Shown here in pieces: positions 1 to 57,400 of a stretch of DNA of 57,400 bases. Under the pieces are notes generated by a model, which was not told the DNA's origin, made no database searches, and worked only from the letters and a program-made list of their open reading frames with translations. Origin of the DNA: Armatimonadota bacterium (GTDB lineage: Bacteria; Armatimonadota; Fimbriimonadia; Fimbriimonadales; GBS-DC); NCBI GenBank assembly GCA_023511915.1, contig JAIMAN010000011.1:1-57400 (forward strand), in the 5' to 3' direction. Position 1 is the stretch's first letter; each line of letters begins with the position of its first letter. The translations under genes and the position numbers were made by a program.

Positions 1-127
1 GAACGGGGGGCGGATCGTCGTCGGCGGGAATGTGTCGGTGGCCTAACCGCGCTTATGCGGTACCATCGACATCAACGGCGGCTCCGCAACCAACCGCATC
101 GTCGTACACAGCCCCTGGCAAGGCGTC

Positions 128-985
128 GTGGTGTTCGACTTCGGCAATTGGACGACTCAGGGGCGACTGTCGTACACGCCTACAGAGAATCTGATAGGCA
201 CTTGGCAGCATTTCGCCTGCGTGGTGAGCCAGAGTGGGAACTACATGCGCATCTACCGCAACGGCGTGCTGGAGGCGCAGAAGACGGGCATGACGCCCTT
301 CACCCCCGGCAACTTCACGCTGGGGATTGGCTTTGGCAACAGCGGTCCCGAGGGCTTCCACGGGTTCATCGACGAGGTGCGCATCTGGAACCGCGCCCGC
401 AGCCAGCGCGAAATCCAGCGCGATATGCACGCTGTGCTGCAAGGCAACGAACGCGGGCTTATCGGCTACTGGCGACTGGACGAGTGGGGCAACGGCGCGT
501 CGACCGCCTTCGACTCCTCGCCCAGCAGTGCGCATGGCGTCTATAACAATGCCCGCTGGCTCGGCTCTACCGCGCCTATCGACGCCGTGCTGGCGCCCGC
601 GGGCGCACGGACCTTCACTCTGGGCGGATACGCCGAGTACCTCGCCAGCCCCAACCACCTATCTTACCAAGTCGTGCAAACCCCTGCGGCAGGCTCGCTG
701 AACCTGACGGGCAATCAGGCGACCTACACGCCCGCGCAGCACGGCGTCTATCCGATGCGCTACCGCGTCACCGACGGCGTGGTCTCCAGCCACTCGGCTC
801 CGGTGCGACTGGTTGTTCCTCTGCAAGGGGATGTGGACGGCAGTGGCTGTGTGGATGACGCCGACCTGCTGGCAGTGCTGTTCGCGTTCGGGACAAGCGA
901 CCCCGACGCCGACGCCAACGGCGACGGCATCGTCGACGACGCCGACCTGCTTACCGTGCTGTTCAACTTCGGTAGCGGGTGTTAG
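128..985 (+). CDS. LamG-domain secreted protein with C-terminal dockerin-like tail (5' end missing or disrupted)
   Basis: The middle part (GTWQHFACVVSQSGN, a GFIDEVRIWNRARS motif and GLIGYWRLDE) is a concanavalin-A-like LamG/laminin-G-3 fold, known for carbohydrate or surface binding. A short beta-rich segment follows, then two EF-hand-like loops ending in LLTVLFNFGSGC. The listed start is a GTG inside the LamG domain. Homologous-looking residues continue upstream in the same frame to a TAA at 44-46, so the N-terminus and signal peptide are absent. Either the gene is broken or frameshifted near base 45, or the sequence at the window edge has an error. It converges with the HTH gene across a hairpin. 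The domain calls are firm; the start is not. Confidence 0.6.
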   Translation: MVFDFGNWTTQGRLSYTPTENLIGTWQHFACVVSQSGNYMRIYRNGVLEAQKTGMTPFTPGNFTLGIGFGNSGPEGFHGFIDEVRIWNRARSQREIQRDMHAVLQGNERGLIGYWRLDEWGNGASTAFDSSPSSAHGVYNNARWLGSTAPIDAVLAPAGARTFTLGGYAEYLASPNHLSYQVVQTPAAGSLNLTGNQATYTPAQHGVYPMRYRVTDGVVSSHSAPVRLVVPLQGDVDGSGCVDDADLLAVLFAFGTSDPDADANGDGIVDDADLLTVLFNFGSGC

Positions 986-998
986 AGCGCAACGAAAC

Positions 999-1034
999 GG
1001 GAGCGTGCGCGGCATATCGCACGCTCCCCTTCTG
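999..1034. terminator. Bidirectional hairpin terminator
   Basis: GGGAGCGTGCG and CGCACGCTCCC form a perfect 11-bp stem around an 8-nt loop, followed on the + strand by CTTCT. It sits in the 58-nt gap between two convergent genes, so it could stop transcription from both sides. Confidence 0.6.
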
Positions 1035-1043
1035 CATCGACAA

Positions 1044-2363
1044 TCACCCCTCGTGAGCGCTCCTGCTTGCTTGTTGCAAGCGTTGAATCACTTGTAGCGT
1101 CCGCTGAATCGCGTGCTGACGCGCAATCTGTTCCGCCTCTGTCAGCGCGTAGACGGCTTGCTCCGTATCGCCCAGCGCGCAGCAAATCTCGTACAGCACC
1201 GTCAGGTAATGGGCTTGCGTTGGCGGGAGCGGGTTTTCAGGGGGCTTCAAGGTCTCCATTGCCTTGCGCGGCTGCCCCACACGACACAGCACCAACGCGC
1301 GGGACACCTGCGCGTGCTGATGTTCCGCCATGCTGTCCGACCGCTGAATAATCTGGAACCCCAGCTCAGCAGTTCGCTCGGCTTCGTCGTATCGATGCGC
1401 CGCCGAATAAAACTCGGACATCTCCCGATAAAACCATGCCTCATGCTCCGTTGACTGATGTACCTGCGGGAGCCAGTCTTGCAGGATACGCGCCGATTCG
1501 ACCATGCGCGTCTCGCTTCGGCTGGGTTCCGCGTTTCCGATTGCGACTGCCATAATCAACCAGGCAGCGCTGCGCGGGAACTGATGCTCTTGGCGCACCA
1601 TGCGCAGCCCGCGATAGCCGTACTGCTCCGCGTCCTGCACGCGCCCGTGCAGGGTGTACCACTGGCAGCAGAGCGTGTAGACCTCGCGCAGCAACTCGGC
1701 GTGGCGCGGGCACTGGCGCACATGCCACCATGCCCGCGCCTCCAACGCAAGCAGACGCAGCTCCATCCCCTCGGTCGTGCCTTGCCAGATCAGCTGGCGC
1801 ATCTGCTCGATGCTCGCTTTCAGCGAGGAGGCTCCCTCTGGAACCGCTTGGGTGGGGGGCGGCTCCAGCCAGAGGGGGCGCGTGAGGATGAAGCCAACTT
1901 CATCGGGGGTCGCTTTCAGCACATAACAGAGCATGTGCAGGTGTTCATCTGAGGGAATCGCCTGCGAGCGTTCCCATCCGCGCACACTACGCTCCGACAC
2001 TTGCAGCGCGGCAGCCACCTGTGCCACGCTCCAGCCCTGCCGCCGCCTCAATGCGCCCAGTAGGTCCCCTAACAGGGGTGGGTTCAGTTCGCCCGACGGA
2101 TGCGGCTGCTGGCGTGTCATCTGCTGCAGGGTGATTAGGGCGCGCGGCGCATCCAGCAAACGCAACGCCTCCAGCCGCTCGTCCGAGGACGCCCCTAACG
2201 CTTGGAGCGCCTGCTCCAACTCATAGATCGAGGGGCGCGTGAGACCGCGCTCCCAGCGGTTAATCGTGCTGGGCGAGAGATGCGCCCCCTGCGCGAGTGC
2301 ATATTGGGATAGCCCGCGCCGTTGCCGCGCCTGTTGCAGCCACATACCAATCGTCTGCGCCAC
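1044..2363 (-). CDS. Transcriptional regulator with two XRE-type HTH domains and a helical C-terminal region
   Basis: Two separate Cro/C1-type helix-turn-helix domains are visible. The first (about residues 5-60) contains RGLSQYALAQGAHLSPSTI and the second (about 95-150) contains GWSVAQVAAALQVSERSVRGW. The remaining ~280 residues are helical with TPR-like A/L/Y spacing, as in regulators that sense a peptide or ligand through a TPR domain. I chose the GTG at 2363, with GAGGGG about 6 nt upstream, over the TTG at 2381 used by the ORF track. It is divergent from the SBBP gene at 2477, with 113 nt between, so it could regulate that gene or itself. The ligand and targets cannot be read from the sequence. 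Confidence 0.75.
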   Translation of the reverse strand: MAQTIGMWLQQARQRRGLSQYALAQGAHLSPSTINRWERGLTRPSIYELEQALQALGASSDERLEALRLLDAPRALITLQQMTRQQPHPSGELNPPLLGDLLGALRRRQGWSVAQVAAALQVSERSVRGWERSQAIPSDEHLHMLCYVLKATPDEVGFILTRPLWLEPPPTQAVPEGASSLKASIEQMRQLIWQGTTEGMELRLLALEARAWWHVRQCPRHAELLREVYTLCCQWYTLHGRVQDAEQYGYRGLRMVRQEHQFPRSAAWLIMAVAIGNAEPSRSETRMVESARILQDWLPQVHQSTEHEAWFYREMSEFYSAAHRYDEAERTAELGFQIIQRSDSMAEHQHAQVSRALVLCRVGQPRKAMETLKPPENPLPPTQAHYLTVLYEICCALGDTEQAVYALTEAEQIARQHAIQRTLQVIQRLQQASRSAHEG

Positions 2364-2476
2364 TGCTGCCCCTCGCCTCAATTATGCCTCATCTGGCAAG
2401 CGATTTTGCAATTTCGCTTCCAACCTACCCAAAAACCCACTGGATAGATTATACTGGGGATGAGGAGGCGATTCTC

Positions 2477-3919
2477 ATGCGAACAGTACGATGGATGATA
2501 ACGGCAGTTTTCGTCGCTTTGATAAGTTGCACGATGCCGAGCACGGTTTCGTGTCAACAGCCCCTCTGGGTGCGTCATACCTCGCTTGGGTTCAAAGCAA
2601 ATGCGATGCTGATAGGTAGCTCCGGCGACATTTACATCACAGGAAAGGCGTGGCGTTCGGGAACTGGTCATGATTATTTGACGGTTAAGTATGATGCCGA
2701 TGGCAATCAAGTGTGGCATCACTACTTTTTTGGGGAGACCATCACCCACGAAGACACTCCCTTTGCGATTGCAGAAGACCAAGGGGGAAATGTGATTGTT
2801 ACCGGTAGCGTGGATATCCAAGTGAACAACACTGCCGGCACAGGCTATGGCACTATCAAATACAACTATCTTGGCAATCCGGCTTGGGGTAGAATTTACC
2901 GAGGAACACAGCGCATTTTCCCATCCAATCAGGCTCGTGCGATTGCTACCGACTCCCTCAGTAATATTTATATAACAGGTTCGGTTGCCAATGGTTCGGA
3001 TATCGGAACAATCAGCTACGATCCGAATGGCAATTTACGATGGGTACGCCTCACCGCAGATGGATGGGGCAATGCAGTCACGGTTAATTGGTTTACAGGG
3101 GATGTCTATGTCGCAGGAAAAAATGGATTTTATTCTATCCTAATCAAGTACAGCTCGAGTGGTAACGAACTATGGGCATTCACAGAAAGTGGTTTTCAGG
3201 GTGAAGCGTTTGCAATCGGTATCGATACACAGGGCAATATCTATGTTGCAGGGGTGGCGGCTGGCAGCGATACCCGAGATGTTTTCGTGAGCAAGTTCAA
3301 CAGTTCGGGAGTTCGTCAGTGGGTTCGCATCTATGATGGAGGCAGGCATGACGATGTCAAGGCGCTTGCACTAGATGTGAATAGGAATGTCTACCTCACG
3401 GGAATCAGCCAAGGCGCTGAAACGGGTAACGACTATGTCACCCTAAAATACGACACGAACGGCAACCTGCAATGGGTTCGACGCTACCATCATGGAGACG
3501 ACCGAGCCTACGGACTGGCAGTGGGTTTTCTCTCAGGTGATGTCTATGTCACAGGACGAAGTTCGAACAAAATCGCTACCCTGAAGTATGACACAAATGG
3601 CAACCAGCAGTGGGTTCGACGCTATGAGCTCAGAACGGGCGAAGGAATCGGCGTCGGGCTGTATGAATACGAGCTGGGAGTGCCAACGGTCTATGTGGTG
3701 GGTACAACGCAAAGCAACTACACCGTCATCAAATACCCCGATTGCTATGTGGAAGGCGATGTAGATGGGAACTGTTGCGTAGACGATGCGGACCTGCTGG
3801 AAACTCTATTTGGTTTCGGGCAAACGGGTATTGATTTGAAAGGCGACTTGAACAGCGACGGCGTGGTGGACGACGCCGACCTGCTGCAGGTGCTGTTCAA
3901 CTTCGGTAGCGGGTGCTAA
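2477..3919 (+). CDS. Secreted SBBP-type beta-propeller protein with dockerin-like tail
   Basis: An N-terminal signal peptide (MRTVRWMITAVFVALISC...) is followed by six or more repeats of the form GNIYVAG...DxxxxKYDTNGNxxWVRRY, typical of SBBP bacterial beta-propellers. The protein ends in two EF-hand-like loops and the terminal NFGSGC. The start at 2477 has GAGGAGG 8 nt upstream and begins exactly at the signal peptide; the longer ORF in the track is rejected. The body is visibly more A/T-rich than its neighbours, while the last ~70 bases return to GC-rich sequence nearly identical to the tails of the flanking genes. This suggests an acquired propeller joined to a resident tail. It is probably extracellular or surface-bound; no enzymatic motif was seen. 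Confidence 0.8.
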   Translation: MRTVRWMITAVFVALISCTMPSTVSCQQPLWVRHTSLGFKANAMLIGSSGDIYITGKAWRSGTGHDYLTVKYDADGNQVWHHYFFGETITHEDTPFAIAEDQGGNVIVTGSVDIQVNNTAGTGYGTIKYNYLGNPAWGRIYRGTQRIFPSNQARAIATDSLSNIYITGSVANGSDIGTISYDPNGNLRWVRLTADGWGNAVTVNWFTGDVYVAGKNGFYSILIKYSSSGNELWAFTESGFQGEAFAIGIDTQGNIYVAGVAAGSDTRDVFVSKFNSSGVRQWVRIYDGGRHDDVKALALDVNRNVYLTGISQGAETGNDYVTLKYDTNGNLQWVRRYHHGDDRAYGLAVGFLSGDVYVTGRSSNKIATLKYDTNGNQQWVRRYELRTGEGIGVGLYEYELGVPTVYVVGTTQSNYTVIKYPDCYVEGDVDGNCCVDDADLLETLFGFGQTGIDLKGDLNSDGVVDDADLLQVLFNFGSGC

Positions 3920-3952
3920 CTTGCCCCGCATTAGGGTTCGGGAGGATCAATC

Positions 3953-5263
3953 ATGCCAGAAAAACAGACGACTTTAGGGACTCGGCTTTCACGGTATACA
4001 GATGCGCACAGAGTGCGGCGCGCCTTATGGCTGATGGCTTGGCTTGTGTTTGGCTGGACGCTAAGCGTAACGAACCCGCTAAACGCCCAATCGCTCACTT
4101 GGCTGGGTACGATAGGGCACCCGATGAGTACCGCGCGTGGCGTCTCCGATGACGGTAGCGCGGTTACGGGCTGGTTCACACGCGCGGACGGCAAAAACTT
4201 CGCCTTCCGCTGGACGCCTTCAGGGGGGATGCAAAACCTCGGCACACTCCCCCAACACCACACCAGTGAAGCGAACGGTATCTCTGGCGACGGGAACAGA
4301 ATCGTGGGAGTTGCGTTTTATCAGGTACCTTACGGGGGGAGTTGGCGAGCCTTTCTGTGGAGACCCGAGAACGGCATGCGCGACATCGGACAGTTGCCGG
4401 GTTCAGGCGTCAATCGTGCGGATGCTATCTCAGGAGACGGTTCCGTAATTGTCGGAACGGGTATTGACTACGGAAACGCAATCCGAGCCTTCCGCTGGAC
4501 CTCCAGTAGCGGCATGGTCTCGCTGGGCACTTTGGGCGGTTCGGAAAGCCGCGCGTTCGGCGTCTCCCGCAACGGCAGCGTCATCGTCGGATGGTCGCTC
4601 AACCATCTCGGCGAGCGATGGGCGTTTCGCTGGACATCGGCAGGCGGCATGCAAGGACTGTACCCCCTCGCCGCCTGCTGTGGCGAGGCTTACGGCGTCT
4701 CGGATAATGGACTGGTCATCGCGGGGCGCGCCCACTCGGCGGTCACCGAACGATGGCACGCCTGCTTGTGGACATGGAATAGCTCGGACTACTCTCCACG
4801 CGACTTGGGCACGCTGGGCGGCAACGAAAGCCAAGCCCTCGCCTGCACCAACAACCAGATTGTGGTCGGCTGGGCGCATAACGCCTCTGGTCAACGCCGT
4901 GCGTTCCGATGGACGCCCTCTGCGGGCATGATCGACCTCACCACCGTCTATGCCAGCCTGCTGTCGTCTGGCTCGTACCTGGAGCTTGCCAACGACATTA
5001 CCCCTGACGGGCGTTTTATTGTGGGACAGGGCTACAACGCCGCCACAGGGCGTCGGGAGGCTTACTTGTTGGATACGCTCTGTATCGGGCACAGTGGCGA
5101 TGTGGACGCCAACGGCTGCATCGATGACGCCGACCTGCTGGGGGTACTGTTCGCCTTTGGCAGCACGGGGGAGATTCTCGGCAGGGTAGATGTGAACTGC
5201 GACGGCACAGTCGACGACGCCGACCTGCTACAGGTGCTGTTCAACTTCGGCAGTGGGTGTTAG
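3953..5263 (+). CDS. HAF-repeat secreted protein with dockerin-like tail
   Basis: Repeats of the type GTLGGSESRAFGVSRNGSVI followed by GW...RAFRWT..GGM are the HAF (probable extracellular) repeat family, expected to fold as a beta-propeller. The N-terminus has basic residues and then a hydrophobic segment (ALWLMAWLVFGWTL) ending near NAQS, consistent with export. GGGAGG lies about 8 nt before the ATG. The C-terminus carries two EF-hand-like loops (ANGCIDDADLL and CDGTVDDADLL) and ends NFGSGC. It follows the SBBP gene by 33 nt on the same strand and may share its transcript. No catalytic residues were seen; the role is unknown beyond being secreted. Confidence 0.8.
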   Translation: MPEKQTTLGTRLSRYTDAHRVRRALWLMAWLVFGWTLSVTNPLNAQSLTWLGTIGHPMSTARGVSDDGSAVTGWFTRADGKNFAFRWTPSGGMQNLGTLPQHHTSEANGISGDGNRIVGVAFYQVPYGGSWRAFLWRPENGMRDIGQLPGSGVNRADAISGDGSVIVGTGIDYGNAIRAFRWTSSSGMVSLGTLGGSESRAFGVSRNGSVIVGWSLNHLGERWAFRWTSAGGMQGLYPLAACCGEAYGVSDNGLVIAGRAHSAVTERWHACLWTWNSSDYSPRDLGTLGGNESQALACTNNQIVVGWAHNASGQRRAFRWTPSAGMIDLTTVYASLLSSGSYLELANDITPDGRFIVGQGYNAATGRREAYLLDTLCIGHSGDVDANGCIDDADLLGVLFAFGSTGEILGRVDVNCDGTVDDADLLQVLFNFGSGC

Positions 5264-5284
5264 CTACTGCTGAGGCATCCTCGT

Positions 5285-5315
5285 TAGGGCGCGGGCGTCG
5301 CGCCCTATACTTTTA
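5285..5315 (+). terminator. Rho-independent terminator after the HAF gene
   Basis: TAGGGCGCG-ggcgt-CGCGCCCTA is a perfect 9-bp GC-rich stem with a 5-nt loop, followed by TACTTTTACT. It lies 22 nt after the stop codon and separates the secreted-protein genes from rseP. Confidence 0.8.
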
Positions 5316-5405
5316 CTCCCCCACCGTCCATTCCCCGCCCGAAATGTGCCATAATATAAGGGCGGGCGCGCGACACGCCGCGACGCCTGTAGGTCGAGGA
5401 TAACC

Positions 5406-6482
5406 ATGACGGTATTAACGATTGTCTACTTGGTGGGGATTTTCACGCTGCTGGTGGCTGCCCACGAGTTTGGGCATATGTGGGTCGCCAAGCGGTTTAA
5501 GATGAAGGTCGAGGAGTTCGCCATCGGCATCGGTCCGATTCTGGCGCGATTGTGGCGCGGGCGCGACGGCACGCTCTACACCATCCGCGCCTTTCCCGTC
5601 GGCGGGTTCGTCAAAATCCCCGGCATGCTGCCTGACGAGGAGCATATCGAGGGCAGTTTCCAGTCCAAGTCGCTTTACGCGCGGTTCCTCGCGGTGCTGG
5701 CAGGACCTGTGGCGAGCATTCTGTTCGGCTACCTGCTGTTCGTGGTGATTGGGCTGACGGCAGGGCTGCCCTCGTTGGATGACCCAACGCCGCAGGTGCG
5801 CATGGTGATGCCCGACTCGCCTGCTCAAGCCGCTGGGCTTCGCACGGGCGATGTGCTGCTGGCGATTAATGGCGAGCCTGTGAAAAGCGCGGAAGAGGCG
5901 GGCAAAATCATCCGCGCGAACGCCAACAAGCCCCTCCAGCTAACCCTGCAGCGCGACGGCAAGCCGTTCGTGGTCGCCATTACGCCCAAAGAGGTGGACG
6001 CGGAAATCGATGGCAAGCCCCAAAAGATTGGGCAAATCGGCGTACTGTGGCATGTGCAGCGTAAGCGCGAGCCGTTCCTAAAGGTTCTCTCGCACGCGGG
6101 GCTGATGACCGTCGGGATGACCGTCGGGATTGTAGACGGGCTGCGCCGCATGATTTTCGGGCAGGGCAACATCCACGAGGTGGGCAGCATCATCTCCATC
6201 GCCAGCGTGACGAACGCCACGGCGCGGCTGGGCGTCGTGGAGGTCGCCGACTTCGCCGCCAAGTTCAGCGTGATGCTCGGCATCATCAACCTGCTGCCGA
6301 TTCCCGTGCTGGACGGCGGGTATCTGATGATTTTCACGGTGGAAGCCATCCGCCGTCGCAAGCTCAGCCCCGAAGCGATGGCGCGGGTACAAGTCGTAGG
6401 GCTGGTGATTGTGCTGATGATTTTCGTGACGGTGTTCTCGCTGGACATCTACAAGCTGCTGACAGGGAAGCTGATTCGCTGA
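5406..6482 (+). CDS. rseP: Site-2 intramembrane metalloprotease (RIP family)
   Basis: The zinc motif HEFGH is at residues 20-24 inside the first membrane segment. A PDZ domain (around 120-190, SPAQAAGLRTGDVLLAINGEPV) is followed by the NLLPIPVLDGG motif that supplies the third zinc ligand. At 358 residues it is the usual size for single-PDZ RseP/MmpL-type proteases, which cut anti-sigma factors or signal-peptide remnants within the membrane. GAGG precedes the ATG, and a TATAAG-like -10 lies further upstream. The stop overlaps the start of the cysteine desulfurase by one base (TGATG), so the two are translationally linked. The substrate cannot be inferred here. Confidence 0.93.
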   Translation: MTVLTIVYLVGIFTLLVAAHEFGHMWVAKRFKMKVEEFAIGIGPILARLWRGRDGTLYTIRAFPVGGFVKIPGMLPDEEHIEGSFQSKSLYARFLAVLAGPVASILFGYLLFVVIGLTAGLPSLDDPTPQVRMVMPDSPAQAAGLRTGDVLLAINGEPVKSAEEAGKIIRANANKPLQLTLQRDGKPFVVAITPKEVDAEIDGKPQKIGQIGVLWHVQRKREPFLKVLSHAGLMTVGMTVGIVDGLRRMIFGQGNIHEVGSIISIASVTNATARLGVVEVADFAAKFSVMLGIINLLPIPVLDGGYLMIFTVEAIRRRKLSPEAMARVQVVGLVIVLMIFVTVFSLDIYKLLTGKLIR

Positions 6483-7684
6483 TGCCTACGGTGTATTTAG
6501 ACCACGCGGCGACAACGCCTGTAGACCCGCGCGTGCGCAAGGCGATGGAGCCGTACCTAAAGTCGGAGTACGGTAACCCATCCAGCCTGCATCGATGGGG
6601 TAGGCGTGCGCGGATGGCAATCGACGCTGCCCGTGAGACCGTCGCCGTCGCGCTGAACGCTGACCCCGCCGAGATATGCTTCGTGTCGTCGGGCACGGAG
6701 TCGTGTAACCTCGCGATTATCGGCTGCGCGCTCAAAGCTCCACCCCACCGCAGGCACATCCTCGTGTCGGCAGTGGAACACCACTGCGTGCTGCACGCCG
6801 CCGAGTGGCTGATTCCGCTCGGCTACACGGTGGAGTATATCCCCGTTGACCGCTACGGGCAGGTAGACCCCGATGCCGTGCGCGCCCGCATCCGCGACGA
6901 GACTTGGCTCGTCTCCGTGATGCACGCCAATAACGAGATCGGTACGCTGCAACCAGTGGAGGCGATTGCCCGCCTGTGCAAGGCGCGCGGCGTGTGGTTC
7001 CATGTGGACGCCGTGCAGACCTTTGGGCTGCTGCCTGTCAATGTGGAAGCGATTGGGTGCGACCTGCTGAGCGTCTCGGCGCACAAGGTGTACGGATCCA
7101 AGGGCGTCGGCGCGCTCTATGTGCGGGCGATGACTCCGCTGCAGCCGCTGATGGTCGGCGGCGGGCAGGAACGCGACCGCCGCGCAGGCACCGAAAATGT
7201 CGCGGGCATCGTGGGCTTTGCCGAAGCGGTGCGGATTGCGCAGGACATGCGTGCCGCTGAAGCCGAGCGCCAGACCGCCCTGCGCGACGAGTTTATCCGC
7301 GCTGTGCTGGAAGCGGTTCCCGACGCCTTCCTGACGGGACATCCCACCGAGCGACTGCCGGGCAACGCGCACTTTCGCTTCGCTGGCGTGCCGTCGGATA
7401 GCCTGCTCATCGCCTTGGATCGCGCGGGGATTGCCGCCAGCAGCGGCGCGGCGTGCAGCGCGGGGTCGCTGGAGCCGTCCCATGTGCTGCTCGCGCTCGG
7501 CTGGGACGAGACGGCGGCGCAGGAGGGCGTCCGCTTCACACTGGGACGCGACACCACTTGGGACGACCTGGAGTACACAGTGGAGACACTGCGTCAGGAG
7601 GTCGCGCGGATACGGGCTACTCGTTCACCCGTGCGCCCCACAGCAGGCGGTCGCGCAGTTTCTCAAAAAACTCCCCTTCGTTGA
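6482..7684 (+). CDS. Cysteine desulfurase (NifS/IscS family)
   Basis: This is a PLP enzyme that takes sulfur from cysteine for Fe-S clusters or thiolated tRNA. YLDHAATTP opens the protein; the PLP lysine is K202 in SVSAHKVYGSKGVG and the persulfide cysteine is C325 in SSGAACSAGSLEPSHVL. The length (400 aa) is normal except for a basic, low-complexity extension after about residue 380. That extension is the part that runs 68 bases into the convergent nadK gene. The start overlaps the rseP stop. No iscU or mnmA lies next to it, so the sulfur acceptor is not indicated. Confidence 0.93.
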   Translation: MPTVYLDHAATTPVDPRVRKAMEPYLKSEYGNPSSLHRWGRRARMAIDAARETVAVALNADPAEICFVSSGTESCNLAIIGCALKAPPHRRHILVSAVEHHCVLHAAEWLIPLGYTVEYIPVDRYGQVDPDAVRARIRDETWLVSVMHANNEIGTLQPVEAIARLCKARGVWFHVDAVQTFGLLPVNVEAIGCDLLSVSAHKVYGSKGVGALYVRAMTPLQPLMVGGGQERDRRAGTENVAGIVGFAEAVRIAQDMRAAEAERQTALRDEFIRAVLEAVPDAFLTGHPTERLPGNAHFRFAGVPSDSLLIALDRAGIAASSGAACSAGSLEPSHVLLALGWDETAAQEGVRFTLGRDTTWDDLEYTVETLRQEVARIRATRSPVRPTAGGRAVSQKTPLR

Positions 7685-8468
7685 ACGCGAGCAGTTTGAG
7701 GCGGTAGGGCGCGGCGGTGATGTGAACCGTTTGCCCCATCTGCAGCGTCTGGTGGCGTCTGCCGTCGGCGGTCATCACGGCTTGCGCGTTCGGCTCGTTG
7801 GTCGCAGCGCACTGGACGGTGATGCTCACCCGCGCGGTGGGGGGCAGTACGAGCGGGCGCGCGCCCAGCGTGTGCGGCGAAATCGGCGTCAAGATGAGCG
7901 CGTCAGTCTGCGGATGCACCACTGGCGCGCCCGCCGAGAGCGCGTAAGCCGTGGAGCCTGTCGGTGTGGCGACCAGCGAGCCGTCCGCAGGATAGGTGGT
8001 CAGCAGTAGGTCGTTGATGCGTATCGTGAGATCCAGCATCGGCGCGGTGGGCGCGCGCAGCAGCGTGATTTCGTTCAGCGCAGTCGGCGCGCGCGTTTCG
8101 CCGTCCAGCCGCGCCTGCACCATCAGTCGCTCTTGCACTTGATAGTCGCCTGCTTGCCACCGCTGGAGCGCGTCCAGAATCGCGTCAGGCTCCACCTGCG
8201 CGATGAAGCCGAACCTGCCCAGATGCACGCCGAGCAAGGGTGCGCCTACAGGGGCGGCGAGGACTGCGCCTGTGAGCAGCGTGCCGTCGCCGCCGAGCGT
8301 CATCACCAGCGCGAGGTTCGGGTCGGGCGGCGCGTCCCAGCGGGCGGCGGTCGGTTGGTCAGCCAACACGACGCCGTAGCCCGCTGCGCGCAGCCACTGC
8401 GCCGACTCGTGCGCCAGGCGCGCCGCGTCGGGCTTGCCCGCGTTGTAGACAATCAGCACATCCGCCAT
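7617..8468 (-). CDS. nadK: NAD kinase
   Basis: The enzyme phosphorylates NAD to NADP using ATP or polyphosphate. The hallmark GGDGTLL is at residues 59-65 with catalytic D61. The LGRFGFIAQ segment and the TPTGSTAYALSAG motif, which shapes the NAD site, are present. At 283 residues it is of normal length. It lies 3 nt downstream of the TPR gene (8472-9890), so the two are probably co-transcribed. Its 3' end overlaps the convergent cysteine desulfurase gene. Confidence 0.95.
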   Translation of the reverse strand: MADVLIVYNAGKPDAARLAHESAQWLRAAGYGVVLADQPTAARWDAPPDPNLALVMTLGGDGTLLTGAVLAAPVGAPLLGVHLGRFGFIAQVEPDAILDALQRWQAGDYQVQERLMVQARLDGETRAPTALNEITLLRAPTAPMLDLTIRINDLLLTTYPADGSLVATPTGSTAYALSAGAPVVHPQTDALILTPISPHTLGARPLVLPPTARVSITVQCAATNEPNAQAVMTADGRRHQTLQMGQTVHITAAPYRLKLLAFNEGEFFEKLRDRLLWGARVNE

Positions 8469-8471
8469 CAG

Positions 8472-9890
8472 TTATCGGTTTGCGATGCGTTGCAAGTTTT
8501 TGCGGGCATCTTCCAATTTGGGGTCAAGTTTGAGCGCCTCTTGATACATCGTGCGCGCTTTGGCGAGTTGCCCCGCGCGTTCGTGGGCGGCGCCCAAGTT
8601 GTTGTGATACACCGCCGAGCGCGGGTTCAGCGCGACGGCGCGCTCCAACGCTTTGATGGCTTCCTGAATGCGGTTGGAGCGCATCAGCGCAAGCCCCAAG
8701 TTGTTCCATGCCACATGCGAGCGTTCGTTCTCTTTCAGCACGGCGCGGTACTGCGCTTCTGCGCCGCGCAGGTCGCCCTTCTCCATCAGCAGGTCGCCAA
8801 TCGCTAAACGCGCCTCCTGGCTTTTGGGGTTCTCGGCGACGACCTGCTGATACAGGCGCAGTGCGTCGTCCGCTTCGCCCTTGAGCCGCTTCACGGTCGC
8901 GAGGTTGAGCCGTGCGCTGGTTAGGCGCGGGTTAATCTCCAGCGCGCGCTGGAGGGTCGCCTCGGCGTCGTCCAGTCGCCGTTGGCGCAGCTGCACGAAG
9001 CCGAGCTGGTTCAGCGCGTCGGCGTCGTTGGGGCGCAGGTTCAGCGTGTTCTCGAACGCGGTCGCCGCTGCAGCAAGGTTGCCACGCTGAAGGTGCGCCA
9101 CACCCAAGTTGTAGTGCAGGTCGGGGCTGTCGGGGTTGGCGGCGATGCCCCGCTCCAGCGACAGAATCGCTTTTTCGGGCTGGCGAAGGCGCGTGTACGC
9201 CTCGCCCAGCTTCAGCCAGCCGTTGGCTTCTGTGGGCATCTTGGGCATTGCCTGTTCCAGCAGCGCTGCGGCGCGCTGCCACTCACTCAGCCCCGCCAGC
9301 GCCAGCGCGTAGTTGAACTTGAAGGTGGTGTTGCTGGGGTCTAACTCGGTCGCCCGCTTGTAATGCTCCGCCGCCCGCGCAGGCAGCTTCATCATCTGGT
9401 AGGCATAGCCCAGATTGTTGTGCGCGTTCGCATCGCGCGGGTTCAGCTGAATCGACCGCTGGTAATGCTCCGTCGCTTTCTGGTACTGGCGCGTCTTAGT
9501 GTAGAGATTGCCCAGATTGTAGTGCGCGTCGGCGTCGTTGGGCTTGATCTCAATCGCCTTGCGGTAGGCGTTAATGGATTTGTCCAGTTGGTTCGTGTGC
9601 AGGTAGGCGTTGCCGAGATTGTTCCATGCCTCGGCGTTTTTGGGGGTGAGCTGGGTCGCCTTCTCAAGCATAGGAACCGCTTCCGCGTACTTGCCCGTCT
9701 TCAGGTACAGATAACCCAGCCAGTTGACGACGGTTTTGTTGTTCTCGTCGCGCTGGTAGAGGGTCTCGAACATCTCGATAGCTTCTGTTGTTTTGCCCTG
9801 ATTCGCCAGCGCAACAGCCTCGCTGACTGTCTGCGCTGTTAGTGTCCCGCACATCGCCACAATCAAAATCCAGCTCGCCACGATTCGCAT
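8472..9890 (-). CDS. Exported TPR-repeat protein
   Basis: A signal peptide (MRIVASWILIVAMCGTLTAQ) precedes about 12 consecutive tetratricopeptide repeats with the classical spacing (AWNNLGNAYLHTNQ, AHYNLGNLYTKTRQ and similar) that fill the remaining ~450 residues. TPR superhelices are protein-interaction scaffolds, here expected in the periplasm or outer envelope. GGAGG sits 6 nt before the ATG. It is directly upstream of nadK with a 3-nt gap. No enzymatic domain is present. Confidence 0.88.
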   Translation of the reverse strand: MRIVASWILIVAMCGTLTAQTVSEAVALANQGKTTEAIEMFETLYQRDENNKTVVNWLGYLYLKTGKYAEAVPMLEKATQLTPKNAEAWNNLGNAYLHTNQLDKSINAYRKAIEIKPNDADAHYNLGNLYTKTRQYQKATEHYQRSIQLNPRDANAHNNLGYAYQMMKLPARAAEHYKRATELDPSNTTFKFNYALALAGLSEWQRAAALLEQAMPKMPTEANGWLKLGEAYTRLRQPEKAILSLERGIAANPDSPDLHYNLGVAHLQRGNLAAAATAFENTLNLRPNDADALNQLGFVQLRQRRLDDAEATLQRALEINPRLTSARLNLATVKRLKGEADDALRLYQQVVAENPKSQEARLAIGDLLMEKGDLRGAEAQYRAVLKENERSHVAWNNLGLALMRSNRIQEAIKALERAVALNPRSAVYHNNLGAAHERAGQLAKARTMYQEALKLDPKLEDARKNLQRIANR

Positions 9891-9966
9891 AGTCGCCTCC
9901 AGAAGCTTAGACGCCCTGAAGTATACCCGTGTGCCCAGAAGTGCGAGATTTTCACACGGTTTTCAT

Positions 9967-10830
9967 TCAGTAGCTGTAGGTGTCGCCGCTTTGCGCCATG
10001 TACGCGCTGTAGGTCATCCCGACCGCTGCTCCGCCGACCACCAGCACGATTGCCAGCGGCAGGGCGAACCGCACAGCAGGCGACAATCGCTGCATCGCGG
10101 GCAACAGGCGCAGCGCAGGGGTTAGCGCGAGCAGGTACAGCACAACGAGCTGCCCCGGCGTCAGTTGCGCGAAGCCGAGCGCGGTCGTCCACAGCGACAT
10201 AAACAGCAGCATCGCCAGCGCGACAGCCCCGCGCCCAATGGTGAAGCTGCGCAGGAACGCCAACAGCACGCCGACGCCGACCACTGCGCCCAGCGTGCCC
10301 GACAGCTGCGCCAGCGACGCGCTCTTCGCGCCGTAAAACAGCACGCCCGCGCTCACCCCGCCCAGCAGGGCAATCAGGAACGGCGTCGCCAGCCCGCGCT
10401 CTTCGCCCAGCGGCGCGGTCAGCGTCATCAGCAGCCAAGTCGCGAGCGCGAAGCCGACGATATACGCCACGCCCGCCGTCAGCGACCAGAAGCCCGACTC
10501 CATCAGCGGGCGGAACGGCGGCACAAACAGCCACAGCACGCCCAGCAGCGCGCCCCACACCCACACCCAGCGATACGCAGGCACAATCCCCGCCAGCCAA
10601 CCCAGCGGCAACGCCAGCAGCGCGTGCCAGAACACCCACTGCGTCGCGTCGATCGGCGGGAAGTCGGGGCGACCCTGCACGCGCCAATACAGCACGGCAA
10701 AGCCCACGCTGACGCCCAACGCGCTCAGCAGCGCATAGGCGCGGCGGAGCCGCCAGCCCAGCAGCCAGAACACCCCAGCCGCCAGCGCTGCCAGCCCCGC
10801 CGTTAACGCGCTCTCAAGAATGACGCTCAC
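9967..10830 (-). CDS. Polytopic membrane protein of unknown function, coupled to YceI
   Basis: The 287 residues contain roughly eight hydrophobic segments with small-residue-rich helices (GLAALAAGVFWLLGW, VVGVGVLLAFLRSF, ALPLAIVLVVGGAAVG). I do not recognise the family. It has few histidines, so it is not obviously the cytochrome b561-like partner that accompanies yceI in enterobacteria. The start is a GTG overlapping the yceI stop (TAGTG), which strongly suggests coupled translation. A role with the YceI protein in lipid or isoprenoid handling is inference only. Confidence 0.7.
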   Translation of the reverse strand: MSVILESALTAGLAALAAGVFWLLGWRLRRAYALLSALGVSVGFAVLYWRVQGRPDFPPIDATQWVFWHALLALPLGWLAGIVPAYRWVWVWGALLGVLWLFVPPFRPLMESGFWSLTAGVAYIVGFALATWLLMTLTAPLGEERGLATPFLIALLGGVSAGVLFYGAKSASLAQLSGTLGAVVGVGVLLAFLRSFTIGRGAVALAMLLFMSLWTTALGFAQLTPGQLVVLYLLALTPALRLLPAMQRLSPAVRFALPLAIVLVVGGAAVGMTYSAYMAQSGDTYSY

Positions 10831-11417
10831 TAACGAATACCCTCCACCGCGAAGGTGACGCGCACCTCATCCGCCAGCCCGCCGTTCAAACCGTAGTTGA
10901 TGTTGAACTGGCTGCGGCGGATGGTGAAGGTGGTCTCGAAGCCGATAATCTCCTGCCCGCGCTGGTTGCGTCCCTTGCCCGTGAAGGTCACTCGCGCGGT
11001 TATCGGGCGCGTCACGCCGCGCATGGTCAGGTTGCCCTGCACCTCAACCGTGGTGTCGTTGAGTTTGCGTACACGCGTGCTCTTGAAGGTGATTTTCGGG
11101 AACTGCCGCGTGTTGAAGAAGTCGGGGTTGCGCAGGTGGTCGTCGCGCTGGCTGTTGCCTGTATCCACGCTGTTCGCGTCAATCTCCAGCTCGATGGAGC
11201 TGTTGGCGGGGTTCTTCTCGTCCACGACAATCGTGCCCGAAAAGGTGTTGAAGCGCCCGTAAGCGAAGCCCGTATTCAGGTGCTTCACGCGGAAGATGAT
11301 GAACGAGTGAACGGGGTCTACGCGGTAGGTCACCGCTTGCGCCTGCGTTGATTGCAGCGAGCCGACCAGCATCGCCAGAATGCTGAGATATGCCACGAAA
11401 CGAGTCTGTTTACGCAT
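10830..11417 (-). CDS. YceI-family exported lipid-binding protein
   Basis: A signal peptide (MRKQTRFVAYLSILAMLVGS) leads into the YceI lipocalin-like barrel. Visible motifs are VDPVHSFIIFRVKHLNTGFAYGRF near the start, FPKITFKSTRV in the middle and LTMRGVTRPI towards the end. Family members bind polyisoprenoid or amide lipids in the periplasm. I chose the ATG at 11417 because AGAGGAGG lies about 9 nt upstream and the signal peptide starts there; the ORF track start is 16 codons too long. The gene overlaps the end of the ArsR gene by 8 bases and the membrane-protein start by one base, making a compact three-gene operon. Confidence 0.92.
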   Translation of the reverse strand: MRKQTRFVAYLSILAMLVGSLQSTQAQAVTYRVDPVHSFIIFRVKHLNTGFAYGRFNTFSGTIVVDEKNPANSSIELEIDANSVDTGNSQRDDHLRNPDFFNTRQFPKITFKSTRVRKLNDTTVEVQGNLTMRGVTRPITARVTFTGKGRNQRGQEIIGFETTFTIRRSQFNINYGLNGGLADEVRVTFAVEGIR

Positions 11418-11745
11418 AGTTAACCGCCTCCTCTGGAGTAGATTGGTCGCACTCGGTCTTATCAAGCGTGGCGAGCCAGCGTGCGAAGGCGCACAAGGTG
11501 TCGCGCTGGACGCGGAAGTAGTGGTGCTGTCCTTGCTTGCGCATGGCGACCAGCTCGGCTTGCATCAGCGCGTTCAGGTGGTGCGACACTGTGGACTGCG
11601 CGACGGGGAACCGCTCCGCCAGCTCGCCGCACGAGAGTTCGCCGTGCTGCAGCAGCGTGCGCAGGATGCTCAGGCGCGTGGGGTCCGCCAGCGCCCGCGC
11701 GACTTGGGTCGCCTCGTGCTCCGTTAGTTCACGCCGCTCTTTCAT
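11410..11745 (-). CDS. ArsR-family winged-helix repressor
   Basis: At 111 residues this is a typical ArsR/SmtB regulator. ADPTRLSILRTLLQHGELSCGEL and the recognition helix region VAQSTVSHHLNALMQAELV are clear. One cysteine is in the ELSCGEL position that in some relatives is part of a metal or redox site, but no full metal-binding set such as CxC in helix 3 is seen. It is the first gene of the ArsR-YceI-membrane protein operon and probably controls it. The inducer is unknown. Confidence 0.88.
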   Translation of the reverse strand: MKERRELTEHEATQVARALADPTRLSILRTLLQHGELSCGELAERFPVAQSTVSHHLNALMQAELVAMRKQGQHHYFRVQRDTLCAFARWLATLDKTECDQSTPEEAVNYA

Positions 11746-11813
11746 AGACCGATGTGCATATATCTATACGCGCGGAGCGCGAGAAAGTTCCCTGTTGCGG
11801 CTAACAGGGGCGA

Positions 11814-12368
11814 TTACTCGTCTTCGGTATCTTCGGCGTCGTCAGGGATGCGACGCAACGCGATGAAGCCCGCCGAGAGCTGTTTCTGGACATACCATTC
11901 TACACCGAGCGACTGGGCGAGGCTCTTGACTGCCTCGCTGCTCCACTCCTCGCCGATAACAACGGGCACGGCGTCGATGCCTGCGCCGCGCAGGGTGTTT
12001 GCGCGTGCGTAGGCGCGGTCAACATCGTCGCGGTCTACCTTGACAGACACTTCGACCACAATCACTTTTGTGCCCCTGCTCCAGATGAAATCGGCGGCTG
12101 TGGGGTCGGCATCCACTTCCAGGATAGGGTCGTCCCCGTTGAGCGTGCGCAGCCATGGTCTCAAAAGCTTGCGCACGAAGGCTGACTCCTCGATGTTTCC
12201 GCCGCGTCCCCCTGCGAAGATAGTTGGCGCACGCTGACATACTTCTTTCTTCAGCTCCGCGTCTCGATGCCTCTCATAAAAGCTTCTTGACCAGTCCCTA
12301 AGCTCGCGGAGATCGCGGGCTATCTGCTCTTGCGCCTCAACAACCTGAAACACTCGAGCGGGTTCCAC
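11814..12368 (-). CDS. PD-(D/E)XK nuclease-like protein
   Basis: A helical, charged N-terminal part of about 60 residues precedes a core reading ILEVDADPTAADFIW and KVIVVEVSVKVDRDDVDRA. This fits the E...D...(E/x)xK arrangement of PD-(D/E)XK-fold proteins such as the DUF3782-like group, although the last motif is EVSVKV rather than a plain ExK. The start is GTG at 12368, seven nucleotides after a TATAAT box on the same strand, suggesting a leaderless message. It is divergent from glcF. Whether it is an active nuclease is not clear from the sequence. Confidence 0.6.
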   Translation of the reverse strand: MEPARVFQVVEAQEQIARDLRELRDWSRSFYERHRDAELKKEVCQRAPTIFAGGRGGNIEESAFVRKLLRPWLRTLNGDDPILEVDADPTAADFIWSRGTKVIVVEVSVKVDRDDVDRAYARANTLRGAGIDAVPVVIGEEWSSEAVKSLAQSLGVEWYVQKQLSAGFIALRRIPDDAEDTEDE

Positions 12369-12375
12369 GCTTCAA

Positions 12376-12381
12376 ATTATA
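12376..12381 (-). promoter_or_regulatory. TATAAT box 7 nt before the PD-(D/E)XK gene (leaderless layout)
   Basis: Minus-strand TATAAT is followed by 7 bases and then the GTG start codon at 12368, so the transcript should begin at or next to the start codon. No ribosome binding site is present between them. Confidence 0.5.
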
Positions 12382-12394
12382 CCGCACGCGAGGG

Positions 12395-12400
12395 TATACT
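12395..12400 (+). promoter_or_regulatory. TATACT box 6 nt before glcF (leaderless layout)
   Basis: TATACT is followed by GCAGGC and then ATG at 12407. With a start site about 7 nt after the -10 box, the RNA would begin at the ATG itself. It shares the intergenic region with the divergent box at 12376. Confidence 0.5.
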
Positions 12401-12406
12401 GCAGGC

Positions 12407-13639
12407 ATGAGCCTCGACCAGCGCGACCTTCAGAAGTGTATTCACTGCGGTCTGTGTTTGCAGGCGTGCCCGACCTATGTGTCCACAGGTCAGGAGGCGG
12501 AGTCGCCGCGCGGGCGGATTTACCTGATGCGCCAAGCGCTGGAGGGGCGCATCGAGTGGGCGCAGGCGCGACCGCATATCGACGCTTGCATGGGGTGTCT
12601 GGGCTGTCAGACGGCGTGTCCGTCGGGCGTACCGTATGCGAAGCTGATCGAGGGGGCACGCGCCGAAGTGGAACAGCACGCCCGTACACCGTTTCAGCGG
12701 TTGGCGCGCTTGCAGGCGATTGCCCGCTTCACGAACCCGACGCATCTGCGCCTGATGTTGCGTATGGCGGGCGCGTTGGGCTTTCGGCGCACGCCACGCT
12801 GGATGGCGCGGCTGCTGGGCGCGAGCGAGTCGGCAGTGCAGCTCCCGGGCCTGCCCGACCGCCCGTGGCGACCGACGCAGACGGTGTACCCCGCGAAGGC
12901 GCAGCCACCCAAAGCGCGGGTGGGGCTATTGCTCGGCTGCGCGATGCAGGCGCTGTTCGGGCGGGCGCATCGAGCCACCGTCGGCATGCTCACGCTGGCG
13001 GGCTACGAGGTACATATCCCCCGCAATCAGGGCTGTTGCGGCGCACTGTGGGTGCATAACGGCTACCCCCACCACGCGCGGCGCAACGCCCGACGGCTAC
13101 TCGCAGCGTTCCGCGAGGTGGACTACATCGCCGTGAACGCGGCGGGCTGCGGCTCCACGATGAAGGAATACGGGCTGCTGTTTCGCGACGCGCCCGACCA
13201 CGCTGAAGCCGAACGCTTCGCCCAGCGCGTGCGCGATGTGCATGAGTTGCTCGCCGACGCCGAGTTGCCGCCCCCCGCACGCGACGACTCGCTGTGCATT
13301 ACCTATCATGACGCCTGCCACCTCGTGCATGGGCAGGGCATTCGCGAGCAGCCACGCGCCCTGCTGAAGCGACTGCCCAGCGTCAAACTGGTGGAGATGG
13401 ACGGCGCGGATATGTGCTGCGGCTCGGCAGGTATCTACAACCTGCTGCAGCCCAAGCTCGCCCGCGACGCGCTCCAGCGTAAGGTGCACGCCATCCAGCA
13501 AACGGGCGCAACGATTGTCGCCAGCGCGAACCCTGGTTGCACGCTCTGGATACGGCAGGGCTTGCAGGAGGCGGGCGCGCCCATCGAAGTGCTGCACCCG
13601 ATGGAAATACTCGCGAAGGCATACGACGCCATGCCATAA
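12407..13639 (+). CDS. glcF: Glycolate oxidase iron-sulfur subunit (GlcF-like, two CCG domains)
   Basis: Two ferredoxin-type 4Fe-4S motifs lie in the first ~70 residues (CIHCGLCLQACP and CMGCLGCQTACPSG). Two CCG-type cysteine-rich domains follow, with QGCCGALWVHNGY and MCCGSAGIYN. This is the layout of GlcF, which carries electrons from the FAD subunit during glycolate or lactate oxidation at the membrane. The 410-residue length is normal. The FAD partners glcD/glcE are not in the window, so the partner must be encoded elsewhere, or the protein serves another flavin dehydrogenase of the same family. Confidence 0.88.
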   Translation: MSLDQRDLQKCIHCGLCLQACPTYVSTGQEAESPRGRIYLMRQALEGRIEWAQARPHIDACMGCLGCQTACPSGVPYAKLIEGARAEVEQHARTPFQRLARLQAIARFTNPTHLRLMLRMAGALGFRRTPRWMARLLGASESAVQLPGLPDRPWRPTQTVYPAKAQPPKARVGLLLGCAMQALFGRAHRATVGMLTLAGYEVHIPRNQGCCGALWVHNGYPHHARRNARRLLAAFREVDYIAVNAAGCGSTMKEYGLLFRDAPDHAEAERFAQRVRDVHELLADAELPPPARDDSLCITYHDACHLVHGQGIREQPRALLKRLPSVKLVEMDGADMCCGSAGIYNLLQPKLARDALQRKVHAIQQTGATIVASANPGCTLWIRQGLQEAGAPIEVLHPMEILAKAYDAMP

Positions 13640-13640
13640 T
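13635..13640 (+). promoter_or_regulatory. CATAAT box 7 nt before yqeG
   Basis: CATAAT overlaps the glcF stop codon and is followed by TGAATCT and then ATG at 13648. This gives the same leaderless spacing as glcF and would let yqeG-aroE be transcribed independently. Confidence 0.4.
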
Positions 13641-13647
13641 TGAATCT

Positions 13648-14193
13648 ATGCGGTTTCAGAAGGACGCGCCGCCGCGCTGGATACGGCGCTGGTGCCCCGA
13701 CGAGCATGTGCGAAGCGTTGCGGAGATCACGCCCGAACGCTTGCAGGCGCGGGGCATTCGCGCGCTGCTGCTGGACTTGGACAACACCATTACGCCGTGG
13801 CGCAGCCGCAAAGTGCCCCCCGAAATCGCCGATTGGGTCAAGCAGATGCAGGCGGCAGGCGTCAAGCTCTGCTTCGTGTCCAACACGCGCAACATGGGTC
13901 GGCTGCAGTGGCTCAGCGAGACTTTGGGCATCCCTTATGCGCGGGGACCGATGAAGCCGCGCCGCGCAATGCTGCGCCGCGCGCTGGAGATGCTGAATGT
14001 CGAACCCGAACACGCGGCGATTGTCGGCGACCAGCTGTTTACAGACATCTGGGGAGGCAACCGCTTGGGCATCTACACGATTTGGGTACACCCGATGCAC
14101 CCGCGCGAGTTCATCGGCACAAAGCTCAGCCGCCAAGTGGAAAAGTGGCTGCTCAAGCGGCTGCAGCCCTACCGCATCGAGGACGGCGGATGA
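13648..14193 (+). CDS. yqeG: YqeG-family HAD IIIA phosphatase
   Basis: HAD motif I is LLLDLDNTITPW and motif II is CFVSNTRN. The conserved K-P pair of motif III appears in RGPMKPRRAML and motif IV is IVGDQLFTDIWGGN, all in the order expected for YqeG. The protein is 181 residues. I chose the ATG at 13648; the longer ORF in the track overlaps glcF with no recognisable sequence. The stop overlaps the aroE start (ATGA). A yqeG-aroE neighbourhood is also seen in Firmicutes, but the substrate of YqeG is not established. Confidence 0.88.
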   Translation: MRFQKDAPPRWIRRWCPDEHVRSVAEITPERLQARGIRALLLDLDNTITPWRSRKVPPEIADWVKQMQAAGVKLCFVSNTRNMGRLQWLSETLGIPYARGPMKPRRAMLRRALEMLNVEPEHAAIVGDQLFTDIWGGNRLGIYTIWVHPMHPREFIGTKLSRQVEKWLLKRLQPYRIEDGG

Positions 14194-15029
14194 TCGACGC
14201 GCATACCGCACTGACGGGCGTGCTGGGCTACCCTGTGCGCCACTCGCTCTCGCCCGCGATGCACAACGCGGCGTTCCGCGCGCTGGGGTTGAACTGGGTC
14301 TACTTGGCGTTCGAGGTCGCTCCCGACAGGCTCGCGCAGGCGATTGCAGGGATGCGCGGGCTGGGCATTCGCGGGCTGAACCTGACGATTCCGCACAAGG
14401 AGGCGGTCCTCCCGCTGCTGGACGGGCTGACGGACGCTGCGCGGCACATCGGCGCGGTCAACACGCTGTTCTGGGACGGCGAACGGCTCATCGGCGACAA
14501 CACGGACGCGGAGGGCTTCCTGCGTGCGCTGGGAGAGGCTGGGGTGAACCCCGCGGGGCAGACGGTGCTGGTGCTGGGGGCGGGCGGCGCGGCGCGCGCG
14601 GTGGTGTACGCGCTGCGTCAGCAAGGCTGCACCGTGTGGCTTGCAAACCGCTCGCGAGAACGCGCAGAGGCGTTGGCGGACGCTTTCGGCTGTGTGGGGG
14701 TATTGCCGCTGGAACGCGACGCGCTCGCGGAGTGCGCGGCGCACACAGACGGCGTCGTGAACAGCACTTCGCTCGGCATGGAACCGCACGCCGACACGAT
14801 GCCCCCCGTGCCCGTTGAGGCGTTGCCTGCAGGCGCGTGGGTGTGCGACTTAGTGTACCGCCCGCTGCAGACGCGCCTGCTGGAGACAGCATCAGCGCGT
14901 GGGCTGAAGACCATCGACGGGCTGGGCATGCTGGTGCATCAGGGCGCGCTCGCATTTGAACGCTGGACGGGCAGCCATGCGCCTGTAGACGCAATGCGCT
15001 CGGCTGCCCGAAACGCGCTGGGTCTATGA
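14190..15029 (+). CDS. aroE: Shikimate dehydrogenase
   Basis: The enzyme reduces 3-dehydroshikimate to shikimate with NADPH in aromatic amino acid synthesis. The shikimate site is visible in YPVRHSLSPAMHNAAF and in NLTIPHKEAV (catalytic lysine); NTLFWDGERLIGDNTDAEGF provides the catalytic aspartate. VLVLGAGGAARAVVYAL is the Rossmann loop and LANRSRERA marks the NADPH phosphate site. At 279 residues it is of normal length. It overlaps yqeG at ATGA and converges with the glycosyltransferase gene by 6 bases. Confidence 0.95.
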   Translation: MIDAHTALTGVLGYPVRHSLSPAMHNAAFRALGLNWVYLAFEVAPDRLAQAIAGMRGLGIRGLNLTIPHKEAVLPLLDGLTDAARHIGAVNTLFWDGERLIGDNTDAEGFLRALGEAGVNPAGQTVLVLGAGGAARAVVYALRQQGCTVWLANRSRERAEALADAFGCVGVLPLERDALAECAAHTDGVVNSTSLGMEPHADTMPPVPVEALPAGAWVCDLVYRPLQTRLLETASARGLKTIDGLGMLVHQGALAFERWTGSHAPVDAMRSAARNALGL

Positions 15030-15944
15030 CTTACGCCACACCTGCCAGAAGGTCGCCGCGTAGCGCCGAAATCCCGCGCGCCTGCCCAGCGTAAGCACGA
15101 CGCCTCCCAGACCCAGCAGCACGCGCAGCAGCGCGCCGCCCCTGTTCAGCCAGCGGCACACCCGCGCCTGCCACGCGCCGTGAAACTTGCGAAAGTACCG
15201 CTCCTTGCCGCGATTGTAGTAAATCACCATCTGCGCCCGCTGCGGCTCGCCGCTCGCGCCCAAGTGATGCACGAACACCGCGTCATGCACATAGTGAATC
15301 TTGCCCCCTGCTTGGCGCACGCGGTAGCACAGGTCGGTGTCCTCGCAATACAGGAAGTAGTCCTCGTCGAAGCGCGGGAACGGGCGTCGCAGCATCATGC
15401 ACGCGCCCATCACCTGCTCGGTCTCGATGGTCGCGCTGAAGTCCCAGTGGGTGCGCCAGTAGCCCCCGAACAGGCGCGTGCGCGGGAACAGTTTTGCCAG
15501 CATGCTCTGCTCGCAGAAGACCCACCACAGCGTGAGGTCGCGGGCGCAGGAGGGCTGGACGCGCCCGTCGGGATAGCGCAACTGCCCGCCGCAGACGGTG
15601 GCGTCGGGGTGGGCGTCCATAAACGCCACCAGCCGCTGCAGCGCGCTGGGCTGGGCGCGGATGTCGGCGTTCAGTATCAGTGCGTAGCGTCCCCGTGCCA
15701 TCTCCAGCCCCTGATTGCACGCTGCGCCGAAGCCGCGATTGTCGGGGTTCGCAATCAGGCGCGCTTGGGGGAACCGCTCGGTGACCATCGCCGCGCTGCC
15801 GTCGGCGGAGGCGTTGTCCACGACGATGACCTCCACCACAAGCCCGTCCCCCTGCTCGCACAGGATCGACTCGATGCACTCGCGCAGCAGTTCGCGCGTG
15901 TTGTAGCTGACGATGATGACCGAAACCTCAGGTGGTGTGCCCAT
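15024..15944 (-). CDS. Family 2 glycosyltransferase (rhamnosyltransferase-like)
   Basis: A GT-A fold is clear. VSVIIVSYNTRELLRECIES begins it and VIVVDNASADGS marks the nucleotide site. ALILNADIRAQP holds the D-x-D-type metal motif (NAD), and EDYFLYCEDTDLCYRVRQAG contains the ED catalytic region. The closest overall pattern is the WbbL/rhamnosyltransferase group acting on surface polysaccharide. A basic and hydrophobic C-terminus (LLRVLLGLGGVVLTL) could contact the membrane. It overlaps the upstream PilZ gene by 17 bases, so it is the last gene of a four-gene operon. Confidence 0.88.
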   Translation of the reverse strand: MGTPPEVSVIIVSYNTRELLRECIESILCEQGDGLVVEVIVVDNASADGSAAMVTERFPQARLIANPDNRGFGAACNQGLEMARGRYALILNADIRAQPSALQRLVAFMDAHPDATVCGGQLRYPDGRVQPSCARDLTLWWVFCEQSMLAKLFPRTRLFGGYWRTHWDFSATIETEQVMGACMMLRRPFPRFDEDYFLYCEDTDLCYRVRQAGGKIHYVHDAVFVHHLGASGEPQRAQMVIYYNRGKERYFRKFHGAWQARVCRWLNRGGALLRVLLGLGGVVLTLGRRAGFRRYAATFWQVWRKS

Positions 15945-16602
15945 CGAGGAAGGCGAGGCGGATTTGGTAGGCGTAGCCGTGTCGGGTCGGGGCGCGTTCG
16001 CAGGCGACGACGCGGGCGCGGCACTCCCCGTCGCAGCAAGTGACGCCGCGCAGAGTCGGCGGCATCTCCACGCGCAGGTGGGCGTTCAGGGGCACGGGCG
16101 CAGGCGCGTACAGGCGCAGTCCACCCTGACTGGCATCGTGCGCCCACGCAATCCAGTAGTCGTTCGCGAAGCGCAGCGCGACATTCACCTCGTCGGGCAG
16201 CACGATGCGTTCGTAGCGGCGGCGTTGGGTGTGTCGCCAGCGCGAGGCAAGGCGCGCCATCAGACAGGGCTGCGGGCGCGTCTGGCGTCCGAGGAACTGT
16301 ACCGTCGCCTCATGGACGCCTGCAGGGGTCGTCAGGCGCAACTCGGCGAAGGTTCCTGCCTCGAACGAGACGGGCAACCCGCGCTCCAGCGGCGGCGCAA
16401 GGCGCAAGGCGTCGCCGTCCACCCCTGTTAGCACGGTGGCGTATCGCTTGCCCGCGATGGTGAACTCCACGCGCTGCCCAGCCTCCAGCGCGGGGCACTC
16501 CCGCAGTGGGCACAGGCTCCAGCGGCGGCTCCCCAGCGCAATCAGCATGCCCCCCAGCAGGGCGAATCCCAACCCGATTCCCAACGCAGTCCAGTCGGTC
16601 AT
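15928..16602 (-). CDS. YcgR/PilZ-type c-di-GMP effector with N-terminal membrane helix
   Basis: An N-terminal hydrophobic helix (ALGIGLGFALLGGMLIALG) is followed by a YcgR-like flagellar-brake-type domain (about residues 40-115). A PilZ domain then carries both c-di-GMP motifs: the arginine cluster RRRYERI and DASQGGLRL, matching (D/N)xSxxG. Such proteins transmit c-di-GMP levels to motility or polysaccharide machinery. Its position between a TPR gene and a glycosyltransferase, overlapping both, suggests control of glycan export or synthesis here. That link is inferred. Confidence 0.82.
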   Translation of the reverse strand: MTDWTALGIGLGFALLGGMLIALGSRRWSLCPLRECPALEAGQRVEFTIAGKRYATVLTGVDGDALRLAPPLERGLPVSFEAGTFAELRLTTPAGVHEATVQFLGRQTRPQPCLMARLASRWRHTQRRRYERIVLPDEVNVALRFANDYWIAWAHDASQGGLRLYAPAPVPLNAHLRVEMPPTLRGVTCCDGECRARVVACERAPTRHGYAYQIRLAFLDGHTT

Positions 16603-18056
16603 GGCGCAAGTTTCGGAAGCGCGTTCCGTGCGGCTTCCAGCTCGCGCATGGCTTCCACGCGCAGTAGGCTGGCGCGCGCTTCCTCCTCCGAGTTGCGCGA
16701 CAGCAAGTATCGTGCCATTTGTTGCGCGGCTTGGGCAAGCATCTGGCTGGAGAATCGTGTGTGGGCGACGGTGCGGCGTGTGGGGTCAGTCGGCTGGGCG
16801 CGTTCGAGCCACTGTCCGATGCGCAGCGCGTGCAGCACAGCTTGCTCCCCGCGCGTGCGGAGCGCGCTCCAGTTCGGACTGGGGTCGCTGGCGAGGCGAC
16901 GCAAGTCCAGCAGCTCGCCCGCGAGGTCGGCAAGCAGCCCACTGGCGACCTGCAGCCACAGCGCGGCGCGCGCGTCGGTGAGTTCATAGCTGCCATCGGG
17001 CAGATTCTCCAACGCGCGGGTCGCGCCCAGCAGCAGGTAGCGTCGGTAGGCGACCTCCGCGCCGTTCTGCTCGGCAATCGGCTGCAGCGTGCGCGCGGCG
17101 GCAGGCGCGTCCCCTTGCATCAGCAGTGCGTCGAACAGCGCGAGGCGCAGGGCGACCGAGTTGGGCTGCGCCTGTAGCGCGGTCTGGAGACGGCTCATCG
17201 CCTCGGCGGGCTTGCCTTCCGCTTGGAGCAGTGCTGCCCACTCCAACGCGAACCGCTCGTCGTTGGGGTACAGCTGTACGGCGCGGGTCAGCTCGCGTTG
17301 CGCCAGCTCGCCGAGATTCAGCCGACGGTACAGGCGGATCAACGCCATGCGCAGATCGGCGTCGTCGGGCTGCGCGTTCACGGCGGCGCGCAGGTGGGGC
17401 AGCGCCTCAGCGAGTTTGCCCTCGCGCAGCAGCTGCTCGGCAAGCGGGCGCGGCTCGGCAGGTTGGGGCGTCTCCGCGCGGGGGTGCGAGGGCGTAGGCG
17501 TCTGCAACTGCTCGGCGAGGCGCGGCAGGGTGTCCCATAGCTCCGCGTCCAAGCGCAGCGCGACGGTGCGTCCCAGCGTCTGCAGCGCGGTTGTGTCGTC
17601 TGACTTGCCCTGCTGCGAGGCGACCTGCTGGAAGCCCTCAGTCTCCCACACGGGCGCACGCGCACCTATGCGCCAGACCTTGATGGTGTATTCAAAGCTG
17701 TTCTGTTCAGGCGCACGGGTGCAGCGCACGGTCATCACAAACGCTGCGCCCCACGCGCGCGCGAGTTGCCCCCGCAGGGCAGGCGTCGGGCTGGCGAGTT
17801 GTTCCGCGCTTAGCCCACGCTGTTGGGCGAACTGTTGGGCAATCGGGTGCGTCGGGCTGTACCATTCCACGCGCGCCTTGCGCAGCTCCTGCAAAAAGGG
17901 CGTCAGGTGCGGCGTGAGGTCAACATTCGGGTCGTAGGGCTGGTCGTTGTGCTGAATCGGCGGCGCAGGGTCGGTGAAGATGAGGAGCGTCGGCTGCGCC
18001 CAGCCGACAGCGAGAATCAGAGTTGCGACCCCAAGCAGCGCGGCTACTCGTTGCAT
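16599..18056 (-). CDS. Exported TPR-repeat protein (PilZ/GT operon)
   Basis: A signal peptide (MQRVAALLGVATLILAVGWA) is followed by ~150 residues without a recognised domain. TPR-like repeats then run from about residue 180 (LAEALPHLRAAVNAQPDDADLRMALIRLYRRLN and following) to the end. The ATG at 18056 fits the signal peptide better than the upstream start at 18077. It overlaps the upstream TPR gene by 13 bases and the PilZ start by 4. The N-terminal part may be an assembly or lipid-anchoring domain; this is not resolved. Confidence 0.75.
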   Translation of the reverse strand: MQRVAALLGVATLILAVGWAQPTLLIFTDPAPPIQHNDQPYDPNVDLTPHLTPFLQELRKARVEWYSPTHPIAQQFAQQRGLSAEQLASPTPALRGQLARAWGAAFVMTVRCTRAPEQNSFEYTIKVWRIGARAPVWETEGFQQVASQQGKSDDTTALQTLGRTVALRLDAELWDTLPRLAEQLQTPTPSHPRAETPQPAEPRPLAEQLLREGKLAEALPHLRAAVNAQPDDADLRMALIRLYRRLNLGELAQRELTRAVQLYPNDERFALEWAALLQAEGKPAEAMSRLQTALQAQPNSVALRLALFDALLMQGDAPAAARTLQPIAEQNGAEVAYRRYLLLGATRALENLPDGSYELTDARAALWLQVASGLLADLAGELLDLRRLASDPSPNWSALRTRGEQAVLHALRIGQWLERAQPTDPTRRTVAHTRFSSQMLAQAAQQMARYLLSRNSEEEARASLLRVEAMRELEAARNALPKLAP

Positions 18057-19141
18057 AGCAGCAGCCCGTTCTGGCACGCGGCGATGCCCTGACGCGCCGC
18101 GTCCACCTCGCGCCCCGCTTGAATCTGCCGCTCGTACTCGGCGATGGCTTGCAGGAAGTGGGTTCGCGCGTTCGCCTTGTCGCCGATGCGCAGATAGCAG
18201 GTGGCGATTTGCTGATGCACTTCGGCGGGGTTCGGCGCGGTGGGCAGCGCCTGCAGGTAGGCTTGGATCGCCTCGCGGTAGTTGCCCGCGCGTTGCAGAT
18301 TCTGCGCCTGTGTCAGTGCATCCGTCGCACGCGAAGTGGTCGCGCCGCGGCTGGGCGATTGGGACGGCGCGCGCTCGACGCGGATTTCGTACACGCCACG
18401 CTGGGTCTCCTCGACTTTGACATCGGGCATCACTTCGGCGTCGCGCGGGCGGTCGCCGTTGGGCTTGGGCGTTTCGCTCTTGGGCGCGGGTTTTGTCTCG
18501 GGTTCAGGGGCAGGCAGGGTCGGAATCTCGCCGCGCGGGGGATTGGACTGCGCGGGCGCAAGCGCGAGGCGCGACGGGTCAATCATCACAGGGGGCACGA
18601 CCGCCTGCGGCGGGTTGGGCGGGGGCGTCTCGGCGGTCGGCGCAGGAACCGTTGCGCTGGGCGACGGACTGACGGGCGGGGGAACGCTCTCAGCCGTAGA
18701 CGCCACAGGCTGGCTCGGCGCGGGCGCAGGCGGCGCACTCCAACGCAGAATCAGCGCGAAGCCGATGAGCAGCACCAGCCCAACGCCCAGAAACGCCAGC
18801 GCGACGGGCAGCGTCTCCGCCCACAGCGGGTGCGCGGGCGCAGGACGCACCACCGCGCGCGCCTGACGGCGCAGGGCGTCCAGCCGCGCACGCTCCGCAA
18901 CGCTCAGCGGGTTCACCGCCTGCACGCGCTCGTAAGCCGCCATCGCCTCGGCGACTTGCCCGCGCCGCTCGTGAATCAGCCCCTTCAGCGACAGTGCAGG
19001 CGCGTAGGTCTCGTCCAGCGCCAGAGCGCCTTCGCACGCCAGCAGCGCCTCCTCCAGCCGCCCCTGCTCAAACAGCGATACCGCCTCGCGCATCAGTTGC
19101 TCGGCATGCGCTCTCGTGTCCGTCGTACCGTTTTTAGACAT
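18044..19141 (-). CDS. TPR protein with central membrane helix and proline-rich linker
   Basis: The N-terminal ~100 residues hold cytoplasmic TPR motifs (AVSLFEQGRLEEALLACEGAL). A single membrane helix (ALAFLGVGLVLLIGFALIL, around 115-135) and a long Pro/Ala/Ser-rich linker follow. The C-terminal TPRs (AQNLQRAGNYREAIQAYLQAL) would lie outside. This resembles a trans-envelope scaffold. It is the first gene of the operon TPR-TPR-PilZ-GT2. The long + strand ORF in this region is the antisense shadow of the linker. Confidence 0.75.
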   Translation of the reverse strand: MSKNGTTDTRAHAEQLMREAVSLFEQGRLEEALLACEGALALDETYAPALSLKGLIHERRGQVAEAMAAYERVQAVNPLSVAERARLDALRRQARAVVRPAPAHPLWAETLPVALAFLGVGLVLLIGFALILRWSAPPAPAPSQPVASTAESVPPPVSPSPSATVPAPTAETPPPNPPQAVVPPVMIDPSRLALAPAQSNPPRGEIPTLPAPEPETKPAPKSETPKPNGDRPRDAEVMPDVKVEETQRGVYEIRVERAPSQSPSRGATTSRATDALTQAQNLQRAGNYREAIQAYLQALPTAPNPAEVHQQIATCYLRIGDKANARTHFLQAIAEYERQIQAGREVDAARQGIAACQNGLLLCNE

Positions 19142-19177
19142 CGCTCCCCGCCGTATTGTACCTCAAGGATTAGACGG

Positions 19178-19717
19178 CTATCGTCCCCACGGCTCCTGCG
19201 GCATCGGCTCAGGATTCCCTCTCGGGAACACTATAATCGGGCGAGGGGCTGGGGGATCGGTCATCCACGAGGGCGGTTGCATCATTCTTCTGGTTGTCCG
19301 TTCAAACTGACCGAGCATGCAAGTGGACATCATCGCGAAAATCCCGAAAAACACGACTATCAAAATAATCGTCTGGATAAGTCGATACCAAAAGCGAGTA
19401 AATTCCCGATTCTGCAGTTCCTGTTCGCGCTTGCGCCGTAGGCGTTCCACCTCGAGCTCCTGCGCGTACCGCAGGCGTTCCGCCTCGAGTTGTTGTTCGC
19501 GCCACAGGCGTTCTTCCTCAAGTCGCCGCTGTTCCTCACGATACTCGGCGATGGCGCGTTGCACCGCTTCACGGCTTACGCCCGCCTCGTGTCCCATCGT
19601 GAATAGGTCTTCCGCGGAGAACTGGTCTTTCTCCAGCGCGACTGCTCGTTTGAGGATTTCCACCGCCTCATCGGGCGTGAACCGCTCGTCGGCGTCGTAG
19701 GACTCCCGCATCTCCAT
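19178..19717 (-). CDS. Single-pass membrane protein with coiled coil, unknown function
   Basis: Residues 1-60 contain a helix-rich motif (TPDEAVEILKRAVALEKDQF ... VSREAVQRAI) resembling a small SHOCT- or HTH-like helical domain. A highly charged E/R coiled coil follows (about 60-110), then one membrane helix (LIQTIILIVVFFGIFAMM) and a proline-rich tail. I chose the ATG at 19717, with GGGGGA about 7 nt upstream. It lies downstream of the hairpin that ends the dcw cluster, so it is probably transcribed separately. I do not recognise the family. Confidence 0.65.
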   Translation of the reverse strand: MEMRESYDADERFTPDEAVEILKRAVALEKDQFSAEDLFTMGHEAGVSREAVQRAIAEYREEQRRLEEERLWREQQLEAERLRYAQELEVERLRRKREQELQNREFTRFWYRLIQTIILIVVFFGIFAMMSTCMLGQFERTTRRMMQPPSWMTDPPAPRPIIVFPRGNPEPMPQEPWGR

Positions 19718-19770
19718 CGTGTTCCCCCTGCACGGAGAATTGTACCCCGTCTGCTCTGTGATGCCAATAG

Positions 19771-19800
19771 CAAAGCCCCCGAAACTCTTCGGGGGCTTTG
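19771..19800 (-). terminator. Hairpin at the end of the dcw cluster
   Basis: CAAAGCCCCCGAA and TTCGGGGGCTTTG form a perfect 13-bp stem with a 4-nt loop, 29 nt after the ftsZ stop. The following minus-strand bases (CTATTGG) are only weakly T-rich, so a small protein-assisted component is possible, but the stem is strong. Confidence 0.7.
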
Positions 19801-19828
19801 TGGCTCGGTGTGTGGTTGGTGTCACGGC

Positions 19829-21025
19829 TTATTGCCCGCGCCTGCGCAGGAAGGCGGGCACTTCGAGGTCGTCGCGCGAGACGCGCGGTTCGGGTTTCGG
19901 GCGTTCGGGGGTCGGGTTCACCGCGCGCGGCGGTTCGGGTGTGGGCGTGCGCGAAGGTGTTGGGATGTCCGTCCGTGCGCGGGCGATGTCCAGCGGGTGC
20001 GGTTCGGGCTGCGGCTTGAGGTGCACCGCCGCTTCCTGGTGGGGCAGCGGCTCTTCGGGGAAGCCCGTCGCCAGCACCGTCACCTGCACCACATCGGTCA
20101 TGCCAGGCTTGATGACATGCCCGAAGATGATGTTCGCCTCGTTGGGGTCGGTCATCTGGTACAGCAGGTTCATCGCCTCCTGCACTTCGAAGATGCCGAT
20201 GTCCTCGCCTGTGGTGATGTTCACCAGCAGTCGGCGTGCGCCGTAGATCGACGACTCGAGCAACTTGCTGGTGGACGCCTCCTGCACGGCTTGGATCATA
20301 CGGTTCTCGCCTGTGCCCTTGCCGATGCCCATCAGCGCGGTGCCGGCGTCCTCGAAGATGGTGCGCACATCGGCGAAGTCCACATTAATCTCGCCTGCGT
20401 AGTTGATGATGTCGGAGATGCCCTGCACGCCGCTGCGCAGCACATCGTCCGCCATCCGAAACGCCTCGGTCATGGTGGTGGTGCGCTCCGACACATCGAT
20501 GAGGCGGTCGTTCTGCACCACGATCATCGCGTCCACATGTTTGCGCAGCAGTTGCGCCCCCTCTTCTGCGACTTTGCAGCGTCGGGGTCCTTCGAATTTG
20601 AACGGTTTGGTGACGACAGCGATAGTGAGTGCGCCCAGTTCTTGGGCGATTTCGGCGATAATGGGCGCGGCGCCTGTGCCCGTGCCGCCGCCCAGCCCGG
20701 CGGTGATGAACACAAGATCCGCGCCTTCCAGTACCTTGCGGATTTCGTGGCGGCTCTCTTCGGCGGCGCTTCTGCCCGCTTCGGGATTGCCCCCCGCCCC
20801 CAGCCCGCGGGTAATCCCGACGCCGAGTTGCATCTTAATCGGCGCACGCGATTTGTTGAGTACCTGCGCGTCGGTGTTCATGGCGATAAACTCCACGCCT
20901 TGCACGCCGACTTCGATCATGCGGTTCACGGCGTTCCCGCCGCCGCCGCCGACGCCGACCACTTTCAAAACGGCTTGCACTTCCAACAGTTCAGTATCCC
21001 GGTGAGTCGTGCGTTCCTTTGCCAT
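19829..21025 (-). CDS. ftsZ: Cell division GTPase FtsZ
   Basis: This tubulin-like GTPase builds the Z-ring. The GTP motif GLGGGTGTGAAP is at about residues 110-121 and the N-terminal VGVGGGGGNAVNRM is intact. The T7 loop sequence NVDFADVRTI contains the catalytic Asp. A ~75-residue proline/charged linker leads to the C-terminal peptide LEVPAFLRRRG, which binds FtsA. AGGAG lies 7 nt before the ATG. It is the last gene of the dcw cluster, 24 nt after ftsA. Confidence 0.97.
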   Translation of the reverse strand: MAKERTTHRDTELLEVQAVLKVVGVGGGGGNAVNRMIEVGVQGVEFIAMNTDAQVLNKSRAPIKMQLGVGITRGLGAGGNPEAGRSAAEESRHEIRKVLEGADLVFITAGLGGGTGTGAAPIIAEIAQELGALTIAVVTKPFKFEGPRRCKVAEEGAQLLRKHVDAMIVVQNDRLIDVSERTTTMTEAFRMADDVLRSGVQGISDIINYAGEINVDFADVRTIFEDAGTALMGIGKGTGENRMIQAVQEASTSKLLESSIYGARRLLVNITTGEDIGIFEVQEAMNLLYQMTDPNEANIIFGHVIKPGMTDVVQVTVLATGFPEEPLPHQEAAVHLKPQPEPHPLDIARARTDIPTPSRTPTPEPPRAVNPTPERPKPEPRVSRDDLEVPAFLRRRGQ

Positions 21026-21049
21026 GATGAATCTCCTGAAACGATGGGG

Positions 21050-22282
21050 TTAGCGATTGCGGTGCAACCAGCGTTGTACGGTTCGAACGAGCTGTTTCCA
21101 TAGTCGGCTGGGCGCCATCGGGCTGTCGGGTTCGGGGAAGAGTTGCACGCCGTAGAGCGCGAGTCCGACCGCTGTGGCGAACGCGGGCTTCTGGAGCGCG
21201 CTGGGCAGGGCGACCTCGCGCGGCTGCGGCGTCCCCAGACGCACGGGCAGCGCGTCGAACACCTGCCGCCCCAGCTCGGTGGTGCACGGCAAGCACGAGC
21301 CGCCCCCAGTCAACACGACTCCTGCTGCCAAACGGTCGTACAACCCAGAGCGTTCCAGCTCCTCGCGGGCAAGCTCTAAGATCTCGCGCATCCTCTCCTC
21401 GATCACCTCTGTAAACAGCCGTCGGGGCACCCGACGCTCCTCGTTGGTTCCCATTTCCCGATAGGATACCCTCTCGGTTTCGGGCACACGCGCTGCCAGC
21501 GCGCTCCCGAATTCGTGTTTCAATCGCTCGGCTTCCTGCGGGTCTGCCAAGCGAAACATGATATACAGGTCGCGGGTGACCTGGTTCCCGCCGTAGGGCA
21601 CGGCACTGGTGTAGACCAGCGCGCCGTCCATAAAAATCGCCACATCGGTCGTGCCGCCGCCGATATCGAGCAGCGCAACGCCAATCTCGCGCTCTTCGGG
21701 GGTCAGCGTGGCTAAGCCCGACGCCAGCGGCTCCAGCGCCATCGCCTGCACCTCCAGCCCTGCGCGCTCCACGCAGCGGCGTAGATTCTGCAGGAAGGTC
21801 AGCCCGCCCGTCACGAGCGTCGCCTCCGCCTGCAGGTGCGACGCGCTCATGCCGAGGGGGTTAAGGATACCCGACTGCCCATCGAGAATGTATTGCCGAA
21901 TCAGCGTATGCACCAGCTCGCGGTCGGGCGGGAGGTGAACCTGCTGCAGGTGGTAGCGCAGGCGTTCCAAGTCTTCGTGGGTGACCTCGCGGTCGGGGCG
22001 CGTAATGGTGATTTCGGCGCGTCGTTGGATCGACTCGATGTGTTCGCCCGTGACGCCCAGCACGACGCCCGTGATGCTCAGTTCGCCCATCGTCTGCGCC
22101 TCGTGAACGGCTTGCTGGATTGCGCTCACCGTCTGCTCCATATCGACCACTTGCCCCTGCTTGAGCCCGCGGCAGGGCGCGACGCCGTAGCCCGCAGGCT
22201 GCAGCGTCCCGTCCGCGCCGCGTTGCACCGCGAAGCAGCACACTTTCGTCGTGCCGATATCGAGCCCTGTGATGAAGGTCAT
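21050..22282 (-). CDS. ftsA: Cell division protein FtsA
   Basis: The actin-like membrane anchor of FtsZ. GLDIGTTKVCCFAV is the phosphate-1 motif, LLDIGGGTTDVAIF phosphate 2, and GVVLTGGGSCLPC the adenosine motif. The 1C domain region (TGVVLGVTGEHIESIQ) is present. The C-terminus RLWKQLVRTVQRWLHRN is a typical amphipathic membrane-targeting helix. I chose the ATG at 22282, which overlaps the sbp stop by 4 bases; the ORF track extends 92 codons too far. Confidence 0.96.
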   Translation of the reverse strand: MTFITGLDIGTTKVCCFAVQRGADGTLQPAGYGVAPCRGLKQGQVVDMEQTVSAIQQAVHEAQTMGELSITGVVLGVTGEHIESIQRRAEITITRPDREVTHEDLERLRYHLQQVHLPPDRELVHTLIRQYILDGQSGILNPLGMSASHLQAEATLVTGGLTFLQNLRRCVERAGLEVQAMALEPLASGLATLTPEEREIGVALLDIGGGTTDVAIFMDGALVYTSAVPYGGNQVTRDLYIMFRLADPQEAERLKHEFGSALAARVPETERVSYREMGTNEERRVPRRLFTEVIEERMREILELAREELERSGLYDRLAAGVVLTGGGSCLPCTTELGRQVFDALPVRLGTPQPREVALPSALQKPAFATAVGLALYGVQLFPEPDSPMAPSRLWKQLVRTVQRWLHRNR

Positions 22283-22638
22283 CCTCGTTGTCGCCTCAGC
22301 GCCAGTTGATTGAGATAGTAGCGACGAATGAGCGAGAGATTCAGAAACATCCGCCCGCCGAGCGTCACCACCGCCGCGAGAAACAGGTCCACGCCGATAC
22401 GGTCGCCCAAATAGGCGAGCATCGCCGCCAGCAGCGCGTTCACAATAAACCCCGACACGAACACATCGGGGTGGAAGCGACCCTCCAGCGCGGCGCGCCA
22501 GCCCCCGAACGCGGTATCGAGCCCCGCCAACGCCGCCAACGACAGGTACGCCGCCCACTCCTCAGGCAGCGGGATGTCCAGAAGCAGCGAGGCAATCACA
22601 ACGCCCAGCAACAAGCCGACAAAGCCAACCGCAATCAT
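22279..22638 (-). CDS. sbp: Small basic protein (Sbp, DUF1290)
   Basis: Four hydrophobic segments are visible in 119 residues, with the family sequence GLDTAFGGWRAALEGRFHPD followed by FVSGFIVNALLAA and a basic C-terminus (RRQRG). Sbp occurs next to ftsA/ftsZ or DUF881 genes in Firmicutes and Actinobacteria, and its role is still not well defined. Here it sits between the DUF881 gene and ftsA with 4-base overlaps on both sides. Confidence 0.88.
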   Translation of the reverse strand: MIAVGFVGLLLGVVIASLLLDIPLPEEWAAYLSLAALAGLDTAFGGWRAALEGRFHPDVFVSGFIVNALLAAMLAYLGDRIGVDLFLAAVVTLGGRMFLNLSLIRRYYLNQLALRRQRG

Positions 22639-23390
22639 GGCGTCTGTTCTCCCTCCGTCGTTATGGGACGCGCGTAGCGAAACTGCGTCGAGCCGCTGTA
22701 GGCAGGAATGCGCACGGTGTCCAGTCGGCGAATCTGCACCATCTTCGGGTCGACGCTCTTGAGGTCTGCCAGCGCGCCGCCAGGCATCTCCAACGCGCCC
22801 ACCAGCGTCTTCGGGTCGCCAATCGCCAGCACCACGAATGGCGACGCCATCTTCACATCGTTGACGAACACTACAGGTCCCGTGCAGCGGATGCCCGTGG
22901 TGGAGACGATGCGCTGTCCGTTGATGCTGATTGCCTCCGCGCCCGCCTGACGCAACTCGTTCACTACGCGCAATAGGTCGTAGTCGTGAATCGTGTAGAG
23001 TTCGGGCAGCAGTTCGGGCGACTCGCCCGAAGGACGCTTCTTGCTGTCTTGCAGGGTCAACTCGATGCCCGGACCTTCCACCTCCAGCAAGCCAGCAATC
23101 ATCTTGGCTTCCTGCAGGCTCTGGTTCAGCACCTGCGCCTGTTTGGTGCCGCTGGCGAAGGCGTTCTCGAGTTCGTTGATGCGCTGGCGCAGTTGGCGGA
23201 TCTCCTCTTCCAGCGCGGCGTTGGAGCGTTTCTCTTGAACATAGGCGCGTGCAAGGTCAGGCAGGCGCGCGCTGGGCAGTTCCGCCGTGCGGATGCGCGT
23301 CTGCTCCTTGAACGCCATGCCCAGCAGCAGCCCCACCACCAGCCAAATCGCGAAGAAGACGGTCATCTGCTTCAGTTTGTTCTCGCTCAT
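22635..23390 (-). CDS. DUF881-family division-cluster protein
   Basis: One N-terminal membrane helix (MTVFFAIWLVVGLLLGMAF) is followed by a coiled coil (ALEEEIRQLRQRINELENAF). The DUF881 domain comes next, with EVEGPGIELTLQDS, INGQRIVSTTGIRC and the PFVVLAIGDP region. Related YlxW/YlxX proteins lie in Gram-positive dcw clusters. I chose the ATG at 23390, which overlaps ftsQ. The protein should face the periplasm; its molecular role is unknown. Confidence 0.88.
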   Translation of the reverse strand: MSENKLKQMTVFFAIWLVVGLLLGMAFKEQTRIRTAELPSARLPDLARAYVQEKRSNAALEEEIRQLRQRINELENAFASGTKQAQVLNQSLQEAKMIAGLLEVEGPGIELTLQDSKKRPSGESPELLPELYTIHDYDLLRVVNELRQAGAEAISINGQRIVSTTGIRCTGPVVFVNDVKMASPFVVLAIGDPKTLVGALEMPGGALADLKSVDPKMVQIRRLDTVRIPAYSGSTQFRYARPITTEGEQTP

Positions 23391-24316
23391 GGTTGCCCCC
23401 CCATCGTCGCGCGCGGTTTGACCGCCTCCGAGCCAGGCGCGCTGATGTCCACATACTCCCACTGGCGTAGGTCGGCAAGCGGCGTATCGAGCAGGCGGTG
23501 CATGGTGGGCAGTTGCTGTTCGAGCGCGCTCGCGTCGCCGAAGCGCAGTTGCACAGCGACAGGCGGCTCCGCGCCCCGCTGGATCTGCGCGAAGAGCCGT
23601 ATGCCGTGTGTACGGGACACCTGCACGCGCGGGCGATGGACATCCGCGCGGCGGCTGACCGCGTGCAATATCGTCAGCGCTGCTTGCATCTCGCCCTCTA
23701 CATAGCCGCCCGTGCGAAGGCGCGAGTCGTCCTGCGCGAGTCGAATCACGCCCGATGTCGGCTTCGCATCAGGATTCGGCGGGCGGAACAAAACTCCTGT
23801 GGGGTCGGCGAATAGTCGCGCGCCGTTTGCGGTCTGAATCTCGGCGAATGGCTCGCGCGGGGCGACGGTCAGTCGCGCCTGCCCGACGCCTGTGGCTTGC
23901 CAGCGCGCCTGCTGCACCCAGTCCAGCGACTGCACAGCGCGCTCGAGGTGGCGGGGCGTGTCGCGCAGCGCAATCGGCGGCTGCAGGTGCGGGTTCAGCA
24001 GCGCGTAGAGTTCGGCGTGCGCTTCCGACGGTACGCCCGCTGCCTCCAAGCGAGTCAGTTGCGTGCGCGGCGAGAACCACAGGCTCAGCGCGAGCGCGCC
24101 CAGCACCGCGCCCCACAGCAGCGGCTCCGCGTTGCGCCAGAGCCAGCCCCAAAGCGGAGCCACGCGCCGCGCCCGACGCTTCGGACGCACGCGCGCCGCC
24201 ACAGGCTTGGGCGCAGGCGCATAGAACCTGCCTGTCGGCTCCAGCACGGGCACAGGGCGCGGCGACGCCGCTTGGCTCCGAATCCGTACCCGCTTGCCGC
24301 GTTCCCGTAGTCGCAT
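23387..24316 (-). CDS. ftsQ: Cell division protein FtsQ/DivIB-like
   Basis: A basic cytoplasmic N-terminus of about 75 residues, a single membrane helix (LLWGAVLGALALSLWF), and a POTRA-like domain (TRLEAAGVPSEAHAELYALL) lead into the FtsQ beta domain. The segment QARLTVAPREPFAEIQTANGAR matches the v-E-R-P-a family signature with P-R-E order. The C-terminal part is divergent. GGAGGAGGTG sits 6 nt before the ATG at 24316. Its place after murC-ddl and before ftsA supports the call. Confidence 0.82.
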   Translation of the reverse strand: MRLRERGKRVRIRSQAASPRPVPVLEPTGRFYAPAPKPVAARVRPKRRARRVAPLWGWLWRNAEPLLWGAVLGALALSLWFSPRTQLTRLEAAGVPSEAHAELYALLNPHLQPPIALRDTPRHLERAVQSLDWVQQARWQATGVGQARLTVAPREPFAEIQTANGARLFADPTGVLFRPPNPDAKPTSGVIRLAQDDSRLRTGGYVEGEMQAALTILHAVSRRADVHRPRVQVSRTHGIRLFAQIQRGAEPPVAVQLRFGDASALEQQLPTMHRLLDTPLADLRQWEYVDISAPGSEAVKPRATMGGQP

Positions 24317-24318
24317 GC

Positions 24319-26667
24319 CTACACCTCCTCCAGCGCGTCGCACAGGATGCGCTCCACCAGTTCGCCGAAGGCGATGCCCGCCGCTTCCGCGCTGCGCGGC
24401 AGCAACGAGGTTGGCGTCAAGCCCGGGATCGTGTTCACCTCCAGCACATAGGGGGTCGTCTCGCGCACAATCATATCCACGCGGCTCATGCCCCGACAGC
24501 CCAACGCGAGGTGCGCCGTAATCGCTGTCTGCTGCAGCAGGTGCAGCACTTCAGCGGGCAAGCGGGCGGGCACAATCTCTTCGGTCTCGCCCGGCGCGTA
24601 CTTGGCGTGGAAGTCGTAGTAGCCGCTCTTGGGCGCAATCTCCACAGGGGGCAGCACATACGGCTCGCGCCTGCCCAGCACAGGCACGGAAACCTCCACG
24701 CCCTCGATGAGTTCCTCCACGAGCGCGTTCTGGTCGTAGGCGAACGCCTTGCGCAAGGCGCGGGGCAGCGCGTCCCACTCGAATACGCGCGTCGCGCCCA
24801 GCGTCGAACCGCCCTGATTCGGCTTGACGATAATCGGCAGGCGCAGGCGACGCCGCACGCGCTCAAGGCTTTCGTCATCAGCGTCACTGAGCAGCAAGGC
24901 GGGCGGCGTGGTCAGCCCCACCTCGTGGAACACCATCTTCGCGATGTATTTGTTCATCGCCAGCGCGCTGGGCAGCACGCCTGAACCCGTGTAGGGGATT
25001 CCAAGCAACTCCAGCAGCCCCTGCACCGAGCCGTCCTCGCCGTGCCTGCCGTGCAGCACGATGAACGCCACATCGGGTCGCTCGCGCGTCAACAGTTCCT
25101 GCAAGCCCCAGTAGCCCTCTTTGCCCGTCATCAGGGCGGGGTCTACAGCAACGACATGGTACTTCTCGGGGTCCAACACCTGCATCACGCGCAGCCCCGA
25201 CAGCAGCGACACATCCCGCTCGGGCGAGTCGCCGCCCATCAGCACGGCGACCGTGAGCCGACGCGCCTGCCCGCGCGCCTCCAGCCGACGCAGCAGCATC
25301 GGCGCGACCTTCTCGATGTCCCCCGCGCCCATCACGACCACCACATCGTTGGGCTGAAGGTGCGGAATCAGGCGCGACGGAATCTGCTCCTTGACGGGCA
25401 CATAGAGCGTGGGCGGGCTGTCGCGCTCCAGCAGCCCGTCGGCAATCAACGCCGCGCTCACGCCTGGGATCGGCTGCTCGCGTGCGGGGTAGATGTCGGT
25501 GACGACCACGAAATCCGCCGCGCCGAGGCTGTCAATCAGCCCGTGCAGTTGGTCGCGCGTGCGGCTATACAGATGCGGCTGGTAGACCACCACCAGGCGA
25601 CGATTGGGGAACCGCTGGCGCAGCGCGCTCAGCGCAGCGCGGATCTCGGTCGGGTGGTGCGCGTAGTCGTCCACGACCGTGATGCTCATCGCCTCGCCGA
25701 CGATTTCCTGCCTGCGCTTGACCCCACGAAAGTTCGCCAGTGCGCCCGCAATCACCTCCGTCGGTATCCCCAGCAGCAACGCGATACAGATCGCCCCCAG
25801 CGCGTTCTGCACATTCTGCTCGCTCAAGTACGGGATGCGCAGCGTCGGCTCAGCGTCCGAGAGCCAGTGGCTATTGTAGACACGGAACGCGGTGTGGGTC
25901 GGCGTGCGCTCGGTGATCTCCGCACGCAGGTCGTTGTGCGATGCCAGCCCGTACAGAATCGGCGGCCGCTCGTGCCCGCCGATGCCGTGCAACATCTTCA
26001 GCATCTCGCGCACGCCTGGGCTGTCCCCGCAGGCAATCAGGTAGCCCTCGCGCGGCACATGCTTGGCGAAGTTCACGAAACTTTTCAGCAGTCGCTCAAA
26101 GGCGCCGTGATAGTCCAGATGATCAGGCTCGATATTCGTGATTAGCGCAATCTGCGGCTGGATGTCCAGAAACGAATCGTATGCCTCGCACGCCTCCACG
26201 ACCGCCCACTCGCCCTTGCCCAGTCGCAGGTTGCCTTCCCACGGTTCGGGCAGGGGCACATCCGCGCCGATTAGCACGAGCGGGTCGTGCCCTGCGGCTT
26301 CCAGAATCGTGGCGGTCATCGCGGTCGTGGTGGACTTGCCGTGCGTGCCCGCAATCGCAATCACTTTGTGGTCGCGCAGCAGCCAGCCCATCAGTTGCGA
26401 GCGCCGCCAGATGGGGATTTCACGGCGTATCGCCTCGATCACTTCGGGGTTGTCGGGGTGGATGGCGTCGGAGACCACGACCCAGTCGGGCTGCCCCATG
26501 CGGTGGGCGTCGTGTGCAGCGTAGGCATCCACGCCGATCGCACGCAGGGCGTGCAGGGTGGGCGATTCAACAAGGTCGGAGCCGCTGACCGCCGCGCCCT
26601 TGTGCCGTAGCCAGCGCGCGAGCGCGGACATCCCTGCGCCGCCGATTCCAACACAATGGAACCGCAT
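24319..26667 (-). CDS. murC-ddl: Fused UDP-MurNAc:L-alanine ligase / D-Ala-D-Ala ligase (MurC-Ddl)
   Basis: Residues 1 to ~460 are MurC: CVGIGGAGMSALARWL, ATP loop AGTHGKSTTTAM (about 106-117), EPDHLDYHG and VVDDYAHHPTEI. After a short linker near LEARGQARR, residues ~471-782 are an ATP-grasp D-Ala-D-Ala ligase: VLMGGDSPERDVSLLSG, HGRHGEDGSVQGLLELLGIP, VKPNQGGSTLGA and EVNTIPGLTP. Both halves keep their catalytic motifs, so the enzyme should add L-Ala to UDP-MurNAc and also make the D-Ala dipeptide. The ATG at 26667 fits the MurC N-terminus; the track's 83 extra codons lie over murG. The same fusion is known in Chlamydia. Confidence 0.95.
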   Translation of the reverse strand: MRFHCVGIGGAGMSALARWLRHKGAAVSGSDLVESPTLHALRAIGVDAYAAHDAHRMGQPDWVVVSDAIHPDNPEVIEAIRREIPIWRRSQLMGWLLRDHKVIAIAGTHGKSTTTAMTATILEAAGHDPLVLIGADVPLPEPWEGNLRLGKGEWAVVEACEAYDSFLDIQPQIALITNIEPDHLDYHGAFERLLKSFVNFAKHVPREGYLIACGDSPGVREMLKMLHGIGGHERPPILYGLASHNDLRAEITERTPTHTAFRVYNSHWLSDAEPTLRIPYLSEQNVQNALGAICIALLLGIPTEVIAGALANFRGVKRRQEIVGEAMSITVVDDYAHHPTEIRAALSALRQRFPNRRLVVVYQPHLYSRTRDQLHGLIDSLGAADFVVVTDIYPAREQPIPGVSAALIADGLLERDSPPTLYVPVKEQIPSRLIPHLQPNDVVVVMGAGDIEKVAPMLLRRLEARGQARRLTVAVLMGGDSPERDVSLLSGLRVMQVLDPEKYHVVAVDPALMTGKEGYWGLQELLTRERPDVAFIVLHGRHGEDGSVQGLLELLGIPYTGSGVLPSALAMNKYIAKMVFHEVGLTTPPALLLSDADDESLERVRRRLRLPIIVKPNQGGSTLGATRVFEWDALPRALRKAFAYDQNALVEELIEGVEVSVPVLGRREPYVLPPVEIAPKSGYYDFHAKYAPGETEEIVPARLPAEVLHLLQQTAITAHLALGCRGMSRVDMIVRETTPYVLEVNTIPGLTPTSLLPRSAEAAGIAFGELVERILCDALEEV

Positions 26668-26693
26668 CGACAGACTCGGCTCCCGATTCGTCG

Positions 26694-27806
26694 TCAGACG
26701 GATGCCTGTGGGTGTATACACTGCCCAACCTCCTCCAGCAGTTGCACGATGCGCTCGGCGGCGTTCGGAATCGCCCACGCTTGCCCAGCTGCTCGCATCT
26801 GGGCGCGTCGTTGCGGGCAATCGCGTAGTGCCAGCAGCGTCTCCGCCAGTCGCTGGGGTGAAAGCGCGGCTTGCTCGATCACCTCCGCAGCGCCCCGCCT
26901 CGCCAACGCCGTGCAATTATACCGCTGATGCCCCCCCGCCGCGTGGGGGTACGGGATGAGGATCATCGGCAAGCCGTTGAGCGCGAACTCGGTCAGGCTG
27001 CCTGCGCCGCCGCGCCCGATGACCACATCCGCCGCGCGATATGCTAGCCCCATTTCCCGCCCTGCCAGAAACGCCCGCGGGTGATAGTTGCCGTTCAGCC
27101 CCAGCCTGTCGGCGGTGCTGCACACCAGTTGGTAGTGCGCCTCGCCCGTCAGGTGCAGCCACTGCAGGTCGCCCGACGGCAGGTACTGCACGGTGTTCAG
27201 CACGGCTTCGTTGAGCGCCTGCGCGCCCTGACTGCCCCCGACCACCAGCACGCAGAACTTGTCGCGCTTTAGCCCAAAGTGGTCGCGTGCGTCGGCAGGC
27301 TCCACTTCGGGCAGGTACACTTCGGGGCGCACGGGCAGCCCAGTGCGTATGGTCTGTGTCCCGCCGAACGCCTGCGCGGCTTCCTCGAAGTTGACGCATA
27401 TCCGCATCGCCCGCCGCGCCAGCCAGCGGTTCGCCTTGCCAGGCAGCGCGTCAGGCTCCAGCAGCACCAAGCGTTGGCTCAGGCGTAGGAACCCCATCGC
27501 AATCGGCACGGAGGCGTAGCCGCCTGTGGTGAACATCACCTCCGCGCCAAACGCTTGCAACTGCTGACGCGCTTCGCGTCGCGCCCGCCACAGGGTCAGC
27601 GCGACCGACCACGGCGTGCGCCGCGTGGAGCGCAGCCCGCTCATCTCCAGCAGCGCGTAGGGCACAGGGAGCGCAACGCGCCCCTCGATGCCGTGCCGCG
27701 CGCCCAGGTACAGCACTGCGTGCCCGCGCGCCTGCAACGCCTGCGCCACCGCCAGCGCAGGGAACAGATGCCCGCCCGTGATCCCGCCCGCGATTGCGAC
27801 CCTCAT
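26694..27806 (-). CDS. murG: MurG: lipid I to lipid II GlcNAc transferase
   Basis: This GT-B enzyme adds GlcNAc to lipid I on the inner face of the membrane. AGGITGGHLFPALAVAQAL is the first glycine-rich loop (GGTGGH in most homologs). VVGGSQGAQALNEAV is the second, and GRGGAGSLTEFALNGLPMILIPYPHA marks the UDP-GlcNAc site. The usual HAADDHQ is here HAAGGHQRYN. Length (370 aa) is normal. It overlaps ftsW at ATGA and precedes murC-ddl by 26 nt. Confidence 0.95.
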   Translation of the reverse strand: MRVAIAGGITGGHLFPALAVAQALQARGHAVLYLGARHGIEGRVALPVPYALLEMSGLRSTRRTPWSVALTLWRARREARQQLQAFGAEVMFTTGGYASVPIAMGFLRLSQRLVLLEPDALPGKANRWLARRAMRICVNFEEAAQAFGGTQTIRTGLPVRPEVYLPEVEPADARDHFGLKRDKFCVLVVGGSQGAQALNEAVLNTVQYLPSGDLQWLHLTGEAHYQLVCSTADRLGLNGNYHPRAFLAGREMGLAYRAADVVIGRGGAGSLTEFALNGLPMILIPYPHAAGGHQRYNCTALARRGAAEVIEQAALSPQRLAETLLALRDCPQRRAQMRAAGQAWAIPNAAERIVQLLEEVGQCIHPQASV

Positions 27807-29047
27807 GGTGTCTCCCGCATCAGGGCGATTCCGACACCGACGGCAGCCATCAGGCTCACCAGCGCGGAGCCGCCCGCGCTCACGAACGGCAGCGGCAAGC
27901 CCATCGTCGGCATCAAGCCCACCGCCATGCTAAGATTCATCAACGCGCCCGCGCCAATCCACACGCCCAGCCCTGCCAAATAGAGCCTGCCCGCGCGGGT
28001 GGGCGCGCGCGCCGCGCTCTGAAAACACGCCCACACCAGCAACGCCAGCAGCGCGATGACACCCAGACTGCCCAGCAGCCCAGCCTCTTCGGCGATTGCT
28101 GCGAAGATGTAGTCGCTCTCGACGGCGGGCAGGCTGCGCTTCTCGCGCCCGCCGCCCAGCCCAACGCCGAACAGCCCGCCACTACCGACGGCAATCTGCG
28201 CCCGCACCATCTGATAGCCCGCCTCGCGCTCGTGCGTCCACGGATCCAGTGTCGCCTGTATCCGCTTGATCACATACGCGCCGGGCTGCGTCTCCCACGG
28301 CTGGTTGCGCAGCGCGCCCAGCATCAACGGCGTCGCGACCATCACACCCGCCAGAAACGCCACACCCAGCCCCACCAGCAACACCCACTGCGTTCGCAGC
28401 CCGCCCACGAAACAGACGCCAAACCCCAGCAGCAGCACCAATACCGCCGTATCCTTGTCAGGCTGCAGAGCAATCAGCCCGCCCCCAGAGAGCCACAGTA
28501 GCGCGCCGAGCCACAGCCCAACCGTCGGGCGCAGGCGCGGCGCGCTGCACACTGCCGTTAGCCACAGCAGCGTCGCCAGTTTGTAAAACTCAGCAGGCTG
28601 CAGCGTTATGCCACTCAACGCGGGAATGGGCACGCCAATCCAGCGCGTTGCGCCGTTAAGCGTAAGCGCGCCGGGTAGTTTGAGCGCGAGCCACAGCAGC
28701 GCGCCCCATCCCAGCAGCAGCCACACCCACGCGCTCGCCAACCAGAACCGCCCGCGCACACGACTGCATCCCCACAGTACGCCCACACCCATGAGCAGCC
28801 ACAACGCCTGCATCAGCACAGGGCGCAGCGTCAGAAGCGGGTCAGGCGCGTAGCCATCCCGCGTCAAGCGGTTCAACTCGCCAATCGCGATGCTCCCCTG
28901 AAACAGCAGCCCCACCAGCGCAAGCGCGAACGGCGTCCACAACAGCGCAGGATGCACCCGCGCCGTGCGCGTGCTGGGTTGCACAGGCGTCTGGCGCGGC
29001 GGCTCTATCGGACGACGAGCGTTTCTCAAGGCGTGGGACTGTCGCAT
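27803..29047 (-). CDS. ftsW: SEDS-family glycosyltransferase FtsW
   Basis: A polymerase of lipid II at the septum. About ten membrane segments are visible. The SEDS signatures include GATRWIGVPIPALSGITLQP and QPAEFYKLATLLWL, then LQPDKDTAVLVLLLG, then AVESDYIFAAIAEEAGLLG, and finally LPLPFVSAGGSALVS near the C-terminus. The ATG at 29047 has GGGAGGTG 6 nt upstream; the 535-aa ORF in the track includes 121 residues antisense-like over murD. It overlaps murD by 22 bases. Confidence 0.94.
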   Translation of the reverse strand: MRQSHALRNARRPIEPPRQTPVQPSTRTARVHPALLWTPFALALVGLLFQGSIAIGELNRLTRDGYAPDPLLTLRPVLMQALWLLMGVGVLWGCSRVRGRFWLASAWVWLLLGWGALLWLALKLPGALTLNGATRWIGVPIPALSGITLQPAEFYKLATLLWLTAVCSAPRLRPTVGLWLGALLWLSGGGLIALQPDKDTAVLVLLLGFGVCFVGGLRTQWVLLVGLGVAFLAGVMVATPLMLGALRNQPWETQPGAYVIKRIQATLDPWTHEREAGYQMVRAQIAVGSGGLFGVGLGGGREKRSLPAVESDYIFAAIAEEAGLLGSLGVIALLALLVWACFQSAARAPTRAGRLYLAGLGVWIGAGALMNLSMAVGLMPTMGLPLPFVSAGGSALVSLMAAVGVGIALMRETP

Positions 29048-30519
29048 CCATGCACCTCCCGTACCAAGCGTTTGAACTGCTCTCCTCTGTCGGCGAAGTT
29101 GCGGAACTGGTCGAAACTCGCGCAGCCTGGCGCAAGGATGACCGTGTCGCCTGCGTGCGCCACCCGACGCGCCTCCGCAACCGCCCGCGCCAAGTCGCCG
29201 ACATATTGCCAGCGCGTGTAGCCAAGCGCATCCAACGCCGCGCCGATTGCCCCACCATCCCGCCCGATCAGAAACACCTGCGTTGCGTGCTGCGCCAGCG
29301 ACTGCGCCAGTTGCGCGATACTCTCGTTTTTGTCCACCCCGCCTGCAATCACGAGGCACGGTTTTGGGGTCGCCTGCAGCGATTTCTCCAGCGCGTCGGC
29401 GTTCGTACACATCGAATTGTTAATGTATCGCACGCCGTCCCACGCGCCGACGAACTCCATGCGATGGGGCGCACCCGTGAAACTTGCCAGCGCCTCGCGC
29501 AACTGGTCAGGCGTGCAGCCCAGAATGCTGGCGACCGTCGCCGCCGCAAGCGCGTTCTCCAAGCCGTGCGTGCCCAGAAGGGCGGGTTTGGGCAAGTTGG
29601 CGATGTTTAGGTTTTCGCTTGAAATCTCTACATACGGCTGGGAGGCGGCAAAGAATTTGACTTGAAATTGCCCAACCCCCTCCTTGAGGTTCCCCCTGCT
29701 CGCAGGGGGAACCGAGTCGTCATGGTTCCCCTCGCGAAGCGGAGATGCCTGCCCCGCTTCTCGGTTCCCCTCGCGAAGCGGGGGGAACCTTAAGGAGGGG
29801 GGCACACCTAAATAGTCCAACACCCACCCCACCCCCGCATCCTCGCCATTCAGCACCGCCCAGTCGTCGGGCGTCTGGTTCGCCAGAATCTTCGCTTTCG
29901 CCAAGGCGTAGGCTTCCCAAGTGCCGTGATAGTCCAAGTGGTCGTGGCGAATGTTGGTAATCACGGCGATTCTGGGGCGGAAGGTGTGCGTGTGCAGCAG
30001 TTGGAACGAACTGACTTCGGCGACGAGCCATTCGTCGGGCGCGGCGCGCTCGGCGGCTTCCGTGAGCGTCTGCTCGCCGTCGATGCCCGCGATGTTCCCG
30101 CACAGGCGCGCACGCAACCCCATCGTGCGCAGAATGTGGTGAATCAGCAGCGTGGTGGTGGTCTTGCCATTCGTGCCTGTGATAGCGACGATCGGGGCGC
30201 GCGCGATTCGGTAGCCCAGCTCGATTTCGCTCCACACGAGCACGCCTGCCGCTTCCGCCAGCGTGAAAATCGGGTGGCTGGGCGGCAAGCCTGGGCTGAC
30301 CACCACAAGGTCGTACCCATCCAGGCTTTGGGGCGCGTCGGTTCCCGTGTGTAGGGCAACGCCCAGCTCGGTCAGCGCGTCCGCGAAGGGCAACTCAGCA
30401 TGCAACTCTCGGTCAAAAACCTCTACTCGTGCGCCTCGTCGCGTCAGCGCGCCCGCCGCCGCGACGCCGCTGCGCCGCGCGCCTATGACCGCTACCCGTT
30501 TGCCCGCGAACTCGCTCAT
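29026..30519 (-). CDS. murD: MurD: UDP-MurNAc-L-Ala:D-Glu ligase, with an in-frame repeat insertion
   Basis: The Mur ligase motifs are present: VAITGTNGKTTTTLLIHHIL (ATP loop), NIRHDHLDYHGTWEAYALAK, the HGLENALAAATVASIL segment, and the C-terminal FTGAPHRMEFVG and VIAGGVDKNE. The enzyme adds D-glutamate to the stem peptide. At 497 residues it is longer than the usual ~450. The excess is a ~42-codon low-complexity stretch (SLRFPPLREGN ... PPASRGNLKEG) encoded by a palindromic DNA element (29676-29801) in the linker before the NLEN-type motif. The reading frame stays open through it. GAGG precedes the ATG by 5 nt. Confidence 0.94.
   Translation of the reverse strand: MSEFAGKRVAVIGARRSGVAAAGALTRRGARVEVFDRELHAELPFADALTELGVALHTGTDAPQSLDGYDLVVVSPGLPPSHPIFTLAEAAGVLVWSEIELGYRIARAPIVAITGTNGKTTTTLLIHHILRTMGLRARLCGNIAGIDGEQTLTEAAERAAPDEWLVAEVSSFQLLHTHTFRPRIAVITNIRHDHLDYHGTWEAYALAKAKILANQTPDDWAVLNGEDAGVGWVLDYLGVPPSLRFPPLREGNREAGQASPLREGNHDDSVPPASRGNLKEGVGQFQVKFFAASQPYVEISSENLNIANLPKPALLGTHGLENALAAATVASILGCTPDQLREALASFTGAPHRMEFVGAWDGVRYINNSMCTNADALEKSLQATPKPCLVIAGGVDKNESIAQLAQSLAQHATQVFLIGRDGGAIGAALDALGYTRWQYVGDLARAVAEARRVAHAGDTVILAPGCASFDQFRNFADRGEQFKRLVREVHGCDSPTP
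29676..29801. repeat. Palindromic element, 126 bp, inside murD
   Basis: 21-bp outer arms (CCCCCTCCTTGAGGTTCCCCC and its reverse complement with one mismatch) enclose several smaller hairpins built from GGTTCCCC(C/T)...GGGGGAACC. A unit beginning GGTTCCCCTCGCGAAGCGG occurs twice, 39 bp apart. The length is a multiple of three and no stop codon arises on the murD strand. Related copies lie at 33538 and 41207. Confidence 0.88.
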
Positions 30520-30526
30520 CGTCGCC

Positions 30527-31519
30527 TCACCAACGGCTGATAGCGACGCCGCCTGCCGCCGCTATTGCACCCGCCAGCCAGAACCGCATCACAATCGTCG
30601 GCTCCGCCCAGCCCAGCAGCTCGAAATGGTGGTGAATCGGCGTCGCCCGAAATATGCGCTTGCCTCCACGCAGCTTGACCGAACTCAGCTGCACGACCAC
30701 GCTGAGAATCTCCGCCGCGAACACCAGCCCGACCAGCGCGAACGCGCCCCACTGCTGCAGCGCAGGCGCATGCAGCAAGCTACGAAGCGTCAGCAGCCCG
30801 AAACTCGCGCCCAGAAACATCGACCCCGTGTCGCCCATAAACACCCGCGCAGGATGCACATTCCACCACAAGTACCCCACACATCCGCCTGCGACCATCA
30901 GCGCGTAAGCGACCCAACTCCCCTGCCCTGTGCTGATGGCGTACACGCCCAGCATCGCCAGCGCGGTCAGCCCCGCTGCCAATCCGTCCAATCCATCCGT
31001 CAGGTTGAACGCATTCACCCAGCCGACCAGCCAAAGCACTCCAAGCGCGAAGGTCGCAGGGGTCAGCGGCAGTTGTGCCCCGCTCGCCTCTGCACTCCCC
31101 AGCAGCGGCTCGGCAGCACCCGACGCCGCCAGCCACAGCACATAGATGCTCACGCCCCCCGCAATCAGCTGTAGTGCGAGTTTCTGTTTCCACTCCAGCC
31201 CGCGCTGCCCCGTCCAGCGACGAATCCAGTAGTCGTCCAGCAGCCCGATGAGCGCGAACCACGCCGCGCCTGCAAAAATTACCAGTATAGGAACCAGCGG
31301 CTCGCGCGTCAGTCCCGCCCACGCCGCCAGCCCCACGGCGACCCCCAGCATAATCAACAGCCCGCCCATCGTAGGCGTGCCCTCTTTGACGCGGTGCGTT
31401 TCGGGCGCGTAGGCGTAGATGGTCTGGCGCGCGCGGATGCCTGCCAGCCAGCCAATCCCAGGCTTGCCCAGCAACAGGGCAGCGAGCGCCGCCGTCAGGA
31501 ACACCAGCGCGTCGGTCAT
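30527..31519 (-). CDS. mraY: MraY: phospho-MurNAc-pentapeptide transferase
   Basis: The enzyme moves phospho-MurNAc-pentapeptide onto undecaprenyl phosphate to make lipid I. Motifs: HRVKEGTPTMGGLLI near the N-terminus, FALIGLLDDYW (DD motif), NAFNLTDGLDGLAAG, HPARVFMGDTGSMFLG and ATPIHHHFELLGW. Ten membrane helices fit the hydrophobicity. The ATG at 31519 overlaps the murF stop (ATGA); the track's extra 127 codons are antisense to nothing real and lie over murF. 330 residues is normal. Confidence 0.96.
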   Translation of the reverse strand: MTDALVFLTAALAALLLGKPGIGWLAGIRARQTIYAYAPETHRVKEGTPTMGGLLIMLGVAVGLAAWAGLTREPLVPILVIFAGAAWFALIGLLDDYWIRRWTGQRGLEWKQKLALQLIAGGVSIYVLWLAASGAAEPLLGSAEASGAQLPLTPATFALGVLWLVGWVNAFNLTDGLDGLAAGLTALAMLGVYAISTGQGSWVAYALMVAGGCVGYLWWNVHPARVFMGDTGSMFLGASFGLLTLRSLLHAPALQQWGAFALVGLVFAAEILSVVVQLSSVKLRGGKRIFRATPIHHHFELLGWAEPTIVMRFWLAGAIAAAGGVAISRW

Positions 31520-32910
31520 CGCATCACCGCCTGCTCCAGCCCCAGCGCGCGCGAGCCTTTCAGCAACACGCAGTCCCCCTTCTGCACCGTGCGCAGCAGC
31601 CACGCGCGCGCTTGCTGGGGCGTCTCGAAGTGCAGCAGTCGGCTGGGGGGAAATCCGCCCTCCCTGGCGGCAGCCGCCGTCCATAGCACTTCGCTTCCAA
31701 CCAAAACCACATAGTCCAACGGTTGCGTCGCAAGCCAGCGTCCCAGACTCCAGTGCAACCGCATGCTGTACGCGCCGAGTTCCTTCATGTCGCCCAGCAC
31801 GGCAATCCGTCGGCGCGCGGGGATTTGGTGAATCAGCACCTCCAACGCGGCGCGCATCGAGTCGGGGTTCGCGTTGTAGGCGTCGTTGATCAGCGTCCAT
31901 CCTTCAGGCTGACGCTGCAGCGCCATGCGCATCTCTGGCAGATGGGTGTGGCGCAGGGCGCGCGCCGCTGCTTCGGGCGCAACGCCCAGCACGACCGCCG
32001 TCAGCAGCGCAGCCGTCGCGTTCATCAGCAGATGCTCGCCCAGATAGGGCAGCTCTACCCACACCCGCGCCTGCACTTCGGGCAGGTTCAACGCCACGAC
32101 GCCTGCCGTGTAGTCCTCGCCCAGCTGCACCTCCGTCAGACGGGCGTGCGCTTCGGGATGGCGTCCGAAGGTGTAGATGATCTCGCACGCGCAGCGCGCC
32201 CGCAGGAACTCGTAGAACTTGTCATCGCGCGGCAGTATCGCAATCCCATCGGGGGGCAACGCCTGCACCAGCTCCGATTTCGCTTCCGCAATCGCCTCAC
32301 GGCTGCCCAGCTGCTCGATGTGCGACCAGCCGATTTGCGTGATCACCCCGACGCGCGGCTCGGCTATCTCGGCAAGATAGGCGATTTGCCCACGCCCACG
32401 CATCGCCATCTCCTGCACCATGAATCGGCAGTCGGCGTCCAGCTCGAACAGCGACAACGGCACGCCGAGTTCAGTGTTTAGGTTTCCTGCGTTTTTTTGC
32501 ACAGCGTTGGGGTAGCCCGCCTCCAGCGCAGTGGCAATCATCTCTTTGGTGGTGGTCTTGCCCGTGCTGCCCGTTATGCCAACGACGGTCGCGTTGAACT
32601 GTTTGCGATAGTATCGCGCGAGTTGCCCCAGCGCGTGGACGGTGTTCGGCGTGCGCAGCAGGGGCATCTCCTCCGCGCCCAGCGGCACATATTCCACCAG
32701 CGCGGCGACTGCGCCCTTATCGAACACCTCCTGCAGGTAGTGGTGTCCGTCGGTGCGGTTGCCCCGCAGCGCGACGAATAGGTCGCCTGCTTCGGCAACG
32801 CGGCTATCGATGCACACGCCCGTGACGGCGACCGCTTCAGGCGCGCGGATGTTCACAGGCTTCGCGCCTGTCGCCTCGATGACCTCAGAGAGTGGCATGG
32901 CTCGTCTCAT
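31516..32910 (-). CDS. murF: MurF: UDP-MurNAc-tripeptide:D-Ala-D-Ala ligase
   Basis: Adds the D-Ala-D-Ala dipeptide to the stem. VCIDSRVAEAGDLFVALRGNRTDGH is the N-terminal Mur domain. VVGITGSTGKTTTKEMIATAL is the ATP loop and INDAYNANPDSMRAALEVL is the typical MurF C-terminal motif. 464 residues is normal. It overlaps murE and mraY by 4 bases each. Unlike murD and murE it carries no repeat insertion. Confidence 0.96.
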   Translation of the reverse strand: MRRAMPLSEVIEATGAKPVNIRAPEAVAVTGVCIDSRVAEAGDLFVALRGNRTDGHHYLQEVFDKGAVAALVEYVPLGAEEMPLLRTPNTVHALGQLARYYRKQFNATVVGITGSTGKTTTKEMIATALEAGYPNAVQKNAGNLNTELGVPLSLFELDADCRFMVQEMAMRGRGQIAYLAEIAEPRVGVITQIGWSHIEQLGSREAIAEAKSELVQALPPDGIAILPRDDKFYEFLRARCACEIIYTFGRHPEAHARLTEVQLGEDYTAGVVALNLPEVQARVWVELPYLGEHLLMNATAALLTAVVLGVAPEAAARALRHTHLPEMRMALQRQPEGWTLINDAYNANPDSMRAALEVLIHQIPARRRIAVLGDMKELGAYSMRLHWSLGRWLATQPLDYVVLVGSEVLWTAAAAREGGFPPSRLLHFETPQQARAWLLRTVQKGDCVLLKGSRALGLEQAVMR

Positions 32911-34517
32911 CGCTTCGCTCCTACTGCCTCCTTCGCGACCTCGATGTCGCTGAACGGGAGTTTCTCCGTGCCCACAATCTGGTACGGCTCGTGCCCCTTG
33001 CCCGCCAGCAGAATCAGCTCGCCTGCCTGTGCGGTGTGCAAAGCGTACTCGATGGCGCGTCGTCGGTCAGGCTCCACCAGCGCGACTTTGTGGCGCAGTT
33101 CGTCGGGCACGCCTGCGAGAATCTGCTGCAGAATTTGGTGCGGGTCTTCCGTGCGGGGGTTATCGGAGGTTAGAATTACGCGGTCAGCAAGCTCGGCGGC
33201 GATTCTGCCCATCGTGGGTCGCTTCGTCGCGTCGCGGTCGCCACCGCAACCGAACAGCACGGTCAGGCGCGTCGGGTTCAGCATCCGTCCCGCCTGCAGC
33301 ACCCGCGCCAGCGCGTCGGGTGTGTGCGCGAAGTCCACAATCACCGTGTAGTCGGCGTCTATCGGTGCGCGTTCGAACCGCCCAGGTACCTGCGACAGGC
33401 TCGCCAGCCCCTGCTGAATCGCTTCCAACGGGATGCCCAACGCCAGACCCGCCGTCGTCGCCGCCAGCGCGTTATATAAATTGTAGGGGGCGATTAGCGG
33501 GGTGTGCAGGAAGTATTCGTCCGCGCGGCTTTCGGAACCCCCTCCTGCAGGTTCCCCCTGCACGCAGGGGGAACCAAGTTGCGGTTCCCCTCGCGAGGCG
33601 GGGGGAACCTGCAGGAGGGGGGCAACAGGTTGCACTGCCAACGCCGTCCGCACCCAGAAGCGCAGCGCGTCGCGTCCGTACTCCACGCGCACGGCTCTGA
33701 CCAGCGCGCATTCGCACTCGCCGTAGGTGTAGACCGCACCCTTCGCCTTCGCAGCGAACTGCCTGCCCCACTCGTCGCTGATGTTGATGACCGCGCGGTA
33801 GGGCTTGCCCGACTGCTCCGCCAAGTCGGTGAACAGGCGCAGTTTCGCCGCAGCGTAGGCGTCCATCGTGCCGTGATAGTCCAGGTGGTCTTGCGTCAGG
33901 TTCGTGAACACGCCGACATCGAAGCGAATGCCGTCCGCGCGCCGCTGGTCTAAGGCGTGCGACGAGACCTCCATCACCGCTGCCTGCGCGCCCAGCGCAC
34001 GCGCCCGCTGCAGCAGCGACTGCAACTGGTACACTTCGGGCGTAGTGAACTCGCCCTCGTGCGTTAGCGTCTCGCGCCGACCGTCGGGATACTCAATCCA
34101 CGCGCCCAGCGTGCCGATAAGCACCGTCGGTTTACCCCACGCGACCAGTATCTTCTGCAGCATGTGGGTGGTGGTGGTCTTGCCGTTCGTGCCTGTGACG
34201 CCGATGGTCAGCATGTGCCGTGTCGGGTCGCCGTACAGCCGCTGCGCGATGCGCCAGAGCGCCTCGCGGGTGTCGGGCACGCGGGCGTAGGGGGTGTTCG
34301 GCGGCAGCGTGTCGGCGTCGCGTTGCAGCAGCACTGCTGCCGCGCCCCGCTGAAGGGCGTCGCTGACGAAACGATGCCCATCCTGCTGCCGACCGACCAG
34401 CGCGACGAACAGGTCGCCCGGCTGCACGCGCCGCGAATCGACGCAGACGCCTCTAATCTCGGCGTCGCCGTGCGCCTCCTGTATCGGCAGACCCTGTAGC
34501 AGCTCGCTTAGTCGCAT
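32907..34517 (-). CDS. murE: MurE: meso-diaminopimelate-adding ligase, with an in-frame repeat insertion
   Basis: CVDSRRVQPGDLFVALVG, GVTGTNGKTTTTHMLQKIL and FTNLTQDHLDYHGTMD are clear. The DNPRTEDP motif of meso-DAP-specific enzymes is present, so the peptidoglycan should be of the DAP type. At 536 residues it is ~40 longer than usual; about 28 codons (PLLQVPPASRGEPQLG...) come from the palindromic element at 33538-33621, placed just before the APYNLYNALAA motif. That is the region equivalent to the murD insertion. The gap to ftsI is 4 nt. Confidence 0.95.
   Translation of the reverse strand: MRLSELLQGLPIQEAHGDAEIRGVCVDSRRVQPGDLFVALVGRQQDGHRFVSDALQRGAAAVLLQRDADTLPPNTPYARVPDTREALWRIAQRLYGDPTRHMLTIGVTGTNGKTTTTHMLQKILVAWGKPTVLIGTLGAWIEYPDGRRETLTHEGEFTTPEVYQLQSLLQRARALGAQAAVMEVSSHALDQRRADGIRFDVGVFTNLTQDHLDYHGTMDAYAAAKLRLFTDLAEQSGKPYRAVINISDEWGRQFAAKAKGAVYTYGECECALVRAVRVEYGRDALRFWVRTALAVQPVAPLLQVPPASRGEPQLGSPCVQGEPAGGGSESRADEYFLHTPLIAPYNLYNALAATTAGLALGIPLEAIQQGLASLSQVPGRFERAPIDADYTVIVDFAHTPDALARVLQAGRMLNPTRLTVLFGCGGDRDATKRPTMGRIAAELADRVILTSDNPRTEDPHQILQQILAGVPDELRHKVALVEPDRRRAIEYALHTAQAGELILLAGKGHEPYQIVGTEKLPFSDIEVAKEAVGAKR
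33538..33621. repeat. Palindromic element, 84 bp, inside murE
   Basis: Perfect 21-bp outer arms (CCCCCTCCTGCAGGTTCCCCC and reverse complement) enclose two hairpins, GGTTCCCCCTGCACGCAGGG... and GGTTCCCCTCGCGAGGCGGG.... Length is 28 codons with no stop on the coding strand. It is read in a different frame from the murD copy, so the encoded peptides differ. Confidence 0.9.
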
Positions 34518-34521
34518 CGTT

Positions 34522-36414
34522 TCACCCTGCGCGTGTGCGCGGATTGAAAATCGTTGGCGGGGTGCGCGTCGTCTCGCGTCGGGACGGCGGGATACGCCAA
34601 TACCACATCAGGTACTGCGCCACTTGGCGGAACGCAGGCGCGGCGATTTCCCCGCCGTAGTAGCCGTTCTGTGGCTCGTCCGCCAGCACCAAAATCACCG
34701 CGCGGGGCGCGTCCGCAGGCACAATCCCCACGAACGAGGCGACATACCTGCCCTGTGCATAGCCGCGTCCGCCCTCAATAGCTTTCTGCGCCGTGCCCGT
34801 TTTTCCCGCTACCCAGTAGCCCTTCAGCTGCGCGAGTTTGCCTGTGCCCTGCTCCACCGCCTGCACCAGCCCGCGAATCACTAAGCGCGCGTGTTCGGGG
34901 GGTACAATCGGCTCTGGTTCACGGCGCGCGAGTGCAGGCTCCAGCACGACGCGTGGGGCGACCCAGCGTCCGTCGTTCGCCAGCACGCCGTATGCCGCCG
35001 CCAGCGCCAGTGGCGAGACCATCAGCCCCTGCCCGAACGCAAGGTTCGTCGCCCGCAGATCCCTGCCCCAGCGTACCTTGTCGGGCGCAATGGTGTGCCC
35101 CACCCACTCGCCCCCCAAGCCCGCCTGCATCGGCTCGAACAAGTGGAACCGCTGCAGCGCGCGGTAGACGCCTTCCAACCCGACGCGCAGCCCCATCTGC
35201 GCCATCGCCACATTGCACGAATGGCACAGCACATCCTCCAGCGTCTGCAGCCCGTGCCCCCTTCCCCGTCCATGCACGACACAACGGATGGACTTTCTGC
35301 CCACGCGAATTGCGCCCTGACAGTAGTAGCGGCTCGTGGGGTTAATCGCGCCCTCTGCTAACAGCGACGCCACTACCAGCGGTTTGACGGTAGAGCCTGG
35401 CTCGCACAGGAACTCCACCGCGCGGTTGCGCAGCGGCTCCATCGCGCGGTCGCGCTCGGCAGGCGTGTCGTTGCGCGGGGGCTGCAGCCCCTTGCGTGTA
35501 GCAAGATCGAAAGTCGGGCGGTTCGCAATCGCCAGAATGTCGCCCGTGTGTGGCTCCAGCACCAAAATCAGCGCGCCTTTGGGACGATGCCTGCGCCAGA
35601 GTTGCTCCAGCGCGTCTTCGGCAACCGTCTGGATGGCTGTATCCAGCGTCAGGCGCACCGACGCGCCGTCGGTGGGCAGCACGCGCTGGCGAATGGTTTC
35701 GGGAATCAGCAATCCGCCGGGCGCAATCTCACCCTCTTCAATGCCGTTCTTGCCCGCCAGCACGGCGTTGTAGCCCTTCTCGATGCCGCTTGCAGCGACC
35801 AACCTGTTGCCCGTGAGGCTATCCTCCTGCAGTTGCGTTAGCCCAATCACCTGCGGGGCAATCGAGCCTTGCGGGTAGGCGCGCGTGGGCACTTGCTCGC
35901 GTGTCAGCACAGGTCGTTCGTCTCGCCTGAGGCGGCGGAACGCGCTCTCAAGGTCGGTGCGCAGGGCTTGATATCGCTCCATCGGCACGCTTGTCGCCAC
36001 GCGCAGGTAGCGGCGTCCCGACTGTTGGGCTTGCACAATCTGCGCCTGCAGCTCTGTGGGGTCGCTGTTCAGTCGCCTGGCGAGGATGCGCGCTGTCGTC
36101 TCAGGCTCGCGCACGCGCGTGGGGTCAATCGCGATGTGGCAGCAGATTTGGCTCTGCGCCAGCGGCTTGCCGTGCCGATCCAGTATCGCGCCGCGCTTTG
36201 CCAGCAGCGGGCGACGGCGCAGCCGACGACGCAGCCCCGCATCGTAGAGCGCGTCGTGCTGAAACACCTGCAGGTGCACCACCCGCGCCGCCACCAACGC
36301 GCCGCCCACCGCCAGCGCCGTGCCGAGGCACCCCATCCGCCGAAGTTCCTGCGACTTCAAGCGCACAGTCACATGCCGATACATCGGGCGCGCGTTCGCC
36401 ATCGGTTCCCTCAT
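34522..36414 (-). CDS. ftsI: Septal transpeptidase FtsI / PBP2-3 class B
   Basis: An N-terminal membrane helix (LGTALAVGGALVAARVVHLQVF) is followed by the class B dimerisation domain, with RGAILDRHGKPLAQS. The transpeptidase domain has SxxK in CEPGSTVKPLVVASL, SxN in CHSCNVAMAQMG and KTGTAQ near the end. The protein should cross-link septal peptidoglycan together with FtsW. There is no PASTA domain. It overlaps the ftsL stop by 4 bases. Cys residues beside the SxN motif (CHSCN) are slightly unusual. Confidence 0.94.
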   Translation of the reverse strand: MREPMANARPMYRHVTVRLKSQELRRMGCLGTALAVGGALVAARVVHLQVFQHDALYDAGLRRRLRRRPLLAKRGAILDRHGKPLAQSQICCHIAIDPTRVREPETTARILARRLNSDPTELQAQIVQAQQSGRRYLRVATSVPMERYQALRTDLESAFRRLRRDERPVLTREQVPTRAYPQGSIAPQVIGLTQLQEDSLTGNRLVAASGIEKGYNAVLAGKNGIEEGEIAPGGLLIPETIRQRVLPTDGASVRLTLDTAIQTVAEDALEQLWRRHRPKGALILVLEPHTGDILAIANRPTFDLATRKGLQPPRNDTPAERDRAMEPLRNRAVEFLCEPGSTVKPLVVASLLAEGAINPTSRYYCQGAIRVGRKSIRCVVHGRGRGHGLQTLEDVLCHSCNVAMAQMGLRVGLEGVYRALQRFHLFEPMQAGLGGEWVGHTIAPDKVRWGRDLRATNLAFGQGLMVSPLALAAAYGVLANDGRWVAPRVVLEPALARREPEPIVPPEHARLVIRGLVQAVEQGTGKLAQLKGYWVAGKTGTAQKAIEGGRGYAQGRYVASFVGIVPADAPRAVILVLADEPQNGYYGGEIAAPAFRQVAQYLMWYWRIPPSRRETTRTPPTIFNPRTRAG

Positions 36415-36833
36415 AGGTCAGCGTTGCCCATCGCCACAGGCTTAGAGGGCGGCGTCGGAGGCGCGTCCAGTCCGACCATCGTCAGGTCGGGCTGCTCGTC
36501 GACACGCACCATGCCCGCCTGCTCCGCCCACCGGCGCAGGGCGATTTCATCGGTGTGCGCGGCAATCTGCCCGCGCAGCCGATCGATGTTCAGCTGCGTG
36601 CGGTCAATCTCGCGGTTCAGGCTCGCCTGCCGCGCGTGTTCGTAGTTCAGCATCGCCACGGCGGTCATATGGCTTGTCAGCACGGCTGTGATGATAGCCA
36701 TCGGCAGCAGCGGTATTCGGCGCGGGCGCGCCTTGCGACGCGGTCGCGCAGGCTGCGCTATCGGCGGTCTCGGACGCGCCGAGGGCGTGTGTCCTCTCCC
36801 CTGCTCGGCTCTCGGTTTCGTGGCTGTTCGCAT
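36411..36833 (-). CDS. ftsL: FtsL-like division protein
   Basis: A basic, proline-rich cytoplasmic segment of ~45 residues, one membrane helix (LLPMAIITAVLTSHMTAVAML) and a short coiled coil (LNREIDRTQLNIDRLRGQIA) make the FtsL/DivIC layout. It lies exactly between rsmH and ftsI, where ftsL belongs. Sequence similarity alone would be weak. I chose the second ATG (36833), because GGAGG directly abuts the first ATG and is 6 nt from the second. Confidence 0.8.
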   Translation of the reverse strand: MRTATKPRAEQGRGHTPSARPRPPIAQPARPRRKARPRRIPLLPMAIITAVLTSHMTAVAMLNYEHARQASLNREIDRTQLNIDRLRGQIAAHTDEIALRRWAEQAGMVRVDEQPDLTMVGLDAPPTPPSKPVAMGNADL

Positions 36834-36848
36834 GGTCATCCTCCTTCC

Positions 36849-37781
36849 CTACCCCACGCGGCGAGCGGCGCGCAGTTTCGCGCTCCGTGCGCGGGGGTTG
36901 TCTTGAATCTCCGCTTCGCTCGGCTCCAACGGCTTCGGGGTCAAAATCTCCAGTGTGGGTCGGTCGGCTGGCTTTGCGGGCGCGCCGACCCCGACAGGCT
37001 CACGCGCCCGCTGGCTGAGGTTCCGAAAGGCGTGCTTGACCGCGCGGTCTTCCAGCGAGTGGTACGCCAGCACACAGATGACGCCCCCCACCCGTAGACA
37101 GCCTGCCATCGCCTCGAACGCAGGCTGCAGGTCATCCAATTCGCGGTTGACGGCAATCCGTATCGCCTGAAAAGTGCGCGTGGCGGGGTGGATGCGCTTC
37201 TCTTGGAACTTTTTCGGGATGGCTTCCAACACGGCGGCGGCGAGGTCGCCTGTGGTGTTCATGCGCCCTTGGTCGCGCCTGCGGATGATCGCGCGGGCAA
37301 TCGGCTTCGCCCACTGCTCGCCCCCGTACTCGCGCAGGACACGCACCAACTCTGGCAGCCGCACCCGCTGCAGCAGGTGGTAGGCGGTGGTGGGCTGTTC
37401 CCTGTCAAGGCGCATGTCCAGCGGCGCGTCGTAGCGAAACGCCAGCCCGCGCTCAGGGTCGTCCAACTGCGCACTGCAGACGCCCATGTCCACCAAAATC
37501 GCGTCCACTGCGTCTATTTGCAATTCATGCAACACTTCAGGTAAACTTCGGTAGTCGGCGTGGAGATAATACGCCATGCAAGCGATGTCGGCGAGGTTCT
37601 GCTGGGCGAGTGCAAGCATCTGGGCGTCGCGGTCAAGCGCGATGAGTAGCCCCTCACGCCCAATTCGCTCGGCAAGTGCGCGCGCGTGCCCCCCTGCCCC
37701 AACGGTGGCGTCCACCACAACGCCGCCCACAGGCGGGTTCAGGTACTCCAGCACCTCACGCACCATCACAGGCTTGTGCAT
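36849..37781 (-). CDS. rsmH: 16S rRNA m4C1402 methyltransferase RsmH
   Basis: An SAM-dependent enzyme acting on 16S rRNA. MHKPVMVREVLEYLNP, VVDATVGAGGHARALAERI (SAM loop), LVDMGVCSAQLDDPERGLAF and the ICVLAYHSLEDRAVKHAF motif are diagnostic. 310 residues is normal. It starts one base after the mraZ stop codon. Confidence 0.96.
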   Translation of the reverse strand: MHKPVMVREVLEYLNPPVGGVVVDATVGAGGHARALAERIGREGLLIALDRDAQMLALAQQNLADIACMAYYLHADYRSLPEVLHELQIDAVDAILVDMGVCSAQLDDPERGLAFRYDAPLDMRLDREQPTTAYHLLQRVRLPELVRVLREYGGEQWAKPIARAIIRRRDQGRMNTTGDLAAAVLEAIPKKFQEKRIHPATRTFQAIRIAVNRELDDLQPAFEAMAGCLRVGGVICVLAYHSLEDRAVKHAFRNLSQRAREPVGVGAPAKPADRPTLEILTPKPLEPSEAEIQDNPRARSAKLRAARRVG

Positions 37782-37782
37782 C

Positions 37783-38223
37783 TCAAATCCCCAGATCCCT
37801 CGCGTAATCGATCAAGTCTGTGGCATTCTTCACCTCGCGCAGGTGGTCGTAGAACGCGAGTTTCTCCCAGATTTCCACGCGGTTCGAACAGCCAGCAATC
37901 ATCACTTCCGAGTTCGGCTCAATGCCCGCCCATTCGCGCAGCTCCTGCGGAATCGCCACGCGCCCTTGACTGTCGGGGGCGACCTCCGACGCCGCGCTAT
38001 ACAGAAACCGCTGCAACTGCATCTTCTGCCGATCGAAGGTCGCGCCGTTTTCGAACTTCTGGCTCAACTCTTGCCAGCGGTCGAGGGTGAACACCAGCAC
38101 GCACCCCTCGAATCCGCGGGTCATAACGAACCGCTCGCCGAGGTTGGCGCGGAAGCGCATGGGGATTACCACGCGCCCCTTGTCGTCCACCGCAATCGTA
38201 CTCCCGCCTTGCAAGATTGCCAT
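37783..38223 (-). CDS. mraZ: MraZ transcriptional regulator of the dcw cluster
   Basis: Two SpoVT/AbrB-like halves each carry the DxxxR motif: DDKGRVVIPMRFR near residue 14 and DSQGRVAIPQELR in the second half. 146 residues is normal. MraZ is known to bind tandem short repeats upstream of its own gene and repress the dcw operon. Four such boxes lie directly upstream here (38242-38278), downstream of a consensus promoter. Confidence 0.96.
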   Translation of the reverse strand: MAILQGGSTIAVDDKGRVVIPMRFRANLGERFVMTRGFEGCVLVFTLDRWQELSQKFENGATFDRQKMQLQRFLYSAASEVAPDSQGRVAIPQELREWAGIEPNSEVMIAGCSNRVEIWEKLAFYDHLREVKNATDLIDYARDLGI

Positions 38224-38241
38224 TCGCTACCCCCGTGATTA

Positions 38242-38278
38242 CCACTGAGTCTCCACTCAGCTACCACTGGGTCTCCAC
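38242..38278 (-). promoter_or_regulatory. Four MraZ operator boxes, 11-bp period
   Basis: On the minus strand GTGG recurs four times (plus-strand CCAC at 38242, 38253, 38264 and 38275), each exactly 11 bp apart, in contexts like CAGTGGAGAC and GAGTGGAGAC. Known MraZ sites are tandem GTGG/TGGG-containing repeats with about 10-11 bp periodicity. The array lies between the -10 box and the mraZ ATG, well placed for repression. Confidence 0.8.
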
Positions 38279-38286
38279 TGGGATAT

Positions 38287-38315
38287 ATTATAGCGCATCG
38301 AAAACGATTTGTCAA
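38287..38315 (-). promoter_or_regulatory. Consensus sigma-70 promoter of the dcw cluster
   Basis: Minus strand TTGACA (38315-38310), a 17-bp spacer and TATAAT (38292-38287) match both hexamers perfectly. The predicted start site is near 38280, just at the edge of the MraZ boxes. This is the only full consensus promoter I found in the window. Confidence 0.88.
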
Positions 38316-38338
38316 GGGCTAAAGCCTCCACTTGCCCT

Positions 38339-38367
38339 CAAATTGCCCCAATTTGGGGGTCAATTTG
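38339..38367. promoter_or_regulatory. Long near-perfect dyad between mraZ and the lyase gene
   Basis: CAAATTGCCCCAA-T-TTGGGG(GT)CAATTTG is a 13-bp inverted repeat interrupted only by two extra bases. It lies upstream of the mraZ -35 box and about 80-110 nt before the lyase ATG. A related TTGGGGTTGAC occurs 22 bp further on. An operator or a DNA-bending site is more likely than a terminator, as no coding region ends here. Confidence 0.5.
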
Positions 38368-38395
38368 CCATATGTTGGGGTTGACAGGCGGCACG

Positions 38396-38420
38396 GTGGT
38401 GTCCAGTGGGGGCTTAGTGG
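38396..38420 (+). promoter_or_regulatory. Three GTGG boxes before the lyase gene (possible MraZ sites)
   Basis: GTGG occurs at 38396, 38406 and 38417 on the + strand with 10- and 11-bp spacing, in contexts CCAGTGGGGG and TTAGTGGGGG. Spacing and orientation toward the gene resemble the mraZ operator on the other strand. Confidence 0.35.
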
Positions 38421-38448
38421 GGGTACAATCCCACTTCGGAGGCTACCG

Positions 38449-39828
38449 ATGCCGTTTCAGACCATTATCGAGCCGTTTCGCATCAAGGTCGTCGAGCCGA
38501 TACGCCTCACCACGCAGGCGGAACGCGAAGCCATCCTGCGCCGTGCGCACTACAATCTGTTCCTCGTGCGCGCCGACGATGTGATGATTGACCTCTTGAC
38601 CGATTCGGGCACTTCAGCGATGAGTTCCGAGCAGTGGGCGGGCGTGATGCGCGGCGACGAATCGTATGCAGGCAGCCACAGCTACTACTTCTTCGAGGAG
38701 ACCGTGCGCGAGATTTTCGGCTTTCGGCATGTGATCCCCGTGCATCAAGGGCGCGCGGCGGAACGCATTCTATTCTCGCTGGTGTGCAAGGCGGGCTGTG
38801 TTATCCCCAACAACACCCACTTCGACACCACCCGCGCGAACATCGAGTATCTCGGCGGGCGCGCGGTAGACCTCCCCTGCCCCGAACTGCGCGACACCAC
38901 GACGCCCCACCCCTTCAAGGGCAACATGGACACCGACGCGCTGGAGCGGCTGATTGCTGAGGTGGGCGCGGAGAACATCCCGCTCGTGATGATGACGCTC
39001 ACGAACAACTCCGGCGGCGGACAGCCTGCCTCGATGGCGAACATTCGCGCCGTGAGCCACATCTGCCGCAAGCACGGTGTCCCCTTCTACATCGACGCCT
39101 GCCGTTTCGCCGAGAACGCCTACTTCATCAAACTGCGTGAGCCAGGCTACGCCGACAAAACACCGCTGGAGATTGCCCGAGAGATGTTCTCCTACGCCGA
39201 CGGCTGCACCATGTCGGCGAAAAAAGACGGCTTGGCGAACATCGGCGGCTTCCTCTGCACGAACGACGACGCGCTTGCCCAGCAGGAACGCGAGCTGCTC
39301 ATCCTCACGGAGGGCTTCCCCACCTACGGCGGGTTGGCAGGGCGCGACTTAGAGGCGATGGCAATCGGGCTGCGTGAGGTGCTGGACGAGCATTACCTGC
39401 AGTACCGTATCCGTTCCACCCGCTACTTGGGCGAGCATATCGCGCGGGAGGGCGTGCCTATCGTGCAGCCTCCAGGCGGGCATGCCATCTACATCGACGC
39501 GGGGCGCATGCTGCCTCACATTCCGCCGCTGCAGTATCCGGGGCAGTCGGTGGTGGTGGAGCTGTATCGGCTCGGCGGGGTACGCAGCTGCGAGATTGGC
39601 TCCGTGATGTTCGCGAAGCGCGACCCCGACACGGGCGCGGAGCAGCCTGCGCCGCGCGAGTTGGTGCGTCTCGCCATCCCACGCCGCGTCTACACCCAGA
39701 GCCATGTAGACTATGTGGTGGAGGTAATCTTGGAGGTCTACCGTCGGCGCAAGCAGCTGCGCGGCTACCGCATCACTTGGCGGACGCCGTTTCTGCGCCA
39801 CTTCAGTTGCCACTTCGAGCCTGTGTAA
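38449..39828 (+). CDS. tnaA: Tryptophanase / tyrosine phenol-lyase family enzyme
   Basis: A PLP beta-eliminating lyase that splits tryptophan to indole (or tyrosine to phenol), pyruvate and ammonia. The pattern is very close to TnaA: LLTDSGTSAMSSEQW, MRGDESYAGSHSYYFFEE, HQGRAAERI, NNSGGGQPASMAN, DACRFAENAYFIK and the PLP-lysine segment MSAKKDGLANIGG. EGFPTYGGLAGRD and IPRRVYTQSHVDY follow. Choosing between TnaA and TPL needs an alignment. GGAGG lies 7 nt before the ATG at 38449. It is divergent from mraZ and may share regulation with it. Confidence 0.88.
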   Translation: MPFQTIIEPFRIKVVEPIRLTTQAEREAILRRAHYNLFLVRADDVMIDLLTDSGTSAMSSEQWAGVMRGDESYAGSHSYYFFEETVREIFGFRHVIPVHQGRAAERILFSLVCKAGCVIPNNTHFDTTRANIEYLGGRAVDLPCPELRDTTTPHPFKGNMDTDALERLIAEVGAENIPLVMMTLTNNSGGGQPASMANIRAVSHICRKHGVPFYIDACRFAENAYFIKLREPGYADKTPLEIAREMFSYADGCTMSAKKDGLANIGGFLCTNDDALAQQERELLILTEGFPTYGGLAGRDLEAMAIGLREVLDEHYLQYRIRSTRYLGEHIAREGVPIVQPPGGHAIYIDAGRMLPHIPPLQYPGQSVVVELYRLGGVRSCEIGSVMFAKRDPDTGAEQPAPRELVRLAIPRRVYTQSHVDYVVEVILEVYRRRKQLRGYRITWRTPFLRHFSCHFEPV

Positions 39829-39829
39829 G

Positions 39830-39858
39830 GGCTGGGGCGGTGCGCCGCTGCCCCAGCC
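39830..39858. terminator. Bidirectional hairpin after the lyase gene
   Basis: GGCTGGGGC and GCCCCAGCC form a 9-bp stem that can extend inward (GCGG/CCGC). It lies between the convergent lyase and cytochrome P460 genes, 2 nt after the lyase stop. No T-run follows, so its efficiency is uncertain. Confidence 0.55.
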
Positions 39859-39864
39859 AAGGCG

Positions 39865-40362
39865 CTACGGCGTCCACTTGCTAATCACCAAGTCGCGGTT
39901 CGGCGACGACTGGTGGCAGCCCATGCATTGCCCGACGGGATCGGTAACGAGTGCCTTGCCGTTGGCGTCCCACGCTTGCCAGCCCCAGCCGCCCGATTGA
40001 CGGTACTTGCGGCTGTCTTTAACCATCAGCGCGGTGACCTTCTTTTTGCCCGCAATATACATCCCGTTAGCATCCTTCGCCTCATACAAGACGAACACAA
40101 TCTGGCTGCCATCGGGATACTTTGTGCCGTTTTTGCGGTACACATCCGCCGCTGCCGCGTTTGCATAGATGTGGTGCACGCCGCCAAACGCGCCAAACAG
40201 CGGGTGCTTCTCGCTATAGATGACGCCCGTCGTGATGTGAGTCCAGTTGCGCCACCCTGCGGGCAGTTTATCAGGGGTGGGTACCTTGGACTGCCCAGCG
40301 AACGCCACAACGCCCAACACGATGCATAACGCAATTCCGATGAGAAATCCTCGCAAGGTCAT
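39865..40362 (-). CDS. Cytochrome P460-family exported haem protein
   Basis: A signal peptide (MTLRGFLIGIALCIVLGVVAFA) is followed by the P460 domain and a single c-type haem site, CMGCH, near the C-terminus (GQCMGCHQSSPNRDLVISKW). P460 proteins oxidise hydroxylamine or react with NO; most members with this short form are periplasmic cytochrome c' beta types. I prefer the ATG at 40362, because the upstream ATG at 40374 has no ribosome site, although AGGAGG is then only 2 nt away. It lies downstream of an HxlR regulator with a dyad between them. Confidence 0.82.
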   Translation of the reverse strand: MTLRGFLIGIALCIVLGVVAFAGQSKVPTPDKLPAGWRNWTHITTGVIYSEKHPLFGAFGGVHHIYANAAAADVYRKNGTKYPDGSQIVFVLYEAKDANGMYIAGKKKVTALMVKDSRKYRQSGGWGWQAWDANGKALVTDPVGQCMGCHQSSPNRDLVISKWTP

Positions 40363-40412
40363 CACCTCCTGCAAAGATTTCTACCCGACCTATGCGTCGC
40401 AGCGCAAGAGGT

Positions 40413-40444
40413 TTACCGAAAAGAAAATATTCACTTTTCGGTAA
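40413..40444. promoter_or_regulatory. 11-bp perfect inverted repeat between the HxlR and P460 genes
   Basis: TTACCGAAAAG-aaaatattca-CTTTTCGGTAA is a perfect 11-bp inverted repeat around a 10-nt A/T-rich centre. It overlaps the HxlR stop codon and ends 51 nt before the P460 start. Without a T-run on the minus strand it looks more like an operator than a terminator. Confidence 0.55.
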
Positions 40445-40727
40445 TTATCGTCTCCGTGTCGGATTCGTCAACCCACTCTTGGGCGAACGCCCGCATCTGT
40501 CGTATAAGTTGAATGAGCCGCTGCCCGCGCTCTGTCAACTCATATTCAACGCGCGGCGGGACTTCGGGATAGGAGTGGCGCACGACCAAGCCGTAGCGTT
40601 CCAGCTTATGGACACGCTCGTATAGCACCTTCGTCGTGAGACCTGGCAGGGCGCGCAGCAGTTGTCCAGGGCGGTTGACGCCCTGACCCAGCGCGTCCAG
40701 TATCGCCACCGTCCACTTGCACCGCAA
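40431..40727 (-). CDS. HxlR-type winged-helix regulator (start uncertain)
   Basis: CKWTVAILDALGQGVNRPGQL, LPGLTTKVLYERVHKLERYGLVVR and VEYELTERGQRLIQLI are the HxlR DNA-binding domain. Family members sense aldehydes, quinones or redox changes; here one cysteine lies in RCKW. The only canonical start is the TTG at 40727, which omits the first helix. In-frame residues QEYRQQEAFHRLTDI upstream look like that helix but have no ATG, GTG or TTG. The gene may use a rare start, or there may be a sequence error. It probably controls the adjacent P460 gene. Confidence 0.65.
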   Translation of the reverse strand: MRCKWTVAILDALGQGVNRPGQLLRALPGLTTKVLYERVHKLERYGLVVRHSYPEVPPRVEYELTERGQRLIQLIRQMRAFAQEWVDESDTETIITEK

Positions 40728-40783
40728 GATGTCGGTGAGTCGGTGGAACGCCTCCTGCTGGCGGTACTCCTGACTCGTGGGCG

Positions 40784-41176
40784 TTACTCCTTTTTTCGTA
40801 CACTTCCCCCCTCTTTCGGGCTAGCGTCGATTTCGTTTTTGAAGGTGCTGCGTCCGACGCGCCGCTCCTTGTAGAACTTGCCCACCACAACCACCGCGTC
40901 GTCTTCCTCGACGGATAAGTGCCCGTAGCTGAAGACCACGAGCTGTTTGCCGCCGCTGTCCAGCTTGAAGGTCGTGTAGGGGTTCCCCACACGCGAGGTC
41001 TTCTTCTTAATGTCGTCCACCTCGCCCTCCACCTGTACCATCTTGCGGTGGAACTTGTCGGGGTTCTCCAGCAGCGCGGCAACCGTCGTCTTAATCGGGT
41101 TCGGCGCGGGCTTCTGCTGCGCCAGCAGACCCACACACAGCAACGCAATTACGCCAAGCGTCATCCATACTCGCAT
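40784..41176 (-). CDS. Exported OB-fold-like small protein
   Basis: A signal peptide (MRVWMTLGVIALLCVGLLAQ) is followed by a ~95-residue beta-rich domain (KFHRKMVQVEGEVDDIKKKT, YTTFKLDSGGKQLVVFSYG, DDAVVVVGKFYKERR). It resembles the small OB folds found in periplasmic proteins. GAGGAGGT is 6 nt before the ATG. It is the first of three minus-strand genes with HxlR and P460, so it may belong to the same response. I cannot assign a ligand. Confidence 0.65.
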   Translation of the reverse strand: MRVWMTLGVIALLCVGLLAQQKPAPNPIKTTVAALLENPDKFHRKMVQVEGEVDDIKKKTSRVGNPYTTFKLDSGGKQLVVFSYGHLSVEEDDAVVVVGKFYKERRVGRSTFKNEIDASPKEGGSVRKKE

Positions 41177-41206
41177 AGATACCTCCTCAACATGTTGTGG
41201 GACAGA

Positions 41207-41292
41207 CCCCTCCTTCAGGTTCCCCCCACTTCGTGAGGGGAACCATTGGAGCGCGGTTCCCCCTGCACGCAGGGGGAACCTGCAGGAGGGGG
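41207..41292. repeat. Palindromic element, intergenic copy
   Basis: Outer arms CCCCTCCTTCAGGTTCCCCC and GGGGGAACCTGCAGGAGGGG enclose two GGTTCCCC...GGGGAACC-type hairpins, one identical (CCCCTGCACGCAGGGG) to that in the murE copy. Flanking GTGGGACA and TGTCCCAC extend the dyad. It occupies the 185-nt gap between an isomerase-like gene and the OB-fold gene. Confidence 0.88.
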
Positions 41293-41361
41293 TCAGCAGT
41301 GTCCCACGCTACATATCTCTGGACAATAGGTTCAGCACCGCCGACTGAATTCCTACCATCC

Positions 41362-42144
41362 CTAACGCCCCCGATTGCGCAAGGCGAGGAGCCTTTTGGC
41401 GAATCGGCTCACGGCGGGCATCGCTGGCTCCGTGTGTTCGTACTCGATAGCGACATAGCCCTTGAAGTTCGCTGCCCGAAGGATGCGGAAGATGCGCTCG
41501 TAGTCCAGCTCGAAAAACTCGTCGCGGGCGTTGCGCGAGTGCGTTTTGGCATGCACGCTCACGGCATAGGGGGCGAGTTTCTCGATCATCTCGTAGTGGT
41601 TCTCGCGGGTGTTCGCGCCGTCCAGCAGGATGCCGAAGTAGTCGCTTTTGAGGTCGCGCACGAATCGCAGCGTGCGCTCGGCGTCGGCGGTCAGCCCCCA
41701 GTGGGTCTCCAGCGCCAGCACGACGCCCTGCGCCTCCGCATACGGCAACGCCTGCTCGATGCACGCGCGCGACCAGTCATACGCCTGCGCCTCCAAGTAG
41801 CCCTGCGGGATGCCCTGATCCGCAAAGATGCGCAGCATCGGCGCGCCCAGCGCAACCGCGATGTCCACCCACTGCTTGACATGTTCCACCTGCGCCTTGC
41901 GGAAGTCGGCGTCGGGGTGGGTGAAGTGGTTGCGCGTCGCCGTGCCCGAAACTGCCAGCCCGTAGCGGAAGCATTCGCGCTTGAGCGCGTTCAGCGTGGC
42001 GCGGTTCGTGTCGGGGAAGTAGTAGCCCGTGAGTTCCACCCCGTCCAGCCCCAGCTCGGCACACAGGCGAATGAACTCCGAGAGGCTCATCTCGCGCTTG
42101 GTCAGAGCCTCTCGGAAGGAATAGGCGGCGCAGCTGAGGCGCAT
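41362..42144 (-). CDS. Sugar phosphate isomerase/epimerase-like TIM-barrel protein
   Basis: The 260 residues follow the xylose isomerase-like/AP endonuclease 2 TIM-barrel: LSCAAYSFREAL, GLDGVELTGYYFP, LGAPMLRIFADQG, VVLALETHWGLT, FGILLDGANTREN and the C-terminal YVAIEYEHTEPA. Metal ligands E (ALETH), D/H and E (IEYE) are in place. Family members interconvert or cleave sugars and inositols; no substrate is indicated. It follows the dockerin-tailed gene by 2 nt and is probably co-transcribed with it. Confidence 0.82.
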   Translation of the reverse strand: MRLSCAAYSFREALTKREMSLSEFIRLCAELGLDGVELTGYYFPDTNRATLNALKRECFRYGLAVSGTATRNHFTHPDADFRKAQVEHVKQWVDIAVALGAPMLRIFADQGIPQGYLEAQAYDWSRACIEQALPYAEAQGVVLALETHWGLTADAERTLRFVRDLKSDYFGILLDGANTRENHYEMIEKLAPYAVSVHAKTHSRNARDEFFELDYERIFRILRAANFKGYVAIEYEHTEPAMPAVSRFAKRLLALRNRGR

Positions 42145-42146
42145 CG

Positions 42147-43919
42147 TTAGTCTCCCTGTGCGCCGAAGTTGAACAGCACGATTAGCAAGTCCGCATCATC
42201 CACGATGCCGTCGCCGTTCAGGTCGGCGGGCGCGGTGGTGCTATTACCGAAGTTGAACAGTATCTCCAGCAGGTCAGCGTCGTCGATGATGTTGTCGCCG
42301 TTCACATCCCCCAGCGTCAGGCTGAAGTCCACCGTCGTTGCGCCCAACAAGCGGCGCAGCCCAGGAATGTTCCGCGCCAGACAGCGCGGCGCGGTAATCC
42401 GCAGCCCATCATACAAGCCCGGCGTCACGGGAATTGAGTAGGTGAACCCACTGTTCATGTTGCCCGTGTGGGTCGCCGCCACAGTCCCTGTGTAGGGGTC
42501 AATCTGGCGGATGGTGAGCGCGATTTGGTTCGTGTTGCCGACAAACCCCGCGATGGTCACGGCGCCCTGCAGCGTGGTCGTGGTGTTCGGCGTGGAGAGG
42601 TAGACCTCGTAGCTGCCGCCGCTGGTGGGGATTGCCCACAGCACCTGCTCCGCGCTGTTGTGCGCAAGGTAGGTTGCGTTGGCGTCGCGATTCACCGCCT
42701 CCTGCACGAGGTTGGTACTGCTGTTGCTGTTCCAGTTGTAGTGGAACAGGTGTACCTTCTCGTTGGTGGAGCTGTGCTTGCCCAGCCAGAGGGCGTTGCC
42801 GCTGGCGAACACGCCGACGCCGTCGCCCTCGCGCACATTCGGCGTATTGCCGCCGCCGAAGCGCAGCTGGCTGAGGTTACGCGTTGTGCCCGGACGGGTC
42901 ACGAACACATCGATGTTGCCTGTGTTATCGCCGATACCGCTCCATAGCACGGACGCGCCCTCCACATCACGCGGGGTGCTATCCCGACCCGCGCCCAACG
43001 GCGACTGGCTCATGTTCACCGTGCCGCCGCTAATCGTAGTCACGAACGAGTCGAAGAACTGGCTCGTGGTCGCGCTGCGCCCCTGCCAGATGAGGTTGTT
43101 GCCGCTCACATCAAACGCGACCGCATCGCGCGGGTTGTTGATGTTCCCGCCGCCAATCACGGGAAAACTGACATTCGTGCTGTTGAAGAACACATCGCTG
43201 TAGTCGCCTGTCGCCGAACCGCTGCCGTACCAGACCGCGTCGCCGTTCGCGTTGAGCGCAGCAGCCACCGCGAAACGGTTGCTGCCCAGTGGCGACTGTG
43301 AGATATTGGTCGTGGAGAGGCTGACCAAATCGGTGCGGAACACATCGCGATTGACGCCTGTGTTGGGACCTGAGCCGTCCCAGAGCAGGCGGTCGCCAAC
43401 CAGCGCCATCGGCACGGCGTCGCGCGAGCCGTTGCCCAGCACCGAAGCGGTGATGTTCGTGCTGCCGCGGAAGATGTCCAGGTTGTTGCCATTCGCGCTG
43501 CCCGCGCCGTACCACACGGGCTGACCCGCGCTGGTGAACCCGAAGCCGAAGGTAATGCGCCCAGACCCCAGCACTGACGCGCTGATGTTGGTCGTCTCCA
43601 CCAACACATCCGTATTCCCGCTGCCCAGCGCGCTGCCCTGCCCTTCCCAGAGCAGTCCCGCCGTCGGATGGTACGCCACAGGGGACGCGATACGGTTGCT
43701 TCCCAGAATCGACGCCGTGAAGTTCGTGTTGCCGGTAATCCTGAAGATGTCCAGATTGCTGCCCGAAGCGACCGCCGACCAGAACGGCAGCCCGCTCTCC
43801 GTCAGAATCCCCGTGCCGACCTGTGTAAAGCCCTCGCCTAACTTCTGATGGACAAATGCCTGCCCATAAACCGATACCGTCAACGCAAAACCCGCTATCA
43901 CTCCGCTAATCGTCCGCAT
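42147..43919 (-). CDS. Secreted repeat protein with dockerin-like tail lacking the cysteine pair
   Basis: A signal peptide (MRTISGVIAGFALTVSVYGQ) precedes ~480 residues of repeats ending in motifs such as NISQSPLGSNR, NITASVLGNGS and VLWSGIGDNTGNIDVFV, which probably form a beta-propeller. A carboxypeptidase-regulatory/Ig-like segment (AVTIAGFVGNTNQIALTIRQ) and two EF-hand loops ending LLIVLFNFGAQGD follow. Unlike the other three tailed proteins it has neither the loop cysteine nor the terminal cysteine. The ATG at 43919 has GGAG 8 nt upstream; the track start is a TTG. Confidence 0.78.
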   Translation of the reverse strand: MRTISGVIAGFALTVSVYGQAFVHQKLGEGFTQVGTGILTESGLPFWSAVASGSNLDIFRITGNTNFTASILGSNRIASPVAYHPTAGLLWEGQGSALGSGNTDVLVETTNISASVLGSGRITFGFGFTSAGQPVWYGAGSANGNNLDIFRGSTNITASVLGNGSRDAVPMALVGDRLLWDGSGPNTGVNRDVFRTDLVSLSTTNISQSPLGSNRFAVAAALNANGDAVWYGSGSATGDYSDVFFNSTNVSFPVIGGGNINNPRDAVAFDVSGNNLIWQGRSATTSQFFDSFVTTISGGTVNMSQSPLGAGRDSTPRDVEGASVLWSGIGDNTGNIDVFVTRPGTTRNLSQLRFGGGNTPNVREGDGVGVFASGNALWLGKHSSTNEKVHLFHYNWNSNSSTNLVQEAVNRDANATYLAHNSAEQVLWAIPTSGGSYEVYLSTPNTTTTLQGAVTIAGFVGNTNQIALTIRQIDPYTGTVAATHTGNMNSGFTYSIPVTPGLYDGLRITAPRCLARNIPGLRRLLGATTVDFSLTLGDVNGDNIIDDADLLEILFNFGNSTTAPADLNGDGIVDDADLLIVLFNFGAQGD

Positions 43920-43993
43920 AGTCAAGCTCCTTTCGGGGCGAACCCTCTCTATTATAGCACATCTGCACCGCGGACGGGTATCTTATAGGGCGC

Positions 43994-44773
43994 ATGGAGC
44001 GTGCGTTGCAGGAGGAGAGAGCGACCCCGCTGGCGGAAGCGCGCATTTTGGGCGTGCGCGTGCACCGCGTCGGGATGGATGACGCGCTGGAGCGGATTGA
44101 GGCACTGATACGCCGCGCAGAGCCGAGCTTGGTGATTACCGCCGACGCGAACGCGGTGCTAATCGCGCTGGAGGACGCCGAGTTTCACGCGCTGATGGAG
44201 ACCGCCGCGCTGGTGACCCCCGACGGCTTCGGGCTGCTGTGGGCGGGCAGGCGGTTAGGACAGCCGTTCCCCGAGCGCGTGTCGGGCGTGGACTTGGTGG
44301 AGCGACTGACGCGCCTGAGCCACGCGAAGGGCTATCGGCTCTACCTGCTGGGCGCTGCGCCGAGCGTCGCTGAACGCGCCGCGCAGAACCTGCTTGCCCG
44401 CTACCCGAACGCGCAGATTGTCGGCGTGCAGCACGGCTACTTCACCCCCGCCGACGAGCCTGCCATCGTCGCGCAGGTCGCCGCCGCGCAGCCCGATGTG
44501 CTGCTGGTCGGCATGGGCATGCCGCGCCAAGAGAAATGGGCGTGGCGACATCGGCAGCAACTCGGCGCGTCCGTGATGATTGGCGTCGGCGGCAGCTTCG
44601 ATGTGTACGGCGGGGTGGTCAAGCGCGCCCCCAAATGGCTCCAGCGCGTCGGCGGCGAGTGGCTCTGGCGACTGCTGCAAGACCCGCGCAAAATCAAAAA
44701 GGTGCGCAACCTGCCCCGCTTCGCATGGCGCGTGCTGCGCGAGCGACGGCGGCAGGAATCGGCGACCCCGTAG
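43994..44773 (+). CDS. WecG/TagA/CpsF family glycosyltransferase (GT26)
   Basis: VITADANAVLIALEDAEFHALM, TPDGFGLLWAGRRLG, RVSGVDLVERLT, GYRLYLLGAAPSVAERAAQNL and LVGMGMPRQEKWAW are the family motifs. These enzymes add ManNAc(A) or a related sugar to a lipid-linked GlcNAc in surface-glycan or teichoic-acid-like synthesis, at the cytoplasmic face of the membrane. C-terminal basic and amphipathic residues fit membrane association. At 259 residues it is of normal length. It is followed closely by a nuclease-like gene, with no other glycan gene next to it. Confidence 0.88.
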   Translation: MERALQEERATPLAEARILGVRVHRVGMDDALERIEALIRRAEPSLVITADANAVLIALEDAEFHALMETAALVTPDGFGLLWAGRRLGQPFPERVSGVDLVERLTRLSHAKGYRLYLLGAAPSVAERAAQNLLARYPNAQIVGVQHGYFTPADEPAIVAQVAAAQPDVLLVGMGMPRQEKWAWRHRQQLGASVMIGVGGSFDVYGGVVKRAPKWLQRVGGEWLWRLLQDPRKIKKVRNLPRFAWRVLRERRRQESATP

Positions 44774-44790
44774 CGTATTCCCCCTACATT

Positions 44791-45510
44791 ATGCGCACGA
44801 ATTGGGATGTTCTGAGCGCACGGACGCTCGGCGCGCTTGCGCTGCCCGACGCCTGCGAGCGGTGCTTCTGGCTGCACCAACGCATCGGCGCGCCGCCAAC
44901 CCCGTTTCCTAGCATCTTCAGCAGCATCGACTCCTATTCCAAAAAAGTGCTGCAGGCGGCGTTGCAGCACGCCAAGCGCCTGCCCCACTGGTTCGAGCAG
45001 TTCGGGCTGCACGGCGAGCCGTTGCCCTCACCGCACCACAGCTGGTTCAAAATCGCTACAGGACATGGCTCGCTCCAACTGTCAGGGACGCCCGACGAGA
45101 TATTGCGCGCGCCTGACGGTAGCCTAATCATCATCGACTACAAGACCGCCCGCTATAATCCCAAAGACCATTTATGCCCGCTGTATGAGGTGCAGCTAAA
45201 TGTCTACGCACGGATTGCCGAGAACCTCGCACTGCCGCGCAGTGGCTACCCCTTCCCCTGCCGCGTGCGGACACTGGGGCTGATGTGTTACGACCCGCTC
45301 ACGGAAGTTGACCGCCCCGACAAGATTAACACGCGCGGCTTCCTGATGGAGTTCCACGCGCACTGGGTTCCCATCCAGCGCCGTGATGCGTGGATTGATA
45401 ATCTGATCGCGCGCGCGTGGGCAATCCTCTCGCAACCCGCCCCGCCTGATGGCGCAACCACCTGCAAAACCTGCCAAGCCTATCAAGCCATCGCCAACGC
45501 GCTGCCATAG
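44791..45510 (+). CDS. Stand-alone Cas4/RecB-like PD-(D/E)XK nuclease with cysteine cluster
   Basis: The nuclease core reads LQLSGTPDEILRAPDG and IIIDYKTARY (the D...DYK motif), followed by YEVQLNVYARIAENL, which matches the QxxxY motif of Cas4/RecB nucleases. Cysteines at CERCF near residue 24 and CKTCQAYQ near the C-terminus could hold an Fe-S cluster. There is no CRISPR array or cas gene in the window. It starts 17 nt after the glycosyltransferase. DNA repair or processing is the likely role, but the substrate is not evident. Confidence 0.72.
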   Translation: MRTNWDVLSARTLGALALPDACERCFWLHQRIGAPPTPFPSIFSSIDSYSKKVLQAALQHAKRLPHWFEQFGLHGEPLPSPHHSWFKIATGHGSLQLSGTPDEILRAPDGSLIIIDYKTARYNPKDHLCPLYEVQLNVYARIAENLALPRSGYPFPCRVRTLGLMCYDPLTEVDRPDKINTRGFLMEFHAHWVPIQRRDAWIDNLIARAWAILSQPAPPDGATTCKTCQAYQAIANALP

Positions 45511-45527
45511 AGCAGGTTAAATTTAGG

Positions 45528-45533
45528 TATACT
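45528..45533 (+). promoter_or_regulatory. TATACT box before the MNT-like gene and rel
   Basis: AGGTATACT lies 20 nt upstream of the ATG at 45554, with GGAG between them. It is the likely -10 box for a transcript reading through the MNT-like gene into rel. Confidence 0.4.
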
Positions 45534-45553
45534 ACCACAGGAGACCGTTTACC

Positions 45554-46000
45554 ATGACCGACGAACGCAGTTTCTTGGACGATCCGCGTCCTGAGGGGCG
45601 TGAGCCGATACCCGCTGAGCGCGTGCCGATGCTGGTCAGTGTGTTCGAGCAGACCGATGCGGTGACGGTGGCGCTGGCGTTCACTGTGCGCGCGGAAGGC
45701 GTGATGCAAAGCGACGCGACCTTCGGCGTGTGGCTCGACGAAGCGCTCGCCCACGAAGACAAACTGGAGACGATGCGCCAACTCGCCGCGCGCCTGCACC
45801 CCATCGTCAACCCCGACTACTACCTGGACCTGATGCTGATTACCCCGCGCGACGCGATGCTCTGGCAGATGGCGACCGAGAACGGCGACCCCATCTTCGC
45901 CCGCGACGAGGAGGACATACAGGCGCAGCTGCACTTGCTGCAGACCCTGCCGCCCATCAGCGACGATGAGCGCGACATCGATGTGATGCGCGTGATGTAG
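45554..46000 (+). CDS. Degenerate MNT-fold (minimal nucleotidyltransferase-like) protein
   Basis: The 148 residues align by eye with MntA-type nucleotidyltransferases across the whole domain. The strand usually reading YLFGSxARG is here LAFTVRAEG, the SDIDLAVLL strand is SDATFGVWL, and the C-terminal DLVDL...LxxEVxxxGxxLYERD region is LDLMLITPRDAMLWQMATEN and DPIFARDEED. Thus the GS pair and the second catalytic Asp are lost and the protein should be inactive as a transferase. No HEPN gene lies beside it. It ends 1 nt before the rel start and probably shares its transcript. The fold call is my inference. Confidence 0.55.
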   Translation: MTDERSFLDDPRPEGREPIPAERVPMLVSVFEQTDAVTVALAFTVRAEGVMQSDATFGVWLDEALAHEDKLETMRQLAARLHPIVNPDYYLDLMLITPRDAMLWQMATENGDPIFARDEEDIQAQLHLLQTLPPISDDERDIDVMRVM

Positions 46001-46001
46001 G

Positions 46002-48227
46002 ATGCAGGCGCTGGATTACGAACTCCCTGAACAGGTCGAATCGCTCATCGAGAAGGTTCGGGACTACGCGCCCGACGCCGATACCTCGCGCATGGTGGAG
46101 GCGTACCTGTTCGCCGAAGAGCGCCACCACGGACAAAAACGCAAAAGCGGGGAGCCGTACATCACGCACCCGCTGGCGGTTGCGCACATCTTGGCAGACC
46201 TGCAGATGGGGGTCAACACCGTCATCGCAGGGCTGCTGCACGATGTGCTGGAAGACACCGCCACAACACCCGAAGAACTCGAACAACGCTTCGGGACAAC
46301 CGTGCGCCAACTGGTGGAGGGCGTCACCAAACTGCACCACTCCGAGCGCAAGATGGAGATTTTCAACGAGGCGAGCCGACGACGCCTAAGCATCGCCAAG
46401 TCCGCCGACAACTTGCGCAAACTGCTGGTGGCGGTCGCCGAAGACCTGCGCGTGATGGTCATCAAACTCGCCGACCGCCTGCACAATATGCAGACGCTCG
46501 ACTCCATGCCGCCCGAAAAGCAGGTGCAAATCGCCGCCGAGACGCTGCAGGTCTACGCCCCACTCGCGCACCGACTGGGCATCTACCAAATCAAGGCGCA
46601 ACTGGACGACCTCGCCTTCAAGTACCTCTACCCGCAAGAGTACCGCGAGGTGAGCCAAAAGGTCGCCCAGACCCGCGCCGAACGCCAGCAGGAGGTGCTG
46701 CACCTGGTGCATACCCTCAAAGAGCGGCTGTGGGAGCGCGGCGTGCGCGCCGATGTGATGGGACGCCCCAAACACCTCTGGAGCATCTTCCGCAAGATGC
46801 AACAGCAGCAACTGGACTACAATCAAATCTACGACATCATCGCGCTGCGCGTGCTGACCGACACGGTAGAGGAGTGCTACATGGCGCTGGGGATTGTTCA
46901 CGAACTGTGGAAGCCGATTCCCGCGCTGTTTTACGACTACATCGCCGCGCCTAAGCCGAATGGGTATCAATCGCTGCACACCAAAGTCATCGGTCCCAAC
47001 GAGCGCACGCTGGAGGTGCAGATTCGCACTTGGCAGATGCACCAAGTCGCCGAGTACGGTGTCGCGGCGCACTGGCGCTACAAAGAGGGCGCGGATCAGA
47101 AGCCCCTGCAACTGCCCTCCCTGCAGCAGCAGTTGCGTGACCTGACTGACTTCAAGAGCAACTTGGAGTTCCTCACCAGCGTCTTCCGCGACATGGCGAC
47201 CGACGAAGTGCTGGTGTTCACCCCGAAGGGCGACCTGATTGACCTACCCGAAGGCTCGACGCCCATCGACTTCGCCTACCGCATCCACACGGAGATAGGG
47301 CATCGCTGCATCGGCGCGCGGGTGAACGGGCGGATTGTGCCGCTGGACTACAAGCTGCGCACGGGCGATGTCGTGGAGATTCTGACGCGCCAGACGCCGC
47401 AGCCGAGCTACGACTGGTTGCGCATCGTGCGCACCTCCAGCGCACGGGGCAAGATTCGCGCTTATTTTCGCGAGGCGCGCCGCGCGGAGTTTATCGCGCA
47501 TGGGCGCAGCGTGCTGGAGCGCGAGCTGGAACGGCTGCGCCTGCCCACCAGCGCGTTCCGCGACGCGCTGCCCGAAATCCTCAAGTCGCTGAACCTGCGC
47601 GCCGAGAACGACCTGTACGCCAGTATCGGCGAGGGACTAACCAGCGTGCAGGCGGTCGTGCAGCGCGTGCGCGGCGTTTCGCCGCCCGCCCCAGCCCCGA
47701 CTCAAGAGTCGCCGCCCGCGCCCGCCACAGCAGGACGCGAAATCCGCGCGATGCAAATCGAGGACGCCGATGGCTACATGACCCGACGCGCCACCTGCTG
47801 CTACCCGCTGCCGGGCGACGAGCTGCGCGGCTACATCTCGCGCGGGCGCGGCATCATCGTGCATCGCGCCGCATGCCCGAACCTGCGCGCCCTCGAAGAC
47901 AAGGAACCCGAACGCATCATGCACATCGAGTGGCTGGCGCACAAAGACCATACCTACCCCGCCGCACTGCGCTTCGAGACGCTCGACCGCCCTGGCGTGC
48001 TGGGCGACATCACCACGATTCTGGGCACAGCGGGCGTCAATATCGCCGATGTGCGCGTCAAACGCACGCCGAACCTCACGGCGCAGGTGGACATGGTGGT
48101 GCAGGTTCACAGCGCGACCGAGCTGCGCGCGATCACCCAGAAACTCGCCTCGCTGGAAGATGTGTTGGCGGTCTCACGCATTATGGAGGGCAAAGGCAAG
48201 GATGCGAGCCGTCGTGCAACGAGTTAG
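46002..48227 (+). CDS. rel: Bifunctional (p)ppGpp synthetase/hydrolase (Rel/SpoT)
   Basis: The stringent-response enzyme makes and degrades (p)ppGpp. The HD hydrolase domain has H56, HD at 80-81 ([10 protein letters not shown]) and [12 protein letters not shown]. The synthetase domain contains [31 protein letters not shown] and [27 protein letters not shown] domain ([20 protein letters not shown]) and a C-terminal zinc-finger/ACT region ([16 protein letters not shown]) complete it. At 741 aa it is full length. It follows the MNT-like gene by one base and overlaps dtd by 26 bases. Confidence 0.96.
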
Positions 48228-48654
48228 GTGGGCAGAAGTGGAGGTAGACGGGCGCGTCGTCGGGCGCATCGAGCAGGGCGCGCTCGTGCTGCTCGGCGTC
48301 CATCAGTCGGACACAGAGGCAGATGCCCGCTGGCTCGCCCAGAAACTCGCGCACCTGCGCTTCTTTGAAGACGAGCAAGGTAAGCTGAACCTCAGCGTGC
48401 TGGAGGTCGGCGGCGCGATGCTGGTCGTCTCTAACTTCACCCTGTACGGCGACTGCCGCAAAGGGCGACGCCCCAGCTTCGCCGAGTCCGCCCCCTACGA
48501 GCGGGGCGAGACGCTCTACTGCCAGCTCTGCGACGCCCTCCGCACGGAGGGCGTGCCCGTACACACAGGCGTCTACGGCGCATCCATGCAAGTACGCCTG
48601 CAAAACGACGGACCCGTGACGCTGATTGTAGAGACGCCTTGCAACGAAAGCTAA
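48202..48654 (+). CDS. dtd: D-aminoacyl-tRNA deacylase
   Basis: Removes D-amino acids mischarged on t[20 protein letters not shown] is the typical N-terminus; [21 protein letters not shown] contains the SQxTL-like motif (here SNFTL) and [23 protein letters not shown] holds the GxP-equivalent region (TGVYGA). 150 residues is normal. The start at 48202 overlaps the 3' end of rel, an arrangement (rel-dtd) common in bacteria. Confidence 0.94.
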
Positions 48655-48655
48655 C

Positions 48656-48940
48656 TTATTGCATCCCTGCCGATGCGCCTGCAAGAGCGACGACGAGTAT
48701 AAACCACACAATTGCGCCTACACAACCTATCGCGAAGAGCACAGTGGCAATAATCCCCAGAATACGCCCTGCGACCACCATCCCGCGCGTGCTCGGGTCG
48801 CCGAAGCCTTGGTCAAGCTCCCGAAGCGCATTATTGCCCATAATCCATGCCACGATACCGAGTGGTGCGCACAGTACGATTCCCAAAATTCCCAGCACCA
48901 GTATCAAGGTCGCATTCGAGCTACCGCTTCCGTTGGACAT
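48656..48940 (-). CDS. Small two-helix membrane protein (DUF4190-like)
   Basis: The 94 residues hold two strong membrane helices (ATLILVLGILGIVLCAPLGIVAWIMGN and GRILGIIATVLFAIGCVGAIVWFIL) separated by ALRELDQGFGDPSTRG, a layout typical of DUF4190-type proteins. AGGAGGTG lies 5 nt before the ATG at 48940. The 590-aa ORF that the track shows through this region is mainly antisense to the phosphoesterase and fliI genes. No function can be assigned. Confidence 0.75.
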   Translation of the reverse strand: MSNGSGSSNATLILVLGILGIVLCAPLGIVAWIMGNNALRELDQGFGDPSTRGMVVAGRILGIIATVLFAIGCVGAIVWFILVVALAGASAGMQ

Positions 48941-49038
48941 ATCGCACCTCCTGTAGGATATAGCTTCGGCTTGCTCCAAACGACTCCTGCCAGATTGATT
49001 TGCACGGATTGATTGCCTTTGGGTACTCTTAACGCGCT

Positions 49039-49065
49039 CTTTACATACGCACAGGTATTGTAAAG
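49039..49065. promoter_or_regulatory. Short inverted repeat upstream of the phosphoesterase
   Basis: CTTTACA and TGTAAAG are 7-bp inverted arms 13 nt apart, just upstream of the start at 49082 and 98 nt upstream of the divergent small membrane protein gene. It could be an operator for either. Confidence 0.3.
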
Positions 49066-49081
49066 AATTATGGAGGAGCCA

Positions 49082-50053
49082 ATGGAGAAACTCACTCGGC
49101 GCGAGGCGCTGAAAGGAATCGGCGCGGCGACTTTGGGCACGGCGGCATGGCTGACACTGCGCAGCGCAGGCGACGCCTCGCCCAACCCGCAACGCAAGCG
49201 CGTGCTGCGCCTCGCGCACCTGACCGATATCCATGTCGCGCCCGAAGGCGTCTCGGTGCGCGGGCTGCTGGACTGCCTCAAGACCGTCCACGACATGCCC
49301 GACCGCCCCCAGCTGATCCTCAACGGCGGCGACTGCGTCTCGGATGTGTTCGCCCAGAACGAGGAGCGCGCCAAAGTGCTGTTTGACCTGTGGATGCGCA
49401 TCGTCAAGGAGCGCAGCGAAATCCCCATCCGTCACTGCATCGGCAACCACGATGTGTGGGGCTGGGACAAATCGCGCAGCGGCTGCACGGGCGACGAGCC
49501 CAAGTTCGGCAAAAAGTGGGTGATGGAACTCTACGAGCTGGAGAAACCCTACTACAGCTTCGAACAGGCAGGCTGGAAGTTTATCGTGCTGGACGGCACT
49601 TTCCCGCACGGCAACGGCTACAAGGCACGGCTGGATAACGAGCAGTTCGAGTGGCTCAAGGCGGAGCTGCAGCGCACGCCCGCCACGACCCCCGTGCTGG
49701 TGCTGTCGCATATGCCCATCGTCTCCGCCTGCGCGCTGTTCGACGGCGACAACGAAAAATCGGGCGACTGGGTGGTTCCGGGCGCGTGGGTGCATATTGA
49801 CGCGCGGCGCATCGTGGAGCTGTTCTACCAACACAAAAATGTGAAGCTGTGCCTGAGTGGGCACATCCACCTGTTTGACCGCGTGGTCTACAACGGCGTG
49901 ACCTACATCTGCAACGGGGCGGTCAGCGGCGGGTGGTGGCGTGGCAACTATCACCAGACGCCGCCAGGCTGGGGCTTGGTGGATCTCTACGACGACGGCT
50001 CGTTCGAACACGAGTATCGTAGCTACCCGTTCCCTGTCCCGACAAGCGGTTAG
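49082..50053 (+). CDS. Tat-exported calcineurin-like metallophosphoesterase
   Basis: A twin-arginine signal (LTRREALKGIGAATLGTAAW) leads into a calcineurin-like phosphoesterase. The metal motifs are LTDIHV (D-x-H), NGGDCVSD (GDxx), IGNHDVWG (GNHD), VLSHMPI and LSGHIHLFD (GHxH), all in order. The 323 residues fit exported phosphodiesterases. GGAGG lies about 6 nt before the ATG at 49082, so the in-frame ATG at 49070 is rejected. Its substrate (nucleotide, phospholipid or other) is unknown. Confidence 0.88.
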   Translation: MEKLTRREALKGIGAATLGTAAWLTLRSAGDASPNPQRKRVLRLAHLTDIHVAPEGVSVRGLLDCLKTVHDMPDRPQLILNGGDCVSDVFAQNEERAKVLFDLWMRIVKERSEIPIRHCIGNHDVWGWDKSRSGCTGDEPKFGKKWVMELYELEKPYYSFEQAGWKFIVLDGTFPHGNGYKARLDNEQFEWLKAELQRTPATTPVLVLSHMPIVSACALFDGDNEKSGDWVVPGAWVHIDARRIVELFYQHKNVKLCLSGHIHLFDRVVYNGVTYICNGAVSGGWWRGNYHQTPPGWGLVDLYDDGSFEHEYRSYPFPVPTSG

Positions 50054-50090
50054 GTAAGCTTCGCGCGCCTGTCCGCCGACAATAGCCTTT

Positions 50091-51398
50091 GTGGACTGGC
50101 AGGCGGCGAAGGACGCGGTGCGTGCGGTAGACCCCGTGCGCATCCACGGGCGCGTGGTCGGCGCGGTCGGGCTGCTCATCGAATCGCAGGGACCGCCCGC
50201 GAAGCTCGGCGAAATCTGCCTGATAGAGCGCGGCAGGCACGAGCCGCCGCTGCAGGTGGAGGTGGTCGGCTTCCGCAACGGGCGCACGCTGCTGACCCCG
50301 CTGGGCGAACTGACGGGCGTCGCGCCGGGCAGCGAGGTCATCCCGACGCGCCAGACTGCCTCGGTGGGCGTGTCGGACGCGCTGCTGGGGCGCGTGCTGG
50401 ACGGGCTGGGCGACCCCATCGACGGCAAGCCCGCCCCACCGATTGACCGCCGCTATCCACTGCTCGCCGAAGCGCCCCCTGCGCTGGAACGCCCCCCGCT
50501 GCGCACGCCCCTGCCGCTCGGCGTGCGCGCCATCGACGCCCTGCTCACCTGCGCCTATGGACAGCGCGTCGGCATCTTCGCGGGCAGCGGCGTCGGCAAA
50601 AGCACGCTGATGGGCATGATCGCCCGCAACACCACCGCCGAAGTGAATGTGATTGCACTGATTGGCGAGCGCGGACGCGAAGTGCGCGAGTTCATCGAGG
50701 ACAGCCTCGGCGAGCAAGGGCTGCAACGCTCCGTGCTGGTGGTCGCCACCTCCGACCAGCCCGCGATTGTGCGCCAGAAAGCCGCCTTCACCGCCACCGC
50801 GATTGCCGAATACTTCCGCGATCAGGGCAAGCAGGTGCTGCTAATGATGGACTCGCTGACGCGCTTGGCGATGGCGCAGCGCGAGATCGGGCTGTCGGCA
50901 GGCGAGCCGCCCGCCGCGCGCGGCTACACCCCCTCCGTGTTCGCCCTGATGCCCCGACTGCTGGAACGCGCGGGCAACAGCGCACACGGCAGCATCACCG
51001 CGCTCTACACCGTGCTGGTGGACGGCGACGACCTGAACGACCCCATCGCCGACACCGCCCGCGCGATTCTGGACGGACACATCGTGCTGTCGCGTGCGCT
51101 CACCCAGCAGGGGCACTACCCGCCGATCGATGTGCTGGCGAGCCTCTCGCGCGTGATGCCCAACATCGTCGCGTCCGAACACCTCAACTCCGCCAACCGC
51201 CTGCGCCAACTGCTCGCCGCCTACCGCGACGCCGAAGACCTGATTGCGATTGGCGCGTACCAGCAGGGCGCGAACCCGCTGGTAGACCGCGCCGTCGCCC
51301 GCATGGACGCCATCCGCCAGTTCCTGCGCCAATCCCGCGACGAACAGCCCACCTTTGAAGAGACGCTGCAGGGACTGCATGCGCTGGTAGGAGATTAG
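50091..51398 (+). CDS. fliI: Flagellar/type III secretion export ATPase (FliI-family)
   Basis: Homologous to the F1-ATPase beta subunit. Walker A AGSGVGKST is at residues 164-172 and Walker B lies at VLLMMDSLTRLAMAQREIG. The FliI/YscN-specific GEPPAARGYTPSVFALMPRLLERAG and ALYTVLVDGDDLNDPIADTARAILDGHI follow. At 435 aa it is complete. It powers delivery of export substrates at the flagellar or injectisome base. The start is a GTG with a weak GACAAT box 7 nt upstream. No fliH, fliJ or fliG is nearby, so the gene stands alone in this window. Confidence 0.92.
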   Translation: MDWQAAKDAVRAVDPVRIHGRVVGAVGLLIESQGPPAKLGEICLIERGRHEPPLQVEVVGFRNGRTLLTPLGELTGVAPGSEVIPTRQTASVGVSDALLGRVLDGLGDPIDGKPAPPIDRRYPLLAEAPPALERPPLRTPLPLGVRAIDALLTCAYGQRVGIFAGSGVGKSTLMGMIARNTTAEVNVIALIGERGREVREFIEDSLGEQGLQRSVLVVATSDQPAIVRQKAAFTATAIAEYFRDQGKQVLLMMDSLTRLAMAQREIGLSAGEPPAARGYTPSVFALMPRLLERAGNSAHGSITALYTVLVDGDDLNDPIADTARAILDGHIVLSRALTQQGHYPPIDVLASLSRVMPNIVASEHLNSANRLRQLLAAYRDAEDLIAIGAYQQGANPLVDRAVARMDAIRQFLRQSRDEQPTFEETLQGLHALVGD

Positions 51399-51436
51399 AA
51401 GCAACGAACTCTCACCCGCTTGCAGACGGGCAGACT

Positions 51437-51495
51437 TTTGGAGTGCGGAAGCGCAGCTTCCGCGCTTGCTGAAGCTGACGCTTCAGCACTCCAAA
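51437..51495. repeat. Nested palindromic repeat (GGAGTGC family)
   Basis: TTTGGAGTGC and GCACTCCAAA form the outer arms. Inside are two perfect hairpins, GCGGAAGC-GCA-GCTTCCGC and TGCTGAAGC-TGAC-GCTTCAGCA. The overall plan (one outer arm pair, two inner hairpins) is the same as in the Mur-gene elements but the sequence is unrelated. Confidence 0.75.
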
Positions 51496-51510
51496 CAGGT
51501 CAGCGCGCGG

Positions 51511-51552
51511 CTCCCCTCGCCCATACTGTGGGAGAGGGGCTGGGAGTGAGGG
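51511..51552. repeat. CTCCCCTCGCCC...GGGAGAGGGG hairpin repeat
   Basis: CCCCTC/GAGGGG and CCCA/TGGG form a two-part stem followed by CTGGGAGTGAGGG. Very similar short hairpin repeats are scattered in many bacterial genomes. It lies between fliI and the Uma2 gene and could also act as their shared terminator. Confidence 0.6.
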
Positions 51553-51559
51553 CACACGC

Positions 51560-52174
51560 TCAGACAATAAACAACCGCCCCACCCGCACCGTGCGATTCG
51601 GTCGCTCCAGCGGGGCAATCGTGTCGCTTGGCTGCAGCAGCTTGCGCACGCGATAGGTGTAGCCGAACGCCGAATTGGGCGACTCGATTGGCTCGCGATA
51701 GACTTCCAATTGCCGATGCTCCAAGTCAACAATCCAGTATTCGGGGATGCCCGCCTTGGCGTACAGGCTGGTCTTCACCGTGCGGTCATAGGGCAGGCTG
51801 CTGTGCGCGACCTCAATCACCAGCACGGCATAGGCGGGGTGGGCGTGTTTGTAATCCGCAGGCTTGCCCTTCACGACAGCAAGGTCGGGCATAGGCTCAC
51901 TCTCGCCCAGCGCGAGAGGGCTTTGCTCCCGTACATGGTAACCCTTACCGAACAATCGTTGTATACGCTCACGCAGTTCCGTCGTTTGTGCCACATGTTC
52001 GGGACCTATCGGAACCATCGTTACAATCTCCCCTTCAATCAGCTCCGTGCGTTCGTCTTCGCGCAGGATGCCCACTTCTGCCATGCGGTAATACTCCTCG
52101 CGCGTGAATTTGCGTCGCGGCAGGGTCGCCGCTACCGACTCAGACGCTTTCCCCACAAGCACTTCTGCAGTCAT
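51560..52174 (-). CDS. Uma2-family (DUF820) putative endonuclease
   Basis: The PD-(D/E)XK fold of Uma2 proteins is evident. FTREEYYRMAEVGILREDERTELIEGEIV provides the E, MPDLAVVKG the D, and VLVIEVAHSS the ExA/K position; IPEYWIVDLEHRQLEVYR is the family C-terminal motif. Such genes are abundant, often in many copies, in cyanobacteria, Chloroflexi and similar bacteria, with no established role. I chose the ATG at 52174, 8 nt after TATAGT (leaderless layout). It sits beside a repeat mosaic. Confidence 0.85.
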   Translation of the reverse strand: MTAEVLVGKASESVAATLPRRKFTREEYYRMAEVGILREDERTELIEGEIVTMVPIGPEHVAQTTELRERIQRLFGKGYHVREQSPLALGESEPMPDLAVVKGKPADYKHAHPAYAVLVIEVAHSSLPYDRTVKTSLYAKAGIPEYWIVDLEHRQLEVYREPIESPNSAFGYTYRVRKLLQPSDTIAPLERPNRTVRVGRLFIV

Positions 52175-52182
52175 CACGCGAG

Positions 52183-52188
52183 ACTATA
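52183..52188 (-). promoter_or_regulatory. TATAGT box 8 nt before the Uma2 gene
   Basis: Minus-strand GGGGTATAGT is followed by 8 bases and the ATG at 52174, with no ribosome site. This is the same leaderless layout as glcF. Confidence 0.4.
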
Positions 52189-52235
52189 CCCCAACCCGAC
52201 AGGAGTCCGCCCCTGCCCCGCGAATCTCGCTCCCG

Positions 52236-53048
52236 ATGACCCTCGCCTTGCGTGGGCTAACGATGGCGCTGCTGCTGGCGCTGGCGGCGATTACCTTCAC
52301 GCCGCTGGTGTGGCTGCTTGCCGCCGCGCTCAAAGCGCCCGAAGACCTCTTCTCCTACACCTTCTTCTCGCCCAACCCCAGCCTGAAAAACTTCTACGAC
52401 CTGTTCACGCAGGTGGACTTTCTGCGCTTCGTCGCCAACAGCGTGTTCGTCGCGTGCGCGGGGGTGGTGATTCAGCTCTTCTTCTCGTCGCTGGCGGGCT
52501 TCGCGCTCGCCAAGTACGAGTTTCGCGGCAAGCGGGCGATTACGCTGCTGATGCTGGCAACGCTGCTGATTCCTGGGCAGGTAACGCTCGCGCCGACCTA
52601 CGAGCTGATTTACCGATTGGGACTGGTGGACACCTACGCGGGGCTGCTGATCCCAGGCGCGGTGAGCGTGTTCGGCATCTTCCTGTTCCGACAAGCGATG
52701 CTGAGCGTGCCGACGGAGCTGATTCACGCCGCGCGCATCGACGGCTGCTCCGAGTTCCAGATTTACTGGCAGGTGGTGATTCCGACCGTGCGCCCGATGA
52801 TTGGCGCGTTCGTGCTGATTGCGTTCATGGGGCAGTGGAACTCGTTTTTGTGGCCGCAGATTATCCTGCACAGCGCGGAGCGGTTCACCCTGCCGATTGC
52901 GCTGACGCAGATGGTGGGCATCTATCAGCAGCAGTACGGGATGCTTATGGCGGGCACGCTGCTGAGCATCCTGCCCGTGATGGCGCTGTTTTTGTACCTG
53001 CAGCGCGAGTTCGTGGCGGGCTTGACCGCAGGCGCGGTGAAGGGCTGA
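52236..53048 (+). CDS. Carbohydrate ABC transporter permease (MalG/UgpE type)
   Basis: Six membrane helices and the MalFG EAA loop (HAARIDGCSEFQIYWQVVIPTVRP) identify an inner-membrane permease for sugars or polyols. The N-terminal ~15 residues and LTMALLLALAAITFTPLVWLLAAALK are typical. At 270 residues it is of normal length. No partner permease, binding protein or ATPase lies beside it on the same strand, so the rest of the transporter must be elsewhere. The ATG at 52236 has no clear Shine-Dalgarno; an AGGAG lies 30 nt upstream. Confidence 0.9.
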   Translation: MTLALRGLTMALLLALAAITFTPLVWLLAAALKAPEDLFSYTFFSPNPSLKNFYDLFTQVDFLRFVANSVFVACAGVVIQLFFSSLAGFALAKYEFRGKRAITLLMLATLLIPGQVTLAPTYELIYRLGLVDTYAGLLIPGAVSVFGIFLFRQAMLSVPTELIHAARIDGCSEFQIYWQVVIPTVRPMIGAFVLIAFMGQWNSFLWPQIILHSAERFTLPIALTQMVGIYQQQYGMLMAGTLLSILPVMALFLYLQREFVAGLTAGAVKG

Positions 53049-53057
53049 AGGGGCAGC

Positions 53058-53972
53058 TCACCCCACCACGCCGCGTATTGCCCCCACCGATTCAAAACCG
53101 TGCGCCGTGAGGTAGTCGCGCAGCCCCTGCACGATTTCGGTCGCCAGCGTCGGCTGCACATAGTTCGCCGTGCCGACCTGTATCGCGTGCGCGCCCAGCA
53201 GGATGAACTCGATGGCGTCCTCCACGCTGCTGATGCCCCCGACGCCAATCAGGGGCGTGTCGGGCAAGGCGTGACGCACGCGCCAGAGGTGATACTGCGC
53301 AATGGGCTTGATCGCGGGTCCCGACAGCCCGCCGACCTTGCTCGCGAGGCGAAACTGGCGCGTGCTGGGGTCAACCGCAACGCCCAGTAGGGTGTTGATG
53401 AGGCACACGATGTCCGCGCCCGCGTCGACGGCCGCCTGTGCCGAAGGCGTGATGTCGCCCGCGTTCGGCGAGAGCTTGGCGATCAGCGGCAGGTCGGTCG
53501 TCTGGCGCACAGCGGCGACCACCTGCGCCGTCAGGTCGGGCTGCACGCCGAACTCCATGCCCCCACGCGCTTGGTTGGGACACGAGAGGTTCAACTCCAG
53601 CGCGGCGACGCCCCCCGCGCGGGCAAGTTTCGCCGCGACCTGCACATACTCATCGACGGTCTCCCCCGCAACGCTGGCAATGACCGTTGCGCCCGTTTCA
53701 CGCAGGCGCGGCAGCGTCTCCACCAGAAACGCATCGACGCCGTCGTTCTGCAGCCCGATGGCGTTCAGCATCCCTGCGGGCGTTTCCGCCACGCGCGGGG
53801 GCGGGTTGCCCATACGCGGCGCGAGCGTTAGGCTCTTGGTCACCACCGCGCCGAGTTGCGCCAAATCCACCCAGTCGCGATACTCCAGCCCGTAGCCGAA
53901 AGTGCCCGCCGCGACCATGACAGGGTTGCGCAAGTGCAACTTTCCAAGCGAAACTTGCACATCAGGCGTCAT
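53058..53972 (-). CDS. pyrD: Dihydroorotate dehydrogenase, catalytic subunit (class 1B)
   Basis: Oxidises dihydroorotate to orotate in pyrimidine synthesis. GLQNDGVDAF, ALELNLSCPNQARGG (with the catalytic Cys of class 1), LIAKLSPNAGDIT, INTLLGVAVDP, GGLSGPAIKPIAQ and IGVGGISSVEDAIEF are the FMN-binding and catalytic motifs. The ATG at 53972 overlaps the pyrK stop by 4 bases; the track's 20 extra residues are rejected. A PyrK partner supports the NAD-linked class 1B assignment. Confidence 0.95.
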   Translation of the reverse strand: MTPDVQVSLGKLHLRNPVMVAAGTFGYGLEYRDWVDLAQLGAVVTKSLTLAPRMGNPPPRVAETPAGMLNAIGLQNDGVDAFLVETLPRLRETGATVIASVAGETVDEYVQVAAKLARAGGVAALELNLSCPNQARGGMEFGVQPDLTAQVVAAVRQTTDLPLIAKLSPNAGDITPSAQAAVDAGADIVCLINTLLGVAVDPSTRQFRLASKVGGLSGPAIKPIAQYHLWRVRHALPDTPLIGVGGISSVEDAIEFILLGAHAIQVGTANYVQPTLATEIVQGLRDYLTAHGFESVGAIRGVVG

Positions 53973-54772
53973 TCCCAGACCACCTCCTCGGCGCGGAACA
54001 CGGGACCTTCGGTGCAGGCGCGTTTGTACCACACGCCGCCGTCAGGCGTAGCGACCTTGACGGCACAGCCCAAGCAGACACCCGTTCCACAGGGCATCGG
54101 CGCGTCCAGCGATACCTGGCACGGCACGCCACGCTCGATGCAAATTTGCGCCACAACCCTGAGCATCCGATTCGGACCGCAGGCGTACACTGCCGAGGGG
54201 ATAGGCTCCTGGAGGGCGTCCTGAAGCAGGTCGGTCACATACCCTCGATAGCCCTGCGAGCCGTCGTCGGTGGCGATGCGCACTTCCGCGCCCAGCGCGC
54301 GGAACTCGTCCAGCCCAACCAGCAGGTCGCGCCGTCGTGCGCCCGCCAGAATCAGCAGTTGCTCGCCTGCCTGCAGGGTGGGCGCAAGGCGCGACGCGAA
54401 AAAGCACAGCGGCGGCGCGCCCACCCCGCCCGCCGCCAAAATATGCCGCCGCGCCGTGCGCACAGGCACAAAGTAGCTTCCCAGCGGTCCCAGCGTCTGC
54501 ACCGTAGTGCCAATCGGCTTGAGCGAGAGCAGCTCGGTGAACGCGCTCTGTACCGAGTAGAACACGCTGAATACGCCCTTGTCGGGGTTGGCGCGCAGGA
54601 TGCTGTAGGGGCGTCGCCACAGGGGTGCGTGGGTACGCATCGGGCGCAGCATCACAAACTGCCCCGGCGTCGCCCGCTCGGCAATCGGCGGCGCGTGCAG
54701 GATCAGCTCATATTGGTTCGTGGCGCGTTGGCGATGCTCCACCACCACCGCAGGCAGCTCGTAGCGCGTCAT
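53969..54772 (-). CDS. pyrK: Dihydroorotate dehydrogenase electron-transfer subunit
   Basis: An FAD and NAD domain protein passing electrons from PyrD to NAD. PLWRRPYSILRA is the FAD motif, ILAAGGVGAPPLCFFASRL the NAD region, and CGTGVCLGCAVKV...YKRAC holds the four 2Fe-2S cysteines near the C-terminus. 267 residues is normal. I chose the ATG at 54772; the track start at 54781 is a TTG. A perfect 18-bp palindrome lies directly before the ATG. Confidence 0.94.
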   Translation of the reverse strand: MTRYELPAVVVEHRQRATNQYELILHAPPIAERATPGQFVMLRPMRTHAPLWRRPYSILRANPDKGVFSVFYSVQSAFTELLSLKPIGTTVQTLGPLGSYFVPVRTARRHILAAGGVGAPPLCFFASRLAPTLQAGEQLLILAGARRRDLLVGLDEFRALGAEVRIATDDGSQGYRGYVTDLLQDALQEPIPSAVYACGPNRMLRVVAQICIERGVPCQVSLDAPMPCGTGVCLGCAVKVATPDGGVWYKRACTEGPVFRAEEVVWE

Positions 54773-54790
54773 CAGGTACAAGTGTACCTG
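54773..54790. promoter_or_regulatory. 18-bp palindrome at the pyrK start
   Basis: CAGGTACA-AG-TGTACCTG is a perfect 8-bp inverted repeat that fills the space between the carbonic anhydrase stop and the pyrK ATG and contains the only AGG that could serve as a ribosome site. It could be an operator or an RNA hairpin that hides the ribosome site. Confidence 0.45.
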
Positions 54791-55543
54791 CTAATGCCCC
54801 GAATGCGACGCCTCCTTCGCCGACTTCTCGGCGTGCGCGTCCCCCTCTATGCCTTCGGGCAGCTTCAGCCACTCGACCTTCCCCTCGCGTAGGTGGTACA
54901 CCCCGCCTGCGAACTGCACCTTGCCCGCCTCGTACTGCTTGCGCACGATTTCGCTGCGCTCCAAGATGACCCGAATCGTATAGCGCACATTCTCCTGCGT
55001 CACGCGCTCAATCAGCGCGTCACCCTTGAGGTGGGGGTGTGTGTGGCGCAGTTGTCGAATCACAGGCTCAATATGCCTGACCAGATGCGGCAAGTGCCCC
55101 TCTAACGACTGCCCATCGACCGCCGCCTTGACCGCCCCGCAGTGCGTGTGCCCCAGCACCACAATCAGTGGCGCCTTGAGGTGTTCCACCGCGTACTCAA
55201 TCGAGGCGAGGTTCTCCGCGTTGACGATATTGCCCCCCACGCGCACGACGAACAGGTCGCCCAGCCCCTGATTGAAGATAATCTCAGGCGGCACGCGCGA
55301 GTCGGAGCAGGCAACGACCACCGCGAACGGGTGCTGCCCTTCGGTCTCCAGCGTGTAGCGGGTCATCTCGTCCACTTTGGGCGTCTGCAGCGCGCCCTTC
55401 GCGAACTGCTCGTTGCCGTACTTGAGCTTGCCCAGCGGGTCAGACGGGATGGGTTTCGGCGTAGGCGCGAGCATCCGCCCCGCGATTACCCCAATCCCCG
55501 CCGCGATTAGCCCAACCGCCAACGCCTTCACCAACGGTTTCAT
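54791..55543 (-). CDS. Beta-carbonic anhydrase with N-terminal membrane anchor or signal
   Basis: Interconverts CO2 and bicarbonate. The zinc ligands are C79 and D81 (ACSDSRVPPE), H132 and C135 (GHTHCGAVK); RVGGNIVNAENLASIEYAVEHL is the family motif. A hydrophobic N-terminus (LVKALAVGLIAAGIGVIAG) precedes the enzyme, so it is exported or anchored. At 250 residues it is slightly longer than cytosolic forms. It precedes pyrK-pyrD on the same strand with 18 nt between. I chose the ATG at 55543 at the start of the anchor. Confidence 0.9.
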   Translation of the reverse strand: MKPLVKALAVGLIAAGIGVIAGRMLAPTPKPIPSDPLGKLKYGNEQFAKGALQTPKVDEMTRYTLETEGQHPFAVVVACSDSRVPPEIIFNQGLGDLFVVRVGGNIVNAENLASIEYAVEHLKAPLIVVLGHTHCGAVKAAVDGQSLEGHLPHLVRHIEPVIRQLRHTHPHLKGDALIERVTQENVRYTIRVILERSEIVRKQYEAGKVQFAGGVYHLREGKVEWLKLPEGIEGDAHAEKSAKEASHSGH

Positions 55544-55579
55544 CGCATGGGGGATTCTTCCACACCTCGCCCCGTGTGC

Positions 55580-55585
55580 CATAAT
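55580..55585 (+). promoter_or_regulatory. CATAAT box 8 nt before the ABC ATPase gene
   Basis: TGTGCCATAAT is followed by ATTGCCGT and the ATG at 55594, again without a ribosome site. TGTGC before the box could act as an extended -10 element. Confidence 0.4.
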
Positions 55586-55593
55586 ATTGCCGT

Positions 55594-56604
55594 ATGCCAG
55601 CGATTGTTGTGGAGCGACTGTCCAAAACCTACTTCACTTACAAACGCCCGCCGGGGGTCTGGAGCGCGGTCAAGAGCCTGTTTCGGCGCGAGCGGCACGA
55701 GATACAAGCCGTGCGCGACATTTCGTTCACCATCGAAGAAGGCGAGCTGGTCGGCTTTCTGGGACCCAACGGTGCGGGCAAGACCACCACGCTGAAGATG
55801 CTGTCGGGCATCATCTTCCCGACATCGGGTGCGGCGCGCGTGCTGGGCTATGTGCCATGGGAGCGACACGCCGAAATGCAACGCCAAATCGCGCTGGTGA
55901 TGGGGCAAAAGATGCAGCTCTGGTGGGACTTGCCGCCCTACGAGTCGTACCTGCTGCTCAAGGCGCTTTACGAAGTGCCCGACGATGCATTCGAAAAGCG
56001 CGTCCACGAGCTGGCGGAGATGCTGGAGATTCGGCATGTGTTGCACACACAGGTGCGGCGGCTATCGCTGGGCGAGCGGATGAAGTGCGAGTTGCTGGCG
56101 GCGCTGTTGCATCGCCCGCGTGTGCTGTTTCTGGACGAGCCGACGATTGGGCTGGATGTCGTCTCCCAAAAGCGCATCCGCGAGTTCCTGCGCGAGTATA
56201 ACCAGCGCGAGCGCACCACAATCCTGCTCACCAGCCACTACATGCAGGATGTGCAGGAGCTGGCACAGCGCGTGCTGATTATCCATCACGGGCAGCTGAT
56301 CTTCGACGACACGCTCCGCGCACTGGTGGAGCGGTACAGCCCCTCCAAAGCGTTGCACCTGCGCTTGGAGCAGCCCGCCGACGCCGAGACGCTGAGCCGT
56401 TTCGGGCGCATCGTGCGGATGGACGGGCTGGAGGCGGTGCTGGAGGTGCCCCGCGAGCTGGTCAGCCGTGTCGCCAGCGAGATCCTGCAATCGCTGCCCG
56501 TGTACGACATCACTATCGAGGAGGTGGACATCGACGAGATTATCCGCGACATCTTCGCGGGCAAGCGCGAGGCGGGCGCGCTGGTGAACACCGCGGGCAG
56601 TTAG
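55594..56604 (+). CDS. ABC-2 type transporter ATP-binding protein (COG4586-like)
   Basis: Walker A GPNGAGKTT is at residues 57-65, the signature is RLSLGERMKCELLAALLHRP, and Walker B is RVLFLDEPTIGLD. The short insertion after the first strand (YKRPPGVWSAVKSLFRRE) and the GERMKCE signature fit the uncharacterised COG4586 exporters. A ~90-residue C-terminal domain follows. The two permease genes normally found downstream are absent; the next gene converges and overlaps by 4 bases. Confidence 0.9.
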   Translation: MPAIVVERLSKTYFTYKRPPGVWSAVKSLFRRERHEIQAVRDISFTIEEGELVGFLGPNGAGKTTTLKMLSGIIFPTSGAARVLGYVPWERHAEMQRQIALVMGQKMQLWWDLPPYESYLLLKALYEVPDDAFEKRVHELAEMLEIRHVLHTQVRRLSLGERMKCELLAALLHRPRVLFLDEPTIGLDVVSQKRIREFLREYNQRERTTILLTSHYMQDVQELAQRVLIIHHGQLIFDDTLRALVERYSPSKALHLRLEQPADAETLSRFGRIVRMDGLEAVLEVPRELVSRVASEILQSLPVYDITIEEVDIDEIIRDIFAGKREAGALVNTAGS

Positions 56605-57128
56605 GCGGACACGCTCTCCAACCACTGGCTTAGCTCGCGGGCGAAGTCGCGAAAGGTTTTGGGCGCGCGTCGCGCGTACTGCGCCACACGGTCTAAATCC
56701 ACCGCCATATACTCGTGAACCAGCACATTCCGAAAGCCGCCTGCGCCGCGCAGTCGCCTGTAAAGCGTTGCCGAGATGACCTTGTGCGCCTGCAGCGCTG
56801 CAAGCGAGGCTTCGTATCTGTCGGGCAGCGTCCCAAAATGGCGCGTTAAGATATGCTGCGCTGCTTGCAGGATGAATGAGATGCCCGCCAGGCGATCCGT
56901 GCCCAGCCACAGCGACAGGTCGGCGTACAGCGCGGGGAACGAGTAGCCCGCATCGGGCAACACCGCAAGGTCGATGTCGGTTGCGCGGTCGCAATCGTCC
57001 AGTGCGGAACCGAACAGGTACGCCAGCTGCACAGGATGCCGCGCCAGCAACTCAGGCACACACGCCAGCCGCTGGCGGATGTCCGCAGGCAGCGGAGGCA
57101 GGTGGGCATACTTCTCGCGCACTGCCAT
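56601..57128 (-). CDS. Single-chain MNT-HEPN protein (MntA-HepT-like fusion)
   Basis: Residues ~1-65 are a nucleotidyltransferase half: AYLFGSALDDCDRATDIDLAVL with G40-S41 and D51-x-D53. From ~75 the chain becomes a HEPN helical domain (GISFILQAAQHILTRHFG) ending in the ribonuclease motif R133-x4-H138-x-Y140 (RNVLVHEY). In HepT-MntA systems the MNT protein modifies the Tyr of this motif and silences the HEPN RNase; here both are in one 175-residue chain, shorter than the two parts combined. The ATG at 57128 has TATACT 6 nt upstream. Confidence 0.75.
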   Translation of the reverse strand: MAVREKYAHLPPLPADIRQRLACVPELLARHPVQLAYLFGSALDDCDRATDIDLAVLPDAGYSFPALYADLSLWLGTDRLAGISFILQAAQHILTRHFGTLPDRYEASLAALQAHKVISATLYRRLRGAGGFRNVLVHEYMAVDLDRVAQYARRAPKTFRDFARELSQWLESVSA

Positions 57129-57134
57129 AATCGC

Positions 57135-57140
57135 AGTATA
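57135..57140 (-). promoter_or_regulatory. TATACT box 6 nt before the MNT-HEPN gene
   Basis: Minus-strand GGGTATACT, then GCGATT and the ATG at 57128. This matches the glcF box in sequence and spacing, pointing to a leaderless transcript. Confidence 0.45.
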
Positions 57141-57168
57141 CCCTTGACGCGCCACCTGCCCGCGCGAT

Positions 57169-57400
57169 TCACTTCAACCGCATCGGCTTGAACATCCACC
57201 AGCCCGCCAAGTCGCGCTGGTCGGCGTAGTGGGGCGAGGTGGGGTCTTCGCTCTGCCCAGGCGGCAGCACCGTCTCGCCGAAGAACTCCGCGCCGAACTG
57301 GATGATTTGGATGTACGAGCCGCGATCGGTGTACGGCACACCGGGCATCGTGTCGCCCCAGCCCATGCGCGGCGCACTGTAGCGCCACAAGTTCATCGAC
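57169..57400 (-). CDS. Penicillin acylase-family protein, C-terminal fragment
   Basis: Only the last ~76 residues are inside the window; the gene continues past base 57400. The segment contains TMPGVPYTDRGSYIQIIQF and LPPGQSEDPTSPHYADQRD, followed by GWWMFKPMRL. This is the conserved end of penicillin/acyl-homoserine-lactone acylases of the Ntn-hydrolase group, whose GQSGxPxSPHYxDQ motif is well known. The catalytic Ser and signal peptide would lie outside. The ATG at 57396 in the track is internal. Confidence 0.82.
   Translation of the reverse strand, partial: SMNLWRYSAPRMGWGDTMPGVPYTDRGSYIQIIQFGAEFFGETVLPPGQSEDPTSPHYADQRDLAGWWMFKPMRLK

Follow-up and report, generated by a model that had tools for sequence, protein, structure and literature searches.

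In-frame copies of a dispersed palindromic repeat in murD and murE of a Fimbriimonadales bacterium

Rickettsia is the best-known source of palindromic repeats that lie in frame within essential genes; to our knowledge, no mover of the repeats has been established there. The Rickettsia palindromic elements (RPEs; Ogata et al. 2000) are palindromes located in frame within genes, and the gmk enzyme that carries one is still active, as reviewed in PMC2229807 and PMC10969869. Long inverted repeats inside protein-coding genes have also been described for the mitochondria of Nematomorpha (PMC6649704), although these palindromes are perfect and maintained and, unlike the present ones, do not form a dispersed repeat of a bacterium. 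Among the papers searched, none dealt with such elements in the present lineage.

We analyzed a stretch of 57,400 nucleotides (the window) from a metagenome-assembled genome (MAG) of this lineage (Fimbriimonadales, Armatimonadota; G000, 2.73 Mb in 122 contigs). Its murD and murE genes each carry an additional segment, which is very probably a copy of a dispersed, RPE-like mobile palindromic repeat (family 1) tolerated in surface loops. There is good support for identifying the segments as in-frame copies of an RPE-like dispersed palindrome; tolerance of the inserts in predicted disordered loops is supported by structural models and by comparison with relatives; mobilisation by elements encoding a DUF559 endonuclease is plausible but unproven. 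The features are listed in Table 1.

Table 1. Genes and family-1 copies in the window
Feature	Position	Strand	Description and evidence
murD	29026-30519	-	497 aa; Pfam Mur_ligase_M/C and MurD-like_N
murE	32907-34517	-	536 aa; Pfam
Family-1 palindromic core in murD	29676-29802	.	Repeat and genome searches, fold z -8.9
Family-1 palindromic core in murE	33538-33622	.	Compact two-hairpin form; repeat search, fold
Third family-1 copy of the window	41206-41292	.	Intergenic, between minus-strand ORFs 40784-41176 and 41362-42144

An initial annotation of the window had reported a 126-bp segment from 29676 in murD as a relative of the murE element; the segment proved to be palindromic. This relationship was confirmed by two matching blocks, with 91% identity over 44 nt (29674-29717 vs 33536-33579) and 93% over 43 nt (29762-29804 vs 33582-33624). 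The murD core comprises a CCCCCTCCTTGAGGTTCCCCC hairpin, a spacer with a further partial copy, and a hairpin ending in AGGAGGGGGG. Predicted folding energies were -96 kcal/mol for the murD element (z = -8.9 vs shuffles) and -83 kcal/mol for the murE element (z = -9.8). The two copies are read in different frames and give different peptides (LLQVPPASRGEPQLGSPCVQGEPAGG in MurE, PPSLRFPPLREGNREAGQASPLREGNHDDSVPPASRGNLKEG in MurD); what the copies share is therefore DNA sequence rather than a peptide, as the annotation had proposed. An element built to be coding was rejected, since open frames in the family-1 core were as frequent as in shuffles (3.18 vs 3.17). An Rfam scan of 29000-42000 detected no intron and no known RNA family for the element. 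Its only match, an L31-Actinobacteria leader at 34908-34971 (+; 36.4 bits, gathering threshold 35), lies elsewhere, inside a penicillin-binding-protein-type ORF (34522-36414) on the opposite strand, and is probably due to chance.

Beyond the copies annotated initially, we detected the third copy of the window and about 70 further clusters in the genome. Perfect GGTTCCCC-N8-20-GGGGAACC hairpins occurred 132 times in the genome, compared with zero for the reversed-pattern control. Counted from searches and retrieved regions, family 1 formed 73 clusters, 56 of them with at least two hairpins (53 with two and 3 with three; the other 17 had one). Most copies are intergenic, and the units measure roughly 85-150 bp. 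The consensus consists, in order, of a CCCCCTCCTTAA arm, GGTTCCCCCTGCNNGCAGGGGGAACC, a spacer, GGTTCCCCTCGCGAAGCGGGGGGAACC, and a complementary arm ending in AGGAGGGGG, with TGCA, TTCA, and TTGA as variants at the arm end; CCCCCTCCT...AGGAGGGGG are terminal inverted repeats in most copies. Among congeners, 202 family-1 hairpins were found in G001 and 102 in G008, but none in G004 or G006. One region of G001 (L246; C7:9300-10700) holds several family-1 cores in a tandem array with short spacers. Roughly half of the two-hairpin copies are enclosed by a larger outer palindrome ending in TAATACCAATCGC...GCGATTGGTATTA, which at other places carries cores of a second palindromic family (family 2) instead, i.e. 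cores are nested and swapped. The genic family-1 copies that we inspected consisted of the core only, without the outer palindrome. Half sites of the outer palindrome without an adjoining family-1 core were also noted (L242, L243, and L245).

Two known classes of repeats were compared with family 1. Like miniature inverted-repeat transposable elements (MITEs), the units are small and non-coding with inverted-repeat ends and many copies, and the outer TAATACCAATCGC...GCGATTGGTATTA palindrome looks MITE-like. As to other hallmarks of MITEs, we recognised no target-site duplication, and the own genome yielded no parent transposase. Regarding a possible parent with the same ends, composites of DUF559 with family-2 palindromes were present in G006 and G009, and the own genome gave no DUF559 match. 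It is unlikely that the repeats are of the REP/BIME type and were moved by a RAYT (Y1 transposase). Such repeats are likewise palindromic, numerous, and mostly intergenic, and the own genome contains two PF01797 matches; however, neither Y1 transposase locus is adjoined by a family-1 or family-2 motif, on which ground a RAYT origin was rejected, and REPs, given as 20-40 bp (PMC3733652), are much shorter than these units.

At least 11 family-1 copies lie in frame within protein genes, as judged by a codon-usage heuristic and spanning ORFs. They include copies in (i) murD and murE; (ii) alr; (iii) prmC; (iv) a Ppx/GppA-type gene; (v) a GlcE-like gene; (vi) the linker of an ABC ATPase; (vii) two glycosyltransferase-like genes; and (viii) one repeat-rich gene. 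Except for murD and murE, the gene names derive from reading the translations and not from a profile scan. Since the heuristic that separates genic from intergenic copies selects the former by an open spanning frame, there is some circularity in stating that every genic copy preserves the frame. Eight doubtful same-strand copies were inspected by eye; most were located at the start or end of a gene or between genes, one (C95) looked like a further in-frame case in a membrane protein, and in this partial check no gene broken by a family-1 copy was seen. The copies in murD, murE, alr, and prmC give different peptides in different frames, with no conserved peptide.

Empty sites were found in relatives. 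In the Alr alignment, the insert was absent from all congener proteins listed, and in G010 the closest relative's DNA aligned on both sides, with the two halves abutting at 903736|903737; no clear target-site duplication was apparent in this comparison. PrmC and Ppx of congeners also lack the insert. The Ppx/GppA-type protein is encoded by one ORF in G010 and by two ORFs at separate places in G004 (C6 and C4) and G006 (C295 and C168; L336-L339), and a split match pattern was also seen in G003, G007, and G009. For MurD, the insert amounts to ~43 aa relative to the nearest relative (497 aa vs 454 aa in L061; range among relatives 451-464 aa), and MurD of G010 aligns only to residues 1-235 and 286-496 of the window protein. 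The in-frame insert of MurE is ~30 aa long (536 aa vs 503 aa in L064; relatives without insert have 502-503 aa). The relatives' proteins are thus shorter by whole residues at the same points, in agreement with the earlier assignment of both inserts as frame-preserving.

In principle, the inserts might never reach the finished protein, being excised by RNA processing or protein splicing or passed over when translation bypasses the hairpin. The hairpins are very stable as RNA (-83 to -96 kcal/mol), and bypassed palindromes are reported from yeast mitochondria, namely those of Magnusiomyces (cited in PMC6649704). Yet the inserts in murD, murE, alr, prmC, and others are free of stops and keep the frame, neither of which bypassing needs, and a Pfam scan of MurD and MurE revealed no Hint splicing or intein domain, just as Rfam gave no intron; we consider removal very unlikely. 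Both ligases were modelled with AlphaFold using alignments of 32 sequences, with a mean pLDDT of 90.7 for MurD and 92.2 for MurE. The MurD insert (in the model, residues about 241-284) falls between helix 228-236 and strand 286-291 (pLDDT about 45, mostly <50) and the MurE insert (residues about 300-328) between strands 285-291 and 334-339 (pLDDT mostly <50). Since both are low-pLDDT loops on otherwise well-folded models, they are predicted to be permissive, disordered loops and not buried core strands.

A profile-profile comparison of the MurD and MurE alignments (32 sequences; E = 5.6e-47) placed the MurD insert (residues about 238-284) after MurE residue ~255 and the MurE insert (residues about 293-330) at MurD residue ~304. 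The inserts occupy different loops of the central domain, ~40 aligned residues apart, which rules out the same structural site and contradicts the 'equivalent place' assigned initially. Nor does the MurD insert directly precede the NLEN-type motif, as had been stated: in the model, strand 286-291 and two short strands intervene. Of the earlier suggestion that a strike at the same position in both ligases reflects a permissive loop or a targeting preference, the permissive loops are upheld by the models (pLDDT <50), while the shared structural position is not.

Comparison of the insertion sites across related genomes showed congeners with empty sites, and also that each loop had been struck again separately. 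In MurD, the loop reads SPHERGQGGEG in L033 and TAWKRGQGSEG in L035, and contains a large insert with family-2 repeats and DUF559 in L034. Because of their CCCTCACC/GGGTGAGGG-like ends, the loops of L033 and L035 are probably decayed family-2 copies. In MurE, the loop of L061 (complete genome AP024673.1, KatS3mg018) contains PSPKPLGEGDAGGER, an in-frame family-2 insert, and that of L063 a double hairpin of family 2 (111 nt), whereas L062, L064, L065, and L091 lack an insert. Family-2 matches numbered 137 in G061 (the genome of L063), 98 in G010, and 101 in the window's genome. The MurD loop and the MurE loop are thus each a recurrent landing site on their own, and this recurrence may reflect permissiveness, targeting of pre-existing palindromes, or both. 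Of the five family-1 loci listed for the complete genome G010, three have a family-2 locus at a distance of no more than about 250 bp (hand count), which suggests, as a lead, that palindromes attract later insertions. In-frame family-2 arrays were also seen in MurF and N-terminal MurE at L275 (G061:C41:2000-5200), and CHSERSEES repeats in a YbeY-like ORF at L273 (G009:C28).

The filling of the same loops in several species might be taken to mean that the inserts are adaptive new loops, e.g. with a regulatory or binding role, kept on the Mur ligases for their function. This is highly improbable: the peptides are entirely different from one species or frame to another, the insert is missing in several congeners, the loops are predicted to be disordered, and the same DNA occurs in unrelated genes. 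That the inserts are assembly artefacts at repeats is hardly credible. Many copies do lie near contig ends, and the MAG consists of 122 contigs; on the other hand, murD and murE are situated well away from the ends of the 57.4-kb contig C93, a family-2 insert is present in frame in MurE of the complete genome AP024673.1, and events of this kind recur in independent MAGs.

Two congeners contain a nuclease domain between palindromes. This domain, DUF559, is described as common among Vsr-like PD-(D/E)XK endonucleases (PMC12907096). In the MurD frame of JP3_11 (G006), the Mur domain is followed by a hairpin, DUF559 (PF04480, E = 4e-35), and family-2 repeats up to the contig end; the C-terminal half of MurD opens another contig with the same 48-bp repeat in the same frame. 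This gene thus spans two contigs, and repeats are places where a MAG assembly may be broken or wrongly joined. A YbeY-like ORF of G009 shows the arrangement core-DUF559-core, whose two cores are inverted with respect to each other and match at 82% over 105 nt. A DNA-methylase-like ORF of G004 contains DUF559 as an in-frame fusion, here with no strong hairpins. Read from their sequences, L263 (G007) and L268 (G009) have DUF559 in an intein-like ORF, followed in L263 by a DNA-methyltransferase-like C-terminus. Unlike these two intein-like cases, the JP3_11 MurD-DUF559 frame gave no intein domain in a Pfam scan, and its nuclease is read through in frame.

Across the phylum, DUF559 was detected in 67 of 151 genomes (E ≤ 1e-15). 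Long hairpins were located within 350 bp of DUF559 at 17 of the 30 loci examined, a rate 8.1 times that further away (p = 1.5e-8; murD control loci, 0 of 16), but the size of this excess is uncertain because the control is unmatched for intergenic content and the far regions hold more coding DNA. At L321, L265, and L266, both DUF559 flanks are the same palindrome. The window's own genome (G000) has no DUF559 match, though the repeats are present, and for this reason DUF559-dependent mobility is treated only as a lead. Among the papers searched, none appeared, from title and abstract, to tie DUF559 to such palindromes.

Taken with the Rickettsia elements, family 1 shows clear parallels: (i) palindromes of about 100-150 bp with a long stem-loop; (ii) copies between genes as well as in-frame copies within conserved genes that are unrelated to one another, the sites being empty in relatives; and (iii) host enzymes that apparently tolerate the insert. 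It differs in that it belongs to another phylum, its copies are read in several frames and yield no single conserved peptide, the same loops are used by two palindromic families, and one congener has a nuclease-carrying form at this murD site. Family 1 works like an RPE, a likeness drawn from descriptions of RPEs, and is not filed as one because its copies encode no conserved peptide.

On this reading, new family-1 copies would insert more or less at random; gene-breaking insertions would be purged, and in-frame insertions in surface loops would survive and, as with RPEs, be translated into an additional, disordered loop. Less certainly, a Vsr/DUF559-type nuclease may mobilise elements whose non-autonomous ends or remnants are the palindromes, and the palindromes may also serve as preferred landing sites for later insertions. 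A broader and tentative possibility, for which we would claim rather low confidence, is a non-splicing in-frame mobile class in which a Vsr-like DUF559 endonuclease between palindromes enters essential genes with the frame kept intact and sheds palindrome-only copies that spread through the genome and land again in existing palindromes and permissive loops. The nuclease-carrying form at the same murD site provides a concrete candidate for the mobility enzyme. With several repeat families in a thermophile (hot-spring) lineage, the reused loops in two essential Mur ligases represent natural experiments on loop tolerance.
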